Under the pieces are notes generated by a model. It made no database searches, had not been told where the DNA came from, and was given only the letters and a program-made list of their open reading frames with translations. From Spirochaetota bacterium (GTDB lineage Bacteria > Spirochaetota > UBA4802 > UBA5368), in assembly GCA_035477215.1 (NCBI GenBank), contig DATIKU010000031.1:62001-126000 (forward strand): a DNA stretch of 64,000 nucleotides, in the 5' to 3' direction. The position numbers were made by a program, and so were the translations under genes. This document shows, piece after piece, positions 1-64,000 of the stretch (within the stretch, counting starts at the first letter, position 1; every line of letters begins with the position of its first letter).

Positions 1-190
1 CGGCTCCATCTATGAGGTGGGCGAGGTCGCCCGGGACCTTTACCGCAGGGGAAGGGAAAAGGAATTATCCATCATGGAACGCAAACTCTACGAGAACGCC
101 TACCAACTGGTTATTCACGAGATAGCGCTCGCAAAGAGCATCGTCATCGAAGAAGCCGGCAATCTGGTCTCCGAAGCCCTCTCAGTATAA
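1..190 (+). CDS. CarD-family transcriptional regulator, C-terminal end (partial)
   Basis: This is the last 62 codons of a gene cut by the window edge; it ends with TAA at 188-190. The visible peptide contains [16 protein letters not shown], then [19 protein letters not shown]. That is the helical C-terminal DNA-binding part of CarD/CdnL proteins, which bind RNA polymerase through an N-terminal Tudor-like domain (not in the window) and stabilise open promoter complexes. The next gene is a YacL-type PIN/TRAM protein, and CarD next to YacL is a common pairing in Firmicutes and spirochaetes, which supports the call. The family assignment rests on this C-terminal helix pattern only. Confidence 0.75.
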
Positions 191-317
191 ACCCGCAAGA
201 ATCTGGCGTAAGTCCGGATTCGTCGCATGGGGAGAAATAAAACAGTGGCGCCGAAGGCGCCGATCCGGTGATCGGTCCATTCGTAAACGCCATTACAAAT
301 TCAAGGAGTCATCCGGT
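191..317 (+). other. Intergenic region with two overlapping hairpins
   Basis: Between the CarD end and the PIN/TRAM gene, GGCGCC-GAA-GGCGCC (247-261) can form a tight hairpin. It overlaps a second possible hairpin, CCGATC-CGGT-GATCGG (260-275). The two are mutually exclusive in part. No T-run follows, so this does not look like a rho-independent terminator. A Shine-Dalgarno-like AAGGAG at about 302-307 precedes the next start codon. Function is unknown; it could simply modulate read-through from carD. Confidence 0.3.
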
Positions 318-1322
318 ATGATAGCTATTTTCAGAATTCTTTTTATCCTCGCCTCGGTCGTATTCACTTCGCTGTATTACGTCAACGTATCACTCCAGGC
401 GGTTGTTCTGGGCGGGTTTATTTCCGCAATCTCGGCGCTTGCGATCATCATCGTAATCGAGTACGTATCCCATACCTTTTCCACGCGGATACTGCTGGCG
501 GCGCTTCTGGGACTCTTCGTCGGGCTCATCTTCAGCCACCTTCTGGTCATCGCGTTCGCCTCGATGCCGCTGGCCATTTCGACCGAGTCGCAGTCGGTCG
601 TAAAGGCGCTCATCTACCATGTAATCGGCTTCGCCACAATGCTCTTTTTCGTCATCAACAACGACAGCATCTCACTGCTCGATTACATTATTCCCGAGAA
701 GGCCGAGGAGGGGAAAGAGAGCGGGATCGCCTATAAGATACTCGACACCAGCGTCATCATCGACGGGCGTATAGCCGACATATGCGACACAGGCTTCATC
801 GAGGGCATACTGGTCATACCCAACTTTGTCCTCAACGAACTGCAGATGATCGCCGACTCGGCCGATTCGATCAAGAGAAACCGCGGCAGGCGGGGCCTGG
901 ACATTTTGAACAAGATGCAGAAAGACCAGACCATCATGGTGAAGATCTCGGACATGGACTTCCCGGAGATACACGAGGTCGACGCCAAGCTCGTCAAGAT
1001 GGCCAAGGTGATGAAGGCGATGGTCATCACCAATGACTTCAACCTCAACAAGGTCGCCGAGTTCCACGGCGTCAGGGTCCTTAATATCAATCAGCTTTCG
1101 AACGCGCTCAAGCCCATCGTCCTTCCCGGCGAGGAGATGAAGGTCGCGCTCATCAAGGAAGGCAAGGACCCCAACCAGGCCATAGGATATCTGGACGACG
1201 GCACCATGGTCGTGGTGGAAAACGGACGGCGCCGCCTCGGGCACGAGGTGGAGGTCATCGTGACCTCGGTGCTTCAGACGACCGCGGGGAGGATGATCTT
1301 TGCCCGTATCAGGGAGGACTGA
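318..1322 (+). CDS. Membrane-anchored PIN/TRAM-domain protein (YacL-like)
   Basis: This 334-residue protein has four hydrophobic segments at about 4-22, 27-50, 57-82 and 96-113. A PIN nuclease domain begins near residue 143 with [11 protein letters not shown], which carries the first acidic residue, and continues with further conserved acidic positions such as [11 protein letters not shown]-terminal TRAM RNA-binding domain spans about 270-334. This matches the Bacillus YacL architecture: integral membrane, with cytoplasmic PIN and TRAM domains. PIN domains are usually RNases, but the substrate of YacL proteins is not established. The gene follows a carD-like gene, a conserved neighbourhood, and has an AAGGAG ribosome site just before ATG 318. 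Confidence 0.88.
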
Positions 1323-1893
1323 GATTAAGGTCCTTGCGCTTTTCGGAAGCCCCCGCAAAACGGGGGCTTCGTCGGCTCTTCACGAATCATTTCTGGCGGC
1401 CCTCGGACCCGACCATGTCAGGCGTGTCTACCTCTATGATCTTTCCATCCATCCCTGCACCGCCTGCGGGCACTGCGCGAGCCGAAGGGAATGTGTTTTT
1501 AATGACGACATGACCTCTCTTTACGACGCCCTTTACGCGGCCGATCTATTGTCGATTTCCATGCCGCTGTATTTCTCGTCTCCACCTGGCCCCCTCAAGC
1601 TCTTCATCGACCGCAGCCAGGTACTGTGGGAAAGCAGGCGGCGCGGAGAACGGACGTCGAAACAACAGACGGGGAACCTGATCTGCACGGGCGGTTCGAA
1701 CTACCGCAACATGTTTTCGCCCACGGTAACGATTATACGCCATTTTTTCAACGCACTGGAATACGTTTATCGCAGAGAGGATTTTCTTCTGTTGGCGAAC
1801 ATGGAAGGATGTCACGCCGGAGATATTCACGAAAAATACCTGTCCGGCGCCCGGAAGCTCGGCGCCTCTTTTCGCCTTCGCCTTTCCCGGTAG
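1300..1893 (+). CDS. Flavodoxin-fold NAD(P)H oxidoreductase, iron-sulfur flavoprotein-like
   Basis: The fold begins with [12 protein letters not shown], the phosphate-binding loop of NADPH-dependent FMN reductases. A cysteine cluster C-x2-C-x2-C-x5-C ([13 protein letters not shown]) follows near residue 50. This spacing resembles the compact 4Fe-4S motif of Isf-type flavoproteins, although related flavodoxin-2 proteins carry similar cysteines without proof of a cluster. [17 protein letters not shown] is the usual family segment. The chosen start is TTG 1300, seven bases after GGGGAGG. Alternatively translation could begin at ATT 1324, six bases after AGGGAGG, which would give the typical family N-terminus. 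The gene overlaps the end of the PIN/TRAM gene. The electron donor and substrate cannot be read from sequence. Confidence 0.8.
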
Positions 1894-2059
1894 CCGGGGG
1901 GCTCCTGTTGCGGGTCAATCTCCGCCGATCGCCCGAAACTGCCGCACCGGAGTTCCCTTCTTCGCTCCAGTTTCGGCAATCGCCCGGCCGGCGGCCTTTT
2001 CCTGGTTAATATCGGCGCCCTTCCTTTCGATAATAAAAGTAAAGCGGCGGGGCATAACC

Positions 2060-3328
2060 ATGCAATTGATTGTCGAACTCCAGGTCAAAATCACCAAAGG
2101 ATCGCTCGGCGCGTTCACTGACGAGCTTTTCCGGCACGGGTGTCGGCTTCAACGGCTGCGCCTGAAAGAAAGCGTCGAAGGGTACGATATCCTCGACACG
2201 GAGATCATATATTCCGACCCTGAAGCCTACGAGGCCTTTCTCGCCGGCGCACCGGCGTCCCGCGACACCTACCAGATCGTAAGCGAGCGGAACATCCTCG
2301 AGGATTCGATAGCCGGGGGTTTGCTGAACGTCTCCGGGAAGATGCCCATCGAAAACCAGGCCGACTACGAGATACGCCTGCTTGGATCGGCGGCACTCAT
2401 GCGTGCGCAGATTCGCCAGGGGAAGGGAGACCACTGCACCGGCATTTTAAGGACAGTGGGGATGATCGGCTGTATGAAGAGAAGGGTCGAGCCCCCGATC
2501 GAGATGATACGCCTTTGTCATGCCGATCTCGAACGCGATGCTGTGATCGCCGGCCACTTCACGGGGCTTAACGCGCTGCCGCTGATCATCACATACGGAC
2601 AGATCGAGGACCTCATAAAAACCATCCAGAGCATCGAAGCCGGATTCGCGGCGCTGCGCATAACCGGCATCGAGGACGTCGACGACAGCGGTGTGTATGA
2701 GCAGCTCCTGTCCGAGATGACGCTTCCCGTGATTTCGACGGCATACGATGAGTTACCGCTCCTCCTGCTGGTGGAGACCCTTCATCTTCTCGAAAGGGAC
2801 CACCTGGCTCTTCCCGAAGCGACCGGGGGTATAATCGGCATCGATACGAGTTCGCTCCGCATCACGCGTCTGCTCCACGGACTCGGGTGTCATCGAGTTC
2901 TCGGCTACGACCACAACGAAAAGCTCATGCTTACCTTCGAAAAATCGGGAGGGCTCGCGACCACTCCGGAGAACATCTTTAACAATGCCGATGTGATACT
3001 CTTATTTCGAAATCACTTCACCATTGACGAGTTTCACCGGATACGGGCGGGACAGATCGTCATCTCGCTGATCGAGTTCGACGAGCTCGAACGGGGCATC
3101 ATCACTGAAAAGGGCGTACGCGATTTCGTTTCCCGCCAGCACATCGACACCGCGGTGATCTTCCCCGGCCTGCTCAGCGGTCTGCTCAAGACGGGCGCTC
3201 GGGCGCTTGACGACGGCAAGCTCGTCGAAACGGCGAAAAAGATCAACCGGCAGCGTGCCAGGGACAAACGACCTCTCTCGCTTTTCATGAACGCGCACGA
3301 CCTCGTCGCGCGCTTTATGATCGATTGA
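2060..3328 (+). CDS. ACT-domain protein, degenerate malic-enzyme homologue
   Basis: This 422-residue protein has an N-terminal ACT-like region (about 1-85) followed by a malic-enzyme-like body. Segments such as FTGLNALPLIITYGQIEDL and RITGIEDV line up with the N-terminal malic enzyme domain. A worn Rossmann motif, GIIGIDTSSLRITRLLHGLG, follows near 255. The catalytic signatures are gone: the tyrosine-bearing AYTPGVA is replaced by LLGSAALMRA, and the metal-binding HDDQHGT by STAYDELPL. Malic enzymes decarboxylate malate to pyruvate; this one probably does not, and may be regulatory or ligand-sensing (inference). It runs directly into a convergent gene with no spacer. Confidence 0.65.
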   Translation: MQLIVELQVKITKGSLGAFTDELFRHGCRLQRLRLKESVEGYDILDTEIIYSDPEAYEAFLAGAPASRDTYQIVSERNILEDSIAGGLLNVSGKMPIENQADYEIRLLGSAALMRAQIRQGKGDHCTGILRTVGMIGCMKRRVEPPIEMIRLCHADLERDAVIAGHFTGLNALPLIITYGQIEDLIKTIQSIEAGFAALRITGIEDVDDSGVYEQLLSEMTLPVISTAYDELPLLLLVETLHLLERDHLALPEATGGIIGIDTSSLRITRLLHGLGCHRVLGYDHNEKLMLTFEKSGGLATTPENIFNNADVILLFRNHFTIDEFHRIRAGQIVISLIEFDELERGIITEKGVRDFVSRQHIDTAVIFPGLLSGLLKTGARALDDGKLVETAKKINRQRARDKRPLSLFMNAHDLVARFMID

Positions 3329-4096
3329 TCAGCGCTCGCCGACGATAAGCCAGCGGATTCCCAAAAACTCGAAAGGATGGTACTCGTAGCGTTTGCCGTC
3401 GGCCGACAGGCTGCCAGCCTTCCCCTGTTCCATGCGCTCAAATAGAGGGTGCTCAGTCATTATCAACTCCCGGCGCGGCGAGATACGGTACCTGCCCTCA
3501 TAATCGATTATCTCCGTCTTCCCGTCCAGATATCCCTCAATCTTATCAATCCCCGCCTGCAATATAAAAAAACCATGGAAAGAATCCTCGACCATGATCC
3601 TCGAACTTATGAAAATCGCATACCGGCCGGACCCCGGGGGAAAAACGGCAACGTCCTCCACATGAAGGTCCTGGTCCTGCCGGGCGAAACATCTGGCCAG
3701 GGGACTTTCCGAAAGGCCCGTGCGTACGTTCTTCCCGAAGATATCGTCGTTCTCGCGGCTGTACACCACGACCCCGTGCCGGTTTATAAGGATAAAATCC
3801 GAGTACAGGCCTTCGGTAACCGCAAGGATCATCTCCGAGATGTGCTCGCGCTCGAGGAGGTAATACTTTTTCCCGCCCCCGTCCATACGCAGAAAATGAG
3901 TGAGCATTTTAACTATATCGTGCTTCTCTACGACCTTCGCCCCGCCTGCCGCATCCCGGCTGCACAGCCTGAAAAAGGCTGAAAGCTTATCGCCAAGTGG
4001 TGATATTTCCTGTCTCAGCGGTGTTTCCTTTTTTAACGAACAGGAAACAGTCAGCGCCAACGACACTGCTGCGCATACGCTCACCAGCTTTTTCAT
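3329..4096 (-). CDS. Lipoprotein with a Cache-like sensor domain
   Basis: The 255-residue product starts with a signal peptide and a lipobox ending LTVSC (Cys19), so it should be lipidated. The mature part contains ILAVTEGLYSDFILINRHGVVVYS, a pattern typical of extracytoplasmic PAS/Cache sensor domains, with a following ASP/GLY-rich region that faces the ligand pocket in such domains. There is no transmembrane or signalling domain behind it, so it is probably a stand-alone ligand-binding lipoprotein (inference). A GAGGAA ribosome site lies eight bases before the start. A perfect 12-bp palindrome sits about 14 bases upstream. The gene is convergent with the malic-enzyme homologue. Confidence 0.6.
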   Translation of the reverse strand: MKKLVSVCAAVSLALTVSCSLKKETPLRQEISPLGDKLSAFFRLCSRDAAGGAKVVEKHDIVKMLTHFLRMDGGGKKYYLLEREHISEMILAVTEGLYSDFILINRHGVVVYSRENDDIFGKNVRTGLSESPLARCFARQDQDLHVEDVAVFPPGSGRYAIFISSRIMVEDSFHGFFILQAGIDKIEGYLDGKTEIIDYEGRYRISPRRELIMTEHPLFERMEQGKAGSLSADGKRYEYHPFEFLGIRWLIVGER

Positions 4097-4109
4097 CCCG
4101 ATTTCCTCG

Positions 4110-4121
4110 CCGATATATCGG
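4110..4121 (-). promoter_or_regulatory. Perfect 12-bp palindrome upstream of the lipoprotein gene
   Basis: CCGATATATCGG is a perfect palindrome located 14-25 bases before the start codon of the 3329-4096 lipoprotein, immediately upstream of its ribosome site. It could be an operator, but a 12-bp palindrome can also occur by chance. Confidence 0.25.
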
Positions 4122-4316
4122 TGCGGGCATGATGTTCACGCTACGCCACATGGCCATCCGCGCGTCTTTTATGCCCGATAACACCTGATTGAGGTACGAC
4201 TCTGATATAATCGATAAAACAAAGCTCTCGCTTCAACAGTATTTATATGCGCGGAGTATTTTCCTTGGTTCTTTGCCCACCCGAGTGGAGCAAGTATCGA
4301 ACCGGGCATTATTGAC

Positions 4317-4359
4317 TTGACAAAATACCAGGGAAACTGTATTGGTTTTTATAGTTTCC
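4317..4359 (+). promoter_or_regulatory. Promoter and TetR-type operator of the tetR-RND-lolA-like operon
   Basis: TTGACA (4317-4322) and TATTGG (4340-4345) are 17 bases apart and form a plausible sigma-70 promoter. A dyad with arms GGAAACTGTA (4332-4341) and TATAGTTTCC (4350-4359), 9 of 10 positions matched, straddles the -10 box. A TetR family gene starts 42 bases downstream. An operator over the -10 box would allow autorepression of the whole operon. The remainder of the 4097-4400 gap shows nothing else I can identify. Confidence 0.55.
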
Positions 4360-4400
4360 ATAGGGTAATAAAACTACGATTCAATGAACGGTACCTGATT

Positions 4401-4991
4401 ATGGGTGAATCAATCGTAAAGGCGAAGATCATCGAGATATTCAAGCGCCTCTCGTCGATTTTCGGAATCAGGGGCATTACGATCGACATGATCGCCAGCG
4501 AGTGCGGCATATCCAAGAAGACGCTCTACAAGTTCTTCAGGAGCAAGGATGAGCTCGTGGAAATCGTGTTCGCCGCGATCCTCGACCAGATGCGGGCGGA
4601 ATTCAGGACGATCGAGAGGACGGAGTCCGATCCGCTTACGCGACTTGATCGCTTTTTCGCGACGGCATACAAGCTCTTTGGCAGCATTTCGCGGCCGTTA
4701 CTCAGGGACGTCAGACGCTATTACCCCGTCATCAACGAGAGGATCCGCGAATTCGAGCGCGAACAGGTCGATCTGTTTACCGGCACCATCCGAACCGGCA
4801 TACGTGCCGGCGTCTTTAAAAACATAAATCCTTCCATCGTGGTCGGGTTTCTGACCGGAGCGAGCAACACCGTGCTCAATCCCGATTTTATTCTTGAACA
4901 CAATCTGACCGTCGAGGACAGCATCGTCGCTTTCAAAAGCCTCTTTCTCTCGGGCCTCCTTGACCGACAGGCTGAGGACCGGCATGCTTGA
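4401..4991 (+). CDS. TetR/AcrR family transcriptional regulator
   Basis: The 196-residue protein has an N-terminal helix-turn-helix of TetR type: KIIEIFKRLSSIFGIRGITI, then IASECGISKKTLYKFFRSKDEL at about 15-60. The C-terminal ligand domain is variable, as usual. I chose ATG 4401 because it gives the family-typical N-terminus; longer in-frame starts would run into the promoter. It overlaps the start of the RND transporter gene, which indicates one operon. The likely role is repression of its own operon through the dyad at 4332-4359, with an unknown inducer, probably a lipid or amphiphile (inference). Confidence 0.88.
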   Translation: MGESIVKAKIIEIFKRLSSIFGIRGITIDMIASECGISKKTLYKFFRSKDELVEIVFAAILDQMRAEFRTIERTESDPLTRLDRFFATAYKLFGSISRPLLRDVRRYYPVINERIREFEREQVDLFTGTIRTGIRAGVFKNINPSIVVGFLTGASNTVLNPDFILEHNLTVEDSIVAFKSLFLSGLLDRQAEDRHA

Positions 4992-7671
4992 CAGATACAT
5001 CAGGTTTATCATCAACCGCCCCGGCACCATCGTGGCGGTCATCGTACTTATAACCATCGCGCTTGGAGCGGGACTTCCGAAGCTTCGCTTCGACAACTCC
5101 CTCGACTCCATGATGCCTTCCAGGGACGCGGAATTCCTTCTCAATGAGGAGGTCAAGAAGACGTACGGAAACAATGGCAAGTTCATCATCATGGATGTCG
5201 CCCCCGATAATATTTGGAGCGATGAACGGCTCCTCGAGTTCGACAACCTGATAAGCGATATCGAGGAGTACCGGGATTTCGATGAGGCCCGCGAGGCCGG
5301 CCGACGCCAAAAATTCCTTTCTATCGCCGCGGGGGCTCCGTTTAACAGGGAAGAACTCCTGGAGCACTATAAAGATGATCAGGCCTACTCGCGTCTTCTG
5401 TCCCGGAAAATCATCTCGCTCTTCGGGAATGCGCAATCCCTTGACCGTGACCAGCTCTCGAAGCTCGACCGTGAGCTTGCAAAGTCGGCGCGCGTGCGCG
5501 CCGAGCGTCTGGTCGACAGAATCCTTTCGCCTTTCACCATGAAAGACATCTCAGGCCGGGACGACACCCTTTCCGCGTTTGACCTTGTCGAGCGCGATGA
5601 AAACGACCGCCGCATGGTACCGACATCCAGGGTCGGCGCGCCGGAGCTAAAATCACGCCTTTGGGCTAACCCGGCGTTCGAGAAAGGCATTTTCTACCGC
5701 AACCCCGCCTCGGACGAGATCACCAACTTCGGTGTCCTCATCCGCCTGATCGACGTGCGCGATTATGATGGCATCACCTCCGAGATTCAGGAGATCGCCC
5801 TGAGCCATCCGGACCTTCGCATCACCATGCAGGGTATTCCCGTCCTCTACCGTCAGATAAACCGCTACATGCAGCATGATCTGCGACTCTTCATGCCGCT
5901 GGTGATGCTCGTGATGATTCTCATTTTTTACCTCAATTTCCGGTCCGCACTCGGCGTTGCCTTTCCATTCATCACGCTTATCCTCGCCGACGTCTGGGTG
6001 TTGGGGCTCATGGGGCATCTTGGCGGCAAACTCACCGTCATCGGCATCTCCCTTCCGCCTCTGATGATCGCCGTAGGGAGTTCCTATTCCATTCACATAC
6101 TCAACCGCTTCGCTCTCGATGCGGGGCTCATACGCGACCGTGGACCGGTTGAAGGAATCAGGACATCGCTCAATACCATCGCCATCACGCTGCTTCTCGC
6201 GAGCCTCACCACGATGATCGGATTCGCCACACTGGTCACCAACCAGGTCTCCGCCATCCGGGAGTGGGGACTGTACTCGGCGATCGGCACCTTTTTCGCC
6301 GTGCTCATCGCCTCCTCGCTCATCCCCGCGCTCTGCATCTTCCTGCCCAAAGCGTCGCGGGACCTGGGCCGTGCCGGCGAATCTTCCGGAAAAGCCCCGG
6401 TCGACTTTATCGTCAGATTCATGGCCCGCCTTGCGACCGAGCGCACGCGCGCCGTCATGGCCGTGACGACGGCAATCCTTGTTTTTTCCGCCATCGGCAT
6501 CACGTTTCTCAAGACCGAAACATCCATAAGCGCCTATTTTCGTGAAGATGACGCAATCAACGTGAGCGCGAGGCTTATCGGCGAGCGCTTTGGTGGAAGC
6601 TTGGGCCTCAACATCCTTCTGGATTCCGGAAGGACCGACGGCGCAAAGGACCCCCAGTTTCTTACGACCGTCGAGGCAGTCCGAACATGGCTGGTCGCGG
6701 AAAAAAATAAGTCCTTCCAGATCGGGCGCACCGATTCCTTCACTGATGTGATAAAGCGCATGCATATGGCCATGAACAACAACGCCCCGGCCGCCTACGT
6801 CATACCCGAATCCAAATCCGACATAGCCGACTACCTCGAAATCTACTCGGGTGAAGACCTGAACTCGGACGGGCGCGCCGACGACTTCGAGCCGTACATC
6901 GATCAGGATTTCCGCACCGTCAACCTCTTCGCCCGGATGTACGAAAAGGAGGGCGCGCCGCTCTCGACCTCGCGGCTCAACGAGATCATCGCCTCCATAC
7001 GAGCGGGGGTTACCCCAATGCTCGAAGAGCGCGGATACCGTCTGGCGATATCTGGCGAGCCCATCATCATTACCCGGCTCGCCAAACACGTGGTGACGGG
7101 CCAGCTCATGAGCCTGTTTCTTTCGCTTGCCGTGGTCGGCATTGTCATCTCGCTTCTTTTTAAAAACTGGAAAGCGGGACTTGTTTCGCTCATTCCTATC
7201 GGGATCGCCGTCGCCCTTAATTTCGGCCTGATGGGATGGGCGGGAATACGGCTCGATATCGCCACCGCCATCATCGCATCGATCACCATCGGCATCGGCG
7301 TCGACAACACCATCCACTTCCTCAACACCTTCCGCCACCACCGCCGTGCGGGCAAAGATCTCGACGATACCATCCGCACCACCCTTTCGACCGCGGGGCG
7401 CGCGATCATCTATACGGCGCTCGCGCTCATCCTCGGATTCGCGGTGCTCATCGTATCGAGTTTCAAGCCCATCATCTTTTTCGCTTTACTTGTGGGCGTA
7501 ACTTTCATGGCAACCACGGCAGGGGCGCTGCTCATTCTTCCGGCGGTCATCCGGTTTACGGGGGTTGATCTCTCGGAATCAAAATCCAACTCGCGATTCT
7601 GGAAATATTTTTATATAGGCAAAATATTCAACATAGAAAACCAGGCCACGCCTGAAGGAGGTTTACGATGA
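4984..7671 (+). CDS. RND/MMPL-family transporter
   Basis: The 895-residue protein has the duplicated RND layout: an N-terminal membrane helix (about 8-28), a large extracytoplasmic loop, six helices around 300-470, a second loop, and a final helix bundle around 700-870. Sterol-sensing or MMPL-type patterns such as PPLMIAVGSSYSIHILNRF and ITIGIGVDNTIHFLNTFRHH are present. The family exports lipids and other hydrophobic compounds using the proton gradient. ATG 4984 follows GAGG by seven bases and overlaps the tetR stop; a TTG at 4960 is less likely. The downstream LolA-like gene overlaps by ATGA, so the pair probably move lipid or lipoprotein towards the outer membrane (inference). Confidence 0.88.
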   Translation: MLDRYIRFIINRPGTIVAVIVLITIALGAGLPKLRFDNSLDSMMPSRDAEFLLNEEVKKTYGNNGKFIIMDVAPDNIWSDERLLEFDNLISDIEEYRDFDEAREAGRRQKFLSIAAGAPFNREELLEHYKDDQAYSRLLSRKIISLFGNAQSLDRDQLSKLDRELAKSARVRAERLVDRILSPFTMKDISGRDDTLSAFDLVERDENDRRMVPTSRVGAPELKSRLWANPAFEKGIFYRNPASDEITNFGVLIRLIDVRDYDGITSEIQEIALSHPDLRITMQGIPVLYRQINRYMQHDLRLFMPLVMLVMILIFYLNFRSALGVAFPFITLILADVWVLGLMGHLGGKLTVIGISLPPLMIAVGSSYSIHILNRFALDAGLIRDRGPVEGIRTSLNTIAITLLLASLTTMIGFATLVTNQVSAIREWGLYSAIGTFFAVLIASSLIPALCIFLPKASRDLGRAGESSGKAPVDFIVRFMARLATERTRAVMAVTTAILVFSAIGITFLKTETSISAYFREDDAINVSARLIGERFGGSLGLNILLDSGRTDGAKDPQFLTTVEAVRTWLVAEKNKSFQIGRTDSFTDVIKRMHMAMNNNAPAAYVIPESKSDIADYLEIYSGEDLNSDGRADDFEPYIDQDFRTVNLFARMYEKEGAPLSTSRLNEIIASIRAGVTPMLEERGYRLAISGEPIIITRLAKHVVTGQLMSLFLSLAVVGIVISLLFKNWKAGLVSLIPIGIAVALNFGLMGWAGIRLDIATAIIASITIGIGVDNTIHFLNTFRHHRRAGKDLDDTIRTTLSTAGRAIIYTALALILGFAVLIVSSFKPIIFFALLVGVTFMATTAGALLILPAVIRFTGVDLSESKSNSRFWKYFYIGKIFNIENQATPEGGLR

Positions 7672-8405
7672 GATCGTTCTTAATCGCGCTTTCGGCTTTA
7701 CTTGCCCTCGTCGCTTCCCCGCTCCACGCGCTTGACGGAAGACAGATAATGGAAAAGAGCGATGCACTGACGCAGCCGAAGAGCGTTCGTGCCGCGGTGC
7801 TCATGCTTATCGAGAAGGGCGGCAGGGTTGTCGAGAAGGAATTCGAGCTTGTCGGGAAGAAGTCAGGTGACAACGAAAGGGTGTTAATCTCGTTCAGCCG
7901 TCCGACCAGCATACAGCTTCTGACGCACACCTACAAGGGCCGCGATGACGACCAGTGGCTCGTTCTTTCCTCCGGCAAGGTGAAGCGTATCGCGCTCGCC
8001 GACTCGGACAAACCCTTCGTCAATTCTCATTTTTACTACGAGGACCTCAAGTCCAGGGACATTGACGATTACGGTTACACACTTCTCGGTGACGCCAGGG
8101 CCGGCGGGGTCGATTGCTACAAGGTCGAGGCGAAGGCCAGATCAAAAAATGTCGTGTACGATAAGGCGGTGTTCTATATCGACAAAACGAGCTTCTTCGC
8201 CATGCGGATCGACATCTACATGAAGGGCGAACTGCACAAATATCTGGAGAACCACGACATCAGGAAAGTGAACGGCATCCTTACTCCCTACCGGGCGGTC
8301 ATGCATGCCGCGGACGGAAAGAGTAAAACCGATCTCAGGATCAAATCGGTGACCTATAACGTGCCGATCGCGGATTCACAGCTTTCCAAAGAAGCGCTCA
8401 GGTAG
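7668..8405 (+). CDS. LolA-like outer membrane lipoprotein-sorting protein (TP0789 type)
   Basis: The 245-residue product has an N-terminal signal peptide ending near LHALDG. A LolA/LolB-like half-barrel follows, with patterns such as ERVLISFSRPTSIQLLTHTY, DDQWLVLSSGKVKRIA and RIDIYMKGELHKYLE. This resembles the spirochaete TP0789 group. Such proteins carry lipids or lipoproteins in the periplasm. The start codon overlaps the RND stop (ATGA), so the two are translationally coupled. In many bacteria an MMPL-type RND protein is paired with a protein of this fold, and the pair is thought to act together in lipid transfer; the cargo is unknown here. Confidence 0.82.
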   Translation: MRSFLIALSALLALVASPLHALDGRQIMEKSDALTQPKSVRAAVLMLIEKGGRVVEKEFELVGKKSGDNERVLISFSRPTSIQLLTHTYKGRDDDQWLVLSSGKVKRIALADSDKPFVNSHFYYEDLKSRDIDDYGYTLLGDARAGGVDCYKVEAKARSKNVVYDKAVFYIDKTSFFAMRIDIYMKGELHKYLENHDIRKVNGILTPYRAVMHAADGKSKTDLRIKSVTYNVPIADSQLSKEALR

Positions 8406-8456
8406 ACCCGTAATCCGGCGGTGGAAGTTTGCGGGCCATCCGCCGCCGGCGTCCGC

Positions 8457-11400
8457 TTAAAACAGGATTCTCTCTATTCCCTTTTTCTTCACTGTCTGAA
8501 GAAACTTTTTCTCCCAATCCCGCCCCAGAAAACGCTCCGCGGCATACACCGCGAGAGAGCGGCCGGTCACCGCAAGCTCGTTGTTGATCTTGCAGAGCCC
8601 CTGGACACAGCTTGGGCAGGTGGTGAGGACGCTTACCCTGCCGCGCCGCGTAACTCCGAGAAGGTTCAGTTTCTTGCGTTCCCTGAGCGTGTTGGATATC
8701 TCCGGCGTTGAGAGGGCCAGTGTGCCCCCCTCTCCGCAGCAGTTGGGGATGTTTACGGGGCTGATGCCGAACAGCTTCTCGAAGGTCTTTTCGTAGCCCA
8801 GGCGCCTCAGCGGCGTGTGGCAGGGCTCGTGGTAGAGCACGGGATGCCGCGGCGCCGTGGCCTTCCCGTATATTTCCTCCCGCGCGATAAACTCGTTGAT
8901 GTCCATGATGGAGGCGCCGTTAAAAATGTTCTCAATTTCATATTTTTCGAGCATCTCGAAACAGGTTCCGCACGACACGATAATATGCTCGATGTCCATA
9001 TAGCCGGTTGTGCCCGCAATTCTGTGAAAGAGCACCCGGTTCTCGTAGCTGCGCATGTCCGCCTGGGCGGTCATTCCGTTGGCGAGCATGGGATACCCGC
9101 AGCAGATGAACTCCGGGGGAATGACCACCCGTACGCCCGCATTGTACAGCAGGGCGATCACGGCGATGCTTATTTCGGGGAACATCCGTTCCGAACCGCA
9201 ACCCGGGAAATAGACCACGCTTTTCCTGACCGGCATGTCGGGGTTTTCAAAGGAATAAAAGCAGTTGCCGCCCTTGAGGCGAAGGCGCTCGCGAATCGAC
9301 TTCTGTCCCGTCCGCGGGAAGCGACCGGCCAGGTACCCGCTGATCCGCGGTAAAAGCTCGCGGGTGACCTTCGAGACGGGCCTGTTCACGTAATACCCGA
9401 GCCGTTGTGCGCCGTAGCCCAGCCGGAAGACCAGGACCCGAAGGAGTTTGTTGATGTAATAGCCGCGCCGGCGCAGGAAAAAGATCGTGAACTGGGTCGC
9501 GGCCTTGAACTGCGATTTCTTGCGCTGCACCATGAGTTCGCGCACGTCAAGGGTGATGTTCCCCAAATCGATCTTCACCGGGCACGGCGCCTGGCAGCGA
9601 TGGCACATGGTGCAGTGGTCGGAGATCTCCCGCAGCTTCTTGAAATTGCGAAACGACAGCGACGTGGAGGTCTGCGCGTCGTAGAGCACCGCCTCCATGA
9701 TGAGCCCAACACCGAGGATCTTGTTCCGCGGATTGTAAAACATCGTGCCGCAGGGATAGTGCGTGTTGCATACGGACTTGCACTTGCCGCAGCGGACGCA
9801 CGGGGCGATCGAGGTCGAGAGAATCTCGAGATCGGTGGCCTTGAGGATGAAGGCCTCCAGCTCGAGCAGGTTGAATGACGGCGTGTAGATGCTGCTCTGC
9901 GGGAAATCGGCGCTGAGCTTTCCGGGATTGAACAGGTCTTCCGGATCGTTCTCCAGCTTGTACCGGCGGTATTCCTCGAGCACCTCGTTGTCGATAAACC
10001 GCAGCTTTGTAAGCCCGATGCCGTGCTCGCCGGAGATGACGCCCCCCAGCCGAACGGTCTCCTGCATTATGACACCCGCCGTTTCGTCGGCCTCGCGCAT
10101 CATCATGTAGTCGTTGGAATGCACCGGAATATTTACATGAACGTTTCCATCGCCGGCGTGCATGTGAGTGGCGATGATGATCTTGCGCTTACGCTCGTTC
10201 CGGACCACCGCGCTGAACCTGTCGAGCAGTTCCCCATAGCCGTGAAAGGTTATGGCGAAGTGCGTAATGACGTCATCCTCGAACTGGATGGTGATAGTCC
10301 CGTCCTGGATCAGCTTGAAAACGGTCTCTCCCTTTCCTCCCCCGAGCTCCGGCCCCGCGGGCCGGTCGAAGTTTTCGACGTAGGCCCGGTAGCATTCGCG
10401 GACTTTGCGCAAACCGTCGATGTAGGAGTCGATACGGGCGGCGCTGAAATCCGCCCCCTGGGCGGATTTCGCATCGCAAAGGAAGCGTTCGACGTCGTCG
10501 ATGATACGGATGTCGTTTTCCAGCTCCTTCTGTAGATTGAGCTTCTCGATGAAATCGGCGAACAGCGGCAGCTTCTCGAGCGGGATAACCACGTCCTCGT
10601 TGAGCTTGAAGGCGTTGGTGTGCCGCGCGATTGCGCCGAGGTTCTTTCTGTCCGCCCAGAACAGGTCGCGCTCCTTCCCGTCGGTCGCGATGATCCCCTC
10701 GGTGTTATAGGGCCCCACCATTCGGATAATACGCTCACATGCATCGAGTAAAAGATCCTCGTTGTTGCTCTCGATATCGATTAAAAGCACCGCCTTGGGG
10801 ATGGCGGTCCGTTTGGACTTGTTTCGATAATCGATGGCCAGAACGTACTTCTCGTCGAAATGCTCCAGCGCGGTCAGAAAGACCACCGCGTCCTTTTCGA
10901 AGGTGCTCACGATATCGACGATCGCCTTCGACGCGTTGATAAGGTTATTGCCGAAAAACTCCAGGCATATGGTCTTGCAATGGGCGAACGGGTGATAGAG
11001 CACGAAGCGCGCCGTGGTGATGATCCCGTCTCCGCCCTCCTTCTGCACGCCAGGAAGCCCCTTGAGCGCCTTGTTGGTGATGTCCTTTCCCAGTCCCTTC
11101 TTGCGGATATCGGTGCCGAGGAGCGTAATGGTGCTACCCGGGACACTCTTCGCGCCCTCGATGCGGCATACATCGAAGACCACCGTGTCCCCCGGCAGGA
11201 TCTTCCGGTACGGATGATCGCGGCGCTTCACCTCGAGCACGCGCCCCTGGGCGTCCGCTATGGTGTACGAATACAGGTTGTCGATCGCCGTGCCCCACAT
11301 CACGCACTTCTTGCCGCCGGCGTTTTCGGCGATGTTGCCCCCGATCGTCGAGGCCCAGGCCGATGTGGGATCGGTCGCGAAGATATAGCCGCTGTGCTCA

Positions 11401-12161
11401 CAAAAGGTTATGACGTCCTCGGTGACCGCGCCCGCCTCGACGCGTACCACGGGGAACTCTCTTCCGCCTTCCCGCTCCATCTCGATCCCGAAAATCCGGT
11501 TGAGCTTTTCAGTGTTGATGACCATTGAGTTTCGGCGCACGGGGACCGCGCCGCCGGTGAGCCCCGTACCGCCCCCTCGGGGGATGACGCCGAGGTGGAG
11601 CTTTCTGGCCGCGCGTATGAGCGCCGGTATCTCCTCGACCGCGTCAGGATAGACCACGACCGCGGGGTACTCGACCCTCCAGTCGGTGGCGTCGGTGGCG
11701 TGCGACACCTTGTGAAACGCCGAAAACTGGATATTGGCCCGCGCCGTGCAGGATTTCAGGACGTGGAATATCCTTCTTCGAAGCCGCTTCTCGGCGGCGA
11801 AACCGGCGAAAAAACTTTTATCAAGCTCCAGCGTCTTCCCGACCAGTTTCAAAACAAGGGGATTGCCGTTCGCTCCCTTGACGATGATATCAAGGCGCGC
11901 ACCATGTAGCCGCTTTAAGCGTCGCTGCTTACGGCGGTCCTCCAGGTAATCGTTGAAGATATAGGGGTTTCGGTCTATTATGAACAGGTCTCCGTATATC
12001 TCGAAGAGGAGCTTCGCACTCCTGCCGGTAACGCGCTGTGAACGCAGCGATTCGATGATATCCGCCGTCTCTTCGTCGAAATATCTGAGGATTATCTCCC
12101 GGTCCGAAAAGGAGGTGTAGTTGTAAGGTATCTCCCTGTACTTGAAGTCCTTTTTTATCAT
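8457..12161 (-). CDS. Giant FAD-linked and Fe-S oxidoreductase (DUF3683-FAD-CCG fusion)
   Basis: At 1234 residues this combines what are often separate subunits. An N-terminal DUF3683-like region (about 1-140) is followed by an FAD-binding type 4 domain with GVIPRGGGTGLTGGAV near 195 and an FAD-oxidase C-terminal domain ending in GEHGIGL. Two ferredoxin-type clusters follow: CVRCGKCKSVC near 785 and CTMCHRCQAPCP near 850. Two cysteine-rich CCG modules follow: YFPGCGSE near 980 and NCCGEGGT near 1138. This is the architecture of D-lactate/D-2-hydroxyacid or glycolate-type dehydrogenases feeding electrons to quinone or another acceptor. The substrate cannot be decided. It stands alone, transcribed away from xsc. 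Confidence 0.85.
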   Translation of the reverse strand: MIKKDFKYREIPYNYTSFSDREIILRYFDEETADIIESLRSQRVTGRSAKLLFEIYGDLFIIDRNPYIFNDYLEDRRKQRRLKRLHGARLDIIVKGANGNPLVLKLVGKTLELDKSFFAGFAAEKRLRRRIFHVLKSCTARANIQFSAFHKVSHATDATDWRVEYPAVVVYPDAVEEIPALIRAARKLHLGVIPRGGGTGLTGGAVPVRRNSMVINTEKLNRIFGIEMEREGGREFPVVRVEAGAVTEDVITFCEHSGYIFATDPTSAWASTIGGNIAENAGGKKCVMWGTAIDNLYSYTIADAQGRVLEVKRRDHPYRKILPGDTVVFDVCRIEGAKSVPGSTITLLGTDIRKKGLGKDITNKALKGLPGVQKEGGDGIITTARFVLYHPFAHCKTICLEFFGNNLINASKAIVDIVSTFEKDAVVFLTALEHFDEKYVLAIDYRNKSKRTAIPKAVLLIDIESNNEDLLLDACERIIRMVGPYNTEGIIATDGKERDLFWADRKNLGAIARHTNAFKLNEDVVIPLEKLPLFADFIEKLNLQKELENDIRIIDDVERFLCDAKSAQGADFSAARIDSYIDGLRKVRECYRAYVENFDRPAGPELGGGKGETVFKLIQDGTITIQFEDDVITHFAITFHGYGELLDRFSAVVRNERKRKIIIATHMHAGDGNVHVNIPVHSNDYMMMREADETAGVIMQETVRLGGVISGEHGIGLTKLRFIDNEVLEEYRRYKLENDPEDLFNPGKLSADFPQSSIYTPSFNLLELEAFILKATDLEILSTSIAPCVRCGKCKSVCNTHYPCGTMFYNPRNKILGVGLIMEAVLYDAQTSTSLSFRNFKKLREISDHCTMCHRCQAPCPVKIDLGNITLDVRELMVQRKKSQFKAATQFTIFFLRRRGYYINKLLRVLVFRLGYGAQRLGYYVNRPVSKVTRELLPRISGYLAGRFPRTGQKSIRERLRLKGGNCFYSFENPDMPVRKSVVYFPGCGSERMFPEISIAVIALLYNAGVRVVIPPEFICCGYPMLANGMTAQADMRSYENRVLFHRIAGTTGYMDIEHIIVSCGTCFEMLEKYEIENIFNGASIMDINEFIAREEIYGKATAPRHPVLYHEPCHTPLRRLGYEKTFEKLFGISPVNIPNCCGEGGTLALSTPEISNTLRERKKLNLLGVTRRGRVSVLTTCPSCVQGLCKINNELAVTGRSLAVYAAERFLGRDWEKKFLQTVKKKGIERILF

Positions 12162-12529
12162 TTACCTGTAATTCCCCGTCTGTGCACCCGGTAGAGTCGA
12201 AAAAGCCGGTTCGGATACATGCGTACAATATCGTTTTATTAGGACTCTGAAATATGTCGTCAAGATAATTTATGCGCCCGCCTAAAACTTATAAGACCCG
12301 CTTTTCGTCATTCTAAAAACCTGGAAACGATATCTGATCCAACCCGGGCCCGATTAAATTAATAAAAAACTATTGACAATTATAACATACTGAACCATGT
12401 TCATTATATGAATTGAATTCATATAATTAAACATCCGAACCGCATCCAGGCGCATGTCCGAATAATCGAAATATGGCCCGGGTGGCGTAATTATATCACT
12501 TAAAACATCGTAAACCGAGGAGGTTCTGT
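12162..12529 (+). other. AT-rich divergent intergenic region upstream of xsc
   Basis: This 368-base gap separates the minus-strand dehydrogenase from xsc. It is far richer in A/T than the flanking genes. The xsc-proximal half holds a TTGACA box, a small dyad and a perfect 25-bp palindrome (listed separately). A strong GAGGAGG ribosome site precedes the xsc ATG. I see no small gene here. Confidence 0.6.
12373..12427 (+). promoter_or_regulatory. Probable xsc promoter with 25-bp palindromic operator
   Basis: TTGACA lies at 12373-12378; the best-spaced -10 candidate, CATGTT at 12396, is weak. Next to it are two dyads: TGAAC-CAT-GTTCA (12391-12403) and a perfect palindrome with 12-bp arms, ATTATATGAATT and AATTCATATAAT, around a single G (12403-12427). 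Such a long perfect palindrome in a leader region is a typical dimeric repressor or activator site. No regulator gene is adjacent, so the binding protein is unknown. Confidence 0.5.
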
Positions 12530-14254
12530 ATGCCGCGAATGACACCGTCTGAGGCGCTCGTTGAAACACTGGTTGCCGAGGGAATACGCGACGTATTCGG
12601 CATCGTTGGAAGCGCATTCATGGACGCACTCGATCTTTTCCCCGCCGCGGGTATCCGCTTTATTCCGGTTGCCCACGAGCAGGCGGCCGCGCACGCTGCC
12701 GACGGCTACGCCCGCGTCACCGGCAGGCCGCAGTGCTGTATCGCCCAGAACGGCCCCGGCGCCGCCAACTTCGTTTCGGCGATCACCGCCGCCTTCTGGG
12801 CGCATTCTCCCGTCGTCGCCATCACGCCCGAGACCGGCAGCATGGGTATCGGAACCGGCGGATTCCAGGAACTCGACCAGATGCCCTGGTTCGAGAAATC
12901 CACCAAGTACCAGGTGCGGGTAAACCGCCCCGAGCGCATGACCGAACTCGCGCGCCGCTGTTTTTACATGGCCAAACTGCTGAGCGGCCCCACCCAGCTC
13001 AACATCCCACGCGATTTTTTTTACGGTGATCTGGACTGCGAGATATACAAATCCGGTGACGTATGCTACGGTCCCGGCCCCGAGGAGCAGGTGAAACAGG
13101 CCGCCGAGATGCTTGCAAAGGCCAAATTCCCGGTGATCCTCGCCGGCGGCGGCGTATCGCAGGCTAACGCCCACGACGAGGCCAAGGCGCTCGCCGAATA
13201 CCTCACCGCGCCCGTGGTCAACACCTATCTGCATAACGACAGCTTCCCGGCCGACCACCAGCTCGCAGTCGGACCTATCGGCTACTGCGGCTCCAAGGCC
13301 GCGATGCGGCTCATCGCCAAAGCCGACGTTGTACTCGCGCTCGGCACACGTCTTGGACCTTTCGGCACGCTTCCACAGTACGACATCGACTACTGGCCGA
13401 AGGACGCGAAGATCATCCAGATCGACGTGGACGCCAGCCAGCTCGGTCTTTCCAAAAAGGCCGATATCGGCATAATGGCCGACGCAAAGGAATTCGCCCG
13501 GCAGCTTATCCTGCGCCTCCGGGCCATCGACGGCAAGCGGGCGGCGGACGCCAGGCGAATCGAGGACATCGAAAAGGAAAAGAACATCTGGAAGGACGAG
13601 CTCGATAAATGGTCGTCCTCGACCAACAGGCTCATGCATCCGCGCCGCTTCATCAAGGAGCTCACGGACGCGATGCCCAGAGGCTCGATCGTCACGACCG
13701 ACATCGGCAACAACTCGTCGATCTGCAACAGCTATCTCCGGTTCGCCGGGGCGCGCCAGCACATATCGGCGCTAAGCTGGGGCAACTGCGGATTCGCTTA
13801 CGGCGCCGCGCTTGGCGCGAAGATGGGTTCGCCCGACAGTCCGGTGTTCGCCCTCCAGGGTGACGGCGCCTACGGCATCAGCGGCATAGCCGAGGTGATG
13901 ACCGCGGTCCGCGAGAACATCCCGGTAATCGCCGTCGTGTTCAACAACCACGAGTGGGGCGCCGAGAAAAAGAACCAGATCGACTTTTTCAACAACCGTT
14001 TCGTCGGTTGCGACCTGCCAACCAATCCCGATTACGCCCAGGTCGCCAAAGACATGGGAGCCCTCGGGTTCAAGGTCGAGGATTACAGCCATGTGAAAGA
14101 TGTCGTGAACGAGGCGGTGAAGTCCAAAAAGCCGGTTGTCATCAACGCCGTTATCGAAGGAGGGGCGAATGTTCTTGCCGAGCCGTTCCGCCGCGATGCG
14201 TTCAAGCCCGCGGTGCGGCACCTTCCGAAATACAAGCACCTGAGCATGGTATAG
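12530..14254 (+). CDS. xsc: Sulfoacetaldehyde acetyltransferase
   Basis: This 574-residue ThDP enzyme carries the hallmark Xsc N-terminus, GIVGSAFMDALDLFPAAGIR, followed by the ThDP-activating glutamate in HEQAAAHAADGYARVTG. The C-terminal part has the Mg/ThDP motif GDGAYGIS near 444 and the family-typical EWGAEKKNQIDFF. Xsc converts sulfoacetaldehyde and phosphate into acetyl phosphate and sulfite, the desulfonation step of taurine, isethionate and related C2-sulfonate breakdown. The next gene is acetate kinase rather than phosphotransacetylase, so acetyl phosphate could yield ATP directly. The upstream enzymes making sulfoacetaldehyde are not in the window. The start has a GAGGAGG ribosome site. 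Confidence 0.9.
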   Translation: MPRMTPSEALVETLVAEGIRDVFGIVGSAFMDALDLFPAAGIRFIPVAHEQAAAHAADGYARVTGRPQCCIAQNGPGAANFVSAITAAFWAHSPVVAITPETGSMGIGTGGFQELDQMPWFEKSTKYQVRVNRPERMTELARRCFYMAKLLSGPTQLNIPRDFFYGDLDCEIYKSGDVCYGPGPEEQVKQAAEMLAKAKFPVILAGGGVSQANAHDEAKALAEYLTAPVVNTYLHNDSFPADHQLAVGPIGYCGSKAAMRLIAKADVVLALGTRLGPFGTLPQYDIDYWPKDAKIIQIDVDASQLGLSKKADIGIMADAKEFARQLILRLRAIDGKRAADARRIEDIEKEKNIWKDELDKWSSSTNRLMHPRRFIKELTDAMPRGSIVTTDIGNNSSICNSYLRFAGARQHISALSWGNCGFAYGAALGAKMGSPDSPVFALQGDGAYGISGIAEVMTAVRENIPVIAVVFNNHEWGAEKKNQIDFFNNRFVGCDLPTNPDYAQVAKDMGALGFKVEDYSHVKDVVNEAVKSKKPVVINAVIEGGANVLAEPFRRDAFKPAVRHLPKYKHLSMV

Positions 14255-14317
14255 CTATCCTTCTATACATAGCTGTCCGGCGCAGTGACGTTACTCCGCC
14301 GGCGCCTCCTGCGCATG

Positions 14318-14350
14318 CCCCTCGGCCTGACGGCCGGAGGGGATTTTTTT
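14318..14350 (+). terminator. Rho-independent terminator after xsc
   Basis: CCCCTCGGCC and GGCCGGAGGGG pair around a TGAC loop, with one bulged base, and are followed at once by ATTTTTTT. It lies about 65 bases after xsc and before ackA, so the two genes are probably separate or only partly coupled transcripts. Confidence 0.8.
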
Positions 14351-14463
14351 AACGGAGCGCCCGATTGTGCACTCTTTGCTTGATTTAATCGGACGTGTCG
14401 GGGTACTGTTTGCTCACAATGGACAAGCGCCATTCACCCAACCGGGAGATAGTGGAGTCTAAA

Positions 14464-15654
14464 ATGAAAATACTGGTCGTCAACGCGGGCAGCAGCTCGT
14501 TAAAATTTCAGCTCTTCGACGCCCGGACCGAGGACGTACTTATAAGGGGCAATTACGACGGTATAGGCCTGTCGGGAACCGAAACCTCCTGCGAGAGGAA
14601 GATCGTCATCACCGGTAAGACTGAACGGGGCGCCCGCGCCGTTCGCGACCACGAGGGCGCCATCGGCGACATGCTCGAAACGCTCCGCGCGAAGAGCGTC
14701 ATAGACGATCGTAGCGAGATCACCGCGGTGGGGCATCGTGTCGTGCATGGCGGAGAGCGTTACAGAGCCACGACCCTGATAGACAAAACAGTGACTTCCG
14801 ATCTCGGGGAAATCGCCTTTCTCGCCCCGCTGCACAATCCTGTCGGCATTGCCTGCATAAAAATCCTCATTCATGAGCTCGCCGGCGCCCGACAATACGC
14901 CATCTTCGACACGGCCTTTCATCAGACCATGCCGGAGGAGGCCTATCTCTACGGACTGCCCTACGCGCTGTATAAAAAATTCGGCATCAGGAAATACGGC
15001 TTCCACGGCACAAGCCACAAGTACGTCTCGCTGAAGGCCGCGGAGATTCTGGGCAGGGATATCACCGAACTCAAAATCGTCACCTGCCACCTCGGCAACG
15101 GCCAGAGCGTCTGCGCGGTCAAACACGGCCGCAGCGTCGACACCTCGATGGGATTCACCCCGCTCGAGGGTCTGCCAATGGGTACCCGCAGCGGTTCATT
15201 CGATCCCGAGATCATTTTCTTTCTTATGGGCCACGGCTATACGGCCGCGGCCATAAAAAGAATTATCAACAAGGAGTCGGGACTTCTGGGACTGAGCGGA
15301 ATATCCAGCGATCATCGCGCCATCGCTGAGGCCATCCTTTCGGGAGACCCTAACGCCATCCGCGCCGAGAAGGTGCTGATCAACCGCATCGTCTGCACCA
15401 TCGGCGCCTATGCCGCCGAGATGGGCGGACTCGACAGTATCGTCTTCACAGGGGGAATCGGAGAAAACTCGCCCTCTTTACGCAGGGACATTCTGCAAAA
15501 CCTGAGCTTCCTCGGTATCGATTTCGATGACGAAAAGAACCGGGCACACGGCGCAATCCTCACCCGGCCCGGTAGCCGCGTGGTCGCCATGGTGGTCCCC
15601 ACCAATGAGGAACTGCAGATAATGCGCGAGGTGCGCGAGGCGTTGGACGCATAG
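14464..15654 (+). CDS. ackA: Acetate kinase
   Basis: The 396-residue protein begins MKILVVNAGSSSLKF, the ASKHA phosphate-1 motif of acetate kinases. It continues with VGHRVVHGG, FDTAFHQTMP, the catalytic-site HLGNG and FTPLEGLPMGTRSG. The C-terminal VFTGGIGENSP is the adenosine motif. It interconverts acetyl phosphate plus ADP with acetate plus ATP. ATG 14464 is chosen because it gives the canonical N-terminus and follows GTGGAG. Length is normal for the family. Its place right after xsc suggests use of the acetyl phosphate made there, as in taurine-fermenting anaerobes. Confidence 0.95.
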   Translation: MKILVVNAGSSSLKFQLFDARTEDVLIRGNYDGIGLSGTETSCERKIVITGKTERGARAVRDHEGAIGDMLETLRAKSVIDDRSEITAVGHRVVHGGERYRATTLIDKTVTSDLGEIAFLAPLHNPVGIACIKILIHELAGARQYAIFDTAFHQTMPEEAYLYGLPYALYKKFGIRKYGFHGTSHKYVSLKAAEILGRDITELKIVTCHLGNGQSVCAVKHGRSVDTSMGFTPLEGLPMGTRSGSFDPEIIFFLMGHGYTAAAIKRIINKESGLLGLSGISSDHRAIAEAILSGDPNAIRAEKVLINRIVCTIGAYAAEMGGLDSIVFTGGIGENSPSLRRDILQNLSFLGIDFDDEKNRAHGAILTRPGSRVVAMVVPTNEELQIMREVREALDA

Positions 15655-15663
15655 GGCCGACGC

Positions 15664-16674
15664 CTACTTCGCTGCGGTATTTCCCACGCCAAGGGTCTTC
15701 AGCCATTCCATCGTCCGCACAAAACCTTCGCCATAGGATACCTTCGGCTTCCATCCAAGCTCCCTGGCCGCCTTGTCGATCGAGAACTTGAAGCGCGAAC
15801 CGAGGTTTTTCACCACGTAAGTGGTCAGGAGCGGCCGTTCCTTTTTACCCAGCGCCTTCCAGATCATCTCCATCGCGAAGGAGGCCGCGTAGGCGGCGAA
15901 ATAGGGGATGTGCAGCGTTGTCGGTGGCGCACCCAGCGCCGTGGCGATCCCCTTGCAGAAGTTCTGCAGCGTATCGTACTCGCCGTCGTGGACAAGATAG
16001 CCGTTGCCGACCGCCCGCTCGTCGGTCGAGATGAGCATGAGGAGGTCCACGAGATTATCGATGTAGGCCGGCCATACGATGACGTCCTTTCTCCAAAACA
16101 ACAGATCCCGCTTTACGATCGCCTCGGCGAGAGGATAGACGAAGGTCATGTCGCCGGGACCGAATACCCAGCACGGATAGACCATCGTCACCGGCAGGCC
16201 ATGCTCCCGATGGAAACGCCAGGTGATCCGCTCCGCCTCGATCTTGGAATCAGGATAGGGCTCGCCCCACTTCCTGAGAGGAAATTTCTCGTCCATTATG
16301 TTCTTCTCATCGATACCAAAGACGTCGTTCGTGCTCATGTCGACGAACCGGTCTACGTTCGCCGCGAGCGCCGCCCGGCACATGTTCTCGGTCCCACCCA
16401 CGGTCACCTCCCGAAAGAGGGCCTTTGGCGCCCAGTCGGTCACCACCGCGGCGCAGTGAAATACGATGTTCATTCCAGAGGAGGCGCGCTTTACCGAATC
16501 ATACTCCCGCACATCGCCGCTTACGACCTGAACGCCCTTTTTTTTAGCCAACCGCTCCCCGCCCGGATCGCCGGGCAATACCATCGCCCGAACGCGGTTT
16601 CCCTTCTTCAGATTTGCCTCTAACAGATGCCCCCCGATGAATCCCGTCGCCCCGGTAATCAGTACGTTTTTCAT
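15664..16674 (-). CDS. NAD(P)-dependent epimerase/dehydratase (3-beta-HSD-like SDR)
   Basis: This 336-residue extended short-chain dehydrogenase has the NAD-binding motif ITGATGFIGGHLL at the N-terminus. Around 125-150 it has a serine/threonine in DMSTNDVFG, followed by PYPDSKIEAE; the usual YxxxK is therefore present only as Y-PDS-K. DNLVDLL and the C-terminal REL-GWKPK are typical of 3-beta-hydroxysteroid dehydrogenase/isomerase-like epimerases. The substrate is probably a sugar, sterol-like or other lipid ketone and cannot be specified. ATG 16674 has a GAGG site six bases upstream. It is convergent with ackA, ten bases away. Confidence 0.8.
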   Translation of the reverse strand: MKNVLITGATGFIGGHLLEANLKKGNRVRAMVLPGDPGGERLAKKKGVQVVSGDVREYDSVKRASSGMNIVFHCAAVVTDWAPKALFREVTVGGTENMCRAALAANVDRFVDMSTNDVFGIDEKNIMDEKFPLRKWGEPYPDSKIEAERITWRFHREHGLPVTMVYPCWVFGPGDMTFVYPLAEAIVKRDLLFWRKDVIVWPAYIDNLVDLLMLISTDERAVGNGYLVHDGEYDTLQNFCKGIATALGAPPTTLHIPYFAAYAASFAMEMIWKALGKKERPLLTTYVVKNLGSRFKFSIDKAARELGWKPKVSYGEGFVRTMEWLKTLGVGNTAAK

Positions 16675-16888
16675 AGATTTCCTCTCACCTGTATACAATT
16701 GCGATATCGCCACCCTCGGGACGGTTACATCCGCAACGCCCCAGGCATCCCGATAGAGGTTACCGCTTCACGTATAAAAATCAACCATATTCCTGCAGGT
16801 TCCGCTTCAGGCCGCGGATGCGATACGGCGTATTTTCATTTGACGCACTCCGCAATTTCGGTATCTCTGAATAATCGTCATTTTCGAA

Positions 16889-17515
16889 ATGAAACCGGGG
16901 TCTGTCATGAAGGCTATTACCACAATCCGTAAGCTCATGGAAGGTTCGCCCGCCGTGATCGTCGCTCTGGGCGATTCGCTCACCCAGGGATGGCTGGTGA
17001 ACAGGGGCTATCTCGTATTTCTATGCGAGATGATAAAAGAAAAGTATCCGCTGGCGCGGTTTGACATCATCAACCGGGGCATCCCCGGCGACACCGCCGA
17101 GGGCGGCCTCTTGCGCGTCCGCGAGGACGTGATCGACGAGGACCCGGACTGCGTCTTCATCCAGTTCGCGCTCAACGACGCCTTTATCGGCCATCCCGTC
17201 GAACGCTTTAAACGCAGCCTCCAGTCCATCATCGACCGCATCCGCGAAAACACCGATGCCGAAATCATCCTCCTTACCTCGGTCCACCTTGGCGAATCCC
17301 GCGACAATGCGATAGCGGCGCCTTTCTACGCGAAGATCGAGGAACTGGCGGCGGAAAACTCGCTTCCAATCGCAAGGGTGCATGAATACTGGCGAAGAAA
17401 AATCTTGGAGGGCGTCGATTTCCGCACGCTGGTACAGTTCGACCAGGTCCATCCGACCACGGAGGGATATCGCCTGATGGCGGAGGCGATAATGGATGTG
17501 TTCATCCAAAACTGA
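16889..17515 (+). CDS. SGNH/GDSL-family hydrolase
   Basis: The 208-residue protein shows all four SGNH blocks: GDSLTQG (nucleophile serine, near 30), the glycine in NRGIPGDT, ALND (oxyanion asparagine, near 95) and DQVHPT (aspartate-histidine pair, near 193). No signal peptide is visible, so it is probably a cytoplasmic acyl esterase or lysophospholipase-like enzyme. An alternative start at ATG 16907, seven bases after GGGG, would remove six residues and may be the true one. A bidirectional terminator follows directly. Confidence 0.88.
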   Translation: MKPGSVMKAITTIRKLMEGSPAVIVALGDSLTQGWLVNRGYLVFLCEMIKEKYPLARFDIINRGIPGDTAEGGLLRVREDVIDEDPDCVFIQFALNDAFIGHPVERFKRSLQSIIDRIRENTDAEIILLTSVHLGESRDNAIAAPFYAKIEELAAENSLPIARVHEYWRRKILEGVDFRTLVQFDQVHPTTEGYRLMAEAIMDVFIQN

Positions 17516-17540
17516 AAAGACGGCCTTTCGGCCGCCTTTT
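17515..17540. terminator. Bidirectional rho-independent terminator
   Basis: AAAA-GACGGCC-TTTC-GGCCGCC-TTTT forms a stem of six to seven pairs with one mismatch and a T-run on both strands. It ends the GDSL gene on the plus strand and the purA-tRNA-Lys-tRNA-Glu side on the minus strand. Confidence 0.8.
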
Positions 17541-17545
17541 CAACG

Positions 17546-17618
<73 letters not shown>

Positions 17619-17678
17619 AAATGCTGAGGCACTATAAAAAATTGCGTCGATTGGTCAACAATATTTCGCAATTTTCTG

Positions 17679-17751
17679 TGAGTCGCCGGAGAATTGAACT
17701 CCGGACCCACTGCTTAAAAGGCAGTTGCTCTACCGACTGAGCTAGCGACTC
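17679..17751 (-). tRNA. tRNA-Lys (anticodon TTT)
   Basis: The minus strand folds as a 73-base cloverleaf. The acceptor GAGTCGC pairs fully with GCGACTC, with discriminator A. The D-arm is GCTCAGTCGGTAGAGC. The anticodon stem ACTGC/GCAGT has loop CTTTTAA, giving anticodon TTT, and the T-arm is CGGAG-TTCAATT-CTCCG. CCA is not encoded. It lies 60 bases upstream of tRNA-Glu on the same strand, so the two are probably co-transcribed. Confidence 0.96.
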
Positions 17752-17898
17752 AAAACGTACGGGCTTAGGGGTATTAAACGCCGGTTTTACTGTCAAATAA
17801 AAATTAGCACACAACCGTTAAAAAACAATATAATAACCGTGTTGCAAATCTCTGGCAGGCCGGTATTCCCCGGTCGCGCACCGGCTCGAATGTAAAAT

Positions 17899-19203
<1,305 letters not shown>

Positions 19204-19285
19204 TCAAGCGGAACCACCATAGAGTAAAACAATTTAATAACAAGCCTTTTTCACAGCAACCCCGAGGTCAACCACTATTTAACGC

Positions 19286-19310
19286 AAAGGCCCCCGGTCG
19301 GGGGCCTTTT
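19286..19310 (-). terminator. Terminator hairpin between the 19335-19967 gene and purA
   Basis: AAAGGCCCCC-GGTC-GGGGGCCTTT is a perfect 10-bp stem with a short loop. It lies 25 bases past the end of the minus-strand secreted-protein gene and so should end that transcript before purA. The T-run on the minus side is short (TTT then GCG). Confidence 0.7.
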
Positions 19311-19334
19311 GCTTTCATCAATAATAGGTTCGTG

Positions 19335-19967
19335 TCAGCGTCGCCGACCCTTGATCTCGTAGAGCTTGCGGTACAGCGGGTTCCCCTCCCCGTCGAAAAT
19401 GAGAATGATGACGTTGTTGAAGAACACGTAGTCGACCCGATACGGGCTCAGGTGATAGGTGCGCACGACCAGCCTGTCCTTAAGCGTATAGGGCTTTCCG
19501 GTTGCAGGGTCGATGCCGGCCTTCGGATTTTTCGGGTGCTTCACCAGCATGGTTTTACCCTTCGCGTCAGGATTATCGTACTCGTAGTTCTTTATGTCGT
19601 CGGGATAGGGCACTAAATTTCGAATGCGCTCCCTTTCCGGGACAGGGAGCTCGAAGCTCGATTTGGTCTTCTCGACCTTTTCATACGTCGCCACGGTGAA
19701 GATGTACATGTCGAGCGGATCGTTCTGACGGCTCTTGAGGATGATCTCTACCTCGAGCAGTTCTCCCTTGCCGCCGGGATCAATACGTCTGTTAAAATAA
19801 CAGTGTTCCACCTCGAACTTTCCGCTGTATTGCGCCTGTACCGGGATATTGGTGACGGATAGCGCGGATTTTTCTTTTTTATCGGGCGCGTCCTTAACCG
19901 GCCCGGACTGGGCGAAGAGCGCCAGGGGCATGATGACGAAAGCTGCGGCCAGCAATTTTTTCAGCAT
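19335..19967 (-). CDS. Secreted protein of unknown function
   Basis: I do not recognise this 210-residue protein. It has a clear signal peptide, LLAAAFVIMPLALFAQ, with cleavage likely after LFAQ. The mature part is rich in beta-strand patterns and charged turns (VQAQYSGKFEVEHCYFNRR, DMYIFTVATYEKVE, VVRTYHLSPYRVDYVFFNN). This is consistent with a soluble periplasmic beta-sandwich. ATG 19967 follows GGAG by six bases; a TTG three codons... two codons earlier is less likely. It is monocistronic, lying between the beta-oxidation operon and purA, with its own terminator. Confidence 0.6.
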   Translation of the reverse strand: MLKKLLAAAFVIMPLALFAQSGPVKDAPDKKEKSALSVTNIPVQAQYSGKFEVEHCYFNRRIDPGGKGELLEVEIILKSRQNDPLDMYIFTVATYEKVEKTKSSFELPVPERERIRNLVPYPDDIKNYEYDNPDAKGKTMLVKHPKNPKAGIDPATGKPYTLKDRLVVRTYHLSPYRVDYVFFNNVIILIFDGEGNPLYRKLYEIKGRRR

Positions 19968-20040
19968 TGTCAACTCCGGAGAATAGTTGGATTCTCCTTC
20001 CTTATCGGTGCGGGAAAAGGCAAAATTTAGGAAATTACGC

Positions 20041-21189
20041 CTATAGCCCCATGAACCGCGCGATGATCATCTTCATGACCTCCGATGTGCCGGCGTATAT
20101 GGTCTGGACGCGCGCGTCCACGTAAAAGCGCGCGACGAGGTACTCGGAGCAGTAGCCGTAGCCTCCGAAGATCTGCAGGCAGCGGTCCGCGACGCGCTTC
20201 GCCATCTCGGTCACCCACAGCTTGGCCATGCAGGTCTCGTTCATCACCGATTTGCCGGACATGTGCGCTCGGATGAGGTCGTCCACAAAACTCCTTCCGA
20301 CCGCGACCTCGGCCGCGATCTCGGCGAGGACGAACTGCGTGTTCTGGAATTTTGAAAGGGGCTTGCCGAACAGTCTCCGCTCCTTCGCGTACTCCACGGT
20401 GATCTCCAGGCAGCGCTCGGCGGCCGCCTGCGCGCCCACTGCGCAGATGAGCCGCTCGGGCTGTAGCTTCTGCATGAGAAAGATGAAGCCCATCCCCACC
20501 TCTCCCAGAAGGTTCTCCTCGGGAATGGCGCAGTCGTCGAAAAAGAGCTCGGCCGTGTCCTGCGCCTTGAGGCCTATTTTTTTAATGGGCGCGCCGCGCG
20601 AAAAGCCTTCCGCGCCCCGCTCCACCACGAACAGGCTCATCGCCTGGTTCGCCGGCGTGTCGGCCGCGCCCGTACGCGCGGCAACCACGACAAGATCGGA
20701 AAGTATACCATTCGAGATAAAGGTCTTCTGGCCGTTCAGTATCCAGCGGCCGTTCTTTTTCACCGCGGTCGTTTTTATGGAAGCGAGGTCCGACCCGGCT
20801 TCGGGCTCGGTCATCGCGACGGCGAGGATGATGTCCCCCGAAACGCATCCGGGCAGCCACCTGGCCTTCTGTTCGCGCGTGCCGTACGAGTCGATGTACG
20901 GGGCCACGATGTCATTATGCAGCGGGACGAACAGGCTCCCCATGCCCGCACGCGCAAGCTCCTCCGTTATGATGACCGAGAACAGGTAATCCGCCCCGGA
21001 GCCGCCGTACTCCTCGGCCGCCCAGGGGCAGAGATAGCCGTTCTCCCCGAACCTTTTCCATATCCCGCGCGGGACGATCCCCTCATGCTCCCACTGCGCG
21101 TAGTTATCGCCGATCTCCACGGCGATGAACTTCCTCAGAGAATCCCGGAAAATGACATGCTCCTCGCTGATCGGCAGTGTGCGTTCCAT
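20041..21189 (-). CDS. Acyl-CoA dehydrogenase (long-chain/isovaleryl-like type)
   Basis: The 382-residue flavoenzyme has AMTEPEAGSDLASIKTTA (acyl-CoA and FAD contacts), WILNGQKTFISNG and the C-terminal IYAGTSEVMKMIIA. The YAGT segment has alanine where medium-chain enzymes carry the catalytic glutamate. The likely base is instead the glutamate in LQPERL near residue 245, as in long-chain and isovaleryl-CoA dehydrogenases. It introduces the 2,3-double bond into acyl-CoA, passing electrons to an electron-transfer flavoprotein. Only two bases separate it from the preceding FadJ-type gene, so it is the last gene of the operon. Confidence 0.92.
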   Translation of the reverse strand: MERTLPISEEHVIFRDSLRKFIAVEIGDNYAQWEHEGIVPRGIWKRFGENGYLCPWAAEEYGGSGADYLFSVIITEELARAGMGSLFVPLHNDIVAPYIDSYGTREQKARWLPGCVSGDIILAVAMTEPEAGSDLASIKTTAVKKNGRWILNGQKTFISNGILSDLVVVAARTGAADTPANQAMSLFVVERGAEGFSRGAPIKKIGLKAQDTAELFFDDCAIPEENLLGEVGMGFIFLMQKLQPERLICAVGAQAAAERCLEITVEYAKERRLFGKPLSKFQNTQFVLAEIAAEVAVGRSFVDDLIRAHMSGKSVMNETCMAKLWVTEMAKRVADRCLQIFGGYGYCSEYLVARFYVDARVQTIYAGTSEVMKMIIARFMGL

Positions 21190-21191
21190 TG

Positions 21192-23411
21192 TTACCCCTT
21201 TCTTGACGAATAAAAATCTTTACCGGATAACGCCGCGTCGCGCAGGATCCCGGCCGCCTTGAAGCGCTCTCCATGCGATGTGGCCAACTCGTCCATGCGT
21301 CCCAGTATCGCGCCCGCGCCCTCGGTGTCGATATGCCTGAAGGGGCCTCCCCGGAACGGCGGAAATCCAAGGCCCAGGATCGCCCCCGTGTCCCCGTCGC
21401 GCGGTGAGGCGATGATGCCCTCCTGCAGGCAGAGTAGCGCCTCGTTCACCATCATGAGGCTCACACGATCCTGAATCTCGCGCACACCGATTTCTTTGTG
21501 TGCAGCGGCGTTCAGAATGCCGAGAACATCCCGGTCGATCTGACGCATCCCCTTTTTCTTTTTGACGTCATAACGGTAAAAACCCTTTTTGTTTTTCTTG
21601 CCGTGATAGCCCTTTTCGTAGAGCAGCCCGAGCCCCGTTGACGGCCTTGCCCCTCGCGCCTCGAACATCGGCCCGAGGCCTATCGATACGTGCGCACCCA
21701 CATCGATTCCCACTTCGTCAAGCAGGGCGATGGGACCAACGGGATACCCGAAGGCGAGCATCGCCCTGTCGATGGCGGACGGGTCCACCCCCTCTTCAAT
21801 GAGCAGTACCGCCTCGTTCAGCATCGGCGCCAGTATCCGCGTCGTATAAAACCCCGGCCCGTCCTTAACCACGATGCAGGTCTTCCCCTGTCGAATGCCA
21901 AACTCGAGCGCTGTCGCCGTCACCCAGTCGGCCGTTTTATCGGTCGTGATGATCTCGAGAAGAGGCATTCGCTGCACGGGGCTGAAATAATGCATGCCGA
22001 TAACGTTCTCAGGGCGCAGGCTCTCCGCCGCTATCTCGCGGATCGGCAGCGCCGAGGTGTTGGAAGCGAAAATCGTTTTTTCGCCGGTGGCGCGCTCCAC
22101 ATCGGCCAGTATCCGCCGCTTGAGATCGAGGCTCTCGAAGACCGCCTCGATGACGATGTCCGTTTCCCTGAACAGCGAATAATCATCGCAGGGAACCATC
22201 TTCCCATACAGCGTGTCGCGCTCGAAAGGCGTGATTCCTCCCGAGCGGGCGCGCTTCACCAGTCCCTTCCATACTTCGCGCATGCCGCGCGCGGCCGCAT
22301 CGAGCGTGGTGTCCTTTACCAGCACCGTATCGCAGCGCTCGACCGAGACCGCGGCTATGCCGCTTCCCATCAAGCCCGCCCCCAGCACCGCGAGTTTCTT
22401 GACCTGTCGCGCGATGTCGCGCCGGGGGTTTTTTTTCGCCTCGGTCATCGCGAAGAAGAGCCCCATCAGCGACTTCGCATGCTGCGAGAGCACAAGCTCG
22501 GAAAACCGCCTGCAGTCGGCCTCTATACCGCGCAGCGCACCCTTCCTGTAGCCGTAGGCCACGGAATCGAGTATAGCCAGCGGCGCCGGATACAGTCCGT
22601 GCGTCTGCTTCATAACCATTTTCCTTGCCTGCGAGAAGACGATCCGGCGGCCGAACCATGTACCTTCAAGAAAAGCGGTGACAATCGAGCGTTTGCGTTT
22701 CCTTTTAATTTTTCCTTTTCGCTCGGTGAGCTCGCGCGCTTTCTGCACGGCGGCATCGCGGACCGCGTGGGGATAGACGATCTCGTCGATGAGGCCGAGT
22801 TTTTTCGCCTTTCGCGGGCGTATGTTCCTTGCCGTAAGGAGCAAAGGAAGCGCCTGGGTAAGACCGATGAGCCTTGGGAGCCTCTGTGTACCGCCCCCGG
22901 CGGGGAACAGCCCCAGTTGCACCTCGGGAAGGCCCATGACGGTCTTTGGCGAGTCCGTCGCCATCCGGTAATCCGCGGCAAGGCAGAACTCGACCCCTCC
23001 GCCCAGGCAGTTTCCGTTGATCCCCGCCACCACGGGAATGGACAGACGCTCGACCCGGTTGAGTATGCCGTTCGCCGTGCTGATATACTCGAATATCTCC
23101 TCCCGTGTGTTCTTCCCCTTGAGTTCGTCGATGTCGGCCCCCACAATAAAGTTGTCGTCCTTGCCGCTGACAACCGCCATCGCACGCACCGTAACGTCTT
23201 TTTCGACCGACTCTATCATCGTCTCTATCTCTCCAAGCAGCGCTGAGGAAACCTTGTTCACCTTGGTGCCGGGCGAATCGATGATCACCAGCACGATACC
23301 GTCGCGCGTCTTTTCTATTTTCAGATGGGAAAGCGACAGCCGGTCCACCGGGACATGACCACCCTCCCGCGCTTCTTTCGTTCCCGTTCCTGTAGTCCGT
23401 TCGTTGCTCAT
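21192..23411 (-). CDS. Bifunctional enoyl-CoA hydratase / 3-hydroxyacyl-CoA dehydrogenase (FadJ/FadB type)
   Basis: The 739-residue protein has a crotonase domain (about 40-230) with the oxyanion and acid positions in GGGVEFCLAADYRM and GLPEVQLGLFPAGGGTQR. An NAD-binding 3-hydroxyacyl-CoA dehydrogenase domain follows, with LGAGLMGSGIA near 365 and GMHYFSPVQRMPLLEI. Two C-terminal HAD domains complete it. It hydrates 2-enoyl-CoA and oxidises the 3-hydroxyacyl-CoA, forming a complex with the FadI-type thiolase encoded just before it. ATG 23411 has an AGGAGG site seven bases upstream and lies 20 bases after the thiolase stop. Confidence 0.93.
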   Translation of the reverse strand: MSNERTTGTGTKEAREGGHVPVDRLSLSHLKIEKTRDGIVLVIIDSPGTKVNKVSSALLGEIETMIESVEKDVTVRAMAVVSGKDDNFIVGADIDELKGKNTREEIFEYISTANGILNRVERLSIPVVAGINGNCLGGGVEFCLAADYRMATDSPKTVMGLPEVQLGLFPAGGGTQRLPRLIGLTQALPLLLTARNIRPRKAKKLGLIDEIVYPHAVRDAAVQKARELTERKGKIKRKRKRSIVTAFLEGTWFGRRIVFSQARKMVMKQTHGLYPAPLAILDSVAYGYRKGALRGIEADCRRFSELVLSQHAKSLMGLFFAMTEAKKNPRRDIARQVKKLAVLGAGLMGSGIAAVSVERCDTVLVKDTTLDAAARGMREVWKGLVKRARSGGITPFERDTLYGKMVPCDDYSLFRETDIVIEAVFESLDLKRRILADVERATGEKTIFASNTSALPIREIAAESLRPENVIGMHYFSPVQRMPLLEIITTDKTADWVTATALEFGIRQGKTCIVVKDGPGFYTTRILAPMLNEAVLLIEEGVDPSAIDRAMLAFGYPVGPIALLDEVGIDVGAHVSIGLGPMFEARGARPSTGLGLLYEKGYHGKKNKKGFYRYDVKKKKGMRQIDRDVLGILNAAAHKEIGVREIQDRVSLMMVNEALLCLQEGIIASPRDGDTGAILGLGFPPFRGGPFRHIDTEGAGAILGRMDELATSHGERFKAAGILRDAALSGKDFYSSRKG

Positions 23412-23431
23412 GATTATCCTCCTTTTCATCA

Positions 23432-24739
23432 TCAGGCGGCGTTTTCAACCAGTATTGCGCTACCGATCGCGCCCGCCGCGCAGCCGGCGATGATTCCGAA
23501 CCGCTGTCCGGTTTCCTGAAGCCGGTTGCAGCATGTGGTGAGCAGCCGCGCGCCGGTCGCCCCGAAGGGATGGCCGAGCGACAGCGACCCGCCGAACAGG
23601 TTCAGCCTGCTCCTGTCAACCATGCCGACCCTGGCCGGGTATCCGACCTTTTCACGCCCGAAGGAGTCGGACTCGAGACAGCGGATATTCGCTTCCATCT
23701 GCGCGGCGAAGGCCTCGTGTATCTCCAGCACCCCTATTTCCGAGAGCTCAAGGCCCGTTTTTTTCAGCAGCTTCGCAATGGAGAAAGCGGGCCCCAGCAG
23801 CAACTCATCCCACACGTCTTGAGCCGAATAAACATACGAACTGATATAGGCCTTCGGCTTCAGCCCCAGGGCCTTCGCCTTTTCCTCGCTTATCAACAGC
23901 ACGGCGGCCGCTCCGTCGGTCAGAAACGAGGAATTGCCCGCGGTGACCGTTCCGTATTTTTTATAAAAAGCGGGCCTCAACTTATTGAGCCCGTCAAATG
24001 TCGCGTCCGCGCGGGGACCGTTGTCCGTGGTTATCGTTTTTTCGGTTCCCTGGACCACTACCGGCACGATCTCACTTTTCAAAGCGCCCGAGGCGATCGC
24101 CGCGACCGCCTGCCGGTGTGAGAACTCGGCGTAGTGGTCCTGCTCGTCCCGCGAGATCCCCAGCCGCTTCGCAAGCCGGTCGGCGTTGTGGCCCATCGAG
24201 AGGGCGGTTGAGTATTCGCCGATCGCCGGCCGCTGGGGAACGATAAAGTCCATCACCTTCATTCCCTTGAGAAGTTTGAGCTTTCCCGCAAGCGTCTTCG
24301 GCCTGCGGTACATCGTCAGGTCGAGGAGAAAGCGGCGGTATCGCTTGGAAATTTTAATATCGGGGTCCGAAAAGCTCTCGGTCCCTCCCGCAATCACAAC
24401 GTCGGCGTTCCCGGTCGCTATCATGTCGGCCCCGGCGGTAATCGCGGCATTCGCCGATATGCAGGCCACGGTGACGGTGTATGCCGGAACATTTTCCGGA
24501 ATCCCGGCGCCAAGCATGATCTCCCTGGCAACGTTGGTCGTCGCCACGTCCGATGCGACCGTTCCCATGATCACCTGGTCAATCGCTTTTTGATCGATTC
24601 CCGTCGCCGCGACCAGTCCCTTGACCGCGAACCTGCCCAGCTCCCACGCCATGAGATCGTAATATCCGGTCCCCGACCTGAGAAACGGCGTCCGACGTCC
24701 GTCTATCACGGCCACACGTCGCGCTTTTTCCGTACTCAT
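23432..24739 (-). CDS. Acetyl-CoA C-acyltransferase (FadI-type thiolase)
   Basis: The 435-residue thiolase has the nucleophilic cysteine in TVACISANAAI near 103. The C-terminal catalytic histidine is in SLGHPFGATGAR, and the second cysteine in AGCAAGAIGSA. The latter reads CAAGAIG instead of the common C-GG-G pattern, a mild variation. It cleaves 3-ketoacyl-CoA to acetyl-CoA. It is the first gene of the thiolase / FadJ / acyl-CoA dehydrogenase operon, whose order matches trifunctional beta-oxidation sets. The promoter and dyad are about 180 bases upstream. Confidence 0.93.
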   Translation of the reverse strand: MSTEKARRVAVIDGRRTPFLRSGTGYYDLMAWELGRFAVKGLVAATGIDQKAIDQVIMGTVASDVATTNVAREIMLGAGIPENVPAYTVTVACISANAAITAGADMIATGNADVVIAGGTESFSDPDIKISKRYRRFLLDLTMYRRPKTLAGKLKLLKGMKVMDFIVPQRPAIGEYSTALSMGHNADRLAKRLGISRDEQDHYAEFSHRQAVAAIASGALKSEIVPVVVQGTEKTITTDNGPRADATFDGLNKLRPAFYKKYGTVTAGNSSFLTDGAAAVLLISEEKAKALGLKPKAYISSYVYSAQDVWDELLLGPAFSIAKLLKKTGLELSEIGVLEIHEAFAAQMEANIRCLESDSFGREKVGYPARVGMVDRSRLNLFGGSLSLGHPFGATGARLLTTCCNRLQETGQRFGIIAGCAAGAIGSAILVENAA

Positions 24740-25450
24740 CCCTCATTCCTCCGGATGCATGCGGTGCGAACCGCCGCGTTCCCGTGTTCCTCATGGAGCC
24801 GGCGAAATAGTGCATGCGCGTTAAATAGATTATTTTACTTGCAGCGGGGCGTTCCCCAGTCCCTTCGCCGTGAGACAAAGGTAATACAACCAGAGACACC
24901 CTGCGCCAATGTGTACATTTACTTTGTATGACAATATTACAAAGTAAGTCAAGCGGAAATACGGCTACACTGGGTTTTGCGGAAAAAATATTGGTATGTG
25001 GAAATGACGACATCATTTGAAATGCTGTTTACCCAAAACGCGAGGAAATAATAAGCCTGACGCTTGTCGAAGATGGGCCCCGTTGGACTCCGGGGAGGTT
25101 CATTTATTGCGGAGGCAAACGCTGCATGTTCCGGGCATTTTCTTATTACGACCTGGAAACCATCATCGGAAGCACTTCCCGCGGAAAGCCACACCCTGCC
25201 TCATCATTTCGTATGACTCCACTCATTCATATCCCAGGGCCCCGGGCTTTACAAAGACGCGAACCTCATCGCCCTCCGGTGCGTTATGGTATGTATACTT
25301 ACAGGAAGCCGGGGTTGTTTGCCGACACCCTCCCCGTGCACGTGTTGATAAAGTACGAGGTGCTTACCCCGGTTGATTTCGTCCGATGTGTTCCCGTTTC
25401 ACGGGAAAATGTACTTTACACCCCCATCCCCGGCTGGAACCCTTCCCCGC
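24740..25450. other. 711-base divergent intergenic region
   Basis: This region separates the minus-strand thiolase from the plus-strand phosphatase. Near 24919-24952 it holds the beta-oxidation promoter and dyad (separate entry). The remaining parts have mixed composition and no open frame with a convincing start, ribosome site or family pattern. I see no hairpin with a T-run. Confidence 0.5.
24919..24952 (-). promoter_or_regulatory. Promoter of the beta-oxidation operon with overlapping dyad
   Basis: On the minus strand TTGACT (24947-24952) is followed by a 17-base spacer and ATACAA (24924-24929), a plausible sigma-70 promoter. A perfect dyad with 10-bp arms, TTACTTTGTA (24919-24928) and TACAAAGTAA (24938-24947), covers the spacer and -10 region. 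A repressor bound here would block RNA polymerase. A FadR- or TetR-type fatty-acid regulator is the natural candidate, but none is encoded next to it. Confidence 0.55.
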
Positions 25451-26110
25451 ATGGAAAAGCCATCCAAATACGACGCGGTCGTCTTCGACCTCGACGGAAC
25501 CCTGCTCGATACCCTTCAGGATATCGCCGATTCGGTTAACGCCGCGCTGGCCGAGGAGGGGCTTGCGCCCTATCCGGTGGACCGCTATCGCCTGATGGTC
25601 GGCAACGGCATGGACGTCCTCGTGGAACGGGCGATAGCCGGACGTCTTGACGCGGCCGGGGCGACCACACGCTGCCTGGATCGGGCCCGAGGCGAGTACG
25701 CGCGCCGGTACAACGCGACCACCCGCCCCTATGACGGAATACCCCCGCTCCTCGACGAGCTCGCCGCGCGCGGCCTGAAAATGGCCGTGCTTTCGAACAA
25801 GCCCGACGAGTACACTGGGAAAATTATTCGCGAATACCTGGACGGCTATTTCAAAATCGTCCGGGGGGCGCGCTCTGACCACCCCAAAAAGCCCGATCCT
25901 ACACAGGCGCTCGAGATACTCGTCGCACTGGGCGTCGCGCCGGAGCGCTCCATCATGCTTGGCGACAGCGGGGGCGATATGGAGACGGCCCTCCGCGCCG
26001 GCATGTTCCCGGCGGGCGTTTTGTGGGGGTTCCGCGACGCCGATGAACTCCGCTCGTCCGGCGCCCGTGCGCTCATCAAACATCCAATGGATATCCTCGA
26101 TCTTTTCTGA
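25451..26110 (+). CDS. Phosphoglycolate phosphatase-like HAD hydrolase
   Basis: The 219-residue protein begins with the HAD motif I VVFDLDGTLLDT, which has both catalytic aspartates. Motif II is in AVLSNK, and motif IV is GDSGGDMETALRAG. The cap domain contains VGNGMDVLVERA, as in Gph enzymes. It dephosphorylates 2-phosphoglycolate or similar small phosphates. ATG 25451 gives the typical length; an upstream in-frame start at 25373 would add an unrelated tail. The ribosome site is weak. Confidence 0.85.
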   Translation: MEKPSKYDAVVFDLDGTLLDTLQDIADSVNAALAEEGLAPYPVDRYRLMVGNGMDVLVERAIAGRLDAAGATTRCLDRARGEYARRYNATTRPYDGIPPLLDELAARGLKMAVLSNKPDEYTGKIIREYLDGYFKIVRGARSDHPKKPDPTQALEILVALGVAPERSIMLGDSGGDMETALRAGMFPAGVLWGFRDADELRSSGARALIKHPMDILDLF

Positions 26111-26326
26111 TACGCCGGATTCGGCCGCGCATACCTAATTTCTATTGACTTCATGCCGCAACCGGAGCCATACTCGGGTGATCGGCCTGCCACCCCGGTA
26201 GCGTCCGCTCTACGGCGCCCGATTACACCCTGAATTCGCCGGGTCCCGGCGCGGTAACAGCGCGACGATGTTCGGTAACTTAATGGCGGTTGCGGGACTC
26301 AAAACGGGACCGCAGAGAGGTTGATC

Positions 26327-27712
26327 ATGGAACATTCCGCTATTCGTGAAACAGTCTCACGGTTAAGGAAATTCTACGAAACGGGAACCACCCGCGATCC
26401 CGGTTTCCGGATCGACATGCTGAAAAATCTTGGCACGGCAATCCGCTCGGCCGAGGCCGACATTATGACGGCGCTTTGCACGGACCTCCGGAAACCGGAG
26501 TTCGAATCTTATGCCAGCGAAATCGGCATTCTGTACCCCGAGATCAAATACGCCGCCGGGAACCTTCGTAACTGGTCAAGGCCCGAGCGGGTCCCCACGC
26601 CGATCATCCACTTTCTCTCAAAGAGCGTCATCTACCGTGAACCCTACGGAACCGCGCTCATCATGAGCCCGTGGAACTACCCTTTTTACCTCACCATCGG
26701 CCCGCTCATCGCCTCAATGGCCGCCGGGAACTGCGCCCTTATCAAGCCGTCCGAGCTGTCACCGGCAACCTCGGATCTGATTGAAAGGCTGGTTACCAGT
26801 ACCTTCGATCCCTCGTATATCGCGGTCGCGCAGGGCGGAGTCGAGACCGCCAGCGCGGTACTCGCCGAAAAATTCGACTTCATCTTTTACACCGGAAGCA
26901 CCGCGGTCGGGCGCGTTGTGATGACCGCCGCCGCGAAGCACCTTACCCCGGTGGCGCTCGAGCTTGGCGGAAAAAGCCCCACCGTCGTTGAGGCGGACGC
27001 GCGGCTCGACTTTGCGGCCAAGCGAATAGCCTGGGGCAAGTTCTTCAACGCCGGCCAGACCTGCCTGGCGCCGGATTACCTGATGGTGCACCGCTCAGTG
27101 CGCGAGGAGTTCATCGGTCTTTTCATCAAGACCATCCGCGAATTTTTCGGCGACGATCCACGGCGGAGCCCGGACTACGCGCGCATCATCAACGAGCGGC
27201 ACTTCGCCCGCGTCACCGCGCTCATGCGAGACGGCGACATCATCCACGGGGGCGGCACCTCTCCCGGCGAGCGCTATATCGAACCGACGCTTATCGCGAA
27301 CGTACGCCCGGAGCACCGCATCATGCAGGAGGAGATATTCGGGCCGCTGTTTCCCATACTCGAATACGATTCCCCCGACGAGGTCGTCTCGCTCGTCAAC
27401 TCCATGCCCCGCCCTCTGGCCATGTATTACTTTACCGGAAGGCCCGGCAAAGCGCATGCCCTCTTCGCGCGGGTTCAATCGGGAGGGGCCTGCCTGAACG
27501 ACACGGTATCGCACGTTGGGAGCCATCACCTGCCTTTCGGCGGAATCGGAGAGAGCGGCATGGGAGCGTATCATGGCAGGTACGGCTTCGACACGTTCAC
27601 TCACAGGCGCGGCGTCCTCGAACGGTCCAACCTGATCGACATGCCTCTTCGATACCCGCCCTACGGGAATAAGCTCTCTCTGCTAAAAAAGATTTTCAGG
27701 CTGCTCGGATAG
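26327..27712 (+). CDS. Aldehyde dehydrogenase, class 3 / fatty aldehyde type
   Basis: The 461-residue enzyme shows MSPWNYPFYLTIGPLIASMAAGN (substrate channel and cofactor, near 105), the general base glutamate in LELGGKSPTVVEA near 205 and the nucleophile in NAGQTCLAPDY near 240. The later segment QEEIFGPLFPI is also typical. It has the short N-terminus and hydrophobic C-terminal tail (KLSLLKKIFRLLG) of class 3 fatty aldehyde dehydrogenases. It oxidises aldehydes to acids with NAD(P), plausibly handling long-chain aldehydes that then feed beta-oxidation. ATG 26327 is preceded by GAGAGG. Confidence 0.9.
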   Translation: MEHSAIRETVSRLRKFYETGTTRDPGFRIDMLKNLGTAIRSAEADIMTALCTDLRKPEFESYASEIGILYPEIKYAAGNLRNWSRPERVPTPIIHFLSKSVIYREPYGTALIMSPWNYPFYLTIGPLIASMAAGNCALIKPSELSPATSDLIERLVTSTFDPSYIAVAQGGVETASAVLAEKFDFIFYTGSTAVGRVVMTAAAKHLTPVALELGGKSPTVVEADARLDFAAKRIAWGKFFNAGQTCLAPDYLMVHRSVREEFIGLFIKTIREFFGDDPRRSPDYARIINERHFARVTALMRDGDIIHGGGTSPGERYIEPTLIANVRPEHRIMQEEIFGPLFPILEYDSPDEVVSLVNSMPRPLAMYYFTGRPGKAHALFARVQSGGACLNDTVSHVGSHHLPFGGIGESGMGAYHGRYGFDTFTHRRGVLERSNLIDMPLRYPPYGNKLSLLKKIFRLLG

Positions 27713-27765
27713 GATTCACACTCCGCGCCGGAAAAATGTTTTGACTGCACCGGCGAGGCCGGGCG

Positions 27766-30294
27766 ATGCTGACGACAGACAGAAACCAGGAAACCCTAAT
27801 GATAAACGACGAAAGCTACACCGACGAATCGGCCATCGACATCGATTCCAACCTTTTCGAAAGCGATCTCATCGCGATCGACCATGTTCTGCCGTCGCAG
27901 CTCTATCTCATCCCGATCAGGTACCGGCCGATCTTTCCGGGGATCGTCACCCCCCTCATCATATCGCAGGGGCGATTTTCCGACGCGATAGACCGTGTGC
28001 TCGGCACGACGCGCACGGTGGGGCTTGTGCTCCTTAAAGACGACGACGTCGAGGACATCCAGATGGCCGACCTCTGCACGCTCGGAACCGCCGCGAAAAT
28101 ACTGAAGAAGATCAACCTCCCCGACGGTGGCATCAACGTCCTCATCAACAGCATCAAGCGCTTCAGCGTCAAGAACGTCATATCGGAAAAGCCCCACATC
28201 GTCGTCGATGTCGAGTATCTCGACGACGACATGCCCAAAAAAAACATGGAGATCAAGGCGCTCACCCGCGCGGTGCTCTCGCAGCTGAAAATGCTCTCGG
28301 AAAACAATCCCCTCTTCACCGAGGAGATGAAACTCACCATGGTGAACGTGGACGAGCCGGGAAAGATCGCCGACTTCGTCACCTCGATCCTGAACCTCGA
28401 GAAGAACGAGTACCAGGATGTTCTGGAAACGATCAACGTCAAGCGACGCCTCGAGCGCGTCCTGCGCCTTCTCCAGAAGGAGATGGAGGTGCTGTCCATC
28501 CAGCGAAAGATCCAGAACCAGATAAACGAGAAGATAGACAAGCAGCAGCGGGAGTTTTTCCTGCGCGAGCAGCTCAAGGCAATCCGCTCGGAGCTTGGCG
28601 CGGAGGACGACGAACGCTCCCGCGAGGCCAGGGAGTGGAAAAAGAAGGCCGAGGAAGCCGGCCTGAAGGGCGAGGCGAAGGAAAAGATCGACGAGGAGAT
28701 GGAAAAGCTCTCGATGATGGACGCAAACTCAGCGGAGTACTCGGTAACGCGCAATTATATCGAAATCGTCCTTTCGCTTCCCTGGAGCAAGACAACCGTG
28801 GACTCGCTCGACATCAACCGCGCCGAGAAGATACTGAACCACGACCACTACGCGCTCGACGACGTGAAGAAGCGCATACTCGAATTCCTCGCCGTGCGCA
28901 AGCTAAAGCCCGACGCGCGCGGTTCGATCATCTGCCTGGTGGGCCCCCCCGGCGTCGGGAAAACCTCGCTCGGCAAGTCGATCGCGCGCGCGCTCAACAA
29001 GAAGTTTTTCCGCATGTCGCTCGGCGGGATGCGTGACGAGGCCGAGATAAAAGGGCACCGGCGCACCTATATCGGGGCCATGCCGGGAAAGATCATCCAG
29101 GGCATCAAGATCTGCAAGTCCCGCAATCCCGTCTTCATGCTCGACGAGATAGATAAACTCGGACAGAGCTTTCAGGGGGATCCGGCCTCGGCGCTCCTGG
29201 AGGTACTCGATCCCGAGCAGAACGTCGAGTTCCGCGACCATTACCTCGACGTGCCCTTCGATCTTTCGAGCGTGTTTTTCATCACCACGGCCAACACGCT
29301 CGACACCATCCCCCAGGTGCTCGTTGACCGCATGGAGACCATTCGCCTGTCAGGGTACATCACCGAGGAGAAATACGAAATCGCGCGCAGGTACCTCGTC
29401 CCCAAGCAGATAGAACGCCACGGCCTGCCGAAGGGCTCCATTAAAATCAACAAGAGCGGCTTTCTATATATCATCAACGCGTGGGCGCGGGAGGCCGGCG
29501 TTCGCAACCTCGAGCGGCAGATCGAACGCATCTGCCGCAAGACAGCCTCGACAACCGCCAGAACCGGGAAGGTCCCCCGGGCCGAACTGGGGAGCAAAGC
29601 CATACGGGAATACCTCGGGACGGAGATATACATCGACGACGAGATCACCGGAATGGACCGGCCTGGCATCGCGCTCGGACTGGCATGGACCGCGTACGGC
29701 GGGGCGACCCTCACTATCGAATCTATCGGCGTCGGCGCACAGAAGGGCGGCCTCATCAAACTCACCGGCCAGATGGGAGAGGTGATGGAAGAATCCGCGA
29801 ACATCGCCTTCAGCTACGTTCAGCACCTCTTCGCCGGCAACGATGGGGCCGAAAAATTCTTCCGAAACAATATCGTGCATCTCCACATCCCGGCAGGCGC
29901 GACGCCCAAGGATGGCCCATCGGCCGGCATAACCATGGCCTGCTCCATGTATTCGCTCGCCACGGGTTTGACCATGCGAAAAAACCTCGCCATGACAGGC
30001 GAGCTCACGCTGAGCGGAAGGGTTTTTCCGGTCGGCGGAATCAAGGAAAAGGTCATCGCGGCGCGACGGGCGAAGCTGAAGGAAATCATCATCCCCGTAC
30101 AGAACAAAAAAGACCTCGAGGAGATTCCCGAGTACGTAAAGAAAGGCTTGAAATTCCACGCGGTCGAGAGTATTACCGATGTAATTGGGATAGCCTTCAA
30201 TAAACAGAAAAAAGGAGAGTCCGGCGATGGCGGTAAAAAACCTGATGGAAGACATCGTAACAAGCGTGGCGCGCGAGGTCCTCAAAAAGGATAA
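27766..30294 (+). CDS. lon: ATP-dependent Lon protease
   Basis: The 842-residue Lon has the LON substrate-binding domain at about 40-240 (LYLIPIRYRPIFPG), a coiled linker, and an AAA domain with GPPGVGKTSLGKS near 391. The C-terminal peptidase has the catalytic serine in PKDGPSAGITM near 717 and lysine in GGIKEKVIAARRAKLKEI near 760. It degrades misfolded and regulatory proteins in the cytoplasm. A second start at ATG 27799, with AGGAAA upstream, is equally possible. The last about 25 residues are a basic, glycine-rich tail that overlaps the next gene by 68 bases. Confidence 0.95.
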   Translation: MLTTDRNQETLMINDESYTDESAIDIDSNLFESDLIAIDHVLPSQLYLIPIRYRPIFPGIVTPLIISQGRFSDAIDRVLGTTRTVGLVLLKDDDVEDIQMADLCTLGTAAKILKKINLPDGGINVLINSIKRFSVKNVISEKPHIVVDVEYLDDDMPKKNMEIKALTRAVLSQLKMLSENNPLFTEEMKLTMVNVDEPGKIADFVTSILNLEKNEYQDVLETINVKRRLERVLRLLQKEMEVLSIQRKIQNQINEKIDKQQREFFLREQLKAIRSELGAEDDERSREAREWKKKAEEAGLKGEAKEKIDEEMEKLSMMDANSAEYSVTRNYIEIVLSLPWSKTTVDSLDINRAEKILNHDHYALDDVKKRILEFLAVRKLKPDARGSIICLVGPPGVGKTSLGKSIARALNKKFFRMSLGGMRDEAEIKGHRRTYIGAMPGKIIQGIKICKSRNPVFMLDEIDKLGQSFQGDPASALLEVLDPEQNVEFRDHYLDVPFDLSSVFFITTANTLDTIPQVLVDRMETIRLSGYITEEKYEIARRYLVPKQIERHGLPKGSIKINKSGFLYIINAWAREAGVRNLERQIERICRKTASTTARTGKVPRAELGSKAIREYLGTEIYIDDEITGMDRPGIALGLAWTAYGGATLTIESIGVGAQKGGLIKLTGQMGEVMEESANIAFSYVQHLFAGNDGAEKFFRNNIVHLHIPAGATPKDGPSAGITMACSMYSLATGLTMRKNLAMTGELTLSGRVFPVGGIKEKVIAARRAKLKEIIIPVQNKKDLEEIPEYVKKGLKFHAVESITDVIGIAFNKQKKGESGDGGKKPDGRHRNKRGARGPQKG

Positions 30295-30898
30295 CGATAT
30301 ACCCAAGGCCGAAATATACGAGCAGGACATCATCGCGTACGTCCTCAACCGCGTACCGGCGCGCTATATTACCAGCGAGCGCGGCATCATACACGGCAAG
30401 CTCGAATCGCGCTTCAAGTTCCAGCAGCGCACCGATATTCTCTTTCTCATCCAGGAAGCCATACAGAACATTCGCAACCGCCGCGCATCGAGCCCCTCAA
30501 GCGTCGAGGAACTGGCCGTTCGCGAGCGCATGCTCCCGCACATCATGGGGGAGGCCCTCGAGGAAACCACCTTTTCGATAATACCCGGCGTCGATGTCAC
30601 GCTTCTGTACAAGGGCAAACCCGCCGCGATGATCGACGAAAGCTGGACGAATCCCTACACCACGAACAAGGCGACCAAAGGCTATTTCCACTTTTGGCCC
30701 TCGTACATCGAGAAGCAAATGGACGAGAAAAAGGACATTCCGTTTACAATAACCTTTGCCCACAAGAAATTCGCCTCAAAGCAGATTGAGCTTTCGCTCC
30801 GCGTCCCGGACACTATCAATCTCTACGAGTCACGCATCATCCCGATCACACTGATGCAGATCAAGGATGGCGTGGATATTTCCTTCCTGTACGAATAG
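30227..30898 (+). CDS. ComFB-domain protein
   Basis: The N-terminal about 90 residues match the ComFB family: NLMEDIVTSVAREVL, then IIAYVLNRVPARYITSERG. The four cysteines of Bacillus ComFB are absent; EIYEQD stands where a cysteine pair would be. The remaining 130 residues are a beta-rich region unknown to me (LYKGKPAAMIDESWTNPY). ComFB-type proteins in cyanobacteria have been described as cyclic di-GMP receptors, so a second-messenger role is possible here (inference). The start lies 68 bases inside lon, behind AGGAGAG, so the two genes are probably translationally coupled. Confidence 0.72.
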   Translation: MAVKNLMEDIVTSVAREVLKKDNDIPKAEIYEQDIIAYVLNRVPARYITSERGIIHGKLESRFKFQQRTDILFLIQEAIQNIRNRRASSPSSVEELAVRERMLPHIMGEALEETTFSIIPGVDVTLLYKGKPAAMIDESWTNPYTTNKATKGYFHFWPSYIEKQMDEKKDIPFTITFAHKKFASKQIELSLRVPDTINLYESRIIPITLMQIKDGVDISFLYE

Positions 30899-30910
30899 GC
30901 GGCTGAATCG

Positions 30911-32194
30911 ATGAACCGACCGATACTCGCTCTTCCCCTTGTCCTGTTTCTCGTCGCGTTTCCCTCCGCGGGGAGCGCCCAGGTAAGGGGCACCGCGATG
31001 GGCAACCTCGTGACCGTGATCTCCGACGGACCGTTCGACACCGCCCGCAACCCCGCCCTGCTCGCCCTGCAGCCGGCCGACCACGCGGCCGCCGCCTTCG
31101 TCCGCTACCGGGCGGTGGACGATTCCGACATCGATTATAATTCATCATTACCAATCAGCGTCGGCGAGCCGTCAACATTCAATGCCGGCGGCGTGGTTTC
31201 GTATTCGATGAAGCTTTCAGGTTCCGTGCTGGGGTTTGTCTTCGGAGAGATGGCGGGAGACCTTGTTTCCTATAGAGAATCGAGAAATACATTCTATGCC
31301 ATAACCGAAGAAATTGAAAAGGAAAAGATATTCGAGGTCAACCCGTCGCTGGCCGTGGCGCTTGCCCTTCCGCTCACCGACGGCTCCTCAATCGGGTTCC
31401 AGCTTATAACGGCCGTCGGGTACAAGCGCGCGGACAAAACAAAGGACTACTTGAGCGGCCCAATAATCGCCAGCCTCGATACTCAGAAAACCGACCAGTC
31501 ACTCTCGGCACGTGCAGGTTTCGGGTATTCATTGCGGACGCCCAAAACACAGGCTGGTTTTTTGCTGCGTTCGGGCACGATAACCCTGAGGAAGCAGGAG
31601 CTCGAGTACAATCACGTCGAATATGATCTCGCGGCTCCGGAAATCAGCGGCTCGAACAGCACCCCGTATAAAGCTTATTACACCGAAAGCCCCCAGTTCG
31701 TCGTCGGCGGCTATCACCGCCTCTCGCCGCTCGTCGGTTTTGCGCTCGAGGCGGCCTATATGCTTTCAAACACATCGTACAACAGGGAGCGCGATCTCAC
31801 AACGAGCGTGTTGGACGGCGGCAGTGATTCCATCACCCCGTTCAGCCGCAATTTCACCATCACCACCGACGCGTCGATGCAGTTCAAGGGCGGAATCGAA
31901 TTCAATGTGATGGAAGGGCTCGCCTTCACCTTCGGCACCGGATACGACTACCGGGAATCCTCACAGGAGAGCGAGACCATCGGACGCGTCAGCATTCGTT
32001 CGAAGATGGAGATACTCTACGCGACGCTGGGGGCGCACTATTCACTGAATCAGGCCACCGGCATTTCGGTACTCGTCTCCGGCGGACGCTTAAAAATGGA
32101 CGCGAAGCTCGAACAGGAAAGCCTGTATTCGATCGATATCGACAGCACGATCATGATCGTCGACGCCGGTATCGCCATCACCACGCGATACTGA
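30911..32194 (+). CDS. Outer membrane beta-barrel protein
   Basis: The 427-residue protein has a signal peptide (FLVAFPSAGSAQ). Near the N-terminus it has TARNPALLALQ, the NPA pattern seen in FadL/OmpP1-type and spirochaete UPF0164 barrels. The rest is a series of amphipathic alternating strands (GFQLITAVGYKRAD, FVVGGYHRLSPLVGFALEAAY) ending in an aromatic residue, IAITTRY. It probably resides in the outer membrane and may pass hydrophobic substrates, but the FadL link is weak. It begins twelve bases after the ComFB-like gene and is likely in the same operon. Confidence 0.72.
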   Translation: MNRPILALPLVLFLVAFPSAGSAQVRGTAMGNLVTVISDGPFDTARNPALLALQPADHAAAAFVRYRAVDDSDIDYNSSLPISVGEPSTFNAGGVVSYSMKLSGSVLGFVFGEMAGDLVSYRESRNTFYAITEEIEKEKIFEVNPSLAVALALPLTDGSSIGFQLITAVGYKRADKTKDYLSGPIIASLDTQKTDQSLSARAGFGYSLRTPKTQAGFLLRSGTITLRKQELEYNHVEYDLAAPEISGSNSTPYKAYYTESPQFVVGGYHRLSPLVGFALEAAYMLSNTSYNRERDLTTSVLDGGSDSITPFSRNFTITTDASMQFKGGIEFNVMEGLAFTFGTGYDYRESSQESETIGRVSIRSKMEILYATLGAHYSLNQATGISVLVSGGRLKMDAKLEQESLYSIDIDSTIMIVDAGIAITTRY

Positions 32195-32203
32195 TACGGG
32201 CCC

Positions 32204-34384
32204 TCAGCACATCACCTCGCTCAGAAACCTCTCCACGCGCCGGAATACTCTCTGCGAGCCCTCGCCGTTCACTATGCCGTGCCGTTCGGCATAGAGCCTG
32301 CAGAGCTCCTTGTCGGTGCCCCCGATCAGATCGAAGATCTCGATACCGCTCGCCGGGTTCACCACCGGGTCCTTCGATCCCTGCACGATGAGCGCGGGAA
32401 CATGAAGGTTTTTCAGCCGTTTCTCGACGACATCCATGAATTTTTCGAGCTCGGCGACCCCGCTTATCGGGTTTCGGAAATAGTTTATATGGCGGTTCTC
32501 CGGTTCGTTCTTCACGTACTCCATCTTTCCCCGGCCAACGCGCAGTTTATTCAGAAAGCTGTTCCACAGCACCACCGTCGAGGCCAGGCGCGAACCGATG
32601 TTGTTGACCTTGAGCGGAGCGTTGATCGAAACAACACCCCTGAATGCATCCGGCCTGTTGATCGCCTGGAAGAGCGCCACGCCCGCCCCGGTCGAGAATC
32701 CCGCCACCGCTATTTTTTTTACGGTGTTTTTCAGCACGATCAGGCCGCGATTCGCCGACTCGTACCATTCTTCCCACTTCCTCGAGGCGAGGTCCTCGGG
32801 GGCGGTGCCATGGCCCCGCAGACGCACGCCGTACACCGTGTATCCCGCCCGGTACAGGTACTCGCCGAGCGCGCGGACCTCCTCGGGCGCCGCCATATAG
32901 CCGTGGATGAGAAGAATGCCCCTGCGGCCGAAAAACCGTTTTAAAAAAAACGGCCTGCCGATGTTCCGGGGCTTGCTCTCGCCGTCGAGGTAATATTTTT
33001 CGTAATCGCTTTCGAAAACGTCTCGGTCCAGCTCGAGAAACCGCTTCCTGATTTTTCTACGGACCAGGCACGACGGAAGTCTCATAACCGAATCGAGGGC
33101 CGAGGCGACGGCCCCAAGCGGTTCGATCTCGTTTTTAAGCACCTCGACGATATTGTCCCGGCGTATGTCGTGGAACTCGTACGGCCGCGAGAAGCGCTCG
33201 CGGTTTTTATAGATGGCCTTCCCGTCCTCGACAACAAGCCCGTCCGATTTCGCCGCGTCCATAAAGCTCTCGAAGCGCCCGTGCGCATCTCCCGTAAGGA
33301 GGTAGCGCTGTTTGAGTGAAAGCGAGGTGTGCGCCGATTGCATCGGATGTCCCTGCACCCGGTCGATCGCCAGAAACGCCCGATTCTTGAAATCCTGCAC
33401 GTCGATCCGCTTTCTCCTGTATTTCTCGAGAAGGTAGGCGAAGACGTGGTCGTGGTTAACCGTGGTCATACCGTATATCGACTCCATATAGCGCTGCATA
33501 AGCGCGAGCGCCTCCCGCCCGAATTGGAGTGCGCTCTTCGTCTCCTCCCCGGAAATATAGAGCGCGTGGTCATGCACCCGTCGGTCGTACCTTCTTCCCG
33601 ACAGGTACGCGCCCGGGGCTATGGGCGGCCCGAAGTTGATGTCGATATCGACCCCCTCGCTGAGCATCGTCCCTTCAACTTCAAGCTCCTCCTCTATACG
33701 GTCGGGGAGTTTTTCCACGAAAAGGTGGGCCAGCCTGTTGACGATGTTGTTCCGGGCGCGTATCGGGAAATAAGTGATATTGACGGGTATTATAACGCTT
33801 TCGATTTGCGCGCTCTCGACCGCCTTTTCGCGCGAAGCTATTTCGAAATGCGCCATGTATTCATTCACGCCCTCGGTGTAACCGGTTTCGAGAAAATGCC
33901 TGAGCTTCGCCCGATAGAACTCGGCCCGCAGCGCCAGAAGTCCCGCGCCCGTGTGCGGCGGGCGGCGGATCCCCGCGTTGTAGATCATGAACTTGCCGCG
34001 CTCGACGAGCTTTTTGTCCTTTACCATCTGGCCTTCGGGGAAGATCATACACGAGTGGTCCCCCCGAAGCAGCCCGCCTATCATCTTCCGGTCGCGTTCG
34101 GGGTCGCGCGTCGAAATCGCCCCGAGCTTCTCGAGGTATTTTCCGAAGCCGCCGCTGAAAAAGTCAACGTGGGCAAGTGCGAACAGGTCCATCCCAGCCG
34201 CCTTTTCGATGATGTACGGAAGAAAAAAGGTCTCCATCCGCGTGAAATGGTTCACGACGTACACCGCCGGTCCGGCGGGCAGGTTCTCATCCCCGTGAGT
34301 GCGGATATCGGCATTGGTCGCCTTGATCAGGGCCTGCAGCGCGAGCTTGGTTACTCCCTTTACAAAACCAGAGGTCTTCTTCAT
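32204..34384 (-). CDS. Fusion of PlsC-like acyltransferase and alpha/beta hydrolase
   Basis: The N-terminal about 250 residues form a glycerolipid acyltransferase: the catalytic histidine motif reads NHFTRMET (HX4E in place of HX4D), followed by CMIFPEGQM. From about 480 a separate alpha/beta hydrolase begins: GILLIHGYMAAPEEV, the serine nucleophile in GFSTGAG near 561, the aspartate in QGSKDPVVNP and a terminal histidine in RHGIVN. The region between is unknown. Such fusions could make and hydrolyse acyl esters in lipid remodelling (inference). No membrane helix is obvious. It is convergent with the beta-barrel gene, nine bases away. Confidence 0.8.
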   Translation of the reverse strand: MKKTSGFVKGVTKLALQALIKATNADIRTHGDENLPAGPAVYVVNHFTRMETFFLPYIIEKAAGMDLFALAHVDFFSGGFGKYLEKLGAISTRDPERDRKMIGGLLRGDHSCMIFPEGQMVKDKKLVERGKFMIYNAGIRRPPHTGAGLLALRAEFYRAKLRHFLETGYTEGVNEYMAHFEIASREKAVESAQIESVIIPVNITYFPIRARNNIVNRLAHLFVEKLPDRIEEELEVEGTMLSEGVDIDINFGPPIAPGAYLSGRRYDRRVHDHALYISGEETKSALQFGREALALMQRYMESIYGMTTVNHDHVFAYLLEKYRRKRIDVQDFKNRAFLAIDRVQGHPMQSAHTSLSLKQRYLLTGDAHGRFESFMDAAKSDGLVVEDGKAIYKNRERFSRPYEFHDIRRDNIVEVLKNEIEPLGAVASALDSVMRLPSCLVRRKIRKRFLELDRDVFESDYEKYYLDGESKPRNIGRPFFLKRFFGRRGILLIHGYMAAPEEVRALGEYLYRAGYTVYGVRLRGHGTAPEDLASRKWEEWYESANRGLIVLKNTVKKIAVAGFSTGAGVALFQAINRPDAFRGVVSINAPLKVNNIGSRLASTVVLWNSFLNKLRVGRGKMEYVKNEPENRHINYFRNPISGVAELEKFMDVVEKRLKNLHVPALIVQGSKDPVVNPASGIEIFDLIGGTDKELCRLYAERHGIVNGEGSQRVFRRVERFLSEVMC

Positions 34385-34475
34385 CCCGCCATCCTCATTC
34401 CGTAATCAACTGTGCTTTGACATAACCGGGCGATACCCCCGCCCTCTCTGCGCCCGCGGGGCAACGGCACCAAAT

Positions 34476-34892
34476 TTAATGCCTGCCCGCCAGGTAGTCG
34501 GCGATGATCTCGCCGTGGTCGAACGCCATGTCGGCCGGCATTTCACCGGGAGAAAACACCGCCGCCTCGGCCGCGTCATCGGCCCCGGCGGGCGTTCCCG
34601 TTGCGCGCGCGACAAACACGGTGCTGATGGTATGCCCCCGCGGGTCGCGCCGCGGGTCCGAATAGGTGTGGAACTGGCGCACCAGCTCCACTCGGAGCGA
34701 AGTCTCCTCAAGCGCCTCCCGTACCGCCGCCGCCTCGAGCGATTCACCGTAATCGACGAAGCCCCCCGGCAGCGCCCATCCGTACGGAGGGTTTTTGCGG
34801 CGGATCAGCACAATCCCCCTTCCCCCGTCCGGGCGCCCTGTTTCGATGATTAGATCGACCGTCGGCACCGGGTTACGATACGCGTTTGCCAT
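34476..34892 (-). CDS. Nudix hydrolase
   Basis: The 138-residue protein has a complete Nudix box, G-x5-E-x7-REALEET ([22 protein letters not shown]), whose glutamates bind the metal. The preceding [10 protein letters not shown] and following R-DPRGHTIS resemble ADP-ribose pyrophosphatase/NUDT enzymes. It probably hydrolyses a nucleoside diphosphate derivative. The stop of the upstream PAS/ATPase gene is three bases before its start, so they form a two-gene unit. Confidence 0.85.
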
Positions 34893-34895
34893 ACT

Positions 34896-36098
34896 TTACG
34901 CGCTCCTCCTGTCGAAATAACGCGTCAGCGTCACCTCCCGGCCATCCTCGTTGAAGGAAACATGAAAAACATTCCGCACGAGATGAAGCCCCACACCGTG
35001 AAAATTCTCAAGCAGTTGCTCTCCGATACTAACCGGGACATCGCCGAGATATTTCCTCCAGTCGAAACCACGCCCTTCGTCGCGGACGGTGTACACAACC
35101 TTGTTTTCGTCGAGCACGTAGGACACATGTACCTTCCTGTTTTTCAGCAAATCCCGGTCCGACTCGGTGATTACGACGTCCCAGTAATTTCCCTTTCTCT
35201 TTTTCAATTCCGTCTTTCTATCGAAATCTATTTCAAGGTTCCCATGCTCCACGGCATTGATAAGGACCTCCTGCAGAGCCATCTGCACCAGGTAAACCTG
35301 GCCACGGTTCAGGTATCGCTGAAGGTTACGCGTAAGCCGGTATGACAGGCTGTACAGCAGCGTTAGGTTGTTGTCCATTACATAGTGGCTCGTTTCGCGT
35401 TCCAGGAACAGACTTGTCAGGTTATCGTCCGACACCTGGCGGCCCGTTACCAGTATGTTCTGGAGTTCTCCTTCCTTCAAAATGGGAATCATGCGAAAGC
35501 TTACGGTGCGTATCTCCCCGCTGGAACAGTCCCGCAGCGGGCAGGTGAAATCGGCCTCGTTTCCCCAGAACACGTCCCTGAAGCGGTCGAGCAGGATGTA
35601 TCCGAGGTGTGAGTCCTTTTCGAAAAAACTCCGGTCGAGTATCTGCCGCAGGGGCTTTCCGACGAGCTCTCCTTTCGGAACGCCGACGAGATTGTCGAAG
35701 TTCCGGTTGAACGCGACGATCTGGCCGAACATGTTGAGCACCACGAAGATCTCGTCGGTATACTCCATCATCAGATTTTTCCACCTGATCTCATAGCTCA
35801 GGTCCTCGATCGAGGCCCGCATTTCGCCGGCCTTTTTCCGGTAAATCCAGATCGCCACGGGTGATACGACCGAAAGAATGACCCACAGCAGCACCACTTC
35901 ATTAAAAGAAGGGAGCCGGCGAAAAAGCACCAGCGAGGACGCGAGCCAAATCAGGGGAAGCACGACGACATTGGTCGCCAGGAAAAGGGCGAGACCGCCG
36001 GTCAAGGCCATCGTGCCCGCCTTTCCGAAACACGTGGAGAGTACACGGGCCCGCAACGAGGGGGGGCGTGCTCTTTTATAATTATTTTCCGATATCAA
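34896..36098 (-). CDS. Membrane PAS protein with RsbW-like ATPase domain
   Basis: The 400-residue protein has two N-terminal helices (about 28-60 and 66-88). A PAS domain follows (about 110-225; EIFVVLNMFGQIVAFNRNF). A C-terminal HATPase domain has the N-box ALQEVLINAVEHGN near 275 and the G1 box VRDEGRGFDW near 343. No phospho-acceptor histidine (H-box) is visible between them. The ATPase is therefore of the HATPase_c_2/RsbW type, so it may be an anti-sigma or switch kinase rather than a two-component histidine kinase. It stands with a Nudix gene in a short unit. Confidence 0.75.
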   Translation of the reverse strand: MISENNYKRARPPSLRARVLSTCFGKAGTMALTGGLALFLATNVVVLPLIWLASSLVLFRRLPSFNEVVLLWVILSVVSPVAIWIYRKKAGEMRASIEDLSYEIRWKNLMMEYTDEIFVVLNMFGQIVAFNRNFDNLVGVPKGELVGKPLRQILDRSFFEKDSHLGYILLDRFRDVFWGNEADFTCPLRDCSSGEIRTVSFRMIPILKEGELQNILVTGRQVSDDNLTSLFLERETSHYVMDNNLTLLYSLSYRLTRNLQRYLNRGQVYLVQMALQEVLINAVEHGNLEIDFDRKTELKKRKGNYWDVVITESDRDLLKNRKVHVSYVLDENKVVYTVRDEGRGFDWRKYLGDVPVSIGEQLLENFHGVGLHLVRNVFHVSFNEDGREVTLTRYFDRRSA

Positions 36099-36428
36099 GA
36101 ATTACTTCCTTTCAGCCACCGCCTGCCCCAGTGAGACCCGAAAATCCAAAATAAATCAAGCAGATTTGTCCCGGCGAGCGCATATAACGCCATAAACCAA
36201 CTCGCCGCCAAATGAAGGCTTCCGATGGCTTATGCCGCATGCCGGGCGGGTTTACCGCCTCAGTCCCTAATCCGAAATCCATCCCGCTCCCCCGCCGCGG
36301 AAGAGAGGGCGGGCGGCGCTTTCCATTCAGTTTCATTACCCATGGTAATTGTTCTTGAAAAATTCGATAAGCCGCTTTATAGCTTTTACATTGTAAAAGG
36401 ATCCCCCCGGCAGGTACCGAGGCGGTAA
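36099..36428 (+). other. Divergent region upstream of the acyl-CoA synthetase gene
   Basis: This 330-base gap lies between the minus-strand PAS protein and the plus-strand synthetase. Its right end holds the promoter and dyad described separately. The rest shows only small shadow frames, with no ribosome site or recognisable product. Confidence 0.5.
36355..36399 (+). promoter_or_regulatory. Promoter and dyad before the acyl-CoA synthetase gene
   Basis: TTGAAA (36355-36360) and TATAGC (36378-36383) are spaced by 17 bases. Directly after the -10 box is a perfect dyad, CTTTTAC-ATT-GTAAAAG (36383-36399), placed over the expected start of transcription. Like the thiolase promoter, a fatty-acid gene thus carries an A/T-rich dyad, but the two sequences share only short pieces (TTGTA). 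Confidence 0.45.
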
Positions 36429-37811
36429 ATGGACAAAGAACATCTTGCGCTGATGATCTTCGATCGAATCGACAAGTTCGGCGGCAGGACGGCGATGCGC
36501 TACCGTTCACCATCGGGCTTGAAGGACATCACCTGGTATAGCCTGGGCGAACAGATCATGAGTATCGCCAAGGCCCTGATAGAGTCGGGCATCAACGAGG
36601 GCGACCGGATCGGAATTTACGCGCCGAACTGCCCCGAATGGCACCTCGCCGATTTCGCGATCGCCGCAGTCGGCGCCGTTTCCGTCCCCGTTTTCAGCGG
36701 CCATTCGACGGAACAGCTCGAGTATATCGTCAACAGCGCCGGCATCAAGCTCCTCTTCGTTGGAGACGAGGAACGATACAACAGGGCGATGACCTTCTAC
36801 CTCTCGTCGGATTACCTGCAGCGAGTCATCATTTTCAGCCGGCTCGCCGCGCACACCGCCGTGGCGCAAAACCAGTCGCTTGCGGATTTCCTCGAAATGG
36901 GCCGAAAATCAAAGCGGGAGAAAGACGTCCGTAACCGTCTTTCGCATGCCTCGAGCGACGATTACGCCAGCATCATCTATACGCCGGGCACCATGGGCGA
37001 GCCGAAGGGGGTAATCCTCACTCACGCCAACTTCTTCCATCAGGTCAAGTCACTCGCGAAGCTCTTTCCCCTGATGGAAACGGATACTTCTCTCTGTTAC
37101 CTCCCGCTCAGCCGCGCGCTCGAGCGTACGTGGTCGTATTTCATTCTGAGCCGCGGCGCTGTCAACTGCTACTGCGACGACCATCGCATGGCATGGGAGT
37201 ACATGCTCGATGTCCAGCCTACCTGTATGGCCGCGCCCCCGTCATTTTACCAGAAGCTCTACGCCTCCATACAGGAGAGCATGGCCGCGGATTCACCCCT
37301 GCGGCAGGCGATGAGCCGCTGGGCAATCGACACCGGAGCAGTCCTGGCGCGCTACATGCTCGAAATGCGGCCGTATACGCGCGGATTGCGCCTCCGCCAC
37401 CGGCTGACCGCACTCATCCTCCGGGAGAAAATACTGCGCTTTGTAGGAAGGCGCGTACGCTTCCTGATCTGTGGCGGCGTGGCTCTTCCCCGGAAGATCG
37501 AGGAGCTTTTTTACGCGGCCGGTGTCCAGATATACCAGGGCTACGGCCTTACGGAATCGGCTTCATTTGTCGCGATCAACTCGCCGGGGAATTTCATGTT
37601 TGGCACCGCCGGCAAACCGCTCGACCAGTGTGAGGTCCGGATATCCGATCAGGGGGAGATCCTTGCGCGCGGGCCCAACATAATGGCCGGTTACTACAAG
37701 GTTAGAGGCGACACCTTTGACGCTTTCGACGAGGAACGGTGGCTGCGGACGGGAGACCTGGGCGTTTTCGAGAACGGCTTCCTGCGCTATTTCGGCCGAA
37801 AAACTGCTTGA
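36429..37811 (+). pseudogene. Long-chain acyl-CoA synthetase lacking its C-terminal domain
   Basis: This 460-residue adenylate-forming enzyme is normal through the large N-terminal domain: GYGLTESASFVAINSPG and RTGDLG are intact. It stops right at the hinge, GRKTA-stop, where typical proteins continue with about 130 residues bearing the catalytic lysine. The phosphate-binding loop is altered too: YTPGTMGEPKG against the usual YTSGTTGxPKG, so a serine and a threonine are lost. No remainder of the C-terminal domain is visible in any frame of the 207 bases before cimA. It could be a decayed gene or a repurposed protein. Family members activate fatty acids with ATP and CoA. Confidence 0.6.
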
Positions 37812-38018
37812 AAAATCTCATTCCCTCTCCAAGCATGCCTTTTCCCGTGACGTCGGTTGAAAGAGCGGTATACTCGTCGTATCCTGAAGCCGGACGTTCC
37901 CGTCTATAAAATAATCGGGGAAAAGGAATCGGAGGTGCGCACCCGGTCCGGCGTACGGCAGACAATCCCCGCGCGAATACGACCCTGCGGACCGGAAAAG
38001 TATCATACTGATTGAGCG

Positions 38019-39629
38019 ATGAAATCAAAAGCTGACAAAAACGGAATCATCATCTACGACACCACCCTCAGGGACGGTGCGCAGACCTTCGGCATCTCGT
38101 TCTCCCTGCACGACAAGATCCGTATAGCCCGCGAAATCGACCGCATCGGGATCGATTACATCGAAGGCGGATGGCCTGGTTCAAATCCCAAGGACGACAT
38201 CTTTTTTTCGGAAATTCGAAAGACCGATATCGGCCACGCCAGGATTGCCGCATTCGGCTCGACCATCCGTCCGCGCACAAAGGCAAAGGACGACCGGCTT
38301 CTGCAGGCGCTGGCAGGGTCGGGAGCCGATACCATCACCATCGTCGCGAAGACCTGGGACTTCCACGTCACCGGCGCGCTCGGCATCACCTTGGAGGAGA
38401 ATCTCGCGCTCATCAACGACACGGTGGCCTATCTGAAAGACCTTGGCTTCGAGGTCTTTCTCGACGCCGAGCATTTTTTCGACGGCCACCGGGCCAATCC
38501 CGGTTTCGCACTTTCGGCCATCGCGAAGGCCGAAGAGGCGGGCGCCGACATGCTCGTACTCTGCGACACCAACGGCGGCACGCTCCCCCACGAGATCGAG
38601 GCGGTGACGCGGGCCGTCGTTCAGTCGGTAAAGTCGCCCGTCGGCGTCCATTTCCATAACGATGCCGGGGTCGCCGTCGCCAACTCCATCGCGGCCGTGA
38701 TGTCCGGCGCCCGATCGGTGCAGGGCACCATAAACGGATACGGAGAGCGCTGCGGCAACTGCGACCTGACATCCTTCATCCCCAACCTGGTGCTCAAGAT
38801 GGGCCGCACCTGCGCCGCCGCGTCCTCGCTCGCTCACCTCACCGAGGTGAGCCGATATGTCAGCGAGATCGCCAATCTCGCGCACAACGAGCGCGCCCCC
38901 TATGTCGGCGACAACGCCTTCGCCCACAAGGGCGGCATACACGTTTCGGCCCTGAAAAAAGACGCCTCGACTTACGAGCACCTCGATCCCGCGCTGGTCG
39001 GCAACAGGAGGAAGGTGCTGGTGTCCGAGCTCGCTGGAAAGAGCAACATCGAATTCAAGGCGAAGGAGCTGGGTATAGAACTCAAAGAGGGCCTGGCGCT
39101 TCCGGCAAAAATCCTCAGGCAGATCAAGACCCTCGAAGACCAGGGGTTCCAGTTCGAGGCCGCCGAGGGCTCGTTCGAGCTCATCATCCGCAAGGCCACC
39201 GGCGAATACATCCCGTTTTTCAACCTCAGGGGCTTTCGGGTAATCACCGAAAAGGACGAGAATAACGTGCTGACCTGCGAGGCGACCATCAAGGTCGAGG
39301 TGGAGGGCACCGTCGAACACACGGCGGCCAACGGCGTCGGTCCGGTCGAGGCGCTTGACAACGCCCTTCGCAAGGCGCTCGAGAAGTTCTACCCGGAGAT
39401 CGCGGAGATACAGCTCACCGACTACAAGGTGCGAGTCCTCGACGAAAAGGCCGGCACCGGCGCCCAGGTGCGGGTGCTCATCGACCAGAAGCGCCGCGCC
39501 TCCCACTGGGGCACGGTCGGCGTTTCGCAAAACATCATCGAGGCGTCGTGGCAGGCGCTCGTGGACGGCATCGAATACATGCTCTATAAAAAGAAAATGA
39601 CCGGCGAACGGAAAACCGGCGATGGATGA
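38019..39629 (+). CDS. cimA: (R)-citramalate synthase
   Basis: The 536-residue protein has the DRE-TIM barrel start IIYDTTLRDGAQTFGISFS, the GGWPG motif of the citramalate synthase group and the metal-binding GVHFHNDAGVAVANS near 210. Its C-terminal about 130 residues form the LeuA-type allosteric dimer domain. The group condenses pyruvate and acetyl-CoA to citramalate, the first step of the threonine-independent isoleucine pathway, which is well known in Leptospira. It overlaps the next gene (murI) by eight bases. The C-terminal regulatory domain suggests isoleucine feedback inhibition. Confidence 0.88.
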   Translation: MKSKADKNGIIIYDTTLRDGAQTFGISFSLHDKIRIAREIDRIGIDYIEGGWPGSNPKDDIFFSEIRKTDIGHARIAAFGSTIRPRTKAKDDRLLQALAGSGADTITIVAKTWDFHVTGALGITLEENLALINDTVAYLKDLGFEVFLDAEHFFDGHRANPGFALSAIAKAEEAGADMLVLCDTNGGTLPHEIEAVTRAVVQSVKSPVGVHFHNDAGVAVANSIAAVMSGARSVQGTINGYGERCGNCDLTSFIPNLVLKMGRTCAAASSLAHLTEVSRYVSEIANLAHNERAPYVGDNAFAHKGGIHVSALKKDASTYEHLDPALVGNRRKVLVSELAGKSNIEFKAKELGIELKEGLALPAKILRQIKTLEDQGFQFEAAEGSFELIIRKATGEYIPFFNLRGFRVITEKDENNVLTCEATIKVEVEGTVEHTAANGVGPVEALDNALRKALEKFYPEIAEIQLTDYKVRVLDEKAGTGAQVRVLIDQKRRASHWGTVGVSQNIIEASWQALVDGIEYMLYKKKMTGERKTGDG

Positions 39630-40419
39630 CCGTCCCGTGGGTATATTCGACTCCGGGGTCGGGGGGCTGACCGTCTGCAAGGCGATAAGGGATCTCCTGC
39701 CGTCGGAGAACATCGTCTATTTCGGCGACACCCTGCGCTTCCCGTACGGCACCCGCTCGATCGACACCGTAATCCGCTACTCCCGCGAGATTACGGATTA
39801 CCTGGTATCGCGCGGCGTCAAAATCATCGTCGTCGCCTGCAACACCTCCTCGGCCGCGGCGCTGGAGACCTTGAAGAATGAATTTCCCCTGCCCGTCATC
39901 GGCGTCATAGAGGCCGGGGCACGCGCCGCGTGCGCCCGCGCGTGCGGGGGGACCGTCGGCATCATTGGAACGCGCGCCACGGTGAACAGCGGCTCGTACG
40001 TACGCGAGATACAAAAGCTTTCCCCCGGCATGAAGGTCGTCCAGCAGCACGCGACCCTCTTCGTATCGCTCACCGAAGAGGGATGGATAGATGACGAGAT
40101 CACCCGTCTCGCCGCCAGACGCTACCTGCAGGAGATGTACGACGGTGGTGTCCGCAACCTCATCCTGGGATGCACGCATTTTCCGCTTCTGAAAAAGGCC
40201 ATCACCGACGTTTTTCCCGGCATGGATCTCATCGATACGGGCGTCGAGATCGCCCGCGAGGTAAGCGCCATCCTGAAGGAAAAAAGCCTTGAAAATCGGG
40301 AAGGCCGCGGTGATATTGAGTTGTACGCCTCGGACCTTACCGACACCATTCAGCGGCTCAAGTCCGTGTTTTTCGGTGACAACGGTTCAGAGATAAAAAA
40401 ACTGGTGATTCCCGGCTGA
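39622..40419 (+). CDS. murI: Glutamate racemase
   Basis: The 265-residue enzyme starts VGIFDSGVGGLTVCKAI and has both catalytic cysteines: one in VVACNTSSAA near 73 and one in LGCTHFPLL near 184. It interconverts L- and D-glutamate for peptidoglycan. Length is normal. It overlaps cimA by eight bases, and the chaperone gene begins five bases after its stop, so these are one transcription unit. Confidence 0.95.
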   Translation: MDDRPVGIFDSGVGGLTVCKAIRDLLPSENIVYFGDTLRFPYGTRSIDTVIRYSREITDYLVSRGVKIIVVACNTSSAAALETLKNEFPLPVIGVIEAGARAACARACGGTVGIIGTRATVNSGSYVREIQKLSPGMKVVQQHATLFVSLTEEGWIDDEITRLAARRYLQEMYDGGVRNLILGCTHFPLLKKAITDVFPGMDLIDTGVEIAREVSAILKEKSLENREGRGDIELYASDLTDTIQRLKSVFFGDNGSEIKKLVIPG

Positions 40420-40424
40420 AGGCA

Positions 40425-41384
40425 ATGAAAATAACGAAGCATATCGCTCTCTTCGCGCTCATCGTATTCGCCTCGACCCCCGCTTCCTATTCGTGGGAGC
40501 CCTTCGACAGGGTCATCGCCGTCGTCAACGACAGGCCCATCGTCGAAAGCGAGGTGGCGGGCAGGCTAATTCGCCTTCAACAGAAAAAGAACGTTCCGCG
40601 AAACCGGCTCGCCTACGAGAGGAGCAGGCTGCTCGACCGGTTCATCGAGGACTCCATAGTTCTCCAGGAGGCCGAACAGCAGTCCATCGTCGTCAGCGAC
40701 GAGAAGGTGACCAATCATATTAAAAAACTCATGGGCCGCATGAACATTGCCTCGATGGACGATTTCAAGAAGCGTGTTGAAAAGGTCGAGAACGTCCCTT
40801 TCGACGAATACAGGGAGGATGTCCGCAAATCCCTCATCACCGAACAGGTTATGTCGCTGGCCATCGGAGTGACTCCCCCCTCCCGCAGGGAGGCCATGGA
40901 CTGGTACAACGCCAATAGGGTCAAACTCGGCTTCGAAGTCAACGTGAAACATATTCTCATTCGGCCCAAAAACGCCTCGCTCGGAGAGGAAAAGCGCGTG
41001 ATCGCCGAGATCAACGCGCTTCGCCAGCGCATTGCCCGCGGCGAATCCTTCGAACAGCTTGCCGCCGCGCACTCCGAGGACCCGGGTACCTCCCGGAAGG
41101 GAGGAGCGATCGGGTGGATGTCGCTTGCGGAACTCGACCCCTATTTCGCCAACCAGGTTTTCCAGATGAAGGACGGCCAGCTCTCGGGCGCCATCAAATC
41201 CGGTTTCGGATACCACCTGGTCAAATTCCTGGGCAAGAGGCCCGTAACCTTCGACTCGGTCGAGGACAGGATCGTCAGCATGCTTTTTCAGCAGAAGCTC
41301 GACGAGCAGTTCGCAAAATGGGTGGTGCAGCGCCGCAGGGAATCCGAGGTTCGAATCTACATGGAAGACTACGTAAAGGCGTAG
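40425..41384 (+). CDS. Periplasmic SurA/PrsA-type peptidyl-prolyl isomerase
   Basis: The 319-residue protein has a signal peptide (LIVFASTPASYSWE). A SurA N-terminal domain begins at FDRVIAVVNDRPIVESEV. One parvulin domain lies at about 175-265 (VKHILIRPKNASLG, AAAHSEDPGTSRKGGAIGWM, FGYHLVKFLGKR). It acts in the periplasm as an outer membrane protein chaperone and isomerase. Canonical SurA has two parvulin domains; this has one. It is followed ten bases later by the spiro-SPASM gene. Confidence 0.88.
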   Translation: MKITKHIALFALIVFASTPASYSWEPFDRVIAVVNDRPIVESEVAGRLIRLQQKKNVPRNRLAYERSRLLDRFIEDSIVLQEAEQQSIVVSDEKVTNHIKKLMGRMNIASMDDFKKRVEKVENVPFDEYREDVRKSLITEQVMSLAIGVTPPSRREAMDWYNANRVKLGFEVNVKHILIRPKNASLGEEKRVIAEINALRQRIARGESFEQLAAAHSEDPGTSRKGGAIGWMSLAELDPYFANQVFQMKDGQLSGAIKSGFGYHLVKFLGKRPVTFDSVEDRIVSMLFQQKLDEQFAKWVVQRRRESEVRIYMEDYVKA

Positions 41385-41393
41385 GAGGCCGCG

Positions 41394-42878
41394 TTGAAAG
41401 TCGATGCCCTGCTGTACATAGAAGACGGCCTCGCCGACGCCGACCTTGCCGTGGCCGGGGAATTCGTCCCCGACACGCTGCGGAACGCGCTTCTTACACT
41501 TGGCGTATTCGCCGCAGTCCACGTAACCGCGCCCGCGTCGTATTCCGGCGCTCTTGCCGGCACGCCCGGCTTCAGCGTCAGGAGCGACCGCGACGACGTC
41601 GCCTTCTGGAAACGCCTCTTCGCCGAAACCGGGGCGGACCATATCGCGCTCGTTTACGCCGACTCGCCGTTACTCGATCCCGAAATCATACGGGACATGC
41701 TCGGCGTTCACCTTCGCTATCTGGCCGAGTTCACCTATTCCGAGAACCTCCCGCGCGGATACTCCTGTGAGATCATCTCGCACGAGCTCGTCAAATCGGT
41801 GCCGGAATCCGACGGCACCATGCTTCCGCTCTCCGAGGTCGTCCGCTCGAATATCAACCAGTTCGACGTGGAGCTCTATTATCGCGATCCCGACATCAGG
41901 GAAAAACGCCTCTCATTCCGCTCGGGCGACCGGCGCGAACGGCGCATCATTGAAAATATCCTCTCCATCACAGGCAAAAAGCCCTCCTATGCGGAGATCG
42001 GGGACATAATCACCGCGAACCCTCAGGCGCTTCACGTCGGACCGTCATATCTCGAAATAGAGCTGACCGGGCGGTGCGATCTCGACTGCGTATTCTGCTT
42101 TCGGAAAAAGCTCTCCGCCGAGCGCGGGGATATGCAGACAAGTGTTTTTGAGCGGCTTATCGAGGGGCTTGCATCCTTCGGCCTCCCTTACTCACTCTGT
42201 TTCGGGGGTTCCGGAGAGCCGCTCATGCACGGATCGTTCTTCGAGCTTACATCGCGCGCCCTGTGCGAACCGCTCCTTAAAAATCTCATCCTCGAGACAA
42301 ACGGTCTTCTCGCCGGGGAGAACTTCGCCTCCTTCGTCCGATCGGCCGGCGACGGGAGGCTCCGCGTTATCGTCAACCTGAACGCGATCGACCCGGCGAC
42401 CTACGCGGCGCTCCACGGGGCGGATCACTTCGAGCGGGTGCACCGCAACGTACTCGCGCTCAGGGAGGCCCTGCCCGCGAAAGAAAGCCTCTATGTGCAG
42501 ATACTTAAAATCAATGAAACCGAGCCCTTCCTGGACCGCTATTACGACGCCTGGGAAAAGAACGGCGTTGCGATCATCCTACAGAAGCAAAACACCTATC
42601 TCGGTATGATCCAGGACCGTCGCTACAGCGACCTCTCTCCGCTCGAGCGGATTCCCTGCTGGCACCTTCAGCGAGACTGCTACGTCCTCTCAAGCGGCGC
42701 CGTCGCCTTCTGCAGGCAGGACGTCGACGGCGCTTCAGCACGCGGCACGCTCGCGAACGAGACGCTCCAGGCCGTCTGGGAAAAGTCGCGGGAATCGTTC
42801 GTGCGTGACTATAAGGGCGAACTGTCCTCCCGGCCCGATTGCCGCTCCTGCGACGAGTGGTATACCTTCAACCTCTAA
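41394..42878 (+). CDS. Spiro-SPASM radical SAM protein with an SpsF-like N-terminal domain
   Basis: The 494-residue protein starts at TTG after AGGAGG (five-base spacing). Residues 1-200 look like a diverged nucleotidyltransferase: YADSPLLDPEIIR, then ENLPRGYSCEIISHE. The same signatures occur in the SpsF-like protein two genes on ([10 protein letters not shown] and [15 protein letters not shown]). Residues from about 215 are a radical SAM domain with CDLDCVFC (C-x3-C-x2-C), and the C-terminus has the SPASM cysteines CWHLQRDC, CRQD and CRSC. This SPASM family is known only from spirochaetes. Its substrate is unknown. It belongs to the surfaces/glycan-like cluster with the next two genes (inference). 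Confidence 0.82.
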   Translation: MKVDALLYIEDGLADADLAVAGEFVPDTLRNALLTLGVFAAVHVTAPASYSGALAGTPGFSVRSDRDDVAFWKRLFAETGADHIALVYADSPLLDPEIIRDMLGVHLRYLAEFTYSENLPRGYSCEIISHELVKSVPESDGTMLPLSEVVRSNINQFDVELYYRDPDIREKRLSFRSGDRRERRIIENILSITGKKPSYAEIGDIITANPQALHVGPSYLEIELTGRCDLDCVFCFRKKLSAERGDMQTSVFERLIEGLASFGLPYSLCFGGSGEPLMHGSFFELTSRALCEPLLKNLILETNGLLAGENFASFVRSAGDGRLRVIVNLNAIDPATYAALHGADHFERVHRNVLALREALPAKESLYVQILKINETEPFLDRYYDAWEKNGVAIILQKQNTYLGMIQDRRYSDLSPLERIPCWHLQRDCYVLSSGAVAFCRQDVDGASARGTLANETLQAVWEKSRESFVRDYKGELSSRPDCRSCDEWYTFNL

Positions 42879-42901
42879 TTTAAGCCCACAGGAAAAACAA
42901 A

Positions 42902-43684
42902 ATGGTTGTAAATGGAGTCGTAAACGGCAGAAAGCTCAAACCGCGCGTTACCGCGGTAATTCAGGCGCGCATGCGGTCAAAGCGCCTTCCCGGAAAGGCG
43001 ATGCTCGAGCTGGCCGGCAGCCCGATGCTCGCCCATGTCATCGACCGGGCCCAGCGCATCGAGGGCGTCGAGGGCGTCGTCGTGGCCACCAGTATCGGCG
43101 AGGAGAACGCGCCCATCATTGAGCTCGCCCGGTCGATGAGCGCGGGCGTCTTCGTGGGATCGATCGACAACGTGCTTGAACGCTATTACCTCTCGGCCCT
43201 CGAATTCGGCGGGGACTACATCGTGCGCGTAACCGGTGACAACCCGTTCACCGACCCCGAATATGCATCAATGGCCGTCGAGATAGCGCTCGAATCGACC
43301 GCGGACCTCTGCTCTCTCTCCAATTTGCCGCTGGGCACCGCAGTAGAGATCATCAAACGCGAGGCCCTCGAGGAGGCCTATAAGCAGAACAGCAAGGCTT
43401 ATCACCGCGAACATGTAACCCCGTATATAAAGGAGCACCCCGAGCTCTTTCGTATAGAACGGCCCGCGGCCAACCTCAGGAATCCCCATCCCGACCTGCG
43501 CCTCACGGTCGACACCGAAGAGGACTTTCGACTTGCGGCTACGCTCTATGAAAACCTGTATCATGGGGAAGTGTTCCCGCTTGCGGACGTCATACAGTAC
43601 GTAAAAAAACACCCCGAAATAATTTCGCTTAACGCCGGGATCGGCCAGCGCTCCATGCGGCACGCGGAGAGCGGGAATGCCTGA
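42902..43684 (+). CDS. SpsF-like cytidylyltransferase family protein
   Basis: The 260-residue protein has the nucleotide-binding N-terminus [20 protein letters not shown], then [14 protein letters not shown] and [14 protein letters not shown]. This is the SpsF/CMP-KDO-like family, which activates or handles sugar acids or amino-sugar derivatives for surface polysaccharide or glycosylation. The gene starts 23 bases after spiro-SPASM and overlaps the next gene by eight bases. Its sugar substrate cannot be read from sequence. Confidence 0.86.
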
Positions 43685-44594
43685 ACCGCTGATCGCCATC
43701 CTCACCGGATGGGACGGCGCTCTCGGCCGCGGCCACGTCCAGCGGATGGCATCGCTTCTCAGCCATTTAAACGTTGATACCGGCATGCGTGCGACGCTTC
43801 TGGCCGACACCTGTCCCGATTTTTTCCCCGACGAACTGCGCCGTCACGTTCGGACCGGGCCGGATGGCCGCGTTTCGCTCTTCGTTCGCGACAGGCGCGA
43901 TTCGACCATCGAGGAGATTCGCCGCTTACAAAAATCGGCCCCTGTGCTCTGCGTCGACGACCTGGGTCCGGGGCGCGAGGCCGCCGACTACGCCGTCGAC
44001 CTGCTGCCCAATCCGTCTTCGAACGCGCCGCCCCATCAATCTGACCGAGGGCTCTTCCTTTACGGGTACGGCTTCCTTTCCGCGCTCGAAAAGCTCGGAG
44101 ACGCCGTCATGGAAAAGAACATCGACTACACCCTTTACGCCGGGGCCTTTCCGGCCGACGAGTACGTGAACTTCCTCGTTTCGCTTCTCCCTCCGGACGC
44201 CCGATTCGCCGTGTTCCGGGGAACGGGGTCGTTCATTCGCGACGGATCAACTACGAAGTCGGTCGGACAGGATGACTACGCCCGTCTCCTCCTCTCGTCC
44301 AGGGTGTTTATTTCGCACTTCGGCATCGCCCTCTACGAGGCCCGCGCGGCCTCATGCCGCCTGGTCGCTATCAACCCCTCGGAATACCATTCCCGCCTGT
44401 GCGATATCGCTCCCTCCGATCTCGGCATCCGGAACCTCGGAACGCGCGGCACACTGGATGCCGGATCGGCCGCCGAGGCAATCCGAGATTTCGCCTTCGC
44501 CCCGCACGGTATGAAGTTCTCCGCGGCGGACGTACACGCGGCCGCTCGAGAAAATCTTGACAGGTTCTCCGGGCTGCTCAGAAATATGGTCTAA
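43677..44594 (+). CDS. SpsG/PseG-like nucleotide-sugar hydrolase or glycosyltransferase
   Basis: The 305-residue protein begins with the GT-B-like N-terminus [18 protein letters not shown]; the GxGH segment is shared with SpsG and PseG. A second domain has [11 protein letters not shown] and [25 protein letters not shown]. Such proteins remove UDP from, or transfer, modified sugars in legionaminic, pseudaminic or spore-coat polysaccharide routes. It is the third gene in the spiro-SPASM / SpsF / SpsG set, with overlapping coding ends, so they very probably act together. Confidence 0.75.
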
Positions 44595-44677
44595 GGAGCG
44601 GCCACGGGGGAGCGGACAACTCCAGCGCACTCTTATCCGGCCGACTGACCGAGCATCAGCACGACAGGAGCGGGCAC

Positions 44678-46609
44678 ATGGGCGACAACGTCGTTTACAA
44701 GATATTGAAAGACCACCTCCTCGAGGGCCGGCTCGTCCCGGGAAGTGAGATCGCCATCCGGATCGACCAGACACTCACCCAGGACGCCACGGGCACCATG
44801 GCGTATCTGCAGTTCGAAGCCATGGGCATACCCCGCGTGCGGACCGAGATCTCGGTCTCCTATGTCGACCACAACACCCTTCAGACCGGTTTCGAGAACT
44901 CCGACGACCACCGCTATCTCCAGACCATGAACGCGAACTATGGCATCCATTATTCGCGCGCCGGAAACGGCATCTGCCACCAGGTGCATCTCGAGCGTTT
45001 CGGGAGGCCCGGGGCCACCCTCCTGGGATCGGATTCGCACACACCCACGGGCGGCGGGATCGGCATGATCGCCATCGGCGCGGGTGGCCTCGACGTGGCG
45101 GCCGCGATGGGAGGCGGTCCGTTTTTCCTTGCATGTCCCCGTGTTATAAACGTGCATCTTATCGGCAGGCTCCGCCCCTGGGTGAGCGCCAAGGACATCA
45201 TCCTCCAGGTGCTCGCGACACTCACGACAAGGGGCAACGTTGGTACGATGATCGAATACACAGGCCCCGGCGTCACGACGCTCTCGGTGCCCGAGCGCGC
45301 CACCATCACCAACATGGGCGCCGAGCTCGGCGTCACCACGTCCGTTTTCCCGAGCGACGACATAACCCGCGAGTTCCTTCGCGCGCAGGCGAGGGGAAGC
45401 GCCTGGCGCGAGGTGTTGCCCGATCCGGACGCGACGTACGAGCGCACCATTGAGCTCGACCTGGCGAAGCTCGAGCCGATGATCGCTTGCCCGCATTCGC
45501 CCGACAATATCGAGAAAATCTCCACCCTCAAGGGCATGAAGATCGATCAGGTCGCCATCGGAAGCTGCACCAATTCTTCGTACCGAGACCTCGCCACCGT
45601 ATCGGCGATATTGAAGGGACGCAGGGTGCACCCCGACGTTAGCCTCGCGATAGCGCCGGGTTCACGCCAGGTCTTCGAGATGATTGCGCGCGACGGATCG
45701 CTCGCCGAAATGATCGCCGCGGGGGCGCGCATAATGGAATCGGCCTGCGGATTCTGCATAGGCGCCGGACAGGCCCCGCTGACCGGGGGCGTGTCGCTTC
45801 GCACCAACAACCGTAATTTCGAGGGGCGCTCCGGCACCAAATCCGCGCAGGTGTACCTGGTGAGCCCCGAAACGGCGACCCTTTCGGCGCTCGCCGGCGA
45901 GCTCGTCGATCCCATGGACATGCCGTCGGATATGTACCCGGCAATAGCCTCCCCTCTATCCTTTATCATCGACGACAGTATGATCATTCCGCCGTCCGAT
46001 ATAAGGACGCCCGTCTTCCGGGGACCGAATATCGGCGAACCGCCCCGTACCGACCCGCTCCTCGATACGATCAAGGGCATAGTTCAGCTGAAAGTGGGCG
46101 ACAAGATCACCACCGACCATATCATGCCCGCCGGCGTGCGTCTCATCTATCGCTCCAACATCCCGAAATACGCCCAGTACGTTTTCGAAAATGTCGACCC
46201 GGCTTTCTCCGCACGGGCGCTCGCGGGAAAAGCGCAAAGCCTGTACACCGCCATTCTCGGAGGTCACAGCTACGGCCAGGGATCGAGCCGCGAACACGCG
46301 GCGATCTGTCCAATGTATCTGGGGGTGCGCATCGTCATGGCCAAGTCGTTCGAACGGATTCACGCGGCGAACCTGGTTAATTTCGGCATACTGCCGCTCG
46401 TGCTCGCGAACGAGTCGGATTACGAGCTCATTTCGCAGGGACAGGAGTTCGCGGCAACGGAGCTTCATTCGCGCGTTTCGGGAGAAGGCCGGATCGGCAT
46501 ACGGATCGGCGGAAGGGAATTCGAATTCGATCTTCAGGCCACGCGTCGTCAGCGCGATATCCTGATGGACGGAGGGCTTCTAAACTACACGCGCTCCCGC
46601 ATGCGATAA
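44678..46609 (+). CDS. Aconitate hydratase (Aquifex-type, single-chain short form)
   Basis: The 643-residue protein joins the LeuC-like part (TLTQDATGTMAYLQFEAMG, SDSHTPTGGGIGMIAIGAGG) with a C-terminal swivelling part (GHSYGQGSSREHAAICPMYLG). The 4Fe-4S ligands are in GSCTNSSY near 296 and CGFCIGAG near 356. It isomerises citrate and isocitrate in the TCA cycle. The length fits the short aconitase group first seen in Aquifex. A ribosome site AGGAG precedes ATG 44678. Its 3' end overlaps the convergent HNH gene by 30 bases. Confidence 0.9.
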   Translation: MGDNVVYKILKDHLLEGRLVPGSEIAIRIDQTLTQDATGTMAYLQFEAMGIPRVRTEISVSYVDHNTLQTGFENSDDHRYLQTMNANYGIHYSRAGNGICHQVHLERFGRPGATLLGSDSHTPTGGGIGMIAIGAGGLDVAAAMGGGPFFLACPRVINVHLIGRLRPWVSAKDIILQVLATLTTRGNVGTMIEYTGPGVTTLSVPERATITNMGAELGVTTSVFPSDDITREFLRAQARGSAWREVLPDPDATYERTIELDLAKLEPMIACPHSPDNIEKISTLKGMKIDQVAIGSCTNSSYRDLATVSAILKGRRVHPDVSLAIAPGSRQVFEMIARDGSLAEMIAAGARIMESACGFCIGAGQAPLTGGVSLRTNNRNFEGRSGTKSAQVYLVSPETATLSALAGELVDPMDMPSDMYPAIASPLSFIIDDSMIIPPSDIRTPVFRGPNIGEPPRTDPLLDTIKGIVQLKVGDKITTDHIMPAGVRLIYRSNIPKYAQYVFENVDPAFSARALAGKAQSLYTAILGGHSYGQGSSREHAAICPMYLGVRIVMAKSFERIHAANLVNFGILPLVLANESDYELISQGQEFAATELHSRVSGEGRIGIRIGGREFEFDLQATRRQRDILMDGGLLNYTRSRMR

Positions 46610-47191
46610 CGGCGCACAGGCGCCGTCGGAAATAAGGTCGATGATCTTGACGTTGACCAGACAGAAGGGAAGCCATCCCTTTTTCTCGGCCTTGTCGTGC
46701 GAGATGACCAGGTGCGGCATGTACTCGGGCTCGAACGGCTCCCGGAGCAGCGCCCAGCCGATCTCGTTCATCAGCCGGTTTCCCTTTCTGCTGTTACACC
46801 ACCTGCACGCGCACACCAGGTTCCTCCAGCTCGCGAAACCGTCGGTGAGCACTCTGCCGGTAATCGACTCCCATCTGCTGCGCGGAATGACGTGATCGAC
46901 GGTAAGCTCTCGCATGGAATACCGGCGCCCGCAGTACTGGCAGGCCATGTCGTCGCGGTAGATGACGTTAAGCTTCGAGAAGGCCACCCTTTTTCTCGGG
47001 AAGCCGCTGTAACCGACCACGGATATAACCGAGGGCATGCGGATCGACAGGGACGGCGAGCGCACATACCGGTCTTCCTCGAGTACGGATACCGCCTTCA
47101 TGGACGTGAGCAGGCATATCGCCTCCTTCACCGAGGTGACCCGTATCGGAATGAATCCCGCGTTAAGCACCAGCACTTCCGAGGTCAACAT
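46580..47191 (-). CDS. HNH endonuclease-domain protein
   Basis: This protein of about 203 residues has an HNH motif with four cysteines for zinc: CQYCGRRYSMRELTVDHVIP near 75-95, then NLVCACRWCNSRKGNR. The N-terminus, VLVLNAGFIPIRVTSVKEAI, is typical of the stand-alone HNH family found across many bacteria. Its in vivo role is unknown. I chose ATG 47191; a GTG at 47209 is possible but neither has a good ribosome site. A strong hairpin lies just upstream, and the gene ends inside the aconitase gene. Confidence 0.82.
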   Translation of the reverse strand: MLTSEVLVLNAGFIPIRVTSVKEAICLLTSMKAVSVLEEDRYVRSPSLSIRMPSVISVVGYSGFPRKRVAFSKLNVIYRDDMACQYCGRRYSMRELTVDHVIPRSRWESITGRVLTDGFASWRNLVCACRWCNSRKGNRLMNEIGWALLREPFEPEYMPHLVISHDKAEKKGWLPFCLVNVKIIDLISDGACAPLSHAGARVV

Positions 47192-47498
47192 CTCTATTCG
47201 TCTCGTCACGTTGAAATTAAGAACCCATAGCTTTCGCTATGGGTTCGAGCTTCGCACCTTTGTGGTGAATGTGTTCCGTTTTTTTCGTTTACTCATCGCT
47301 TCCATGGCACGCACCCGCCTCAATGAGCGCCATACGACAGACCTCCAATAATTAAAACTTTAGCCTGTTTGTCAAGTTAATTTTTCCGCCGCGGAACCGG
47401 CGGCGAATTGCCATCAATGTAATTTTTTCTTGAAAAATTTCATTTTTTGCCGTACTGTCTGCCTGGTAACGAACACATCACGGGAACAGGGAAACCAA
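47192..47498 (+). other. Divergent region upstream of the LysM lipoprotein gene
   Basis: This 307-base gap holds the hairpin at 47222-47245, an A/T-rich stretch and a possible plus-strand promoter, TTGAAA (47430-47435) and TACTGT (47453-47458), 17 bases apart, before the LysM gene. A further GC stem, CCGCCG-CGGAAC-CGGCGG (47386-47403), has no T-run after it. Confidence 0.4.
47222..47245 (-). promoter_or_regulatory. Hairpin with a GAAA-type loop upstream of the HNH gene
   Basis: On the minus strand AACCCATAGC-GAAA-GCTATGGGTT forms a perfect 10-bp stem closed by a GNRA tetraloop. It lies about 13-36 bases before the GTG start and 31-54 before the ATG start of the HNH gene. No U-run follows, so it is not a terminator. 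It could be a leader structure or protein-binding site that controls translation. Confidence 0.45.
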
Positions 47499-48851
47499 AT
47501 GAATAATAACCATATCCGGCGCGCCGCGTATCTCGCGTTGATCCTACTGCCGCTGGCCTTCGCACTATCCTGCCGACTCGATGTCCCCATCCGAGAGATG
47601 ACCCGCGCGAAAACCACAATTGGACGCGCGATAGAAGTAAAGGCCGAAAAGTACGCCCCCGAGGAGTTGAAACAGGCCGAGGCCTCCCTGCTTAAAAGCC
47701 ATGAATACATAACCGCCGAGGACACTAAAAAAGCCGCCGATGAGGCGCTGAAATCCATCAGCCGGGCGGAGGCCGCGATCGCCAAGGCCCTTCCTCTCCT
47801 GGCCGCCGGGTCCATGGACGAAGCCGGAAAAGAGTACACCGAAGCGGAGGCCCTTTACGCCGAGAAACTGGCACCAGAGGAATTCACCGCGGCGGGCGAT
47901 TCGCTCAAACTGGCCGGGGCGCGATCAACGGAGCGGGCGTATTGGGAGTCCCATCTTGCATCGCTCGAGTCCAGAAGACAGAGCGCCGCGGCGAAATCAA
48001 AAGCCATGACGGGGCTTCCCGGCATACGGAGCGAAATGGACCGCATCCGTACCGAATCCGACCAGCTTAAAAAGAACCGGGGGACCGAATTCGCCGCCGA
48101 TGAGCTCGCGGCCATCGACGAAAAGCTCGCAAAAGCGGAAACCGCGCTGGCTGAAAATTACATCAAAGAGGCCGCCGGAGTCCTTGCCGGAAGCGATGAG
48201 CTTCTGACCGCGGCCACTGAAAAGACCTATGAGGCTCTCGCCCGCGAGAGCCTCGCCGCCGCCGAAACCGCGCTTGTCAGGGCCAAAGACACCGGCATGG
48301 ACGATGAGTTCTCAACCGAAATCCACAGCGCCGGCTCGCTGATCGTCGAAAGTAAAACGCACCTCGGAAACAGGGCCTTTCAGAATTCCCTCGAAAAATC
48401 CGGGGAGGCCATCGCGATTCTGAACGCGATGGCGATCGCCATCGAAAAGAAGGCCGACGAGGCACGGCTTGCCGCGGTAGAAAAAGCCGGCGAATATACG
48501 GATGATAAATCGGTTTCCCCCCCCGGAGAGGACGATACCGATTTCATACAGCCTTCCGTCAAGGAATACGTGGTAAAATTCGACCCGAAAAAGCGGGACT
48601 GTTTGTGGCGCATCTCGCTATACGTCTACCGCGACGCACGCCTGTGGCCGCTCATCTACGTCGCCAATCGGGATAAAATCAAGGACCCCGACCTCATCTT
48701 CCCCGGACAGAAGTTCGCGATCCCACCCATTCCAAGGAAAAAAAAGGGAAAGGCCGTGGAGGCGGAAATCATAAAAGACGCATCCGGGAAAACCGCCGAA
48801 ACGCCGCTCGGCCCGGTGGAAAACGACAAGGCTGACCGGCCGTCGGAATAG
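47499..48851 (+). CDS. LysM-domain lipoprotein with helical repeats
   Basis: The 450-residue protein has a signal peptide with lipobox FALSC. The middle (about 30-320) is alpha-helical with recurring units: YAPEELKQAEASL, LAPEEFTAAGDSL and FAADELAAIDEKL, about 80-100 residues apart. The LysM domain is near 355-405 (CLWRISLYVYRDARLWPLIY, DLIFPGQKFAIP), followed by a charged tail. LysM binds peptidoglycan, so the protein may link the outer membrane and cell wall. Similar LysM lipoproteins occur in spirochaetes. ATG 47499 is preceded by AGGGAAA. Confidence 0.8.
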   Translation: MNNNHIRRAAYLALILLPLAFALSCRLDVPIREMTRAKTTIGRAIEVKAEKYAPEELKQAEASLLKSHEYITAEDTKKAADEALKSISRAEAAIAKALPLLAAGSMDEAGKEYTEAEALYAEKLAPEEFTAAGDSLKLAGARSTERAYWESHLASLESRRQSAAAKSKAMTGLPGIRSEMDRIRTESDQLKKNRGTEFAADELAAIDEKLAKAETALAENYIKEAAGVLAGSDELLTAATEKTYEALARESLAAAETALVRAKDTGMDDEFSTEIHSAGSLIVESKTHLGNRAFQNSLEKSGEAIAILNAMAIAIEKKADEARLAAVEKAGEYTDDKSVSPPGEDDTDFIQPSVKEYVVKFDPKKRDCLWRISLYVYRDARLWPLIYVANRDKIKDPDLIFPGQKFAIPPIPRKKKGKAVEAEIIKDASGKTAETPLGPVENDKADRPSE

Positions 48852-48858
48852 ACCGCGC

Positions 48859-50055
48859 TTGTTCCGACAATCGTTAGCCTGCCTGTTACTGCTCCTCCCG
48901 GCGGCGCTTTTCGCACGGGACATCAACCTGGACGAACTCTATTTCAGGAAGGATTCGCTCCGCGCACAGCGCCTCGCCATACAGAAGCTTGACGCCTATC
49001 AGAGCGTGCAGGCGCACCTGGTGGATAGCAACGTCATATTCGCGGGATGGCTGTCCGGGCCGGAACTTTTCTATATTCAGGAAGTCCCCGGCCTCGCCGG
49101 CAACATTCTCTTCCAGTACAATGCATACAGGCAGCGACGTGCCGAGCGCACCCGTATTCCGGGTATCATCACTGCGGTGCGCACAAGCCCCGATGGAAGC
49201 TTTCTCGCCCTCAAACGCCTGATACGCAAAGAGGACGTTGTTCCCAGCGGAGAGACCGTCATCTACTCATTCCGAACGGGAAAGACGAGCATACTGCCCA
49301 CGGCGACCGGCTTCCTCGATTTCGACATCCCGTCCGGAGAACCGGCCATTGTCTACGAAGCCCCCGCCGGAATCACCGAGTACCATCCGGATACCGGCAG
49401 GACCAGGCTCCTGATCGAAAAGCGGCGATATGCCGATATCGCCGTGCCGGGCGGCACGACCATGGCGCTGCTTTCCCCGGACCGGCGCAACACGCTCGTC
49501 CTTTGCGGCGGCGGCGGCAGCTACGCCGCGCGGCTCTACGGCGGCCGGACCTCCTTCCCGATACCGGGCATCAGTTCCGCCTCCGAGACCTTCTGGGTGG
49601 ACGCTCATACCATTGCATTCCGCTCGGGAGCACCCGGCAGCTATTCGGTGCGCCTCTACGACGTACGAAATAAAACCGTCGTCACCCTGCTGTCCTCGTC
49701 GCTGAACACCTCGCTCAGCTACTCTCCTCACGCCGCAACGCTTTCGTTTCTAAACGACCAGGTGATCTGTCTTTACGCGGTCCATGACGGAAAGACCCTG
49801 ATCACCGGAATTGAGGGCGAGGACGTGAGTTTGTCAGCTTCCGGAAGCCGTTTTATCTCGCTTTTCAACAGGCGCCTCTTCATCGTCAACATCGAGCTCA
49901 TGAAAAAGAATGAAATCCTGTTGAGGAGGTCATGGGCCTCGCTCCTCGCCTCCTACAGGGAGCTCTCTCTTGACAGGCGATACTGGGAAAACGAATATTC
50001 GCTTGATTATATCCGCCGGAAGATTAGGCTGTACTCGTCTCTTATCGACGGCTAA
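48859..50055 (+). CDS. Secreted propeller-like protein of unknown function
   Basis: The 398-residue product begins at TTG 48859, with a signal peptide (LLLLLPAALFARD). The mature protein has repeated beta patterns such as ITAVRTSPDGSFLALKRL, TMALLSPDRRNTLVLCG, AIVYEAPAG and TIAFRSGAPGSYSVRLYD. This suggests a WD40/TolB-like propeller, but I cannot name a family. The last about 60 residues are helical (LLASYRELSLDRRYW). The gene begins seven bases after the LysM lipoprotein gene, so the two are probably an envelope-related operon. The ribosome site is poor. Confidence 0.62.
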   Translation: MFRQSLACLLLLLPAALFARDINLDELYFRKDSLRAQRLAIQKLDAYQSVQAHLVDSNVIFAGWLSGPELFYIQEVPGLAGNILFQYNAYRQRRAERTRIPGIITAVRTSPDGSFLALKRLIRKEDVVPSGETVIYSFRTGKTSILPTATGFLDFDIPSGEPAIVYEAPAGITEYHPDTGRTRLLIEKRRYADIAVPGGTTMALLSPDRRNTLVLCGGGGSYAARLYGGRTSFPIPGISSASETFWVDAHTIAFRSGAPGSYSVRLYDVRNKTVVTLLSSSLNTSLSYSPHAATLSFLNDQVICLYAVHDGKTLITGIEGEDVSLSASGSRFISLFNRRLFIVNIELMKKNEILLRRSWASLLASYRELSLDRRYWENEYSLDYIRRKIRLYSSLIDG

Positions 50056-50075
50056 TTTGCACTTCCGGAGGGTAT

Positions 50076-51023
50076 ATGGACAGAAACCTCGCACTTGAAG
50101 TGGTGCGAGTCACCGAAGCGGCTGCATTGTACGCAAGCCGACTTATGGGAAGGGGTGACGCTGAACTGGCCAACCGTGCGGCCACCGAGGCCATGGCCAA
50201 GGTGTTTTTATCGGTCTCTATCCGGGGCTGCATCGTAAGCGGCGGCGAATACGGCGACAGCCCCTTCGCCAGGGGAATGATGGTCGGCACCAACTCCGGT
50301 TCCGAGGTCGATATCACCATCGCTCCACTCGACGGAAAAACGACCTGCGCAAACGGCGGCAACAACGCGATCGCCGCGATCGCCATGGGCGAAAAAGACT
50401 CACTTTTCGGCGCTCCCCAGATCTATATGGAAAAGATCGCCGTCGGGCCCGAGGCGAGGGGAGTCGTGGACATCACCCAGCCACCCGAGATAAACATTAA
50501 ACGGGTCGCGCGCGCCAAGGACAAATATATCGAGGACGTGACCGTGTGCGTGCTCGACCGCGACCGCCACCGCGACCTGATCGCGAGCATCAGGCAAACC
50601 GGCGCTCGCATCAAGCTCATCAACGACGGTGATATCTCGGGAGCGGTGGCGACGGCCATGGACGGCAAGTCGATCGACATCCTGATGGGAAGCGGCGGCG
50701 CAATGCAGGGAGTGGCGGCTGCCGCGGCGCTTAAATGCCTCGGAGGAGACATTCAGGCCCGCTTCATCTACCGTAACGAGGACGATAAAAGGATGGTGCT
50801 CGATTCCGGGGAGAAAGACCTTGACAGGATATACGGCATCAGCGATATGGCCAAGGGCGATATCGTCTTCGCGGCGACGGGCATCACCAACGGGGAGCTC
50901 CTGCCGGGCGTCCTTTACGTGTCCGGAGGCGCTCAGACCCATTCCGTCGTAATGCGATCGAAGACGCGCACGGTTCGTTTTATAACCGCCATGCACCAGT
51001 TCGACTACAAGCCCATGTACTGA
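50076..51023 (+). CDS. Class II fructose-1,6-bisphosphatase-like protein (GlpX family)
   Basis: The 315-residue protein aligns with GlpX along its length: [55 protein letters not shown] and [14 protein letters not shown]. However, the metal site differs from the canonical form: IGEGE is here VSGGEY, and DPIEGT is IAPLDGKT. The aspartate is replaced by alanine and the following glutamate by aspartate. The family dephosphorylates fructose-1,6-bisphosphate in gluconeogenesis. Activity here may be altered. A CCGGAGGG ribosome site precedes the start, and transaldolase follows. Confidence 0.78.
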
Positions 51024-51073
51024 GGCCCTTCGCCGAAGCCGGAGGGCCCTTAAAAAATATCGGAGCGCACAAA

Positions 51074-51718
51074 ATGAAATTCTTTATCGACACCGCAGAC
51101 ATCAACGAAATCAGAAAGGCCCGCGAGGTCGGTATACTCGACGGCGTCACCACCAATCCTTCCCTGGTAAGCAAAATCAAGAGGCCCTACATCGAGGTGC
51201 TTGCCGAAATCGCACGCGAGGTCGAGGGACCGGTATCCGCCGAAGTCATCGCCACCGATTCGTCCGGAATCGTAAAAGAGGCCAGGGAGCTGGCGAAGAT
51301 CGGCGGCAACGTTGTCATCAAGGTGCCGCTCATAGCGGAGGGTCTTAAGGCGGTTAAGACGCTGAGCGGCGAGGGAATCAAGACCAACGTCACGCTGTGC
51401 TTCAACTCGCTGCAGGCGCTCATGGCGGCGAAGGCGGGCGCCACCTATATCTCGCCGTTCGTTGGGCGACTCGACGACATATCCTCCGACGGAATGGACG
51501 TTATCGATGAAATCGTTACGATCTACGATAACTACGGTTTCGACACCGAGATCATCGTGGCTTCGGTCCGCAACCCTCTCCATATAAAGCTCGCCGCACT
51601 GATGGGAGCCCATATCGCGACCATCCCCTACCCGGTCTTCGAGAACATCGTCAAACACCCGCTCACCGACATTGGCCTTGCGAAATTTCTCGAGGATTAT
51701 AAAAAGGTGCCGAAATGA
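51074..51718 (+). CDS. Transaldolase / fructose-6-phosphate aldolase-like enzyme
   Basis: The 214-residue protein is the short TalC/MipB type: [28 protein letters not shown], the Schiff-base lysine in [10 protein letters not shown] near 82 and [10 protein letters not shown]. It transfers a dihydroxyacetone unit in the pentose phosphate pathway, or cleaves fructose-6-phosphate. Which of the two cannot be told from sequence alone. It is spaced 50 bases after the GlpX-like gene and probably in the same operon for sugar phosphate metabolism. Confidence 0.92.
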
Positions 51719-51859
51719 TGAATAGCTGACTGCATTTGCACCCCAACCATTATTAAAAATAAAGCCGAAAATAGTATTGCTATTAATACCGCGATGTTTT
51801 CTATTTGTGCATTTCGTTCGCAACATCAGGGTTCGGCCTTTGTATTTCAGGAGAATATT

Positions 51860-53050
51860 GTGAAACTCACTCTGGTCAACAATAAGGGAAATCTCGAATC
51901 ACTGCTGGCGGAAACGGCGAGGGACATCCCGCCATCAGGCATACGCAAGTTTTTCGACATTGTCTACTCGACCCCTGACTGCATATCGCTCGGCGTCGGC
52001 GAACCCGATTTCGTCACCCCCTGGAGAATTTCCGACACAGGCATCTTCGCCATCAAGGACGGGTATACCCATTACACGCCAAACAGGGGCCTGCTCGAGC
52101 TGCGCAACCTCATAACCGCAGCCATCGAAAAGCAGCACGGCGTTTCTTACAGCCCGGAGGACGAGGTCGTCGTTACCATGGGGGTATCCCAGGGCCTCGA
52201 TATCGCGCTTCGCAGCATCGTCAATCCCGGCGACGAGGTCATCATCATCGAGCCCTGCTACGTTTCGTATGAGGCCAATATCCGCCTCATCGGCGGCGTT
52301 GCGGTGGGAATACCGAGCTTCGCCGGCGAGAATTTTAGGATCGACATCAACCGCCTCAAAAAGGCGATTACACCTAAAACGAAGGCCATTCTTCTCAATT
52401 ATCCGTCCAATCCCACCGGTTCGAGCATTGACTCCGACACCATGACGGCCATCGCGCGCATTGCGGTAAAAAACAATCTAATCATCTTCTCGGACGAAAT
52501 CTACTCGTCGATTATCTACGAAAACGAGCACAAATCCATCATCTCTCTTCCGGGAATGAAAGAACGCACCGTTTACCTTAACGGCTTTTCCAAGTCACAC
52601 GCCATGACCGGCTGGCGTCTTGGATATGTAGCGGGGCCGCAATATCTCATCGACGTGCTGCTGAAGATACACCAGTACACCGCGCTCTGCGCCCCCTCCA
52701 TTTCACAATACGCCGCGATCGAGGCCGTGCAGAGCGCCGACCGGGAGGTTGCGCACATGCGCGCCGAGTACACCAAGCGGCGCAATTTCATCGTCAGCCG
52801 GTTCAACGAGGCGGGACTCCCCTGCCTCTCTCCACAGGGGGCGTTCTACGTTTTTCCGGACGTCTCGCCGACCGGTCTGTCCTCCGAGGATTTTGCGATG
52901 AAACTCCTCAATGAGCAGAAAGTGGCCGTGGTGCCCGGCGGAGTTTTCGGCGCATGCGGGACAAATCACATCCGCTGCTCCTTCGCCAATTCCATGGAGA
53001 ACATCAGGACCGCAATGAAAAGGATTGATAAATTCGTTAAAAGCCTGTAG
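51860..53050 (+). CDS. Pyridoxal-phosphate aminotransferase, class I/II
   Basis: The 396-residue enzyme has ISLGVGEPDFVTPW, the cofactor-binding FSKSHAMTGWRLGY with the Schiff-base lysine near 235, and LLNYPSNPTGS. GTG 51860 is preferred: AGGAGA lies seven bases upstream and the result is a normal-length protein; an upstream ATG at 51794 would add 22 unlikely residues. It most resembles aspartate- or aromatic-type aminotransferases, but the amino donor is unclear. It sits ten bases from the NYN nuclease gene. Confidence 0.9.
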   Translation: MKLTLVNNKGNLESLLAETARDIPPSGIRKFFDIVYSTPDCISLGVGEPDFVTPWRISDTGIFAIKDGYTHYTPNRGLLELRNLITAAIEKQHGVSYSPEDEVVVTMGVSQGLDIALRSIVNPGDEVIIIEPCYVSYEANIRLIGGVAVGIPSFAGENFRIDINRLKKAITPKTKAILLNYPSNPTGSSIDSDTMTAIARIAVKNNLIIFSDEIYSSIIYENEHKSIISLPGMKERTVYLNGFSKSHAMTGWRLGYVAGPQYLIDVLLKIHQYTALCAPSISQYAAIEAVQSADREVAHMRAEYTKRRNFIVSRFNEAGLPCLSPQGAFYVFPDVSPTGLSSEDFAMKLLNEQKVAVVPGGVFGACGTNHIRCSFANSMENIRTAMKRIDKFVKSL

Positions 53051-53059
53051 CCGGTTCGT

Positions 53060-53572
53060 ATGGTCTACCTTATCGACGGATTCAACCTCATCTACAAATT
53101 CCCCGACCTCGAAGGCCTGATGTACCAGGGGAGGCTTTCGGATGCGCGGCGCGGCCTCCTCGAAAGACTGAGGGAATACATAAAAATCACCGGCGACAAG
53201 ATACGGATCGTATTCGACGGCCAGAAGGAAAAGCTCCTTGAAATCAAGAACGAGCGGCTCGGCACCATCGACATCTATTATTCACTCGAGTACAGCGCAG
53301 ACTTTCTGATCAAGCAGTTCATCAAGAAGGACCTCAATCCCCGCATGACCACGGTCATCACCTCGGACAAGGACATCGTCCGTTACGTTACGCGCTACCG
53401 CGCACGGGTTAAAACCAGCGAAGAGTTCGCCGAAATGCTCACGAAGGCCATGGAGAAATGGATGGAGGAACAAATCCCCGAGAAAAAGGACGACCCGAGG
53501 CTCGACCAAGAAGAGATCGCGTTCTGGGAGAGGCTGTTCAGGGGCAGGAAGAAACAACCCACGGAATTGTGA
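53060..53572 (+). CDS. NYN-domain (YacP-like) RNA-binding or nuclease protein
   Basis: The 170-residue protein begins VYLIDGFNLIYKFP, with the first catalytic aspartate and asparagine of NYN/YacP domains. Later it has IRIVFDGQKEK, TTVITSDKDIVRYVTRYRAR and a helical C-terminus. YacP-like proteins are PIN-fold endoribonucleases implicated in mRNA or rRNA processing. It is nine bases after the aminotransferase. Confidence 0.82.
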   Translation: MVYLIDGFNLIYKFPDLEGLMYQGRLSDARRGLLERLREYIKITGDKIRIVFDGQKEKLLEIKNERLGTIDIYYSLEYSADFLIKQFIKKDLNPRMTTVITSDKDIVRYVTRYRARVKTSEEFAEMLTKAMEKWMEEQIPEKKDDPRLDQEEIAFWERLFRGRKKQPTEL

Positions 53573-53591
53573 TTGGTGGAGCGATGCACGC

Positions 53592-54365
53592 TCAGCGCCG
53601 AACCCCCGCCGCCAGGACGGCCGCGCCTATCGCTCCGTTTTCCTGTGCGCTCGTGGAAACCTCTATCGGGCTCTCAAGTTTTTTCTCGAGGGCGTCCACT
53701 ACTCCGCGGTTCTTGGCCACGCCGCCCGTCATCATAATCGGCGGCACCACGCCCACCCGCTTCGCCATGGCGACCACCCTGGCCGCAATGGACTCGTGTA
53801 TTCCCGCGATGATGTTGTCACGGCTTTCGCCCTTGGATATAAGCGATATGACCTCAGATTCGGCGAACACCGTGCAAAGACTGCTTATCTTGGACGGGTT
53901 TTGGGACCTGAGAGAAAGAGCGCCGAATTCATCCAGGTCCACCTCCAGGGCGCGTGCCATTACCTCAAGAAACCTTCCGGTTCCCGCGGCGCATTTGTCG
54001 TTCATGGCGAAATCCTTGACCCTGCCGGTATCATCGACCGCAATGGTCTTGCTGTCCTGTCCCCCGATATCGATTATGGAGCGGATGTGGGGATTGAGAT
54101 AATGCGCTCCCGCGGCGTGACAGGTAATTTCGGTGATCGCCGAATCCGCGAAACTCACGCTGTTTCGACCGTACCCGGTGGCGACGATCCTTTCGACCTC
54201 CGAACGCGCGATCCCGAGCTCCGAAAGTATCTCTTCGAGCACCCTGTTGCCGGCATTCTCCGCCTGGTAGCCGGTAAAAATGACCCGCGTACCGAGTATG
54301 CGGTTGTCTTTCAGTACGGCCGCTTTCGTGGTGATTGATCCTATGTCCATTCCAATCGTCAGCAT
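53592..54365 (-). CDS. BadF/HgdC-type ATPase (2-hydroxyacyl-CoA dehydratase activator)
   Basis: The 257-residue ASKHA ATPase has IGMDIGSITTKAAVL, DIGGQDSKTIAV and NDKCAAGTGRFLEV. The cysteine near 125 and a second in SLCTVFAE correspond to the ligands of the bridging 4Fe-4S cluster. These activators pass one ATP-driven low-potential electron to a 2-hydroxyacyl-CoA dehydratase or benzoyl-CoA reductase. No such dehydratase subunit is next to it, so it is an orphan here. ATG 54365 has GAGG eight bases upstream; a GTG at 54374 is the other option. Confidence 0.88.
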   Translation of the reverse strand: MLTIGMDIGSITTKAAVLKDNRILGTRVIFTGYQAENAGNRVLEEILSELGIARSEVERIVATGYGRNSVSFADSAITEITCHAAGAHYLNPHIRSIIDIGGQDSKTIAVDDTGRVKDFAMNDKCAAGTGRFLEVMARALEVDLDEFGALSLRSQNPSKISSLCTVFAESEVISLISKGESRDNIIAGIHESIAARVVAMAKRVGVVPPIMMTGGVAKNRGVVDALEKKLESPIEVSTSAQENGAIGAAVLAAGVRR

Positions 54366-54382
54366 CACCTGCACCTCTGTCC

Positions 54383-55270
54383 TCAGTCTTTCAGTTGCGT
54401 GTTAAAAAACGACAACATGTCGGCCATAACGCCGCTCCACAGCTTCCACTCGTGTGATTTATTCCGCACTTCCCTATACTCGACGACATACCCGCCCCCG
54501 CTTCGCTTCTGAAGATGATTGAGGCGGATGCAGAGCAGGCGCGACTGCTCTATCGGCACGGTGGTGTCCCTGTCACCGTGCGCCAGGAACACAGGTGTTT
54601 TCTCCAGGTTGAACGCGAGTTCCATAATGTTGTCGTCGCGCTGCCAGCGTTCTTTGAAATCGGCGAAACTGCCGTAAACCGACGCAAGCGCCTGGTTCCG
54701 GGTGAGCACCGAGACGTCGTAATATCCCGAGAGTCCTGCCGCCGCACCGAACATCTCCGGATTCCCCGACGCGACGAGCAGCGCCCCGCGGGCTCCCGTT
54801 CCGATACCCGCTACGCCCAGGACCGCGCGCTCCCGGGCGATGCCGTACTCTTCCCGTAAAAACGGCACCAGCACCGTTACAATCCACTTCCCGCCGGGGA
54901 TGGCGTCCCATTTGGTCTGGGTTTCGGGATAGTAGTTCGTCTCGTACTGAGTCGCGCCCATAGACGGGCACACCAGGACTATGGAATATTCATCGGCGTA
55001 ACGCCGAACGTCCGTATTCGCGCTCCAGTCGCGCGATGATCCCCTGTGATTGTGCAGCAGGACGATCGTGCGGCCCCCGCGCGCGGCGTACATGGCGGGA
55101 AAGTAGGCCCGCACACCGGCGGTCCTGTTTTCACCGTCAACCATGAATGGTATTTTAATGTCGATCCATTGTCCGGTTGGGGCCTTACGCGTACTTCGGA
55201 CAATCCCCCCCGAACACGAGAGGCAGAGAAGCAAAAGGGCGCCAATCGCCATCCTCAGAAACGATTTCAT
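54383..55270 (-). CDS. Esterase-like lipoprotein with altered nucleophile elbow
   Basis: The 295-residue product has a lipobox CLSC after a signal peptide. It has an alpha/beta-hydrolase fold like PHB depolymerase/feruloyl esterase proteins: TIVLLHNHRGSSRDW, AVLGVAGIGTGARGALL, LAHGDRDTTVP (aspartate) and NKSHEWKLW (histidine). The nucleophile position of G-x-S-x-G reads GIGTG, so serine is replaced by glycine. Catalysis is doubtful unless another residue serves. It may be a binding or scaffold lipoprotein. Its start lies 97 bases from radC. Confidence 0.68.
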   Translation of the reverse strand: MKSFLRMAIGALLLLCLSCSGGIVRSTRKAPTGQWIDIKIPFMVDGENRTAGVRAYFPAMYAARGGRTIVLLHNHRGSSRDWSANTDVRRYADEYSIVLVCPSMGATQYETNYYPETQTKWDAIPGGKWIVTVLVPFLREEYGIARERAVLGVAGIGTGARGALLVASGNPEMFGAAAGLSGYYDVSVLTRNQALASVYGSFADFKERWQRDDNIMELAFNLEKTPVFLAHGDRDTTVPIEQSRLLCIRLNHLQKRSGGGYVVEYREVRNKSHEWKLWSGVMADMLSFFNTQLKD

Positions 55271-55366
55271 GGTCTTGCATCCGGAGCTATAATATTCACC
55301 TCAACGAAGTGGAAATATACCAGTCAAGCGCTTCTCCGTCAACAGCATTATTGAACCATGCAACGA

Positions 55367-56044
55367 TTAGAGGTATCCTGCCTCCTTCATGCTGAGGTAG
55401 GAGGACTGTCCGATGATAACATGATCGAGAAGCTCGATCCCGATAATCACACCGGCCTCTTTTATCCTCCTGGTTGCGGTGATATCCTCGCGCGACGGCA
55501 CCAGCACCCCGGAGGGATGGTTGTGTGCGACGATAATCGACGCGCCCGCCTCACGGATCGCTTCCCTGAATATCTCCCTGGGGTGGACGAGCGCTTCCGA
55601 AACGGTGCCCACCGAGACCGTCGCTTTTTTCAATATGCTGTTCTTGTTGTTTAGTATGAATACTCTGAATTCCTCGCGCTTCAGTGCGGCCATCTCCGGC
55701 TGCAACAGCTTCCACACCCTTTCGGGCGAGTCGATGACCGGGGACGAGTTCTGCGCCGACAGAAGCCTCCTTCCCAGCTCGAATGCCGCGTGGATCCGTA
55801 TCGCTTTCCTCATGCCCACGCCATGCTTCTGCGCCATCTCCCTGAGGCCGGAGCCATGGATCCCCTTCAATCCCCCGAACTGTTTCACCATGCACGAGGC
55901 GAGCTCGATCACGTCCACCGTACGGGTACCCGTGCCGAGGAGGATGGCGAGCAACTCCATGTCGGAGAGATCTTGCACGCTTCCCCCTGCGATGCATTTC
56001 TGTATGGGAAGGTGGCTTTGCATGTCTTCAATTGTCCCGTTCAT
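55367..56044 (-). CDS. radC: RadC-family JAB1/MPN-domain protein
   Basis: The 225-residue protein has a UPF0758/RadC N-terminal helix-hairpin-helix part. The JAB metal motif H-x-H-x7-S-x2-D is in AHNHPSGVLVPSRED near 175-190, preceded by the glutamate in KREEFRVFILNN. The family name comes from a misassigned E. coli repair gene, and the biochemical role is unsettled. All metal ligands are present. Confidence 0.88.
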   Translation of the reverse strand: MNGTIEDMQSHLPIQKCIAGGSVQDLSDMELLAILLGTGTRTVDVIELASCMVKQFGGLKGIHGSGLREMAQKHGVGMRKAIRIHAAFELGRRLLSAQNSSPVIDSPERVWKLLQPEMAALKREEFRVFILNNKNSILKKATVSVGTVSEALVHPREIFREAIREAGASIIVAHNHPSGVLVPSREDITATRRIKEAGVIIGIELLDHVIIGQSSYLSMKEAGYL

Positions 56045-56293
56045 ATAAAGAAAACGTTTTGACGGACGTCACGGGTAACACTTTTTCGGGAAAGTGCGAT
56101 TTTTTCCGCCCCATATCTTCAAATCCGGGGCTTTAATATCCCCGGGGTCGCCAGGGCATACTTTTGACGCTACCGTAACGGCGGCAAATTGTTATTTACT
56201 AATATATGGATGAGTTTTAGACTGCCACTTCGTTGAATCGAAGCCGGCCCCCGGACCGGGGGCCGGGCAATACTGGAGACCGTGGAGAAGGAG
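56045..56293 (+). other. Intergenic region with a strong GC hairpin before the STAS gene
   Basis: The gap of about 250 bases contains CCGGCCCCCGG-A-CCGGGGGCCGG (56244-56266), a perfect 11-bp inverted repeat which, allowing a loop, leaves a very stable stem. It lies about 27 bases before the STAS ATG, so it would be in the 5' leader. No T-run follows. I see no other feature in the gap. Confidence 0.5.
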
Positions 56294-56623
56294 ATGCTTG
56301 AAATAAAAGATATTGGTGACGGCCTTTTCGTGGCCAAGGTAACCATGAACGAAGTTCTCACGCTCGACGTTCCCGAACTCAAGGAGAAACTTCAGCAAGA
56401 GATTCTTAACAGGGGGATTAAAAAGCTGGTGCTGGATCTTTCCGCCGTGAAACTCATTACCAGCTCGGGGATCGGCATTTTCCTCAATATCAATCAGAAC
56501 CTGAAAAACTGCCTCAGGCTGGCGGCGCCCCAATCCGAAGTTGAAAAGGTCCTCGAGCTTACCAAGGTTTCGTCCGTCATTAAGATATTCAGCACCGTCG
56601 ACGCCGCGGTAAAAAGTTATTAA
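56294..56623 (+). CDS. STAS-domain anti-sigma factor antagonist
   Basis: The 109-residue protein is one STAS domain: LEIKDIGDGLFVAKV at the start, LVLDLSAVKLITSSGIGIF in the middle (with the conserved phosphorylatable serine of the SSG segment near 58), and VIKIFSTVDAAVKSY at the end. Such proteins bind or release an anti-sigma or switch kinase depending on serine phosphorylation. ATG 56294 follows GGAG by six bases; a GTG at 56282 could also be used. No kinase is adjacent, although the RsbW-type ATPase at 34896-36098 is a possible partner. Confidence 0.88.
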   Translation: MLEIKDIGDGLFVAKVTMNEVLTLDVPELKEKLQQEILNRGIKKLVLDLSAVKLITSSGIGIFLNINQNLKNCLRLAAPQSEVEKVLELTKVSSVIKIFSTVDAAVKSY

Positions 56624-56638
56624 ATTTTCGATTATTTT

Positions 56639-56826
56639 ATTGACCCCGCTTGCCGGGTTATGTACCATTAGGACAAGAAGAGGACGTGGGATTTAACATC
56701 GCAGTGTTTTCTTCAATGGCACCTCGGGTGTCCAAATTTCGGTACACATATGTACCTTTTGATCTATATTGATCAAACCAGGGAAACGGGGAACAATCCT
56801 TAAGGGTTGATCCCCTTTCTTTTTTT
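56639..56826 (+). ncRNA. Candidate structured small RNA with promoter and terminator
   Basis: TTGACC (56639-56644) and TACCAT (56662-56667), 17 bases apart, could start a transcript near 56674. Its expected RNA has four consecutive hairpins: GGCACC-TCG-GGTGTC (56718-56732), GGTACA-CATA-TGTACC (56741-56756), TTTGATC-TATATT-GATCAAA (56758-56777) and the terminator stem GGGGAACAATCC-TTAA-GGGTTGATCCCC (56788-56815) with a T-rich tail to 56826. The 5' GGACA could also pair with TGTCC at 56729-56733. No protein start fits it. It may be a 3' UTR-derived or independent regulatory RNA. The terminator alone is well supported (about 0.85). Confidence 0.4.
56788..56826 (+). terminator. Rho-independent terminator after the STAS gene / candidate small RNA
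   Basis: GGGGAACAATCC and GGGTTGATCCCC form a 12-position stem with one A-A mismatch and one G-T pair, loop TTAA. It is followed by TTTCTTTTTTT. It ends plus-strand transcription from the STAS gene or from the small RNA candidate. Confidence 0.85.
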
Positions 56827-57121
56827 AATAAACCCTGTTTCGCTCTCGCCGCATCAATTAAAAAAAGGATTAAGCCCCTTCTCGGTTTCGAATTCCGGGA
56901 TTTTTTCATCAATCGCGACAGGGCCTGGGTCGGCGACATTGAACATCCGCGGCCGCGGAATTGGAAACCGGCATTGCGGGTCGCATCTTGCGCTCGGACC
57001 ATCCGTCGATTACCCAGCCGGATAGCTGTTCCCGCATATCGGGCCGGGAGCCGATTTAAAGAAACTCGTTTCCGCTTTGCAGGTTTATTCACCGGTTTCA
57101 GTATCCGGAATACCTCAGGCA
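56827..57121. other. Region between the terminator and the 609-residue gene
   Basis: I see no convincing gene. A minus-strand frame (56658-57122, 154 codons) starts with TAATG coupling to the end of the next gene. It has mixed third-base usage, a basic composition and no recognisable family, and it crosses the terminator and small RNA candidate, so I do not call it. Confidence 0.4.
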
Positions 57122-58951
57122 TTAAAAGAGATCGTCAAGTTCCTTTAGGACACCTTCGTCCGATGATTTCGTTTTATCTTCACCGGCGGAATCGCGCTCA
57201 TTTTCCAAAGATTCACTCTGCGCCGCAAGAGCGGCCATTTTCTGCATCTCCTCTTCGTTTATCTCTTCTTCGCCGAAAAGGTCCCCATCGGAGCTCAGTC
57301 GATACCTGAAGGCCGAAGCGTAGCAGTACGCCGCCAGTATCGCCTCGTAGACCTTGCGGCCGTTCATTTTTTTGCTTCCTTCGATGGACGATTCAAATCC
57401 GAGAACATCCTGCGGGTTGTCCACGATGCGCTGCCCGCCGTTCATGTCCGCGATCAAAGTGCTCAGTTCTATTATCACCTTTTCCATAAAGTCACGCACC
57501 GTCATCCGCACGTTTTTCCCGACTCCCGTCTTTTTCTTGTCCATCCCGGCGAGCCTGTTGGAATAGTCGATATACTGGGCGTTGGATGTGGGCTTCTCGT
57601 TTCGGGCCTTTTCGTAGCTCTCGATAATATCCGCATAATCCTTGAACACGCTCATGCACCGCCGCAGGTCGTTATACATATCCGACAGCTTGATCCGGTA
57701 ATCCACCTTCCCCTGTTGTGTGAACTGGACGTTGTACTTGATCTTGTTAGTCGTCAGAATAAAAGAATACTCTTCGTCGAATTCCCTGAAAAGGATATGG
57801 GCCAGCAGTATCTTGTCGTTGTCCCTCACGTATTTAAAGACGCCCGACTTGTCATATACCGAGCGCAGTTTTTTCAGGTCGAGCGCATTCATGATGGCCA
57901 GACCCTTGCGCACCTCCTCGGGCAACTGGTCCTGCTCGCCGGCCTCCTCTTGCGGTTCTCCGGATTCATCCTCCTCCGGCCGGGCATCCGGTCTTTTCGC
58001 CCTTCCGCGCCTGTTCGGTACGTCCGTATCGGCGATCTGCAGTATTCGCGCTATCACCGGGTCTTTCATCAGATACAGCTCTCCGAGGTAATTGCAGAAG
58101 AGCCAGTACAGCACCGTATAAAGCCTGTTGAACACGACGGCCACGTCGTTCTTGATCTTTTTGCGCTTCATTGCGTAGAGCGAGTTTTTGCCCTTTTCAA
58201 GCTTCATCTGCATTCCGATGGCGCGGTCGAACGCAAGCAGGATGAGTTCTTTGTATGGATATAGCACATATAGTTTTTTAAAAAGTCTGGTGAGCGGCTC
58301 CCGTATCTCGGCGGCCTTTTGACCGATATGCGGGAAGTTTATGTGGTGCTCGACGATCTGGTTGATCATACCGCGATCGAAAACCCCCGACGACATTTCG
58401 ATGAGCTCGTAATACAGCGGGTCAAGCCGGTCGAGCTCGTCGACTATGGCGACACCGGTTTTGTGGCTTTGTTTAAAAATATCGAGGTACACAAGCTGAA
58501 GCTCGAGAAGTGCCGATTTCATCTCCGTATTGAAGCGCTCGAGAAATTTTTTCGTCAGGAATTCGCCGTAAAAGTCGCAGACCCCCATGGAGTAGAGTCG
58601 TATCCTGATCTGCCAGCGGTTGATTAATCGTATCAGCGCATCGAAGATGCCCCTGCCGGGGGCGGGGATGTATTCGGCGGCCGTTTGCCCTTCCGCGGCG
58701 CGATTGGTGCCGCCCACGTGCCGGGAGGGACGCTTCTCGACTTCCTTGAGTTTCTGCGCATGACCGTCGATCTTGCTCCTGAACTGCTTCTGTTTATCGC
58801 GATCGAAATCCGCGAGCGCCCGCTGCTTTTGGTTTCTGGCGACCTTACCGCCGGCCTCGACGAACTTGTTGAAAAGCTGCTTCTTCTCGCTTTCGTTCAA
58901 CTGTTCGGCGCCGATATTTTTCCTGGTCTTGTCGATTCGTTCAGTGCCCAT
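57122..58951 (-). CDS. Large cytoplasmic protein of unknown function, probably spirochaete-specific
   Basis: I do not recognise this 609-residue protein. It starts with a charged, helical N-terminus (SEKKQLFNKFVEAGGKV) and a low-complexity lysine-rich stretch. A helix-rich body follows (FYGEFLTKKFLERFNTE, ELILLAFDRAIGMQMKLE), and an acidic tail ends it (EEEINEEEMQKM, EGVLKELDDLF). There is no signal peptide or convincing membrane span. ATG 58951 follows GGGA; an upstream in-frame ATG at 59074 would add a non-family-like stretch. A TTGACA box on the minus strand at 59050-59055 may belong to its promoter. Confidence 0.6.
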   Translation of the reverse strand: MGTERIDKTRKNIGAEQLNESEKKQLFNKFVEAGGKVARNQKQRALADFDRDKQKQFRSKIDGHAQKLKEVEKRPSRHVGGTNRAAEGQTAAEYIPAPGRGIFDALIRLINRWQIRIRLYSMGVCDFYGEFLTKKFLERFNTEMKSALLELQLVYLDIFKQSHKTGVAIVDELDRLDPLYYELIEMSSGVFDRGMINQIVEHHINFPHIGQKAAEIREPLTRLFKKLYVLYPYKELILLAFDRAIGMQMKLEKGKNSLYAMKRKKIKNDVAVVFNRLYTVLYWLFCNYLGELYLMKDPVIARILQIADTDVPNRRGRAKRPDARPEEDESGEPQEEAGEQDQLPEEVRKGLAIMNALDLKKLRSVYDKSGVFKYVRDNDKILLAHILFREFDEEYSFILTTNKIKYNVQFTQQGKVDYRIKLSDMYNDLRRCMSVFKDYADIIESYEKARNEKPTSNAQYIDYSNRLAGMDKKKTGVGKNVRMTVRDFMEKVIIELSTLIADMNGGQRIVDNPQDVLGFESSIEGSKKMNGRKVYEAILAAYCYASAFRYRLSSDGDLFGEEEINEEEMQKMAALAAQSESLENERDSAGEDKTKSSDEGVLKELDDLF

Positions 58952-59315
58952 TTCCCGCAGCCCGCACCATCGGGGCCCCTCCGACGAGTTGAATCTCCCG
59001 CCATAACAAACGCGCTTCCCCGTTCGATGTTCGATTAATAATCCCCGCCTGTCAATTACTAATGTACCGAACATACGGTATTTCGAACATCACGAATTCC
59101 CTGTTTTCCCGAGAACCAGGATCGGAGGGACCGCGTTGCACATCGCCACCCGGTAATATCACGGCATAAATCAGTTGAATTATTATCCCGTGCCCGTTAG
59201 GCTCCACCTGGCGCCGGCGGTCCGGCCGTTGATCCAAACGGCGTATAGGTGCGGGGAGCAAAGCCATCGACGATCCCCTTTAGCGCCGGGGCACAATAGA
59301 CGGAGGCATGGCCAT
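58952..59315. other. Divergent region between the 609-residue gene and the YjbQ gene
   Basis: It contains the TTGACA box (minus, 59050-59055) noted with the gene to the left and three copies of CGAACAT: on the minus strand at 59027-59033, and on the plus strand at 59068-59074 and 59084-59090, the last two 16 bases apart. A small dyad, TACCG-AACATA-CGGTA, covers 59065-59080. I see no coding frame here. Confidence 0.4.
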
Positions 59316-59708
59316 ATGATACACAGCTTCACCGTCAATTCTTCCTCCCGCGAGGAACTCATTGACATTACCGGTGAAATTCGGCGCCTCGTTGCATCCA
59401 GCGGAATTATCGAAGGTGTGTGCTTCATATACACTCCTCACACCACGGCCGGTGTAACCATCAACGAAAACGCCGACCCCACCGTACGAAAGGACATCAT
59501 AAAAGGACTGGGCACGCTTAACCTCGAGCGCGTACCGTTTTCACATCTCGAGGGCAATTCACCGGCGCACATCAAATCATCGCTTGTCGGCTGCTCCCTC
59601 TTCGTTTTTGTCGAGGAGGGGAGGCCAGTGCTCGGAACGTGGCAGGGGATATTCTTTTGCGAGTTTGACGGGCCAAGGACCAGGACGGTGATGGTGAGAA
59701 TCGGTTGA
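59316..59708 (+). CDS. YjbQ family protein (secondary thiamine-phosphate synthase type)
   Basis: The 130-residue protein has the UPF0047/YjbQ signature: FIYTPHTTAGVTINENADPTV, then PFSHLEGNSPAHIKSSLVG and GTWQGIFFCEFDGPRTR, with the conserved histidines and the acidic residue that bind metal. The family includes proteins with thiamine-phosphate synthase activity in vitro; the physiological role is uncertain. ATG 59316 is nine bases after GGAGG and gives the normal length. Confidence 0.88.
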   Translation: MIHSFTVNSSSREELIDITGEIRRLVASSGIIEGVCFIYTPHTTAGVTINENADPTVRKDIIKGLGTLNLERVPFSHLEGNSPAHIKSSLVGCSLFVFVEEGRPVLGTWQGIFFCEFDGPRTRTVMVRIG

Positions 59709-59821
59709 GGGCCCCGGAATTGTCAAAAAACGCTTGCCACTGCCCGGCTATCGGTCAGAGATGGATCGCAGGGTCCGTGCTCTGGGCGCGGACCATAATC
59801 AACCATAAGGCAGGTTTTACA

Positions 59822-60676
59822 ATGGACTATTTCAAAGGAACAAGCGACTACGTGCTCTCTCCCGAGCTCAAGGATAACGTAAACGTCTCGATCGCGCTGG
59901 GCAGGCCGCTTTTGGTAAAAGGAGAACCGGGCACCGGCAAGACTCTCCTCGCGCATTCGATCGCGGAGAGCGTCGGGAAACCTCTTATCGTATGGAACAT
60001 CAAATCCACGACCAAGGCCCGCGATGGCCTGTACATCTACGATACGGTCCAGCGCCTCAACGATGCGCGTTTCGGCGACAGGGACATCAATGACATCAAG
60101 CAGTATATAAAGCTCGGCAAGCTCGGAGAGTCCTTCGCCGCCGAAGAGCAGATGGTGCTTTTGATCGACGAGATCGACAAGGCGGACATCGAGTTCCCCA
60201 ACGACCTGCTCAACGAGCTCGACGAGATGAGCTTTTACATCCCGGAGACCGGCAAGAACATCAAAGCCATACACCGGCCCATCGTCATCATCACGTCCAA
60301 CAGCGAGAAGGAGCTCCCCGACCCGTTTCTCCGGCGCTGCGTGTTCCACTACATCGAGTTTCCCTCCGAGTCACTCATGGAGGAGATCGTGTACGTGCAC
60401 TTCCCCGATATCGAGAAGAAGCTGTTGCGTGAATGCCTCAAGAAATTCTACTGGATCCGGCAGTTCGACATGCTGCGCAAGAAGCCGTCCACCAGCGAAC
60501 TCATCGACTGGATACAGTCGCTCATTGTCGGCGGAATATCACCCTCGAATGTCGAGAAGGAGCTCCCATTCCTCGGCACGCTGCTGAAGAAAAAAGAAGA
60601 CACCGATCTCGTCGCCCAGTCATCGCCCGGGCACCATGGGTTCAACACCAGCATACGGACGCGAAATGTTTATTAA
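59822..60676 (+). CDS. MoxR-type AAA ATPase
   Basis: The 284-residue ATPase has Walker A GEPGTGKTLLAHS near 35, Walker B MVLLIDEIDKAD near 115, and sensor ITSNSEKELPDPFLRRC. MoxR ATPases act as chaperones that load metal cofactors or assemble complexes, usually with a VWA partner. Here the next gene, overlapping by 11 bases, is that VWA protein. ATG 59822 has an AAGGCAGG site upstream; an in-frame start at 59705 is unlikely. Confidence 0.9.
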   Translation: MDYFKGTSDYVLSPELKDNVNVSIALGRPLLVKGEPGTGKTLLAHSIAESVGKPLIVWNIKSTTKARDGLYIYDTVQRLNDARFGDRDINDIKQYIKLGKLGESFAAEEQMVLLIDEIDKADIEFPNDLLNELDEMSFYIPETGKNIKAIHRPIVIITSNSEKELPDPFLRRCVFHYIEFPSESLMEEIVYVHFPDIEKKLLRECLKKFYWIRQFDMLRKKPSTSELIDWIQSLIVGGISPSNVEKELPFLGTLLKKKEDTDLVAQSSPGHHGFNTSIRTRNVY

Positions 60677-61853
60677 CTTTTTTTTCAATCTCAAGGCTCA
60701 TGGCGTGCCGGTATCACTCCACGAGTGGATCACGCTTCACCACGCGCTCGCGCGAAACCTCAACGACTGCAGCCTTACCCGTTTTTATCACGTTGCGCGG
60801 TCCATACTGGTTAAGAACGAAATCTTCTTCGACCGGTACGACCTCGCCTTTCTCGACACGTTCAAGGACATCGAGACCACCGACGAGATGCTCGAAAAGA
60901 TACTCGAGGGCCTGAAGAAGGTCAAGGAGCTCCGACTGACCGAAGAGGAAAAGCGACTTATCGACGAGCTCGATCTCGACGAAGTGCTGCGGAACTTCGA
61001 GGAGCAGCTCCGTCAGGGACATTTTAAGAACCATGTCGGCGGCAACCGCGCCATCGGCACCGGAGGGCGCTCCACGCAGGGAGCGTGGGGCTACAACCCG
61101 GCCGGTGTCCGTATCGGGCAGGGAGAATCGCGCCACAAGCGTGCCGTCCAGATCGCCGAAAAACGCAGCTTCCGTAACTACTCGAGCTCGATCACGCTCG
61201 ACACCCGGCAGATGAGGGTCGCGCTCGCCCACCTGAGGGCGCTATTGCCGCTTGGACCGGAGGAAAAACTCAACCTCGAGGCTACGATCGAAGTCACCAG
61301 TAAAAACGCCGGCGACATAGAGCTCATCTGGGAAAACAAGGAGAAGAAGGCCGCCAGGGTAATACTCATGATGGACGTGGGCGGGTCCATGACGCCCTAC
61401 GCGCGCATGGTCGAACGTCTCTTTTCCGCGGCATCCTCCCAGATCAGCCGCTTCAAGCATTTCTATTTTCACAACTGCGTGTACCAGGACCTGTGGACCG
61501 ACATCGAGCGCCGCGATTCTATCAATACGGCCGAGTTTTTGAAAAGCGAGGACTCGGACTATAAGCTTATAATGGTCGGCGACGCCGAGATGGCGCCGTC
61601 CGAGCTTACCTGGGCGAACGGCGCCGTCGATTACTGGTATCACAACGACGTTCCCGGACTCGTCTGGCTTCAGCGTATTCGCGAAAAATTCCACGATTCT
61701 ATCTGGCTTACCCCCGTTCAGAAGCGGGCATGGGGATACGTGCAGACCACAAGAATGATCGCCGACATCTTCCCCATGTTCGAGCTGACGTTGGACGGTC
61801 TCGATGAGGGTGTCAAATTCCTGATGCAGGGAAAAGGAAGGATACATGCGTAA
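60666..61853 (+). CDS. VWA/CoxE-like protein
   Basis: The 395-residue protein opens MFINFFFNLKAHGVPVSLHEW, which matches CoxE-like proteins. A VWA domain near 235 contains the MIDAS-type MMDVGGSMTPYARMVERLF, with aspartate and serine spaced D-x-G-x-S instead of D-x-S-x-S. The C-terminal WLTPVQKRAWGYVQTTRMI completes the family pattern. It works with the MoxR ATPase encoded just before it. No clear substrate complex is nearby; the following OppF-type ATPase overlaps it by eight bases. Confidence 0.85.
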   Translation: MFINFFFNLKAHGVPVSLHEWITLHHALARNLNDCSLTRFYHVARSILVKNEIFFDRYDLAFLDTFKDIETTDEMLEKILEGLKKVKELRLTEEEKRLIDELDLDEVLRNFEEQLRQGHFKNHVGGNRAIGTGGRSTQGAWGYNPAGVRIGQGESRHKRAVQIAEKRSFRNYSSSITLDTRQMRVALAHLRALLPLGPEEKLNLEATIEVTSKNAGDIELIWENKEKKAARVILMMDVGGSMTPYARMVERLFSAASSQISRFKHFYFHNCVYQDLWTDIERRDSINTAEFLKSEDSDYKLIMVGDAEMAPSELTWANGAVDYWYHNDVPGLVWLQRIREKFHDSIWLTPVQKRAWGYVQTTRMIADIFPMFELTLDGLDEGVKFLMQGKGRIHA

Positions 61854-62829
61854 AGGCGGACGCGTCTCCGACACACCCCTCATGCTCGAGGTGCGGGGAC
61901 TCACCAAACATTTTTCGGTTCGCAGGAGAGGGCTTTTCCAGAAGCATGGCGTGCTGCGGGCGGTTGACGATGTGAGTTTTTCCATCGCCGAGGGGCAGTG
62001 CCTCGGCCTGGTCGGGGAGAGCGGAAGCGGAAAAACCACCGCGGCGCGATCCATCCTTCGCCTCATCGAGCCCGATTCCGGGGTCATCAACGTAGGCGGA
62101 GTGAACGTCTCCGGCCTCGAACGGGGCGATCTCCGGCGCTATCGAAAAAACATGCAGATCGTTTTTCAGGACCCCTACGGTTCGCTCAACCCACGGATGA
62201 CGGTCGAGAAGATTTTGGGTGAGCCCCTTAAAATCCACACCTCCCTTGGGAAAAAAGCGATCCGGGAGAGGATTGTCGACCTGCTCGATCTCGTTGGGCT
62301 CTCGGCGGACCTGGCGGACCGCCATCCCCACGAATTCAGCGGTGGACAGCGTCAGCGAATCGGGATAGCGCGGGCCATCGCGCTCAATCCCCGGTTCATC
62401 ATTCTCGACGAACCCGTTTCCGCGCTCGACGTTTCAATCCAGGCCCAGATACTCAACCTTCTCGCCGACCTGCGCGACAGGCTGAACCTCACGTATCTGT
62501 TCGTTGCGCACGACCTGTCGGTCGTCGAGCACATCAGCGATATGATTGCGGTCATGTACCTGGGAAAAATAGTCGAACTAAACCCCAGGGCCGGTCTGTA
62601 TAGAAAACCGCTTCACCCTTACACTCAAAGTCTTATACGGTCGATTCCGGATAAAAAGCCCGTCAAGCACGGATTCACCGTTTTGCGGGGGGAGATACCC
62701 TCTCCCGAAAATCCCCCGACCGGATGCCCCTTCCACCCGCGCTGTCCGAACCTCATGGAGGTCTGCCGACATGAATACCCTGCGATCCGCCGGATCGGCG
62801 GCGCAACGGTCGCCTGCCACCTTTACTGA
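61846..62829 (+). CDS. Oligopeptide/dipeptide ABC transporter ATP-binding protein, OppF type
   Basis: The 327-residue ATPase has Walker A GESGSGKTTAARS near 60, signature FSGGQRQRIGIARA near 165, Walker B FIILDEPVSALD near 185, and the family C-terminus GCPFHPRCPNLMEVC. In peptide importers it pairs with OppD and two permeases; none is adjacent. It is translationally coupled to the VWA gene, so it may simply ride in that operon, or its partners lie elsewhere. Confidence 0.9.
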   Translation: MRKGGRVSDTPLMLEVRGLTKHFSVRRRGLFQKHGVLRAVDDVSFSIAEGQCLGLVGESGSGKTTAARSILRLIEPDSGVINVGGVNVSGLERGDLRRYRKNMQIVFQDPYGSLNPRMTVEKILGEPLKIHTSLGKKAIRERIVDLLDLVGLSADLADRHPHEFSGGQRQRIGIARAIALNPRFIILDEPVSALDVSIQAQILNLLADLRDRLNLTYLFVAHDLSVVEHISDMIAVMYLGKIVELNPRAGLYRKPLHPYTQSLIRSIPDKKPVKHGFTVLRGEIPSPENPPTGCPFHPRCPNLMEVCRHEYPAIRRIGGATVACHLY

Positions 62830-62842
62830 GATAGTTAAGGTG

Positions 62843-63766
62843 ATGAAACTTGCGGCAGGGGCTGTTCGTCCGGAACGAGCTCTACCACGCGGCCGCATCA
62901 TTCCCATCGCAGCGATCCTTTTAATTTTTATTTTCCTTTTACTCTCGCATGGCACGGCATTCCCCGCGGAGGACCGTCTGCTCCAGCTGATGGAACAGGC
63001 CGGGCGGGAAACGGCCGAACAGGTGGCGATGGAGGAGATTTATTCCAGAAATAATATCCTTTTCTGTACCGGCACGAGCGAGGCGGCATCCGCAAACAAC
63101 ACGGCCGCCGAACACATGCTGAAAGGCGACTATTCCAGGGCCGCCGAAATCCTCGAAAGCGCACTCGTCCGTTCAGCCCTCTTCCTGCCGTTCAGGTACA
63201 ACCTCGGGATCTGCCGCATCCATCTCGAAGAGCTTCCCGTCGCCCTTGTCCACCTTAACAAGGCCCTTCAACTGCTTCCCGAATATTCAAAGACCTGGAT
63301 TCAAATGGGGCATATCCACGAGCGGATGGGCCGCGACGATCTCGCCATGCAGTACTATAAATCGGCCCTTGGCCGCAACCCCCGCGAATTGGAAGCCTAC
63401 ACCCTTACGGGTGACATTTATTTCAAGCGCAACCAGCTCGAGATGGCCGCCAGGCACTACGACCGTTCGCTCAGGGAGAACCCGCGCTATCCGAACGGCC
63501 TGCTGGGACGCGCCAAGATCCATTTCGAACGAGGTGAGTATCTCAAGGCAATCATTCAGATAAAGTCAATCGACACGTCGGGGGATTACGACAAGGCCCT
63601 GCATTATTATTACGCCGAATCGGCATACCGGCTGAGGGATTACCAGACGGCATTTGACCAGTACGGCGAACTCTTGAAGCACAGGGGAGACCGGTTTTTT
63701 CTCACCCATTCGTCATTCATCATCCACCATAAAATGGAACTTTCCCGGCGATTCATCGAGCGCTGA
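62843..63766 (+). CDS. TPR-repeat protein, membrane-anchored or secreted
   Basis: The 307-residue protein has a long hydrophobic segment near 20-40 (IIPIAAILLIFIFLLLSHG) that could be a signal peptide or anchor. The following TPR units include PFRYNLGICRIHLEELPVAL, TWIQMGHIHERMGRDDLAM, AYTLTGDIYFKRNQLEMAA and PNGLLGRAKIHFERGEYLKA. TPR arrays mediate protein binding. ATG 62843 has a close AAGGTG; an in-frame ATG at 62771 overlaps the ATPase gene and would add 24 residues. Confidence 0.75.
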   Translation: MKLAAGAVRPERALPRGRIIPIAAILLIFIFLLLSHGTAFPAEDRLLQLMEQAGRETAEQVAMEEIYSRNNILFCTGTSEAASANNTAAEHMLKGDYSRAAEILESALVRSALFLPFRYNLGICRIHLEELPVALVHLNKALQLLPEYSKTWIQMGHIHERMGRDDLAMQYYKSALGRNPRELEAYTLTGDIYFKRNQLEMAARHYDRSLRENPRYPNGLLGRAKIHFERGEYLKAIIQIKSIDTSGDYDKALHYYYAESAYRLRDYQTAFDQYGELLKHRGDRFFLTHSSFIIHHKMELSRRFIER

Positions 63767-63778
63767 AACGGGCCGCGC

Positions 63779-64000
63779 CTACAGTGAAATCGACACCTGT
63801 GCGTAAGCGGTGTCGTCCATTCTCCCTGTGCCGGGAAACGCATTTTTGTTATAATTGTGCATAAAACCGGTTTTCAGGGCAATAAGTTTCGTCACCGACA
63901 CCGTTATAAACGAATCCATCACAAAACAATACTCGGCCCAGTCCGTCATCCTCGGAATATAAAAAGCCGCACACAATACTACGACCGGCTGGGCCGGCGT
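63779..64000 (-). CDS. DUF481-like outer membrane protein, C-terminal end (partial)
   Basis: The frame is open to the window edge. It ends FITVSVTKLIALKTGFMHNY, then TGRMDDTAYAQVSISL before TAG. The pattern of alternating strands, a transition at LIALK and the terminal aromatic-like strand fits the last strands of DUF481/YdiY-type beta-barrels. Only about 73 residues are visible, so the call is tentative. Confidence 0.55.
   Translation of the reverse strand, partial: TPAQPVVVLCAAFYIPRMTDWAEYCFVMDSFITVSVTKLIALKTGFMHNYNKNAFPGTGRMDDTAYAQVSISL

Follow-up and report, generated by a model that had tools for sequence, protein, structure and literature searches.

What does a protein do that carries a radical SAM barrel and a SPASM domain behind an unannotated N-terminus, and that is encoded directly beside genes resembling those of sugar activation? 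This question is raised by a spiro-SPASM gene (family TIGR04321) found in a stretch of 64,000 nucleotides from a Spirochaetota bacterium (GCA_035477215.1), which we call the window. A literature search found no paper naming the TIGR04321 spiro-SPASM family. The present analysis traces the N-terminus of this family to a nucleotidyltransferase, ties the family to nonulosonic acid (NulO) and Maf, and describes the repeated loss of its radical SAM motif.

Organisation of the Locus

The window protein scores above the curated TIGR04321 cut-off of 250 bits (Table 1). An AlphaFold2 model of the whole protein (pLDDT 89.7, pTM 0.89) contains the nucleotidyltransferase-like N-terminal domain followed by a radical SAM/SPASM module resembling SuiB, BtrN, SkfB, BlsE and DesII. 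The SpsF-like protein encoded next is orthologous to the Leptospira cytidylyltransferase 6oew (E 3e-45) and is the sole full CTP_transf_3 match in the window's genome. The SpsG-like protein, P0003, gave no direct match in Pfam, NCBIfam or the PDB. Its homologues in related loci matched the PseG model TIGR03590 (E 6e-13 to 3e-10) at 40–49 bits against a cut-off of 153.55, and on these sequence scores we describe P0003 as PseG-like and do not assign it as PseG. The SurA/PpiC-type foldase family upstream also precedes spiro-SPASM in 24 sampled loci; it is context and lies outside the mechanism proposed below.

Further along the window, an HNH endonuclease-domain protein of 209 aa (46580-47209, minus strand) lies beside an aconitase-family gene, with no tie to spiro-SPASM seen. 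A 473-aa protein (47430-48851, plus strand) has a DUF4398 match and a C-terminal stretch that looks LysM-like by eye.

Table 1. Features of the spiro-SPASM locus, in window coordinates.
Feature	Coordinates	Strand	Evidence
SurA/PpiC-type periplasmic foldase, directly 5' of spiro-SPASM	40425..41384	+	PF00639, PF09312
Spiro-SPASM protein, 494 aa, TTG start	41394..42878	+	TIGR04321, 375.9 bits, E 3e-112
N-terminal degenerate nucleotidyltransferase domain (SpsF/CMP-NulO-synthetase-like), residues ~1-205	41394..42008	+	hhalign, AlphaFold2, Foldseek
Radical SAM barrel, residues ~214-400	42033..42593	+	PF04055, E 3.7e-13; closest PDB sequence BtrN 4m7t, E 2.3e-15
CX3CX2C motif CDLDCVFC, residues 228-235, intact in the window	42075..42098	+	Motif search
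C-terminal SPASM/twitch-type domain	42651..42875	+	PF13186, E 1.2e-4, above cut-off; C422, C440, C483 and C486 columns
SpsF-like cytidylyltransferase, 260 aa, catalytic signature intact	42902..43684	+	PF02348, E 1.5e-34
SpsF residues 21-32, with the CTP-binding signature QARxxSxRLPGK that is missing from the fused copy	42962..42997	+	
SpsG/PseG-like protein (P0003), overlapping the SpsF stop	43677..44594	+	GxGHxxR motif kept

Origin of the N-Terminal Domain

The N-terminal domain is unannotated because its single-sequence Pfam match is only marginal (CTP_transf_3, E 0.038). The sequence-only reading had taken it for an SpsF-type nucleotidyltransferase fused to the radical SAM/SPASM part, on the grounds of two motifs shared with the neighbouring SpsF-like protein. 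Both motifs are present and equally spaced. In spiro-SPASM, YADSPLLDPE contains D90, P92 and D95 and ENLPRGYSCEIISHE contains P120 and G122; in the SpsF-like protein the first matching motif contains D113 and the second P143 and G145, with D90 to P120 and D113 to P143 both spanning 30 residues. The two proteins match in pairwise BLASTP (E 5e-7), and positions 20-225 of the TIGR04321 profile match the SpsF-like protein (E 1.7e-7). Alignment of 27 N-terminal domains to 23 SpsF proteins with hhalign gave a probability of 97.6% and an E value of 2.6e-12 over 190 columns.

Structure prediction, one of the checks that the same reading had proposed, returned a Rossmann-like nucleotidyltransferase fold for residues ~1-205 (AlphaFold2, pLDDT 93.4, pTM 0.89). 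The best solved fold for this model in Foldseek was 6oew_A (E 7e-10, TMq 0.76), ranked ahead of IspD, GlmU, NeuA and KdsB, and 6oew_A was also the best PDB sequence for the domain profile (E 3e-4). The marginal Pfam match and an overall identity to SpsF of ~19% in the profile alignment would suit a domain that merely shares a Rossmann-like fold and is no copy of SpsF. Against this, the profile match is collinear across its full length, the P-x-G and D motifs are spaced identically in both proteins, and the nearest structure is an SpsF orthologue in preference to other nucleotidyltransferases, which leaves the shared-fold explanation highly improbable. Profiles and models together show that this domain has the Rossmann-like fold of nucleotidyltransferases and is homologous to CTP_transf_3.

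State of the CTP Site

In the SpsF alignment, Q21, R23, S26, R28, L29 and K32 are invariant. The corresponding signature, R..[ST].R.[PAV].K, is carried by 78 of 86 SpsF proteins but by no N-terminal domain out of 87. SpsF D204, presumably the second metal-binding aspartate by analogy with KdsB, faces R176 in the profile–profile alignment, which is a variable column in the spiro-SPASM family. SpsF R200 corresponds to spiro-SPASM R172, kept in 87/87, and among the other spiro-SPASM members the D motif is kept as well as P-x-G (the latter in >90%).

The fused domain therefore shares with SpsF-type CMP-NulO synthetases (CTP_transf_3, including Leptospira 6oew and Bacillus subtilis SpsF) the fold, the P-x-G and D motifs and R172/R200, but has neither QARxxSxRLPGK nor an equivalent of D204, and the combination of CTP-binding signature and metal-binding aspartates was not found in it. 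Since the signature is missing from every N-terminal domain, the domain should not activate sugars. It is homologous to nucleotidyltransferases but should not be classed as an active one; judged by its residues, it is almost certainly a catalytically dead copy of SpsF. Ligand binding without nucleotidyl transfer would be the natural reading of such a domain.

Radical SAM Motif and Auxiliary Cysteines

The window protein has the CX3CX2C motif of active radical SAM enzymes. Among 87 non-redundant spiro-SPASM members, the motif is present in 49, including the window protein, and missing in 38 (~40%), where absence means no such motif anywhere in the sequence. The auxiliary-cluster cysteines are nearly invariant over the same set (C422, C440 and C483 in 87/87, C486 in 86/87), and GEP 274-276, E301, K398, D413 and P416 are largely kept in motif-keeping and motif-lacking groups alike.

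Trees were built without the motif columns. The state of the motif changes 10 times on a quick tree of 87 rows and 7 times on a careful tree, thinned to 58 rows with long branches removed, where supported branches force at least 6 of the changes. We read these changes as losses because re-gain of the canonical motif is unlikely. An alignment artefact was rejected because searching whole sequences for the motif, with no alignment involved, again divides the members 49/38. Pseudogenes were rejected as a general cause, the sampled ORFs being full length with their other conserved residues kept, and so was inflation of the count by long branches, as the tree without them still needs 7 changes, 6 of them forced. 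Motif-lacking loci include those of Treponema sp. RGIG1479 (L031) and a Leptospirales MAG (L027). The gene order SPASM-GT2-SpsF-SpsG/methyltransferase-ATP-grasp-amidase-GerM-FlaA is the same in L082, where the motif is kept, and L101, where it is lost.

With CX3CX2C gone from so many members and the auxiliary cysteines retained, radical chemistry cannot be the shared role of the family. Spiro-SPASM resembles radical SAM enzymes that have a SPASM/twitch domain, such as BtrN, in its barrel fold, a GGE-like GEP motif, a four-Cys auxiliary site and, for the window protein, CX3CX2C; the N-terminal nucleotidyltransferase fusion and the frequent motif loss set it apart from them. A precedent for a SPASM-containing pseudo-SAM protein is TIGR04347 of Halobacteria, which is weakly similar to spiro-SPASM (E 2e-8). 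Unlike in that type, the loss in spiro-SPASM occurred within one family, at least 6–7 times, with auxiliary cysteines kept (86–87/87) and the operon unchanged.

Phyletic Distribution

Of 149 Spirochaetota genomes, 142 carry TIGR04321 and 148 encode flagellin (PF00669); in a wider draw, flagellin was found in 330 of 392 genomes. Spiro-SPASM is present in 165 of the 174 flagellated Spirochaetota genomes tested, and the nine without it are eight Borrelia-like genomes (f33, 0.9–1.8 Mb) and the genome G260. The labels Borrelia-, Sphaerochaeta-, Treponema- and Brachyspira-like are ones that we infer for the genomes from their size, base composition and flagellin status. Among genomes lacking flagellin, spiro-SPASM occurs in 0 of 64, made up of seven genomes of genus g72 and 57 others, with 41 of the 57 flagellin-lacking calls read from absence in the complete list of flagellin positives. 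Joint losses are seen within families. Genus g72 of family f39 lost flagellin and spiro-SPASM, and its sister genus g77 has both; in family f43, g124 and g128 lost both and g91 and g109 have both.

The remaining genes of the putative pathway were followed in a panel of 80 genomes. All 52 genomes with spiro-SPASM have both an SpsF orthologue and Maf, and 51 of them have NeuB. In the 23 genomes without flagellin, a strong SpsF match was found in none, NeuB in four and Maf in one (weak), and in four Borrelia-like genomes with flagellin SpsF, NeuB and Maf were each found in none. Spiro-SPASM has nearly the same phyletic profile as flagellin, NeuB, CMP-NulO synthetase and Maf, with G260 as the one unexplained exception. 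This flagellated genome (family f40; 93% complete, ~170 contigs) has NeuB and Maf and lacks spiro-SPASM and SpsF, and its two family relatives carry spiro-SPASM; the missing genes may fall in a gap of the assembly or may truly have been lost.

In principle, any process linked to the flagellum could explain why the gene is lost along with flagella. Because Borrelia-like genomes keep flagellin but lack spiro-SPASM, SpsF, NeuB and Maf, the protein tracks the pathway of glycosylation and not the flagellum as such, a separation that comes solely from this one lineage. Beyond Spirochaetota, one locus of another phylum matched, in the radical SAM part only and at 27% identity, which agrees with the earlier description of the protein as confined to spirochaetes.

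Gene Neighbourhood

Of 60 sampled loci, 40 have SpsF no more than 1.3 kb downstream of spiro-SPASM and in the same orientation, and the suggestion that the SpsF- and SpsG-like neighbours are partners of spiro-SPASM is borne out by this recurrence. In 19 of the 60, SpsF falls outside the fetched neighbourhood, and three of these loci are near a contig end. Ten loci from seven families have the gene for the flagellar sheath protein FlaA further downstream in the same orientation, and PF04620 confirms it in seven of these loci. NeuB adjoins the SpsF orthologue in two genomes (G010 and G021); in the window's genome it stands alone on a different contig, C30 (L132:9206-10243), has a SAF domain, and scores between the NeuB_NnaB and PseI models and under both cut-offs.

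Treponema-like genomes encode a single protein of ~860–880 aa (862–881 aa in L099:11502-14147 and L100:11328-13916) that joins SpsF, the SpsG-like protein and a class I methyltransferase (Methyltransf_23) and is preceded by a GT2-like gene. In loci related to these, an ATP-grasp ligase often follows the cassette (L101:14011-15579, L120:4104-5870, L118:4573-6141; LAL_C2 type in two of three) and could join an acyl group to the NulO via an amide bond. In four Brachyspira-like loci, a small hydrophobic ORF of 137 aa with no Pfam match (L084:10404-10817) directly follows spiro-SPASM, and SpsF is located elsewhere.

A role in LPS/Kdo was also considered. No typical KdsB is evident in the window's genome, because it contains no other CTP_transf_3 protein save a sub-cut-off match (21 bits).

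Relation to Known Pathways and Competing Roles

For the sps genes of B. subtilis there is experimental support for a pathway to CMP-legionaminic acid (PMC7439481), which favours reading SpsF and SpsG as NulO genes. In Treponema denticola the FlaB glycan has a mass of 450.2 Da (PMC9481697), and both filament assembly and motility are reported to require flagellin glycosylation (Kurniyati 2017, cited in PMC9481697). Putative glycans have been described between core and sheath for Leptospira FlaB1 (PMC13144727). The spirochaete genes share NeuB, a CMP synthetase, a PseG-like protein, Maf and the tie to flagellin with Maf-dependent NulO glycosylation of flagellin in Aeromonas, Campylobacter and T. 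denticola; in contrast to the known pathway, spirochaetes add the nucleotidyltransferase–radical SAM–SPASM fusion. The glycan role put forward from the sequence is strongly supported, and the phyletic profile and flaA linkage narrow it to flagellin nonulosonate glycosylation, the pathway to which the locus very probably belongs.

Within such a pathway, the first interpretation of the gene was that of an enzyme that could modify an activated sugar or glycan. In a more specific form, it would oxidise, deoxygenate or epimerise a CMP-NulO held by the N-terminal domain in the manner of BtrN, DesII or BlsE. The window member, with CX3CX2C and GEP intact, is suited to this, and BtrN, an aminocyclitol enzyme, is its closest solved sequence and is joined by BlsE and DesII among its structural matches. 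Its auxiliary cysteine spacing of 18/43/3 also resembles that of BtrN's single auxiliary cluster. As a general statement the interpretation is not supported: the 38 members without CX3CX2C, Treponema L031 among them, keep the gene, an unchanged operon and the auxiliary cysteines, and the CTP signature is gone throughout. It can hold for motif-keeping lineages only, and we consider it unlikely.

The appearance of SuiB-, SkfB- and anSME-type SPASM proteins among the top structural matches, and of the gene in flagellin-bearing genomes and upstream of flaA, would fit a SPASM part that recognises flagellin (or Maf) and modifies or presents flagellin instead of a sugar. The fused domain has a sugar nucleotidyltransferase fold, however, its constant neighbours are sugar-nucleotide genes, and Borrelia-like genomes have flagellin but lack spiro-SPASM together with SpsF, NeuB and Maf; a protein-directed role is, on balance, quite improbable. 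In other bacteria, genes of the SpsF/NeuB type are also used in making capsules and O-antigens, and the sps genes of B. subtilis serve to coat its spores (PMC7439481). A further candidate is a pathway for envelope polysaccharides or lipid glycans in general, lost with flagella only incidentally. The absence of spiro-SPASM from all flagellin-less genomes, the co-losses within f39 and f43, the same profile in Maf and the flaA linkage in seven families all oppose an incidental loss, and we hold this explanation to be very unlikely.

Proposed Role of Spiro-SPASM

The best explanation of the whole, to which we give an even chance of being right, is that the locus serves the last steps of NulO glycosylation of flagellin, with spiro-SPASM as a dedicated, dead-SpsF partner. 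The SpsG-like protein, together with NeuB from elsewhere in the genome, would make the NulO, the SpsF-like enzyme would activate it with CTP, and Maf proteins, also encoded elsewhere, would transfer it onto flagellin. Spiro-SPASM would have arisen when a duplicated, catalytically dead SpsF domain was fused to a radical SAM barrel and a single-cluster SPASM/twitch domain. The dead domain may bind the CMP-NulO product or pair with SpsF, and the protein may retain the activated sugar or pass it on. Where a lineage has kept CX3CX2C, as the window's has, the barrel may add a radical modification of the NulO or its acyl chain, which would be a lineage-specific extra dispensed with at least 6–7 times.

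An inactive SpsF-like partner with a specific hand-over of CMP-nonulosonate is the mechanism that we favour, at even odds or slightly below. With confidence well short of even, we also suggest that spiro-SPASM could define a class of SPASM proteins with a conserved function for which radical chemistry is not required. In such proteins a dead CMP-NulO synthetase domain and an obligatory auxiliary Fe-S site would together stand between CMP-NulO synthesis and Maf, handing the sugar over or gating its passage.

The analysis names a pathway member that, Borrelia-like genomes aside, occurs in almost every flagellated spirochaete tested. It also describes a radical SAM family that has repeatedly discarded its catalytic cluster motif and kept its auxiliary motif, which bears on the purpose of auxiliary Fe-S sites. 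If the suggested hand-over or gating role is true, the periplasmic flagella of nearly all spirochaetes would depend on a protein that is a pseudo-radical-SAM in many lineages.

Follow-up and report, generated by a model that had tools for sequence, protein, structure and literature searches.

A candidate small RNA family of one Spirochaetota order, usually encoded behind a STAS-domain gene

Introduction

Does the stretch of DNA that follows a STAS-domain gene in a Spirochaetota genome encode a small regulatory RNA (sRNA) in its own right, and, if so, how would such an RNA act? The question is raised by positions 56639-56826 of the window, that is, the whole 64,000-nt stretch of DNA that was analysed, where an earlier note made from the sequence alone had described promoter-like boxes and a series of inverted repeats, and had proposed either an undescribed regulatory RNA or a product of a long STAS 3' UTR. 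The reading favoured here, with a probability of roughly 0.6, is an independently transcribed sRNA gene of about 152 nt, whose product would most likely act in trans through the loop of its first hairpin and dock on Hfq by its terminator.

The locus and its elements

The window comes from the genome of an uncultured spirochaete (3.57 Mb, 62 contigs), which holds one copy of the RNA gene; the parts of this gene are collected in Table 1. The promoter-like boxes are present where the earlier note had placed them, its start at 56639 being one base ahead of the -35 box; a spacer of 17 nt separates them, the -35 box sits 16 nt past the STAS stop codon, and the predicted RNA start falls at about 56674-56676. 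The terminator that was said to close four consecutive inverted repeats is likewise there, but the hairpins total five, namely H1-H4 and the terminator as the fifth, and the nearest large downstream frame (57122-59074) does lie on the strand opposite to the RNA, as had been claimed for the next gene. The loop motif of H1 reads UUUAACAUC in the window and UUUACAACU in the genus g8 and at locus L072, and is UNACAAC-like in several other members. The upstream STAS gene scores 48.6 bits against TIGR00377, under the cut-off of 53.45.

Table 1. Coordinates of the STAS gene, the predicted promoter and the candidate small RNA in the window.
Feature	Position	Strand	Remarks
STAS-domain gene, single-domain, anti-sigma-factor-antagonist-like	56282-56623	+	PF01740, E 1.2e-13
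-35 box, TTGACC	56640-56645	+	Hexamer scan; TTGAC in 19/19 members; genus identity 90%
-10 box, TACCAT	56663-56668	+	Hexamer scan; TATTAT or TATATT in most relatives; genus identity 72%
Small RNA, ~152 nt	56675-56826	+	Predicted 5' end; fold z, covariance models R1/R2/R3, covariation
Hairpin H1	56677-56714	+	Highest conservation within the genus, 96% identity
ACA of the H1 loop motif	56696-56698	+	Invariant in 18/18 aligned members; candidate recognition loop
Hairpin H2, GGCACC-UCG-GGUGUC	56718-56732	+	4/6 pairs with two-sided change
Hairpin H3, GGUACA-CAUA-UGUACC	56741-56756	+	3/6 pairs with two-sided change, otherwise sequence nearly fixed
Hairpin H4, UUGAUC...GAUCAA	56759-56776	+	Form genus-specific; 4/6 pairs broken in genome G006
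Intrinsic terminator, hairpin H5 and U tail	56780-56826	+	H5 56780-56822, T run to 56826

Conservation and distribution of the family

Within the genus, mean pairwise identities over the five sequences of alignment A1 (gaps counted as differences) amount to 87% for the RNA, 96% for H1, 87-91% for H2-H5 and 90% for the -35 box; they are 72% for the -10 box, 51% for the promoter spacer, 37% for the stretch between the -10 box and the RNA, 61% for that between STAS and the -35 box, 54% for the H2-H3 linker and 49% downstream of the terminator, and the last 42 nt of STAS stand at 86%. The -35 box and the RNA stems are conserved above drifting flanks, and therefore selection acts on them.

When 59 related genomes were searched with the DNA, each of the four remaining genomes of the genus gave a strong match, and G006, which belongs to the same family as the window, gave a weak one (E 1.6e-5); the other listed matches were many, short and near chance level. 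The covariance search in relatives, by which the earlier note had suggested checking its candidate, found the stems conserved. Specifically, model R1, built from six sequences and run over 46 genomes of the order, gave matches at E <= 0.1 in 19 genomes, 17 of which hold members on reading and two of which (G013, G044) do not; eleven members lay outside the model, each at E 4.9e-5 or better, and six of these eleven adjoin STAS, although STAS played no part in the search. Model R2, built from 17 sequences and applied to 392 phylum genomes, contributed the member of G023 (E 4.9e-8). At E <= 0.01 it matched 27 phylum genomes, comprising 18 with members and nine with terminator-only or unrelated matches (eight genomes outside the order and G039), and no member outside the window's order was found on reading these matches. 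Model R3 was built from 18 sequences; nine of the 28 rows of its low-scoring list were read (L160, which is the G023 member, L136, L161-L166 and L177), and all except the G023 member are terminator hairpins or unrelated sequence.

One further member, L037 of genome G008, was recognised by eye downstream of STAS. It is regarded as weak, and kept outside the covariation counts, because R2 gives it E = 0.052, the MAFFT alignment places its H1 and terminator wrongly, and the fold of its H1-H3 is shuffle-like; the R3 search listed nothing for G008. Locus L044 reached E 0.089 but showed no promoter, and was excluded.

Taken together, members were found in 19 of 46 genomes of the order, the covariance models giving 18 of them and inspection by eye the weak one, and all 19 carry the TTGAC box, the ACA in H1 and, by eye, H2, H3 and the terminator. 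They are spread over the families f1 (8/8), f2 (1/1, the weak one), f4 (2/4), f6 (6/6) and f7 (2/20), with 0/4 in f3 and 0/3 in f5. In the other 27 genomes these covariance models found no member, which is not the same as true absence, since the searches score a part of each genome's candidates (7 per genome with R2, 67 with R1, 104 with R3); the scores of sequences included in a model are circular. As judged from these comparisons, selection has maintained a folded RNA in four or more, probably five, families of a single Spirochaetota order. The relatives keep the RNA while the surrounding DNA changes, so that it very likely functions as a regulatory RNA.

Folding and covariation

The stretch 56639-56826 folds at -67.2 kcal/mol, compared with -46.8 +/- 3.9 kcal/mol for 200 dinucleotide shuffles, none of which is as stable (z = -5.18). 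H1-H3 of the window without the terminator reach z = -3.6 (100 shuffles), and for the full-length fold the z values of the 19 members range from -2.7 to -8.8 (100 shuffles per member); in L072, L075, L130 and L037, H1-H3 alone differ from the shuffles by no more than 1.2 sd. Each of the 19 members has the ACA within nt 20-23 of its RNA. The first two bases of the motif are predicted unpaired (probability >= 0.77) in 13 members and paired in four (L064, L065, L072, L075), with L067 and L037 mostly paired; the third base is predicted paired in most of the genus and of g8. H3 has the form GGUAC/GUACC in 16 of the 18 aligned members, with GGUGC/GCACC and GGGGU/ACCCC in the other two, and the CC/GG core of H2 is invariant in all 18.

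Compensatory changes in the stems, which the earlier note had named as the support to look for, were found above both shuffled and shifted controls. The six-sequence alignment has ten pairs with two-sided change against 1.9 when shuffled (0/500 as high) and 2-4 when the structure is slid. In alignment A6, a MAFFT alignment of 17 members made from sequence only, without structure, there are 25 such pairs against 14.4 +/- 1.8 and the covariation score is 0.361 against 0.192, with none of 500 shuffles as high on either measure, bearing in mind that related sequences can exceed shuffles without any structure; sliding the structure by 1-3 columns leaves 10-18 pairs, a comparison in which a structure drawn from the same sequences tends to beat its slid versions. 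H5 contributes 12 of its 17 pairs in A6. Moreover, H2 and H3 alone, over 18 members, show seven pairs with two-sided change against 2.9 when shuffled (0/500) and 2-5 when slid. The count of pair types is weaker, being matched by 1 (six sequences), 16 (A6) and 54 (H2 and H3) of 500 shuffles. The pairing of H1 holds in 67.6% of the cells of A6 only, because the alignment is out of register at the base of the stem in several rows, and on alignment A5 RNAalifold retained only H3 and H5. The strongest single evidence is the recurrent two-sided change in H2, with CG, GC and UA at its outer pair.

These results bear on the trivial explanation of the locus as chance hairpins or a decaying mobile repeat. 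Such an origin would fit the window scan taken alone, in which promoter-like matches (3 found, 1.7 expected) and terminator-like matches (3 found, 2.4 expected) are near the chance rate; it is hardly credible in view of the covariation, of a conservation centred on the promoter boxes and the RNA, and of the single copy in the window's genome. The promoter and terminator calls are credible because they are conserved in relatives, and not by scan significance alone.

A predicted promoter and terminator of its own, and the link to STAS

A TTGAC box is located upstream of the RNA in 19/19 members, and in 18 of them (the exception being L068) the best hexamer pair, with a spacer of 16-19 nt, ends 6-7 nt before the RNA start, which in relatives was set by us from the alignment. 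The RNA gene is thus predicted to have a sigma-70-type promoter of its own, and it ends in an intrinsic terminator, formed by H5 and the T run, which covaries.

In 13 of the 19 members the RNA is directly behind STAS, on the same strand and with no intervening gene seen, and in the window the scan listed no other terminator between the two. Both observations would suit an RNA whose hairpins and terminator mainly end or stabilise the STAS mRNA, the sRNA being released from it or arising as a by-product. This 3' UTR origin is nonetheless unlikely, given that every member has the TTGAC box and that the sequence is conserved far above the needs of a terminator. Moreover, RNA and STAS are on different contigs in five of the 19 members, all five g8 genomes, and a split assembly is ruled out as the cause because the RNA of g8 has over 14 kb of its contig on each side; in G023, STAS and the RNA are separated by an open frame on the opposite strand (208 aa). 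Because of the contig separation in g8 and the intervening frame in G023, the RNA is considered an independent gene and more than a STAS 3' UTR, and in g8 its own promoter is the only driver that can be expected; in the other genomes, transcripts reading through from STAS may also contribute. As to the two proposals of the earlier note, the undescribed small RNA is well supported, while the UTR product is not needed and misfits some members.

Gene neighbourhood

A composite gene order, pieced together across loci since single genomes lack some of these genes, comprises RadC (other strand), STAS, the RNA, an opposite-strand metallo-beta-lactamase-fold gene, DUF167, an MnmC-like gene, a 650-aa protein (other strand) and YjbQ. 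In g8 the RNA precedes DUF167, which is the next same-strand gene found there and at L034, L037, L042 and L056, as would be expected if the RNA were a cis-acting leader, either riboswitch or attenuator, for the DUF167/MnmC genes that follow. However, an opposite-strand metallo-hydrolase gene intervenes between the RNA and DUF167 at L032, L033, L035, L036, L058 and L065, tblastn of window positions 50001-64000 found neither the metallo-beta-lactamase-fold gene nor the DUF167 of L032/L033, and no alternative pairing was noticed on unsystematic inspection. A leader function was rejected, and is very unlikely, as the downstream gene is absent, convergent or variable among members; a constant cis target is absent for the same reason.

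Some observations on the surroundings may be added. At L034 and L056, of the hydrolase and DUF167, DUF167 alone was found. The hydrolase and DUF167 look recently lost in the window's species, since neither has a match in positions 50001-64000 of the window and yet a short stretch at about 56860-56900 aligns with the segment of L003 (G004) that holds the end of the hydrolase gene. An ORF of 154 aa antisense to the RNA (56658-57122, minus strand), for which no Pfam match was found, is probably a by-product of the lost hydrolase region. The frame at 57122-59074 (minus strand) codes for the 650-aa protein, for which no Pfam or NCBIfam match was found and which is conserved beside the locus in seven relatives (L032-L037, L056) with 41-87% identity. 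Lastly, in three relatives in which the RNA is not behind STAS, a SAM riboswitch (RF00162, ~92 bits) is located downstream of STAS instead (L038 4472-4574, L040 4626-4729, L041 4583-4686).

Comparison with known classes of RNA

No family of Rfam 15 matches the element at the gathering threshold in the window or at nine member loci; the best sub-threshold scores, 19.5 bits for the window stretch, 27.5 for L065 and 30.6 for L070, are far below the thresholds, and these matches are scattered, several of them falling on the terminator. Elsewhere in the window, two tRNA genes (17546-17751, minus strand) are the only Rfam matches at threshold. The earlier note had set the element apart from 4.5S RNA, and indeed no Rfam model of the bacterial SRP RNA matches it, whether at the gathering threshold or with E allowed to reach 10. 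Nor is a reading frame conserved across members among frames of at least 12 codons ending inside the RNA: four of the 19 members have no such frame, and the genus shares a GTG frame over the near-identical H1 that diverges after it. A coding gene was rejected on these grounds, and a CsrA sponge since repeated GGA loops were not seen by eye on the alignments.

6S RNA has the shape of a long rod with a central bubble. The RNA resembles it in length and as a structured RNA gene, but lacks the long rod and central bubble and has no RF00013 match at the locus, and the 6S RNA of the genome is encoded elsewhere (L143 1501-1687, corresponding to 24900-25086 of contig C19 of G000; 80.3 bits). Hfq-dependent trans-acting sRNAs of Gram-negative bacteria are 100-200 nt long and have a sigma-70-type promoter, stem-loops and an intrinsic terminator that ends in a U tail. 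The RNA shares with them the length, the sigma-70-type boxes, the stem-loops, the terminator with its U tail and an Hfq gene in the genome, and differs in that no sequence relation to any Rfam sRNA was found. The sRNAs derived from 3' UTRs form a general class located directly behind a protein gene, the terminator of which they may share. The RNA is similar in being usually directly behind a protein gene, and it may share the terminator; unlike them, it has a conserved promoter box, and STAS is unlinked in 5/19 members and separated by a frame in one.

Among published elements, a riboswitch candidate of Streptomyces, as described in PMC11109978, is also associated with a STAS-domain gene, but is placed upstream of STAS and takes in its Shine-Dalgarno, whereas the RNA lies downstream with its own promoter and terminator. 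Small RNAs are described in Leptospira, of the same phylum (PMC5243855, PMC13224635), the former paper reporting an Hfq-like protein; a term search of the two main texts returned no mention of a STAS gene or domain. The Leptospira motifs ahead of ilvB and sucC are presented as upstream elements (PMC8632094), unlike the RNA. No paper describing the RNA was recognised in a partial survey of the literature, so its absence from print is unproven. The RNA represents a real small RNA family, which is of a known kind and apparently uncatalogued.

Putative mode of action

In the favoured trans-acting reading, a housekeeping sigma-type promoter behind STAS, the boxes of which are observed, would start the RNA, and the intrinsic terminator with its U tail would end it. 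The ACA-bearing loop of H1 would then pair as a seed with mRNAs in trans, the terminator and U tail would dock on Hfq, and H2 and H3 would serve as a stabilising or protein-binding scaffold. The genome of the window (G000) possesses an Hfq gene (PF17209, 103.5 bits, cut-off 27).

Targets were sought as exact 10- and 11-mer complements of the H1 loop in ten genomes, with the reversed pattern as control. In g8, 15 sites were found, five of which are the RNA itself; the ten non-self sites (five of them in open frames > 150 aa) against nine in the control indicate no enrichment of exact complements. The genus has 12 sites, four being the RNA itself, and the eight non-self sites against four in the control represent little excess; one complement pair, at the end of a coding frame, is common to G000 and G004. 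Two of the sites are placed ahead of a start codon, namely L192 of G003 (by 29 nt) and L147 of G028 (by 72 nt), and the loop-to-leader duplex is strong only in G003 and G028 themselves, where 10 and 0 of 200 mononucleotide shuffles are as good. In the other ten orthologues of these two genes the duplexes are in the shuffle range (37 to 186 of 200), and both genes were rejected as conserved targets because the pairing is not kept. One of the ten non-self g8 sites, an exact 11-nt complement of the g8 loop, is located at L149 (G016) 1501-1511, 36 nt inside a 140-aa frame that resembles ssb by eye; the exact site was not seen in other g8 genomes.

That no conserved mRNA complement was found by the exact-complement searches and the orthologue follow-up is what would be anticipated if the RNA, in the manner of 6S- or CsrB-type RNAs, bound a protein or acted as a scaffold through the ACA loop of H1 and the GGUAC-GUACC hairpin instead of pairing with mRNAs. 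H3 is indeed fixed in sequence beyond its shape (16/18 aligned members), and the ACA motif is invariant while the surrounding stem changes; this fixation of H3 and ACA leaves room for a protein-binding role, which the RNA may have. Conversely, the RNA is not 6S, which the genome encodes elsewhere, a CsrB-like repeated GGA loop motif was not seen by eye on the alignments, and there is no candidate protein, so that this alternative is possible but doubtful. More speculative still, and improbable, is an order-level Spirochaetota RNA that would bind a protein via the ACA loop and the GGUAC hairpin, possibly in a STAS/anti-sigma partner-switch pathway, and would riboregulate a sigma-factor cascade.

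Implications

All 27 named records returned by a protein search with the STAS gene are MAGs without a cultured-species name; hence, transcriptomes of cultured spirochaetes would probably miss the family. Few spirochaete sRNAs are catalogued, six distinct annotated ones being given in the table of a 2022 review (PMC9029176), and the present RNA adds a well-supported family with searchable models and an invariant loop motif. The neighbourhood of STAS, DUF167 and MnmC-like genes hints at where the targets of the RNA could be sought.
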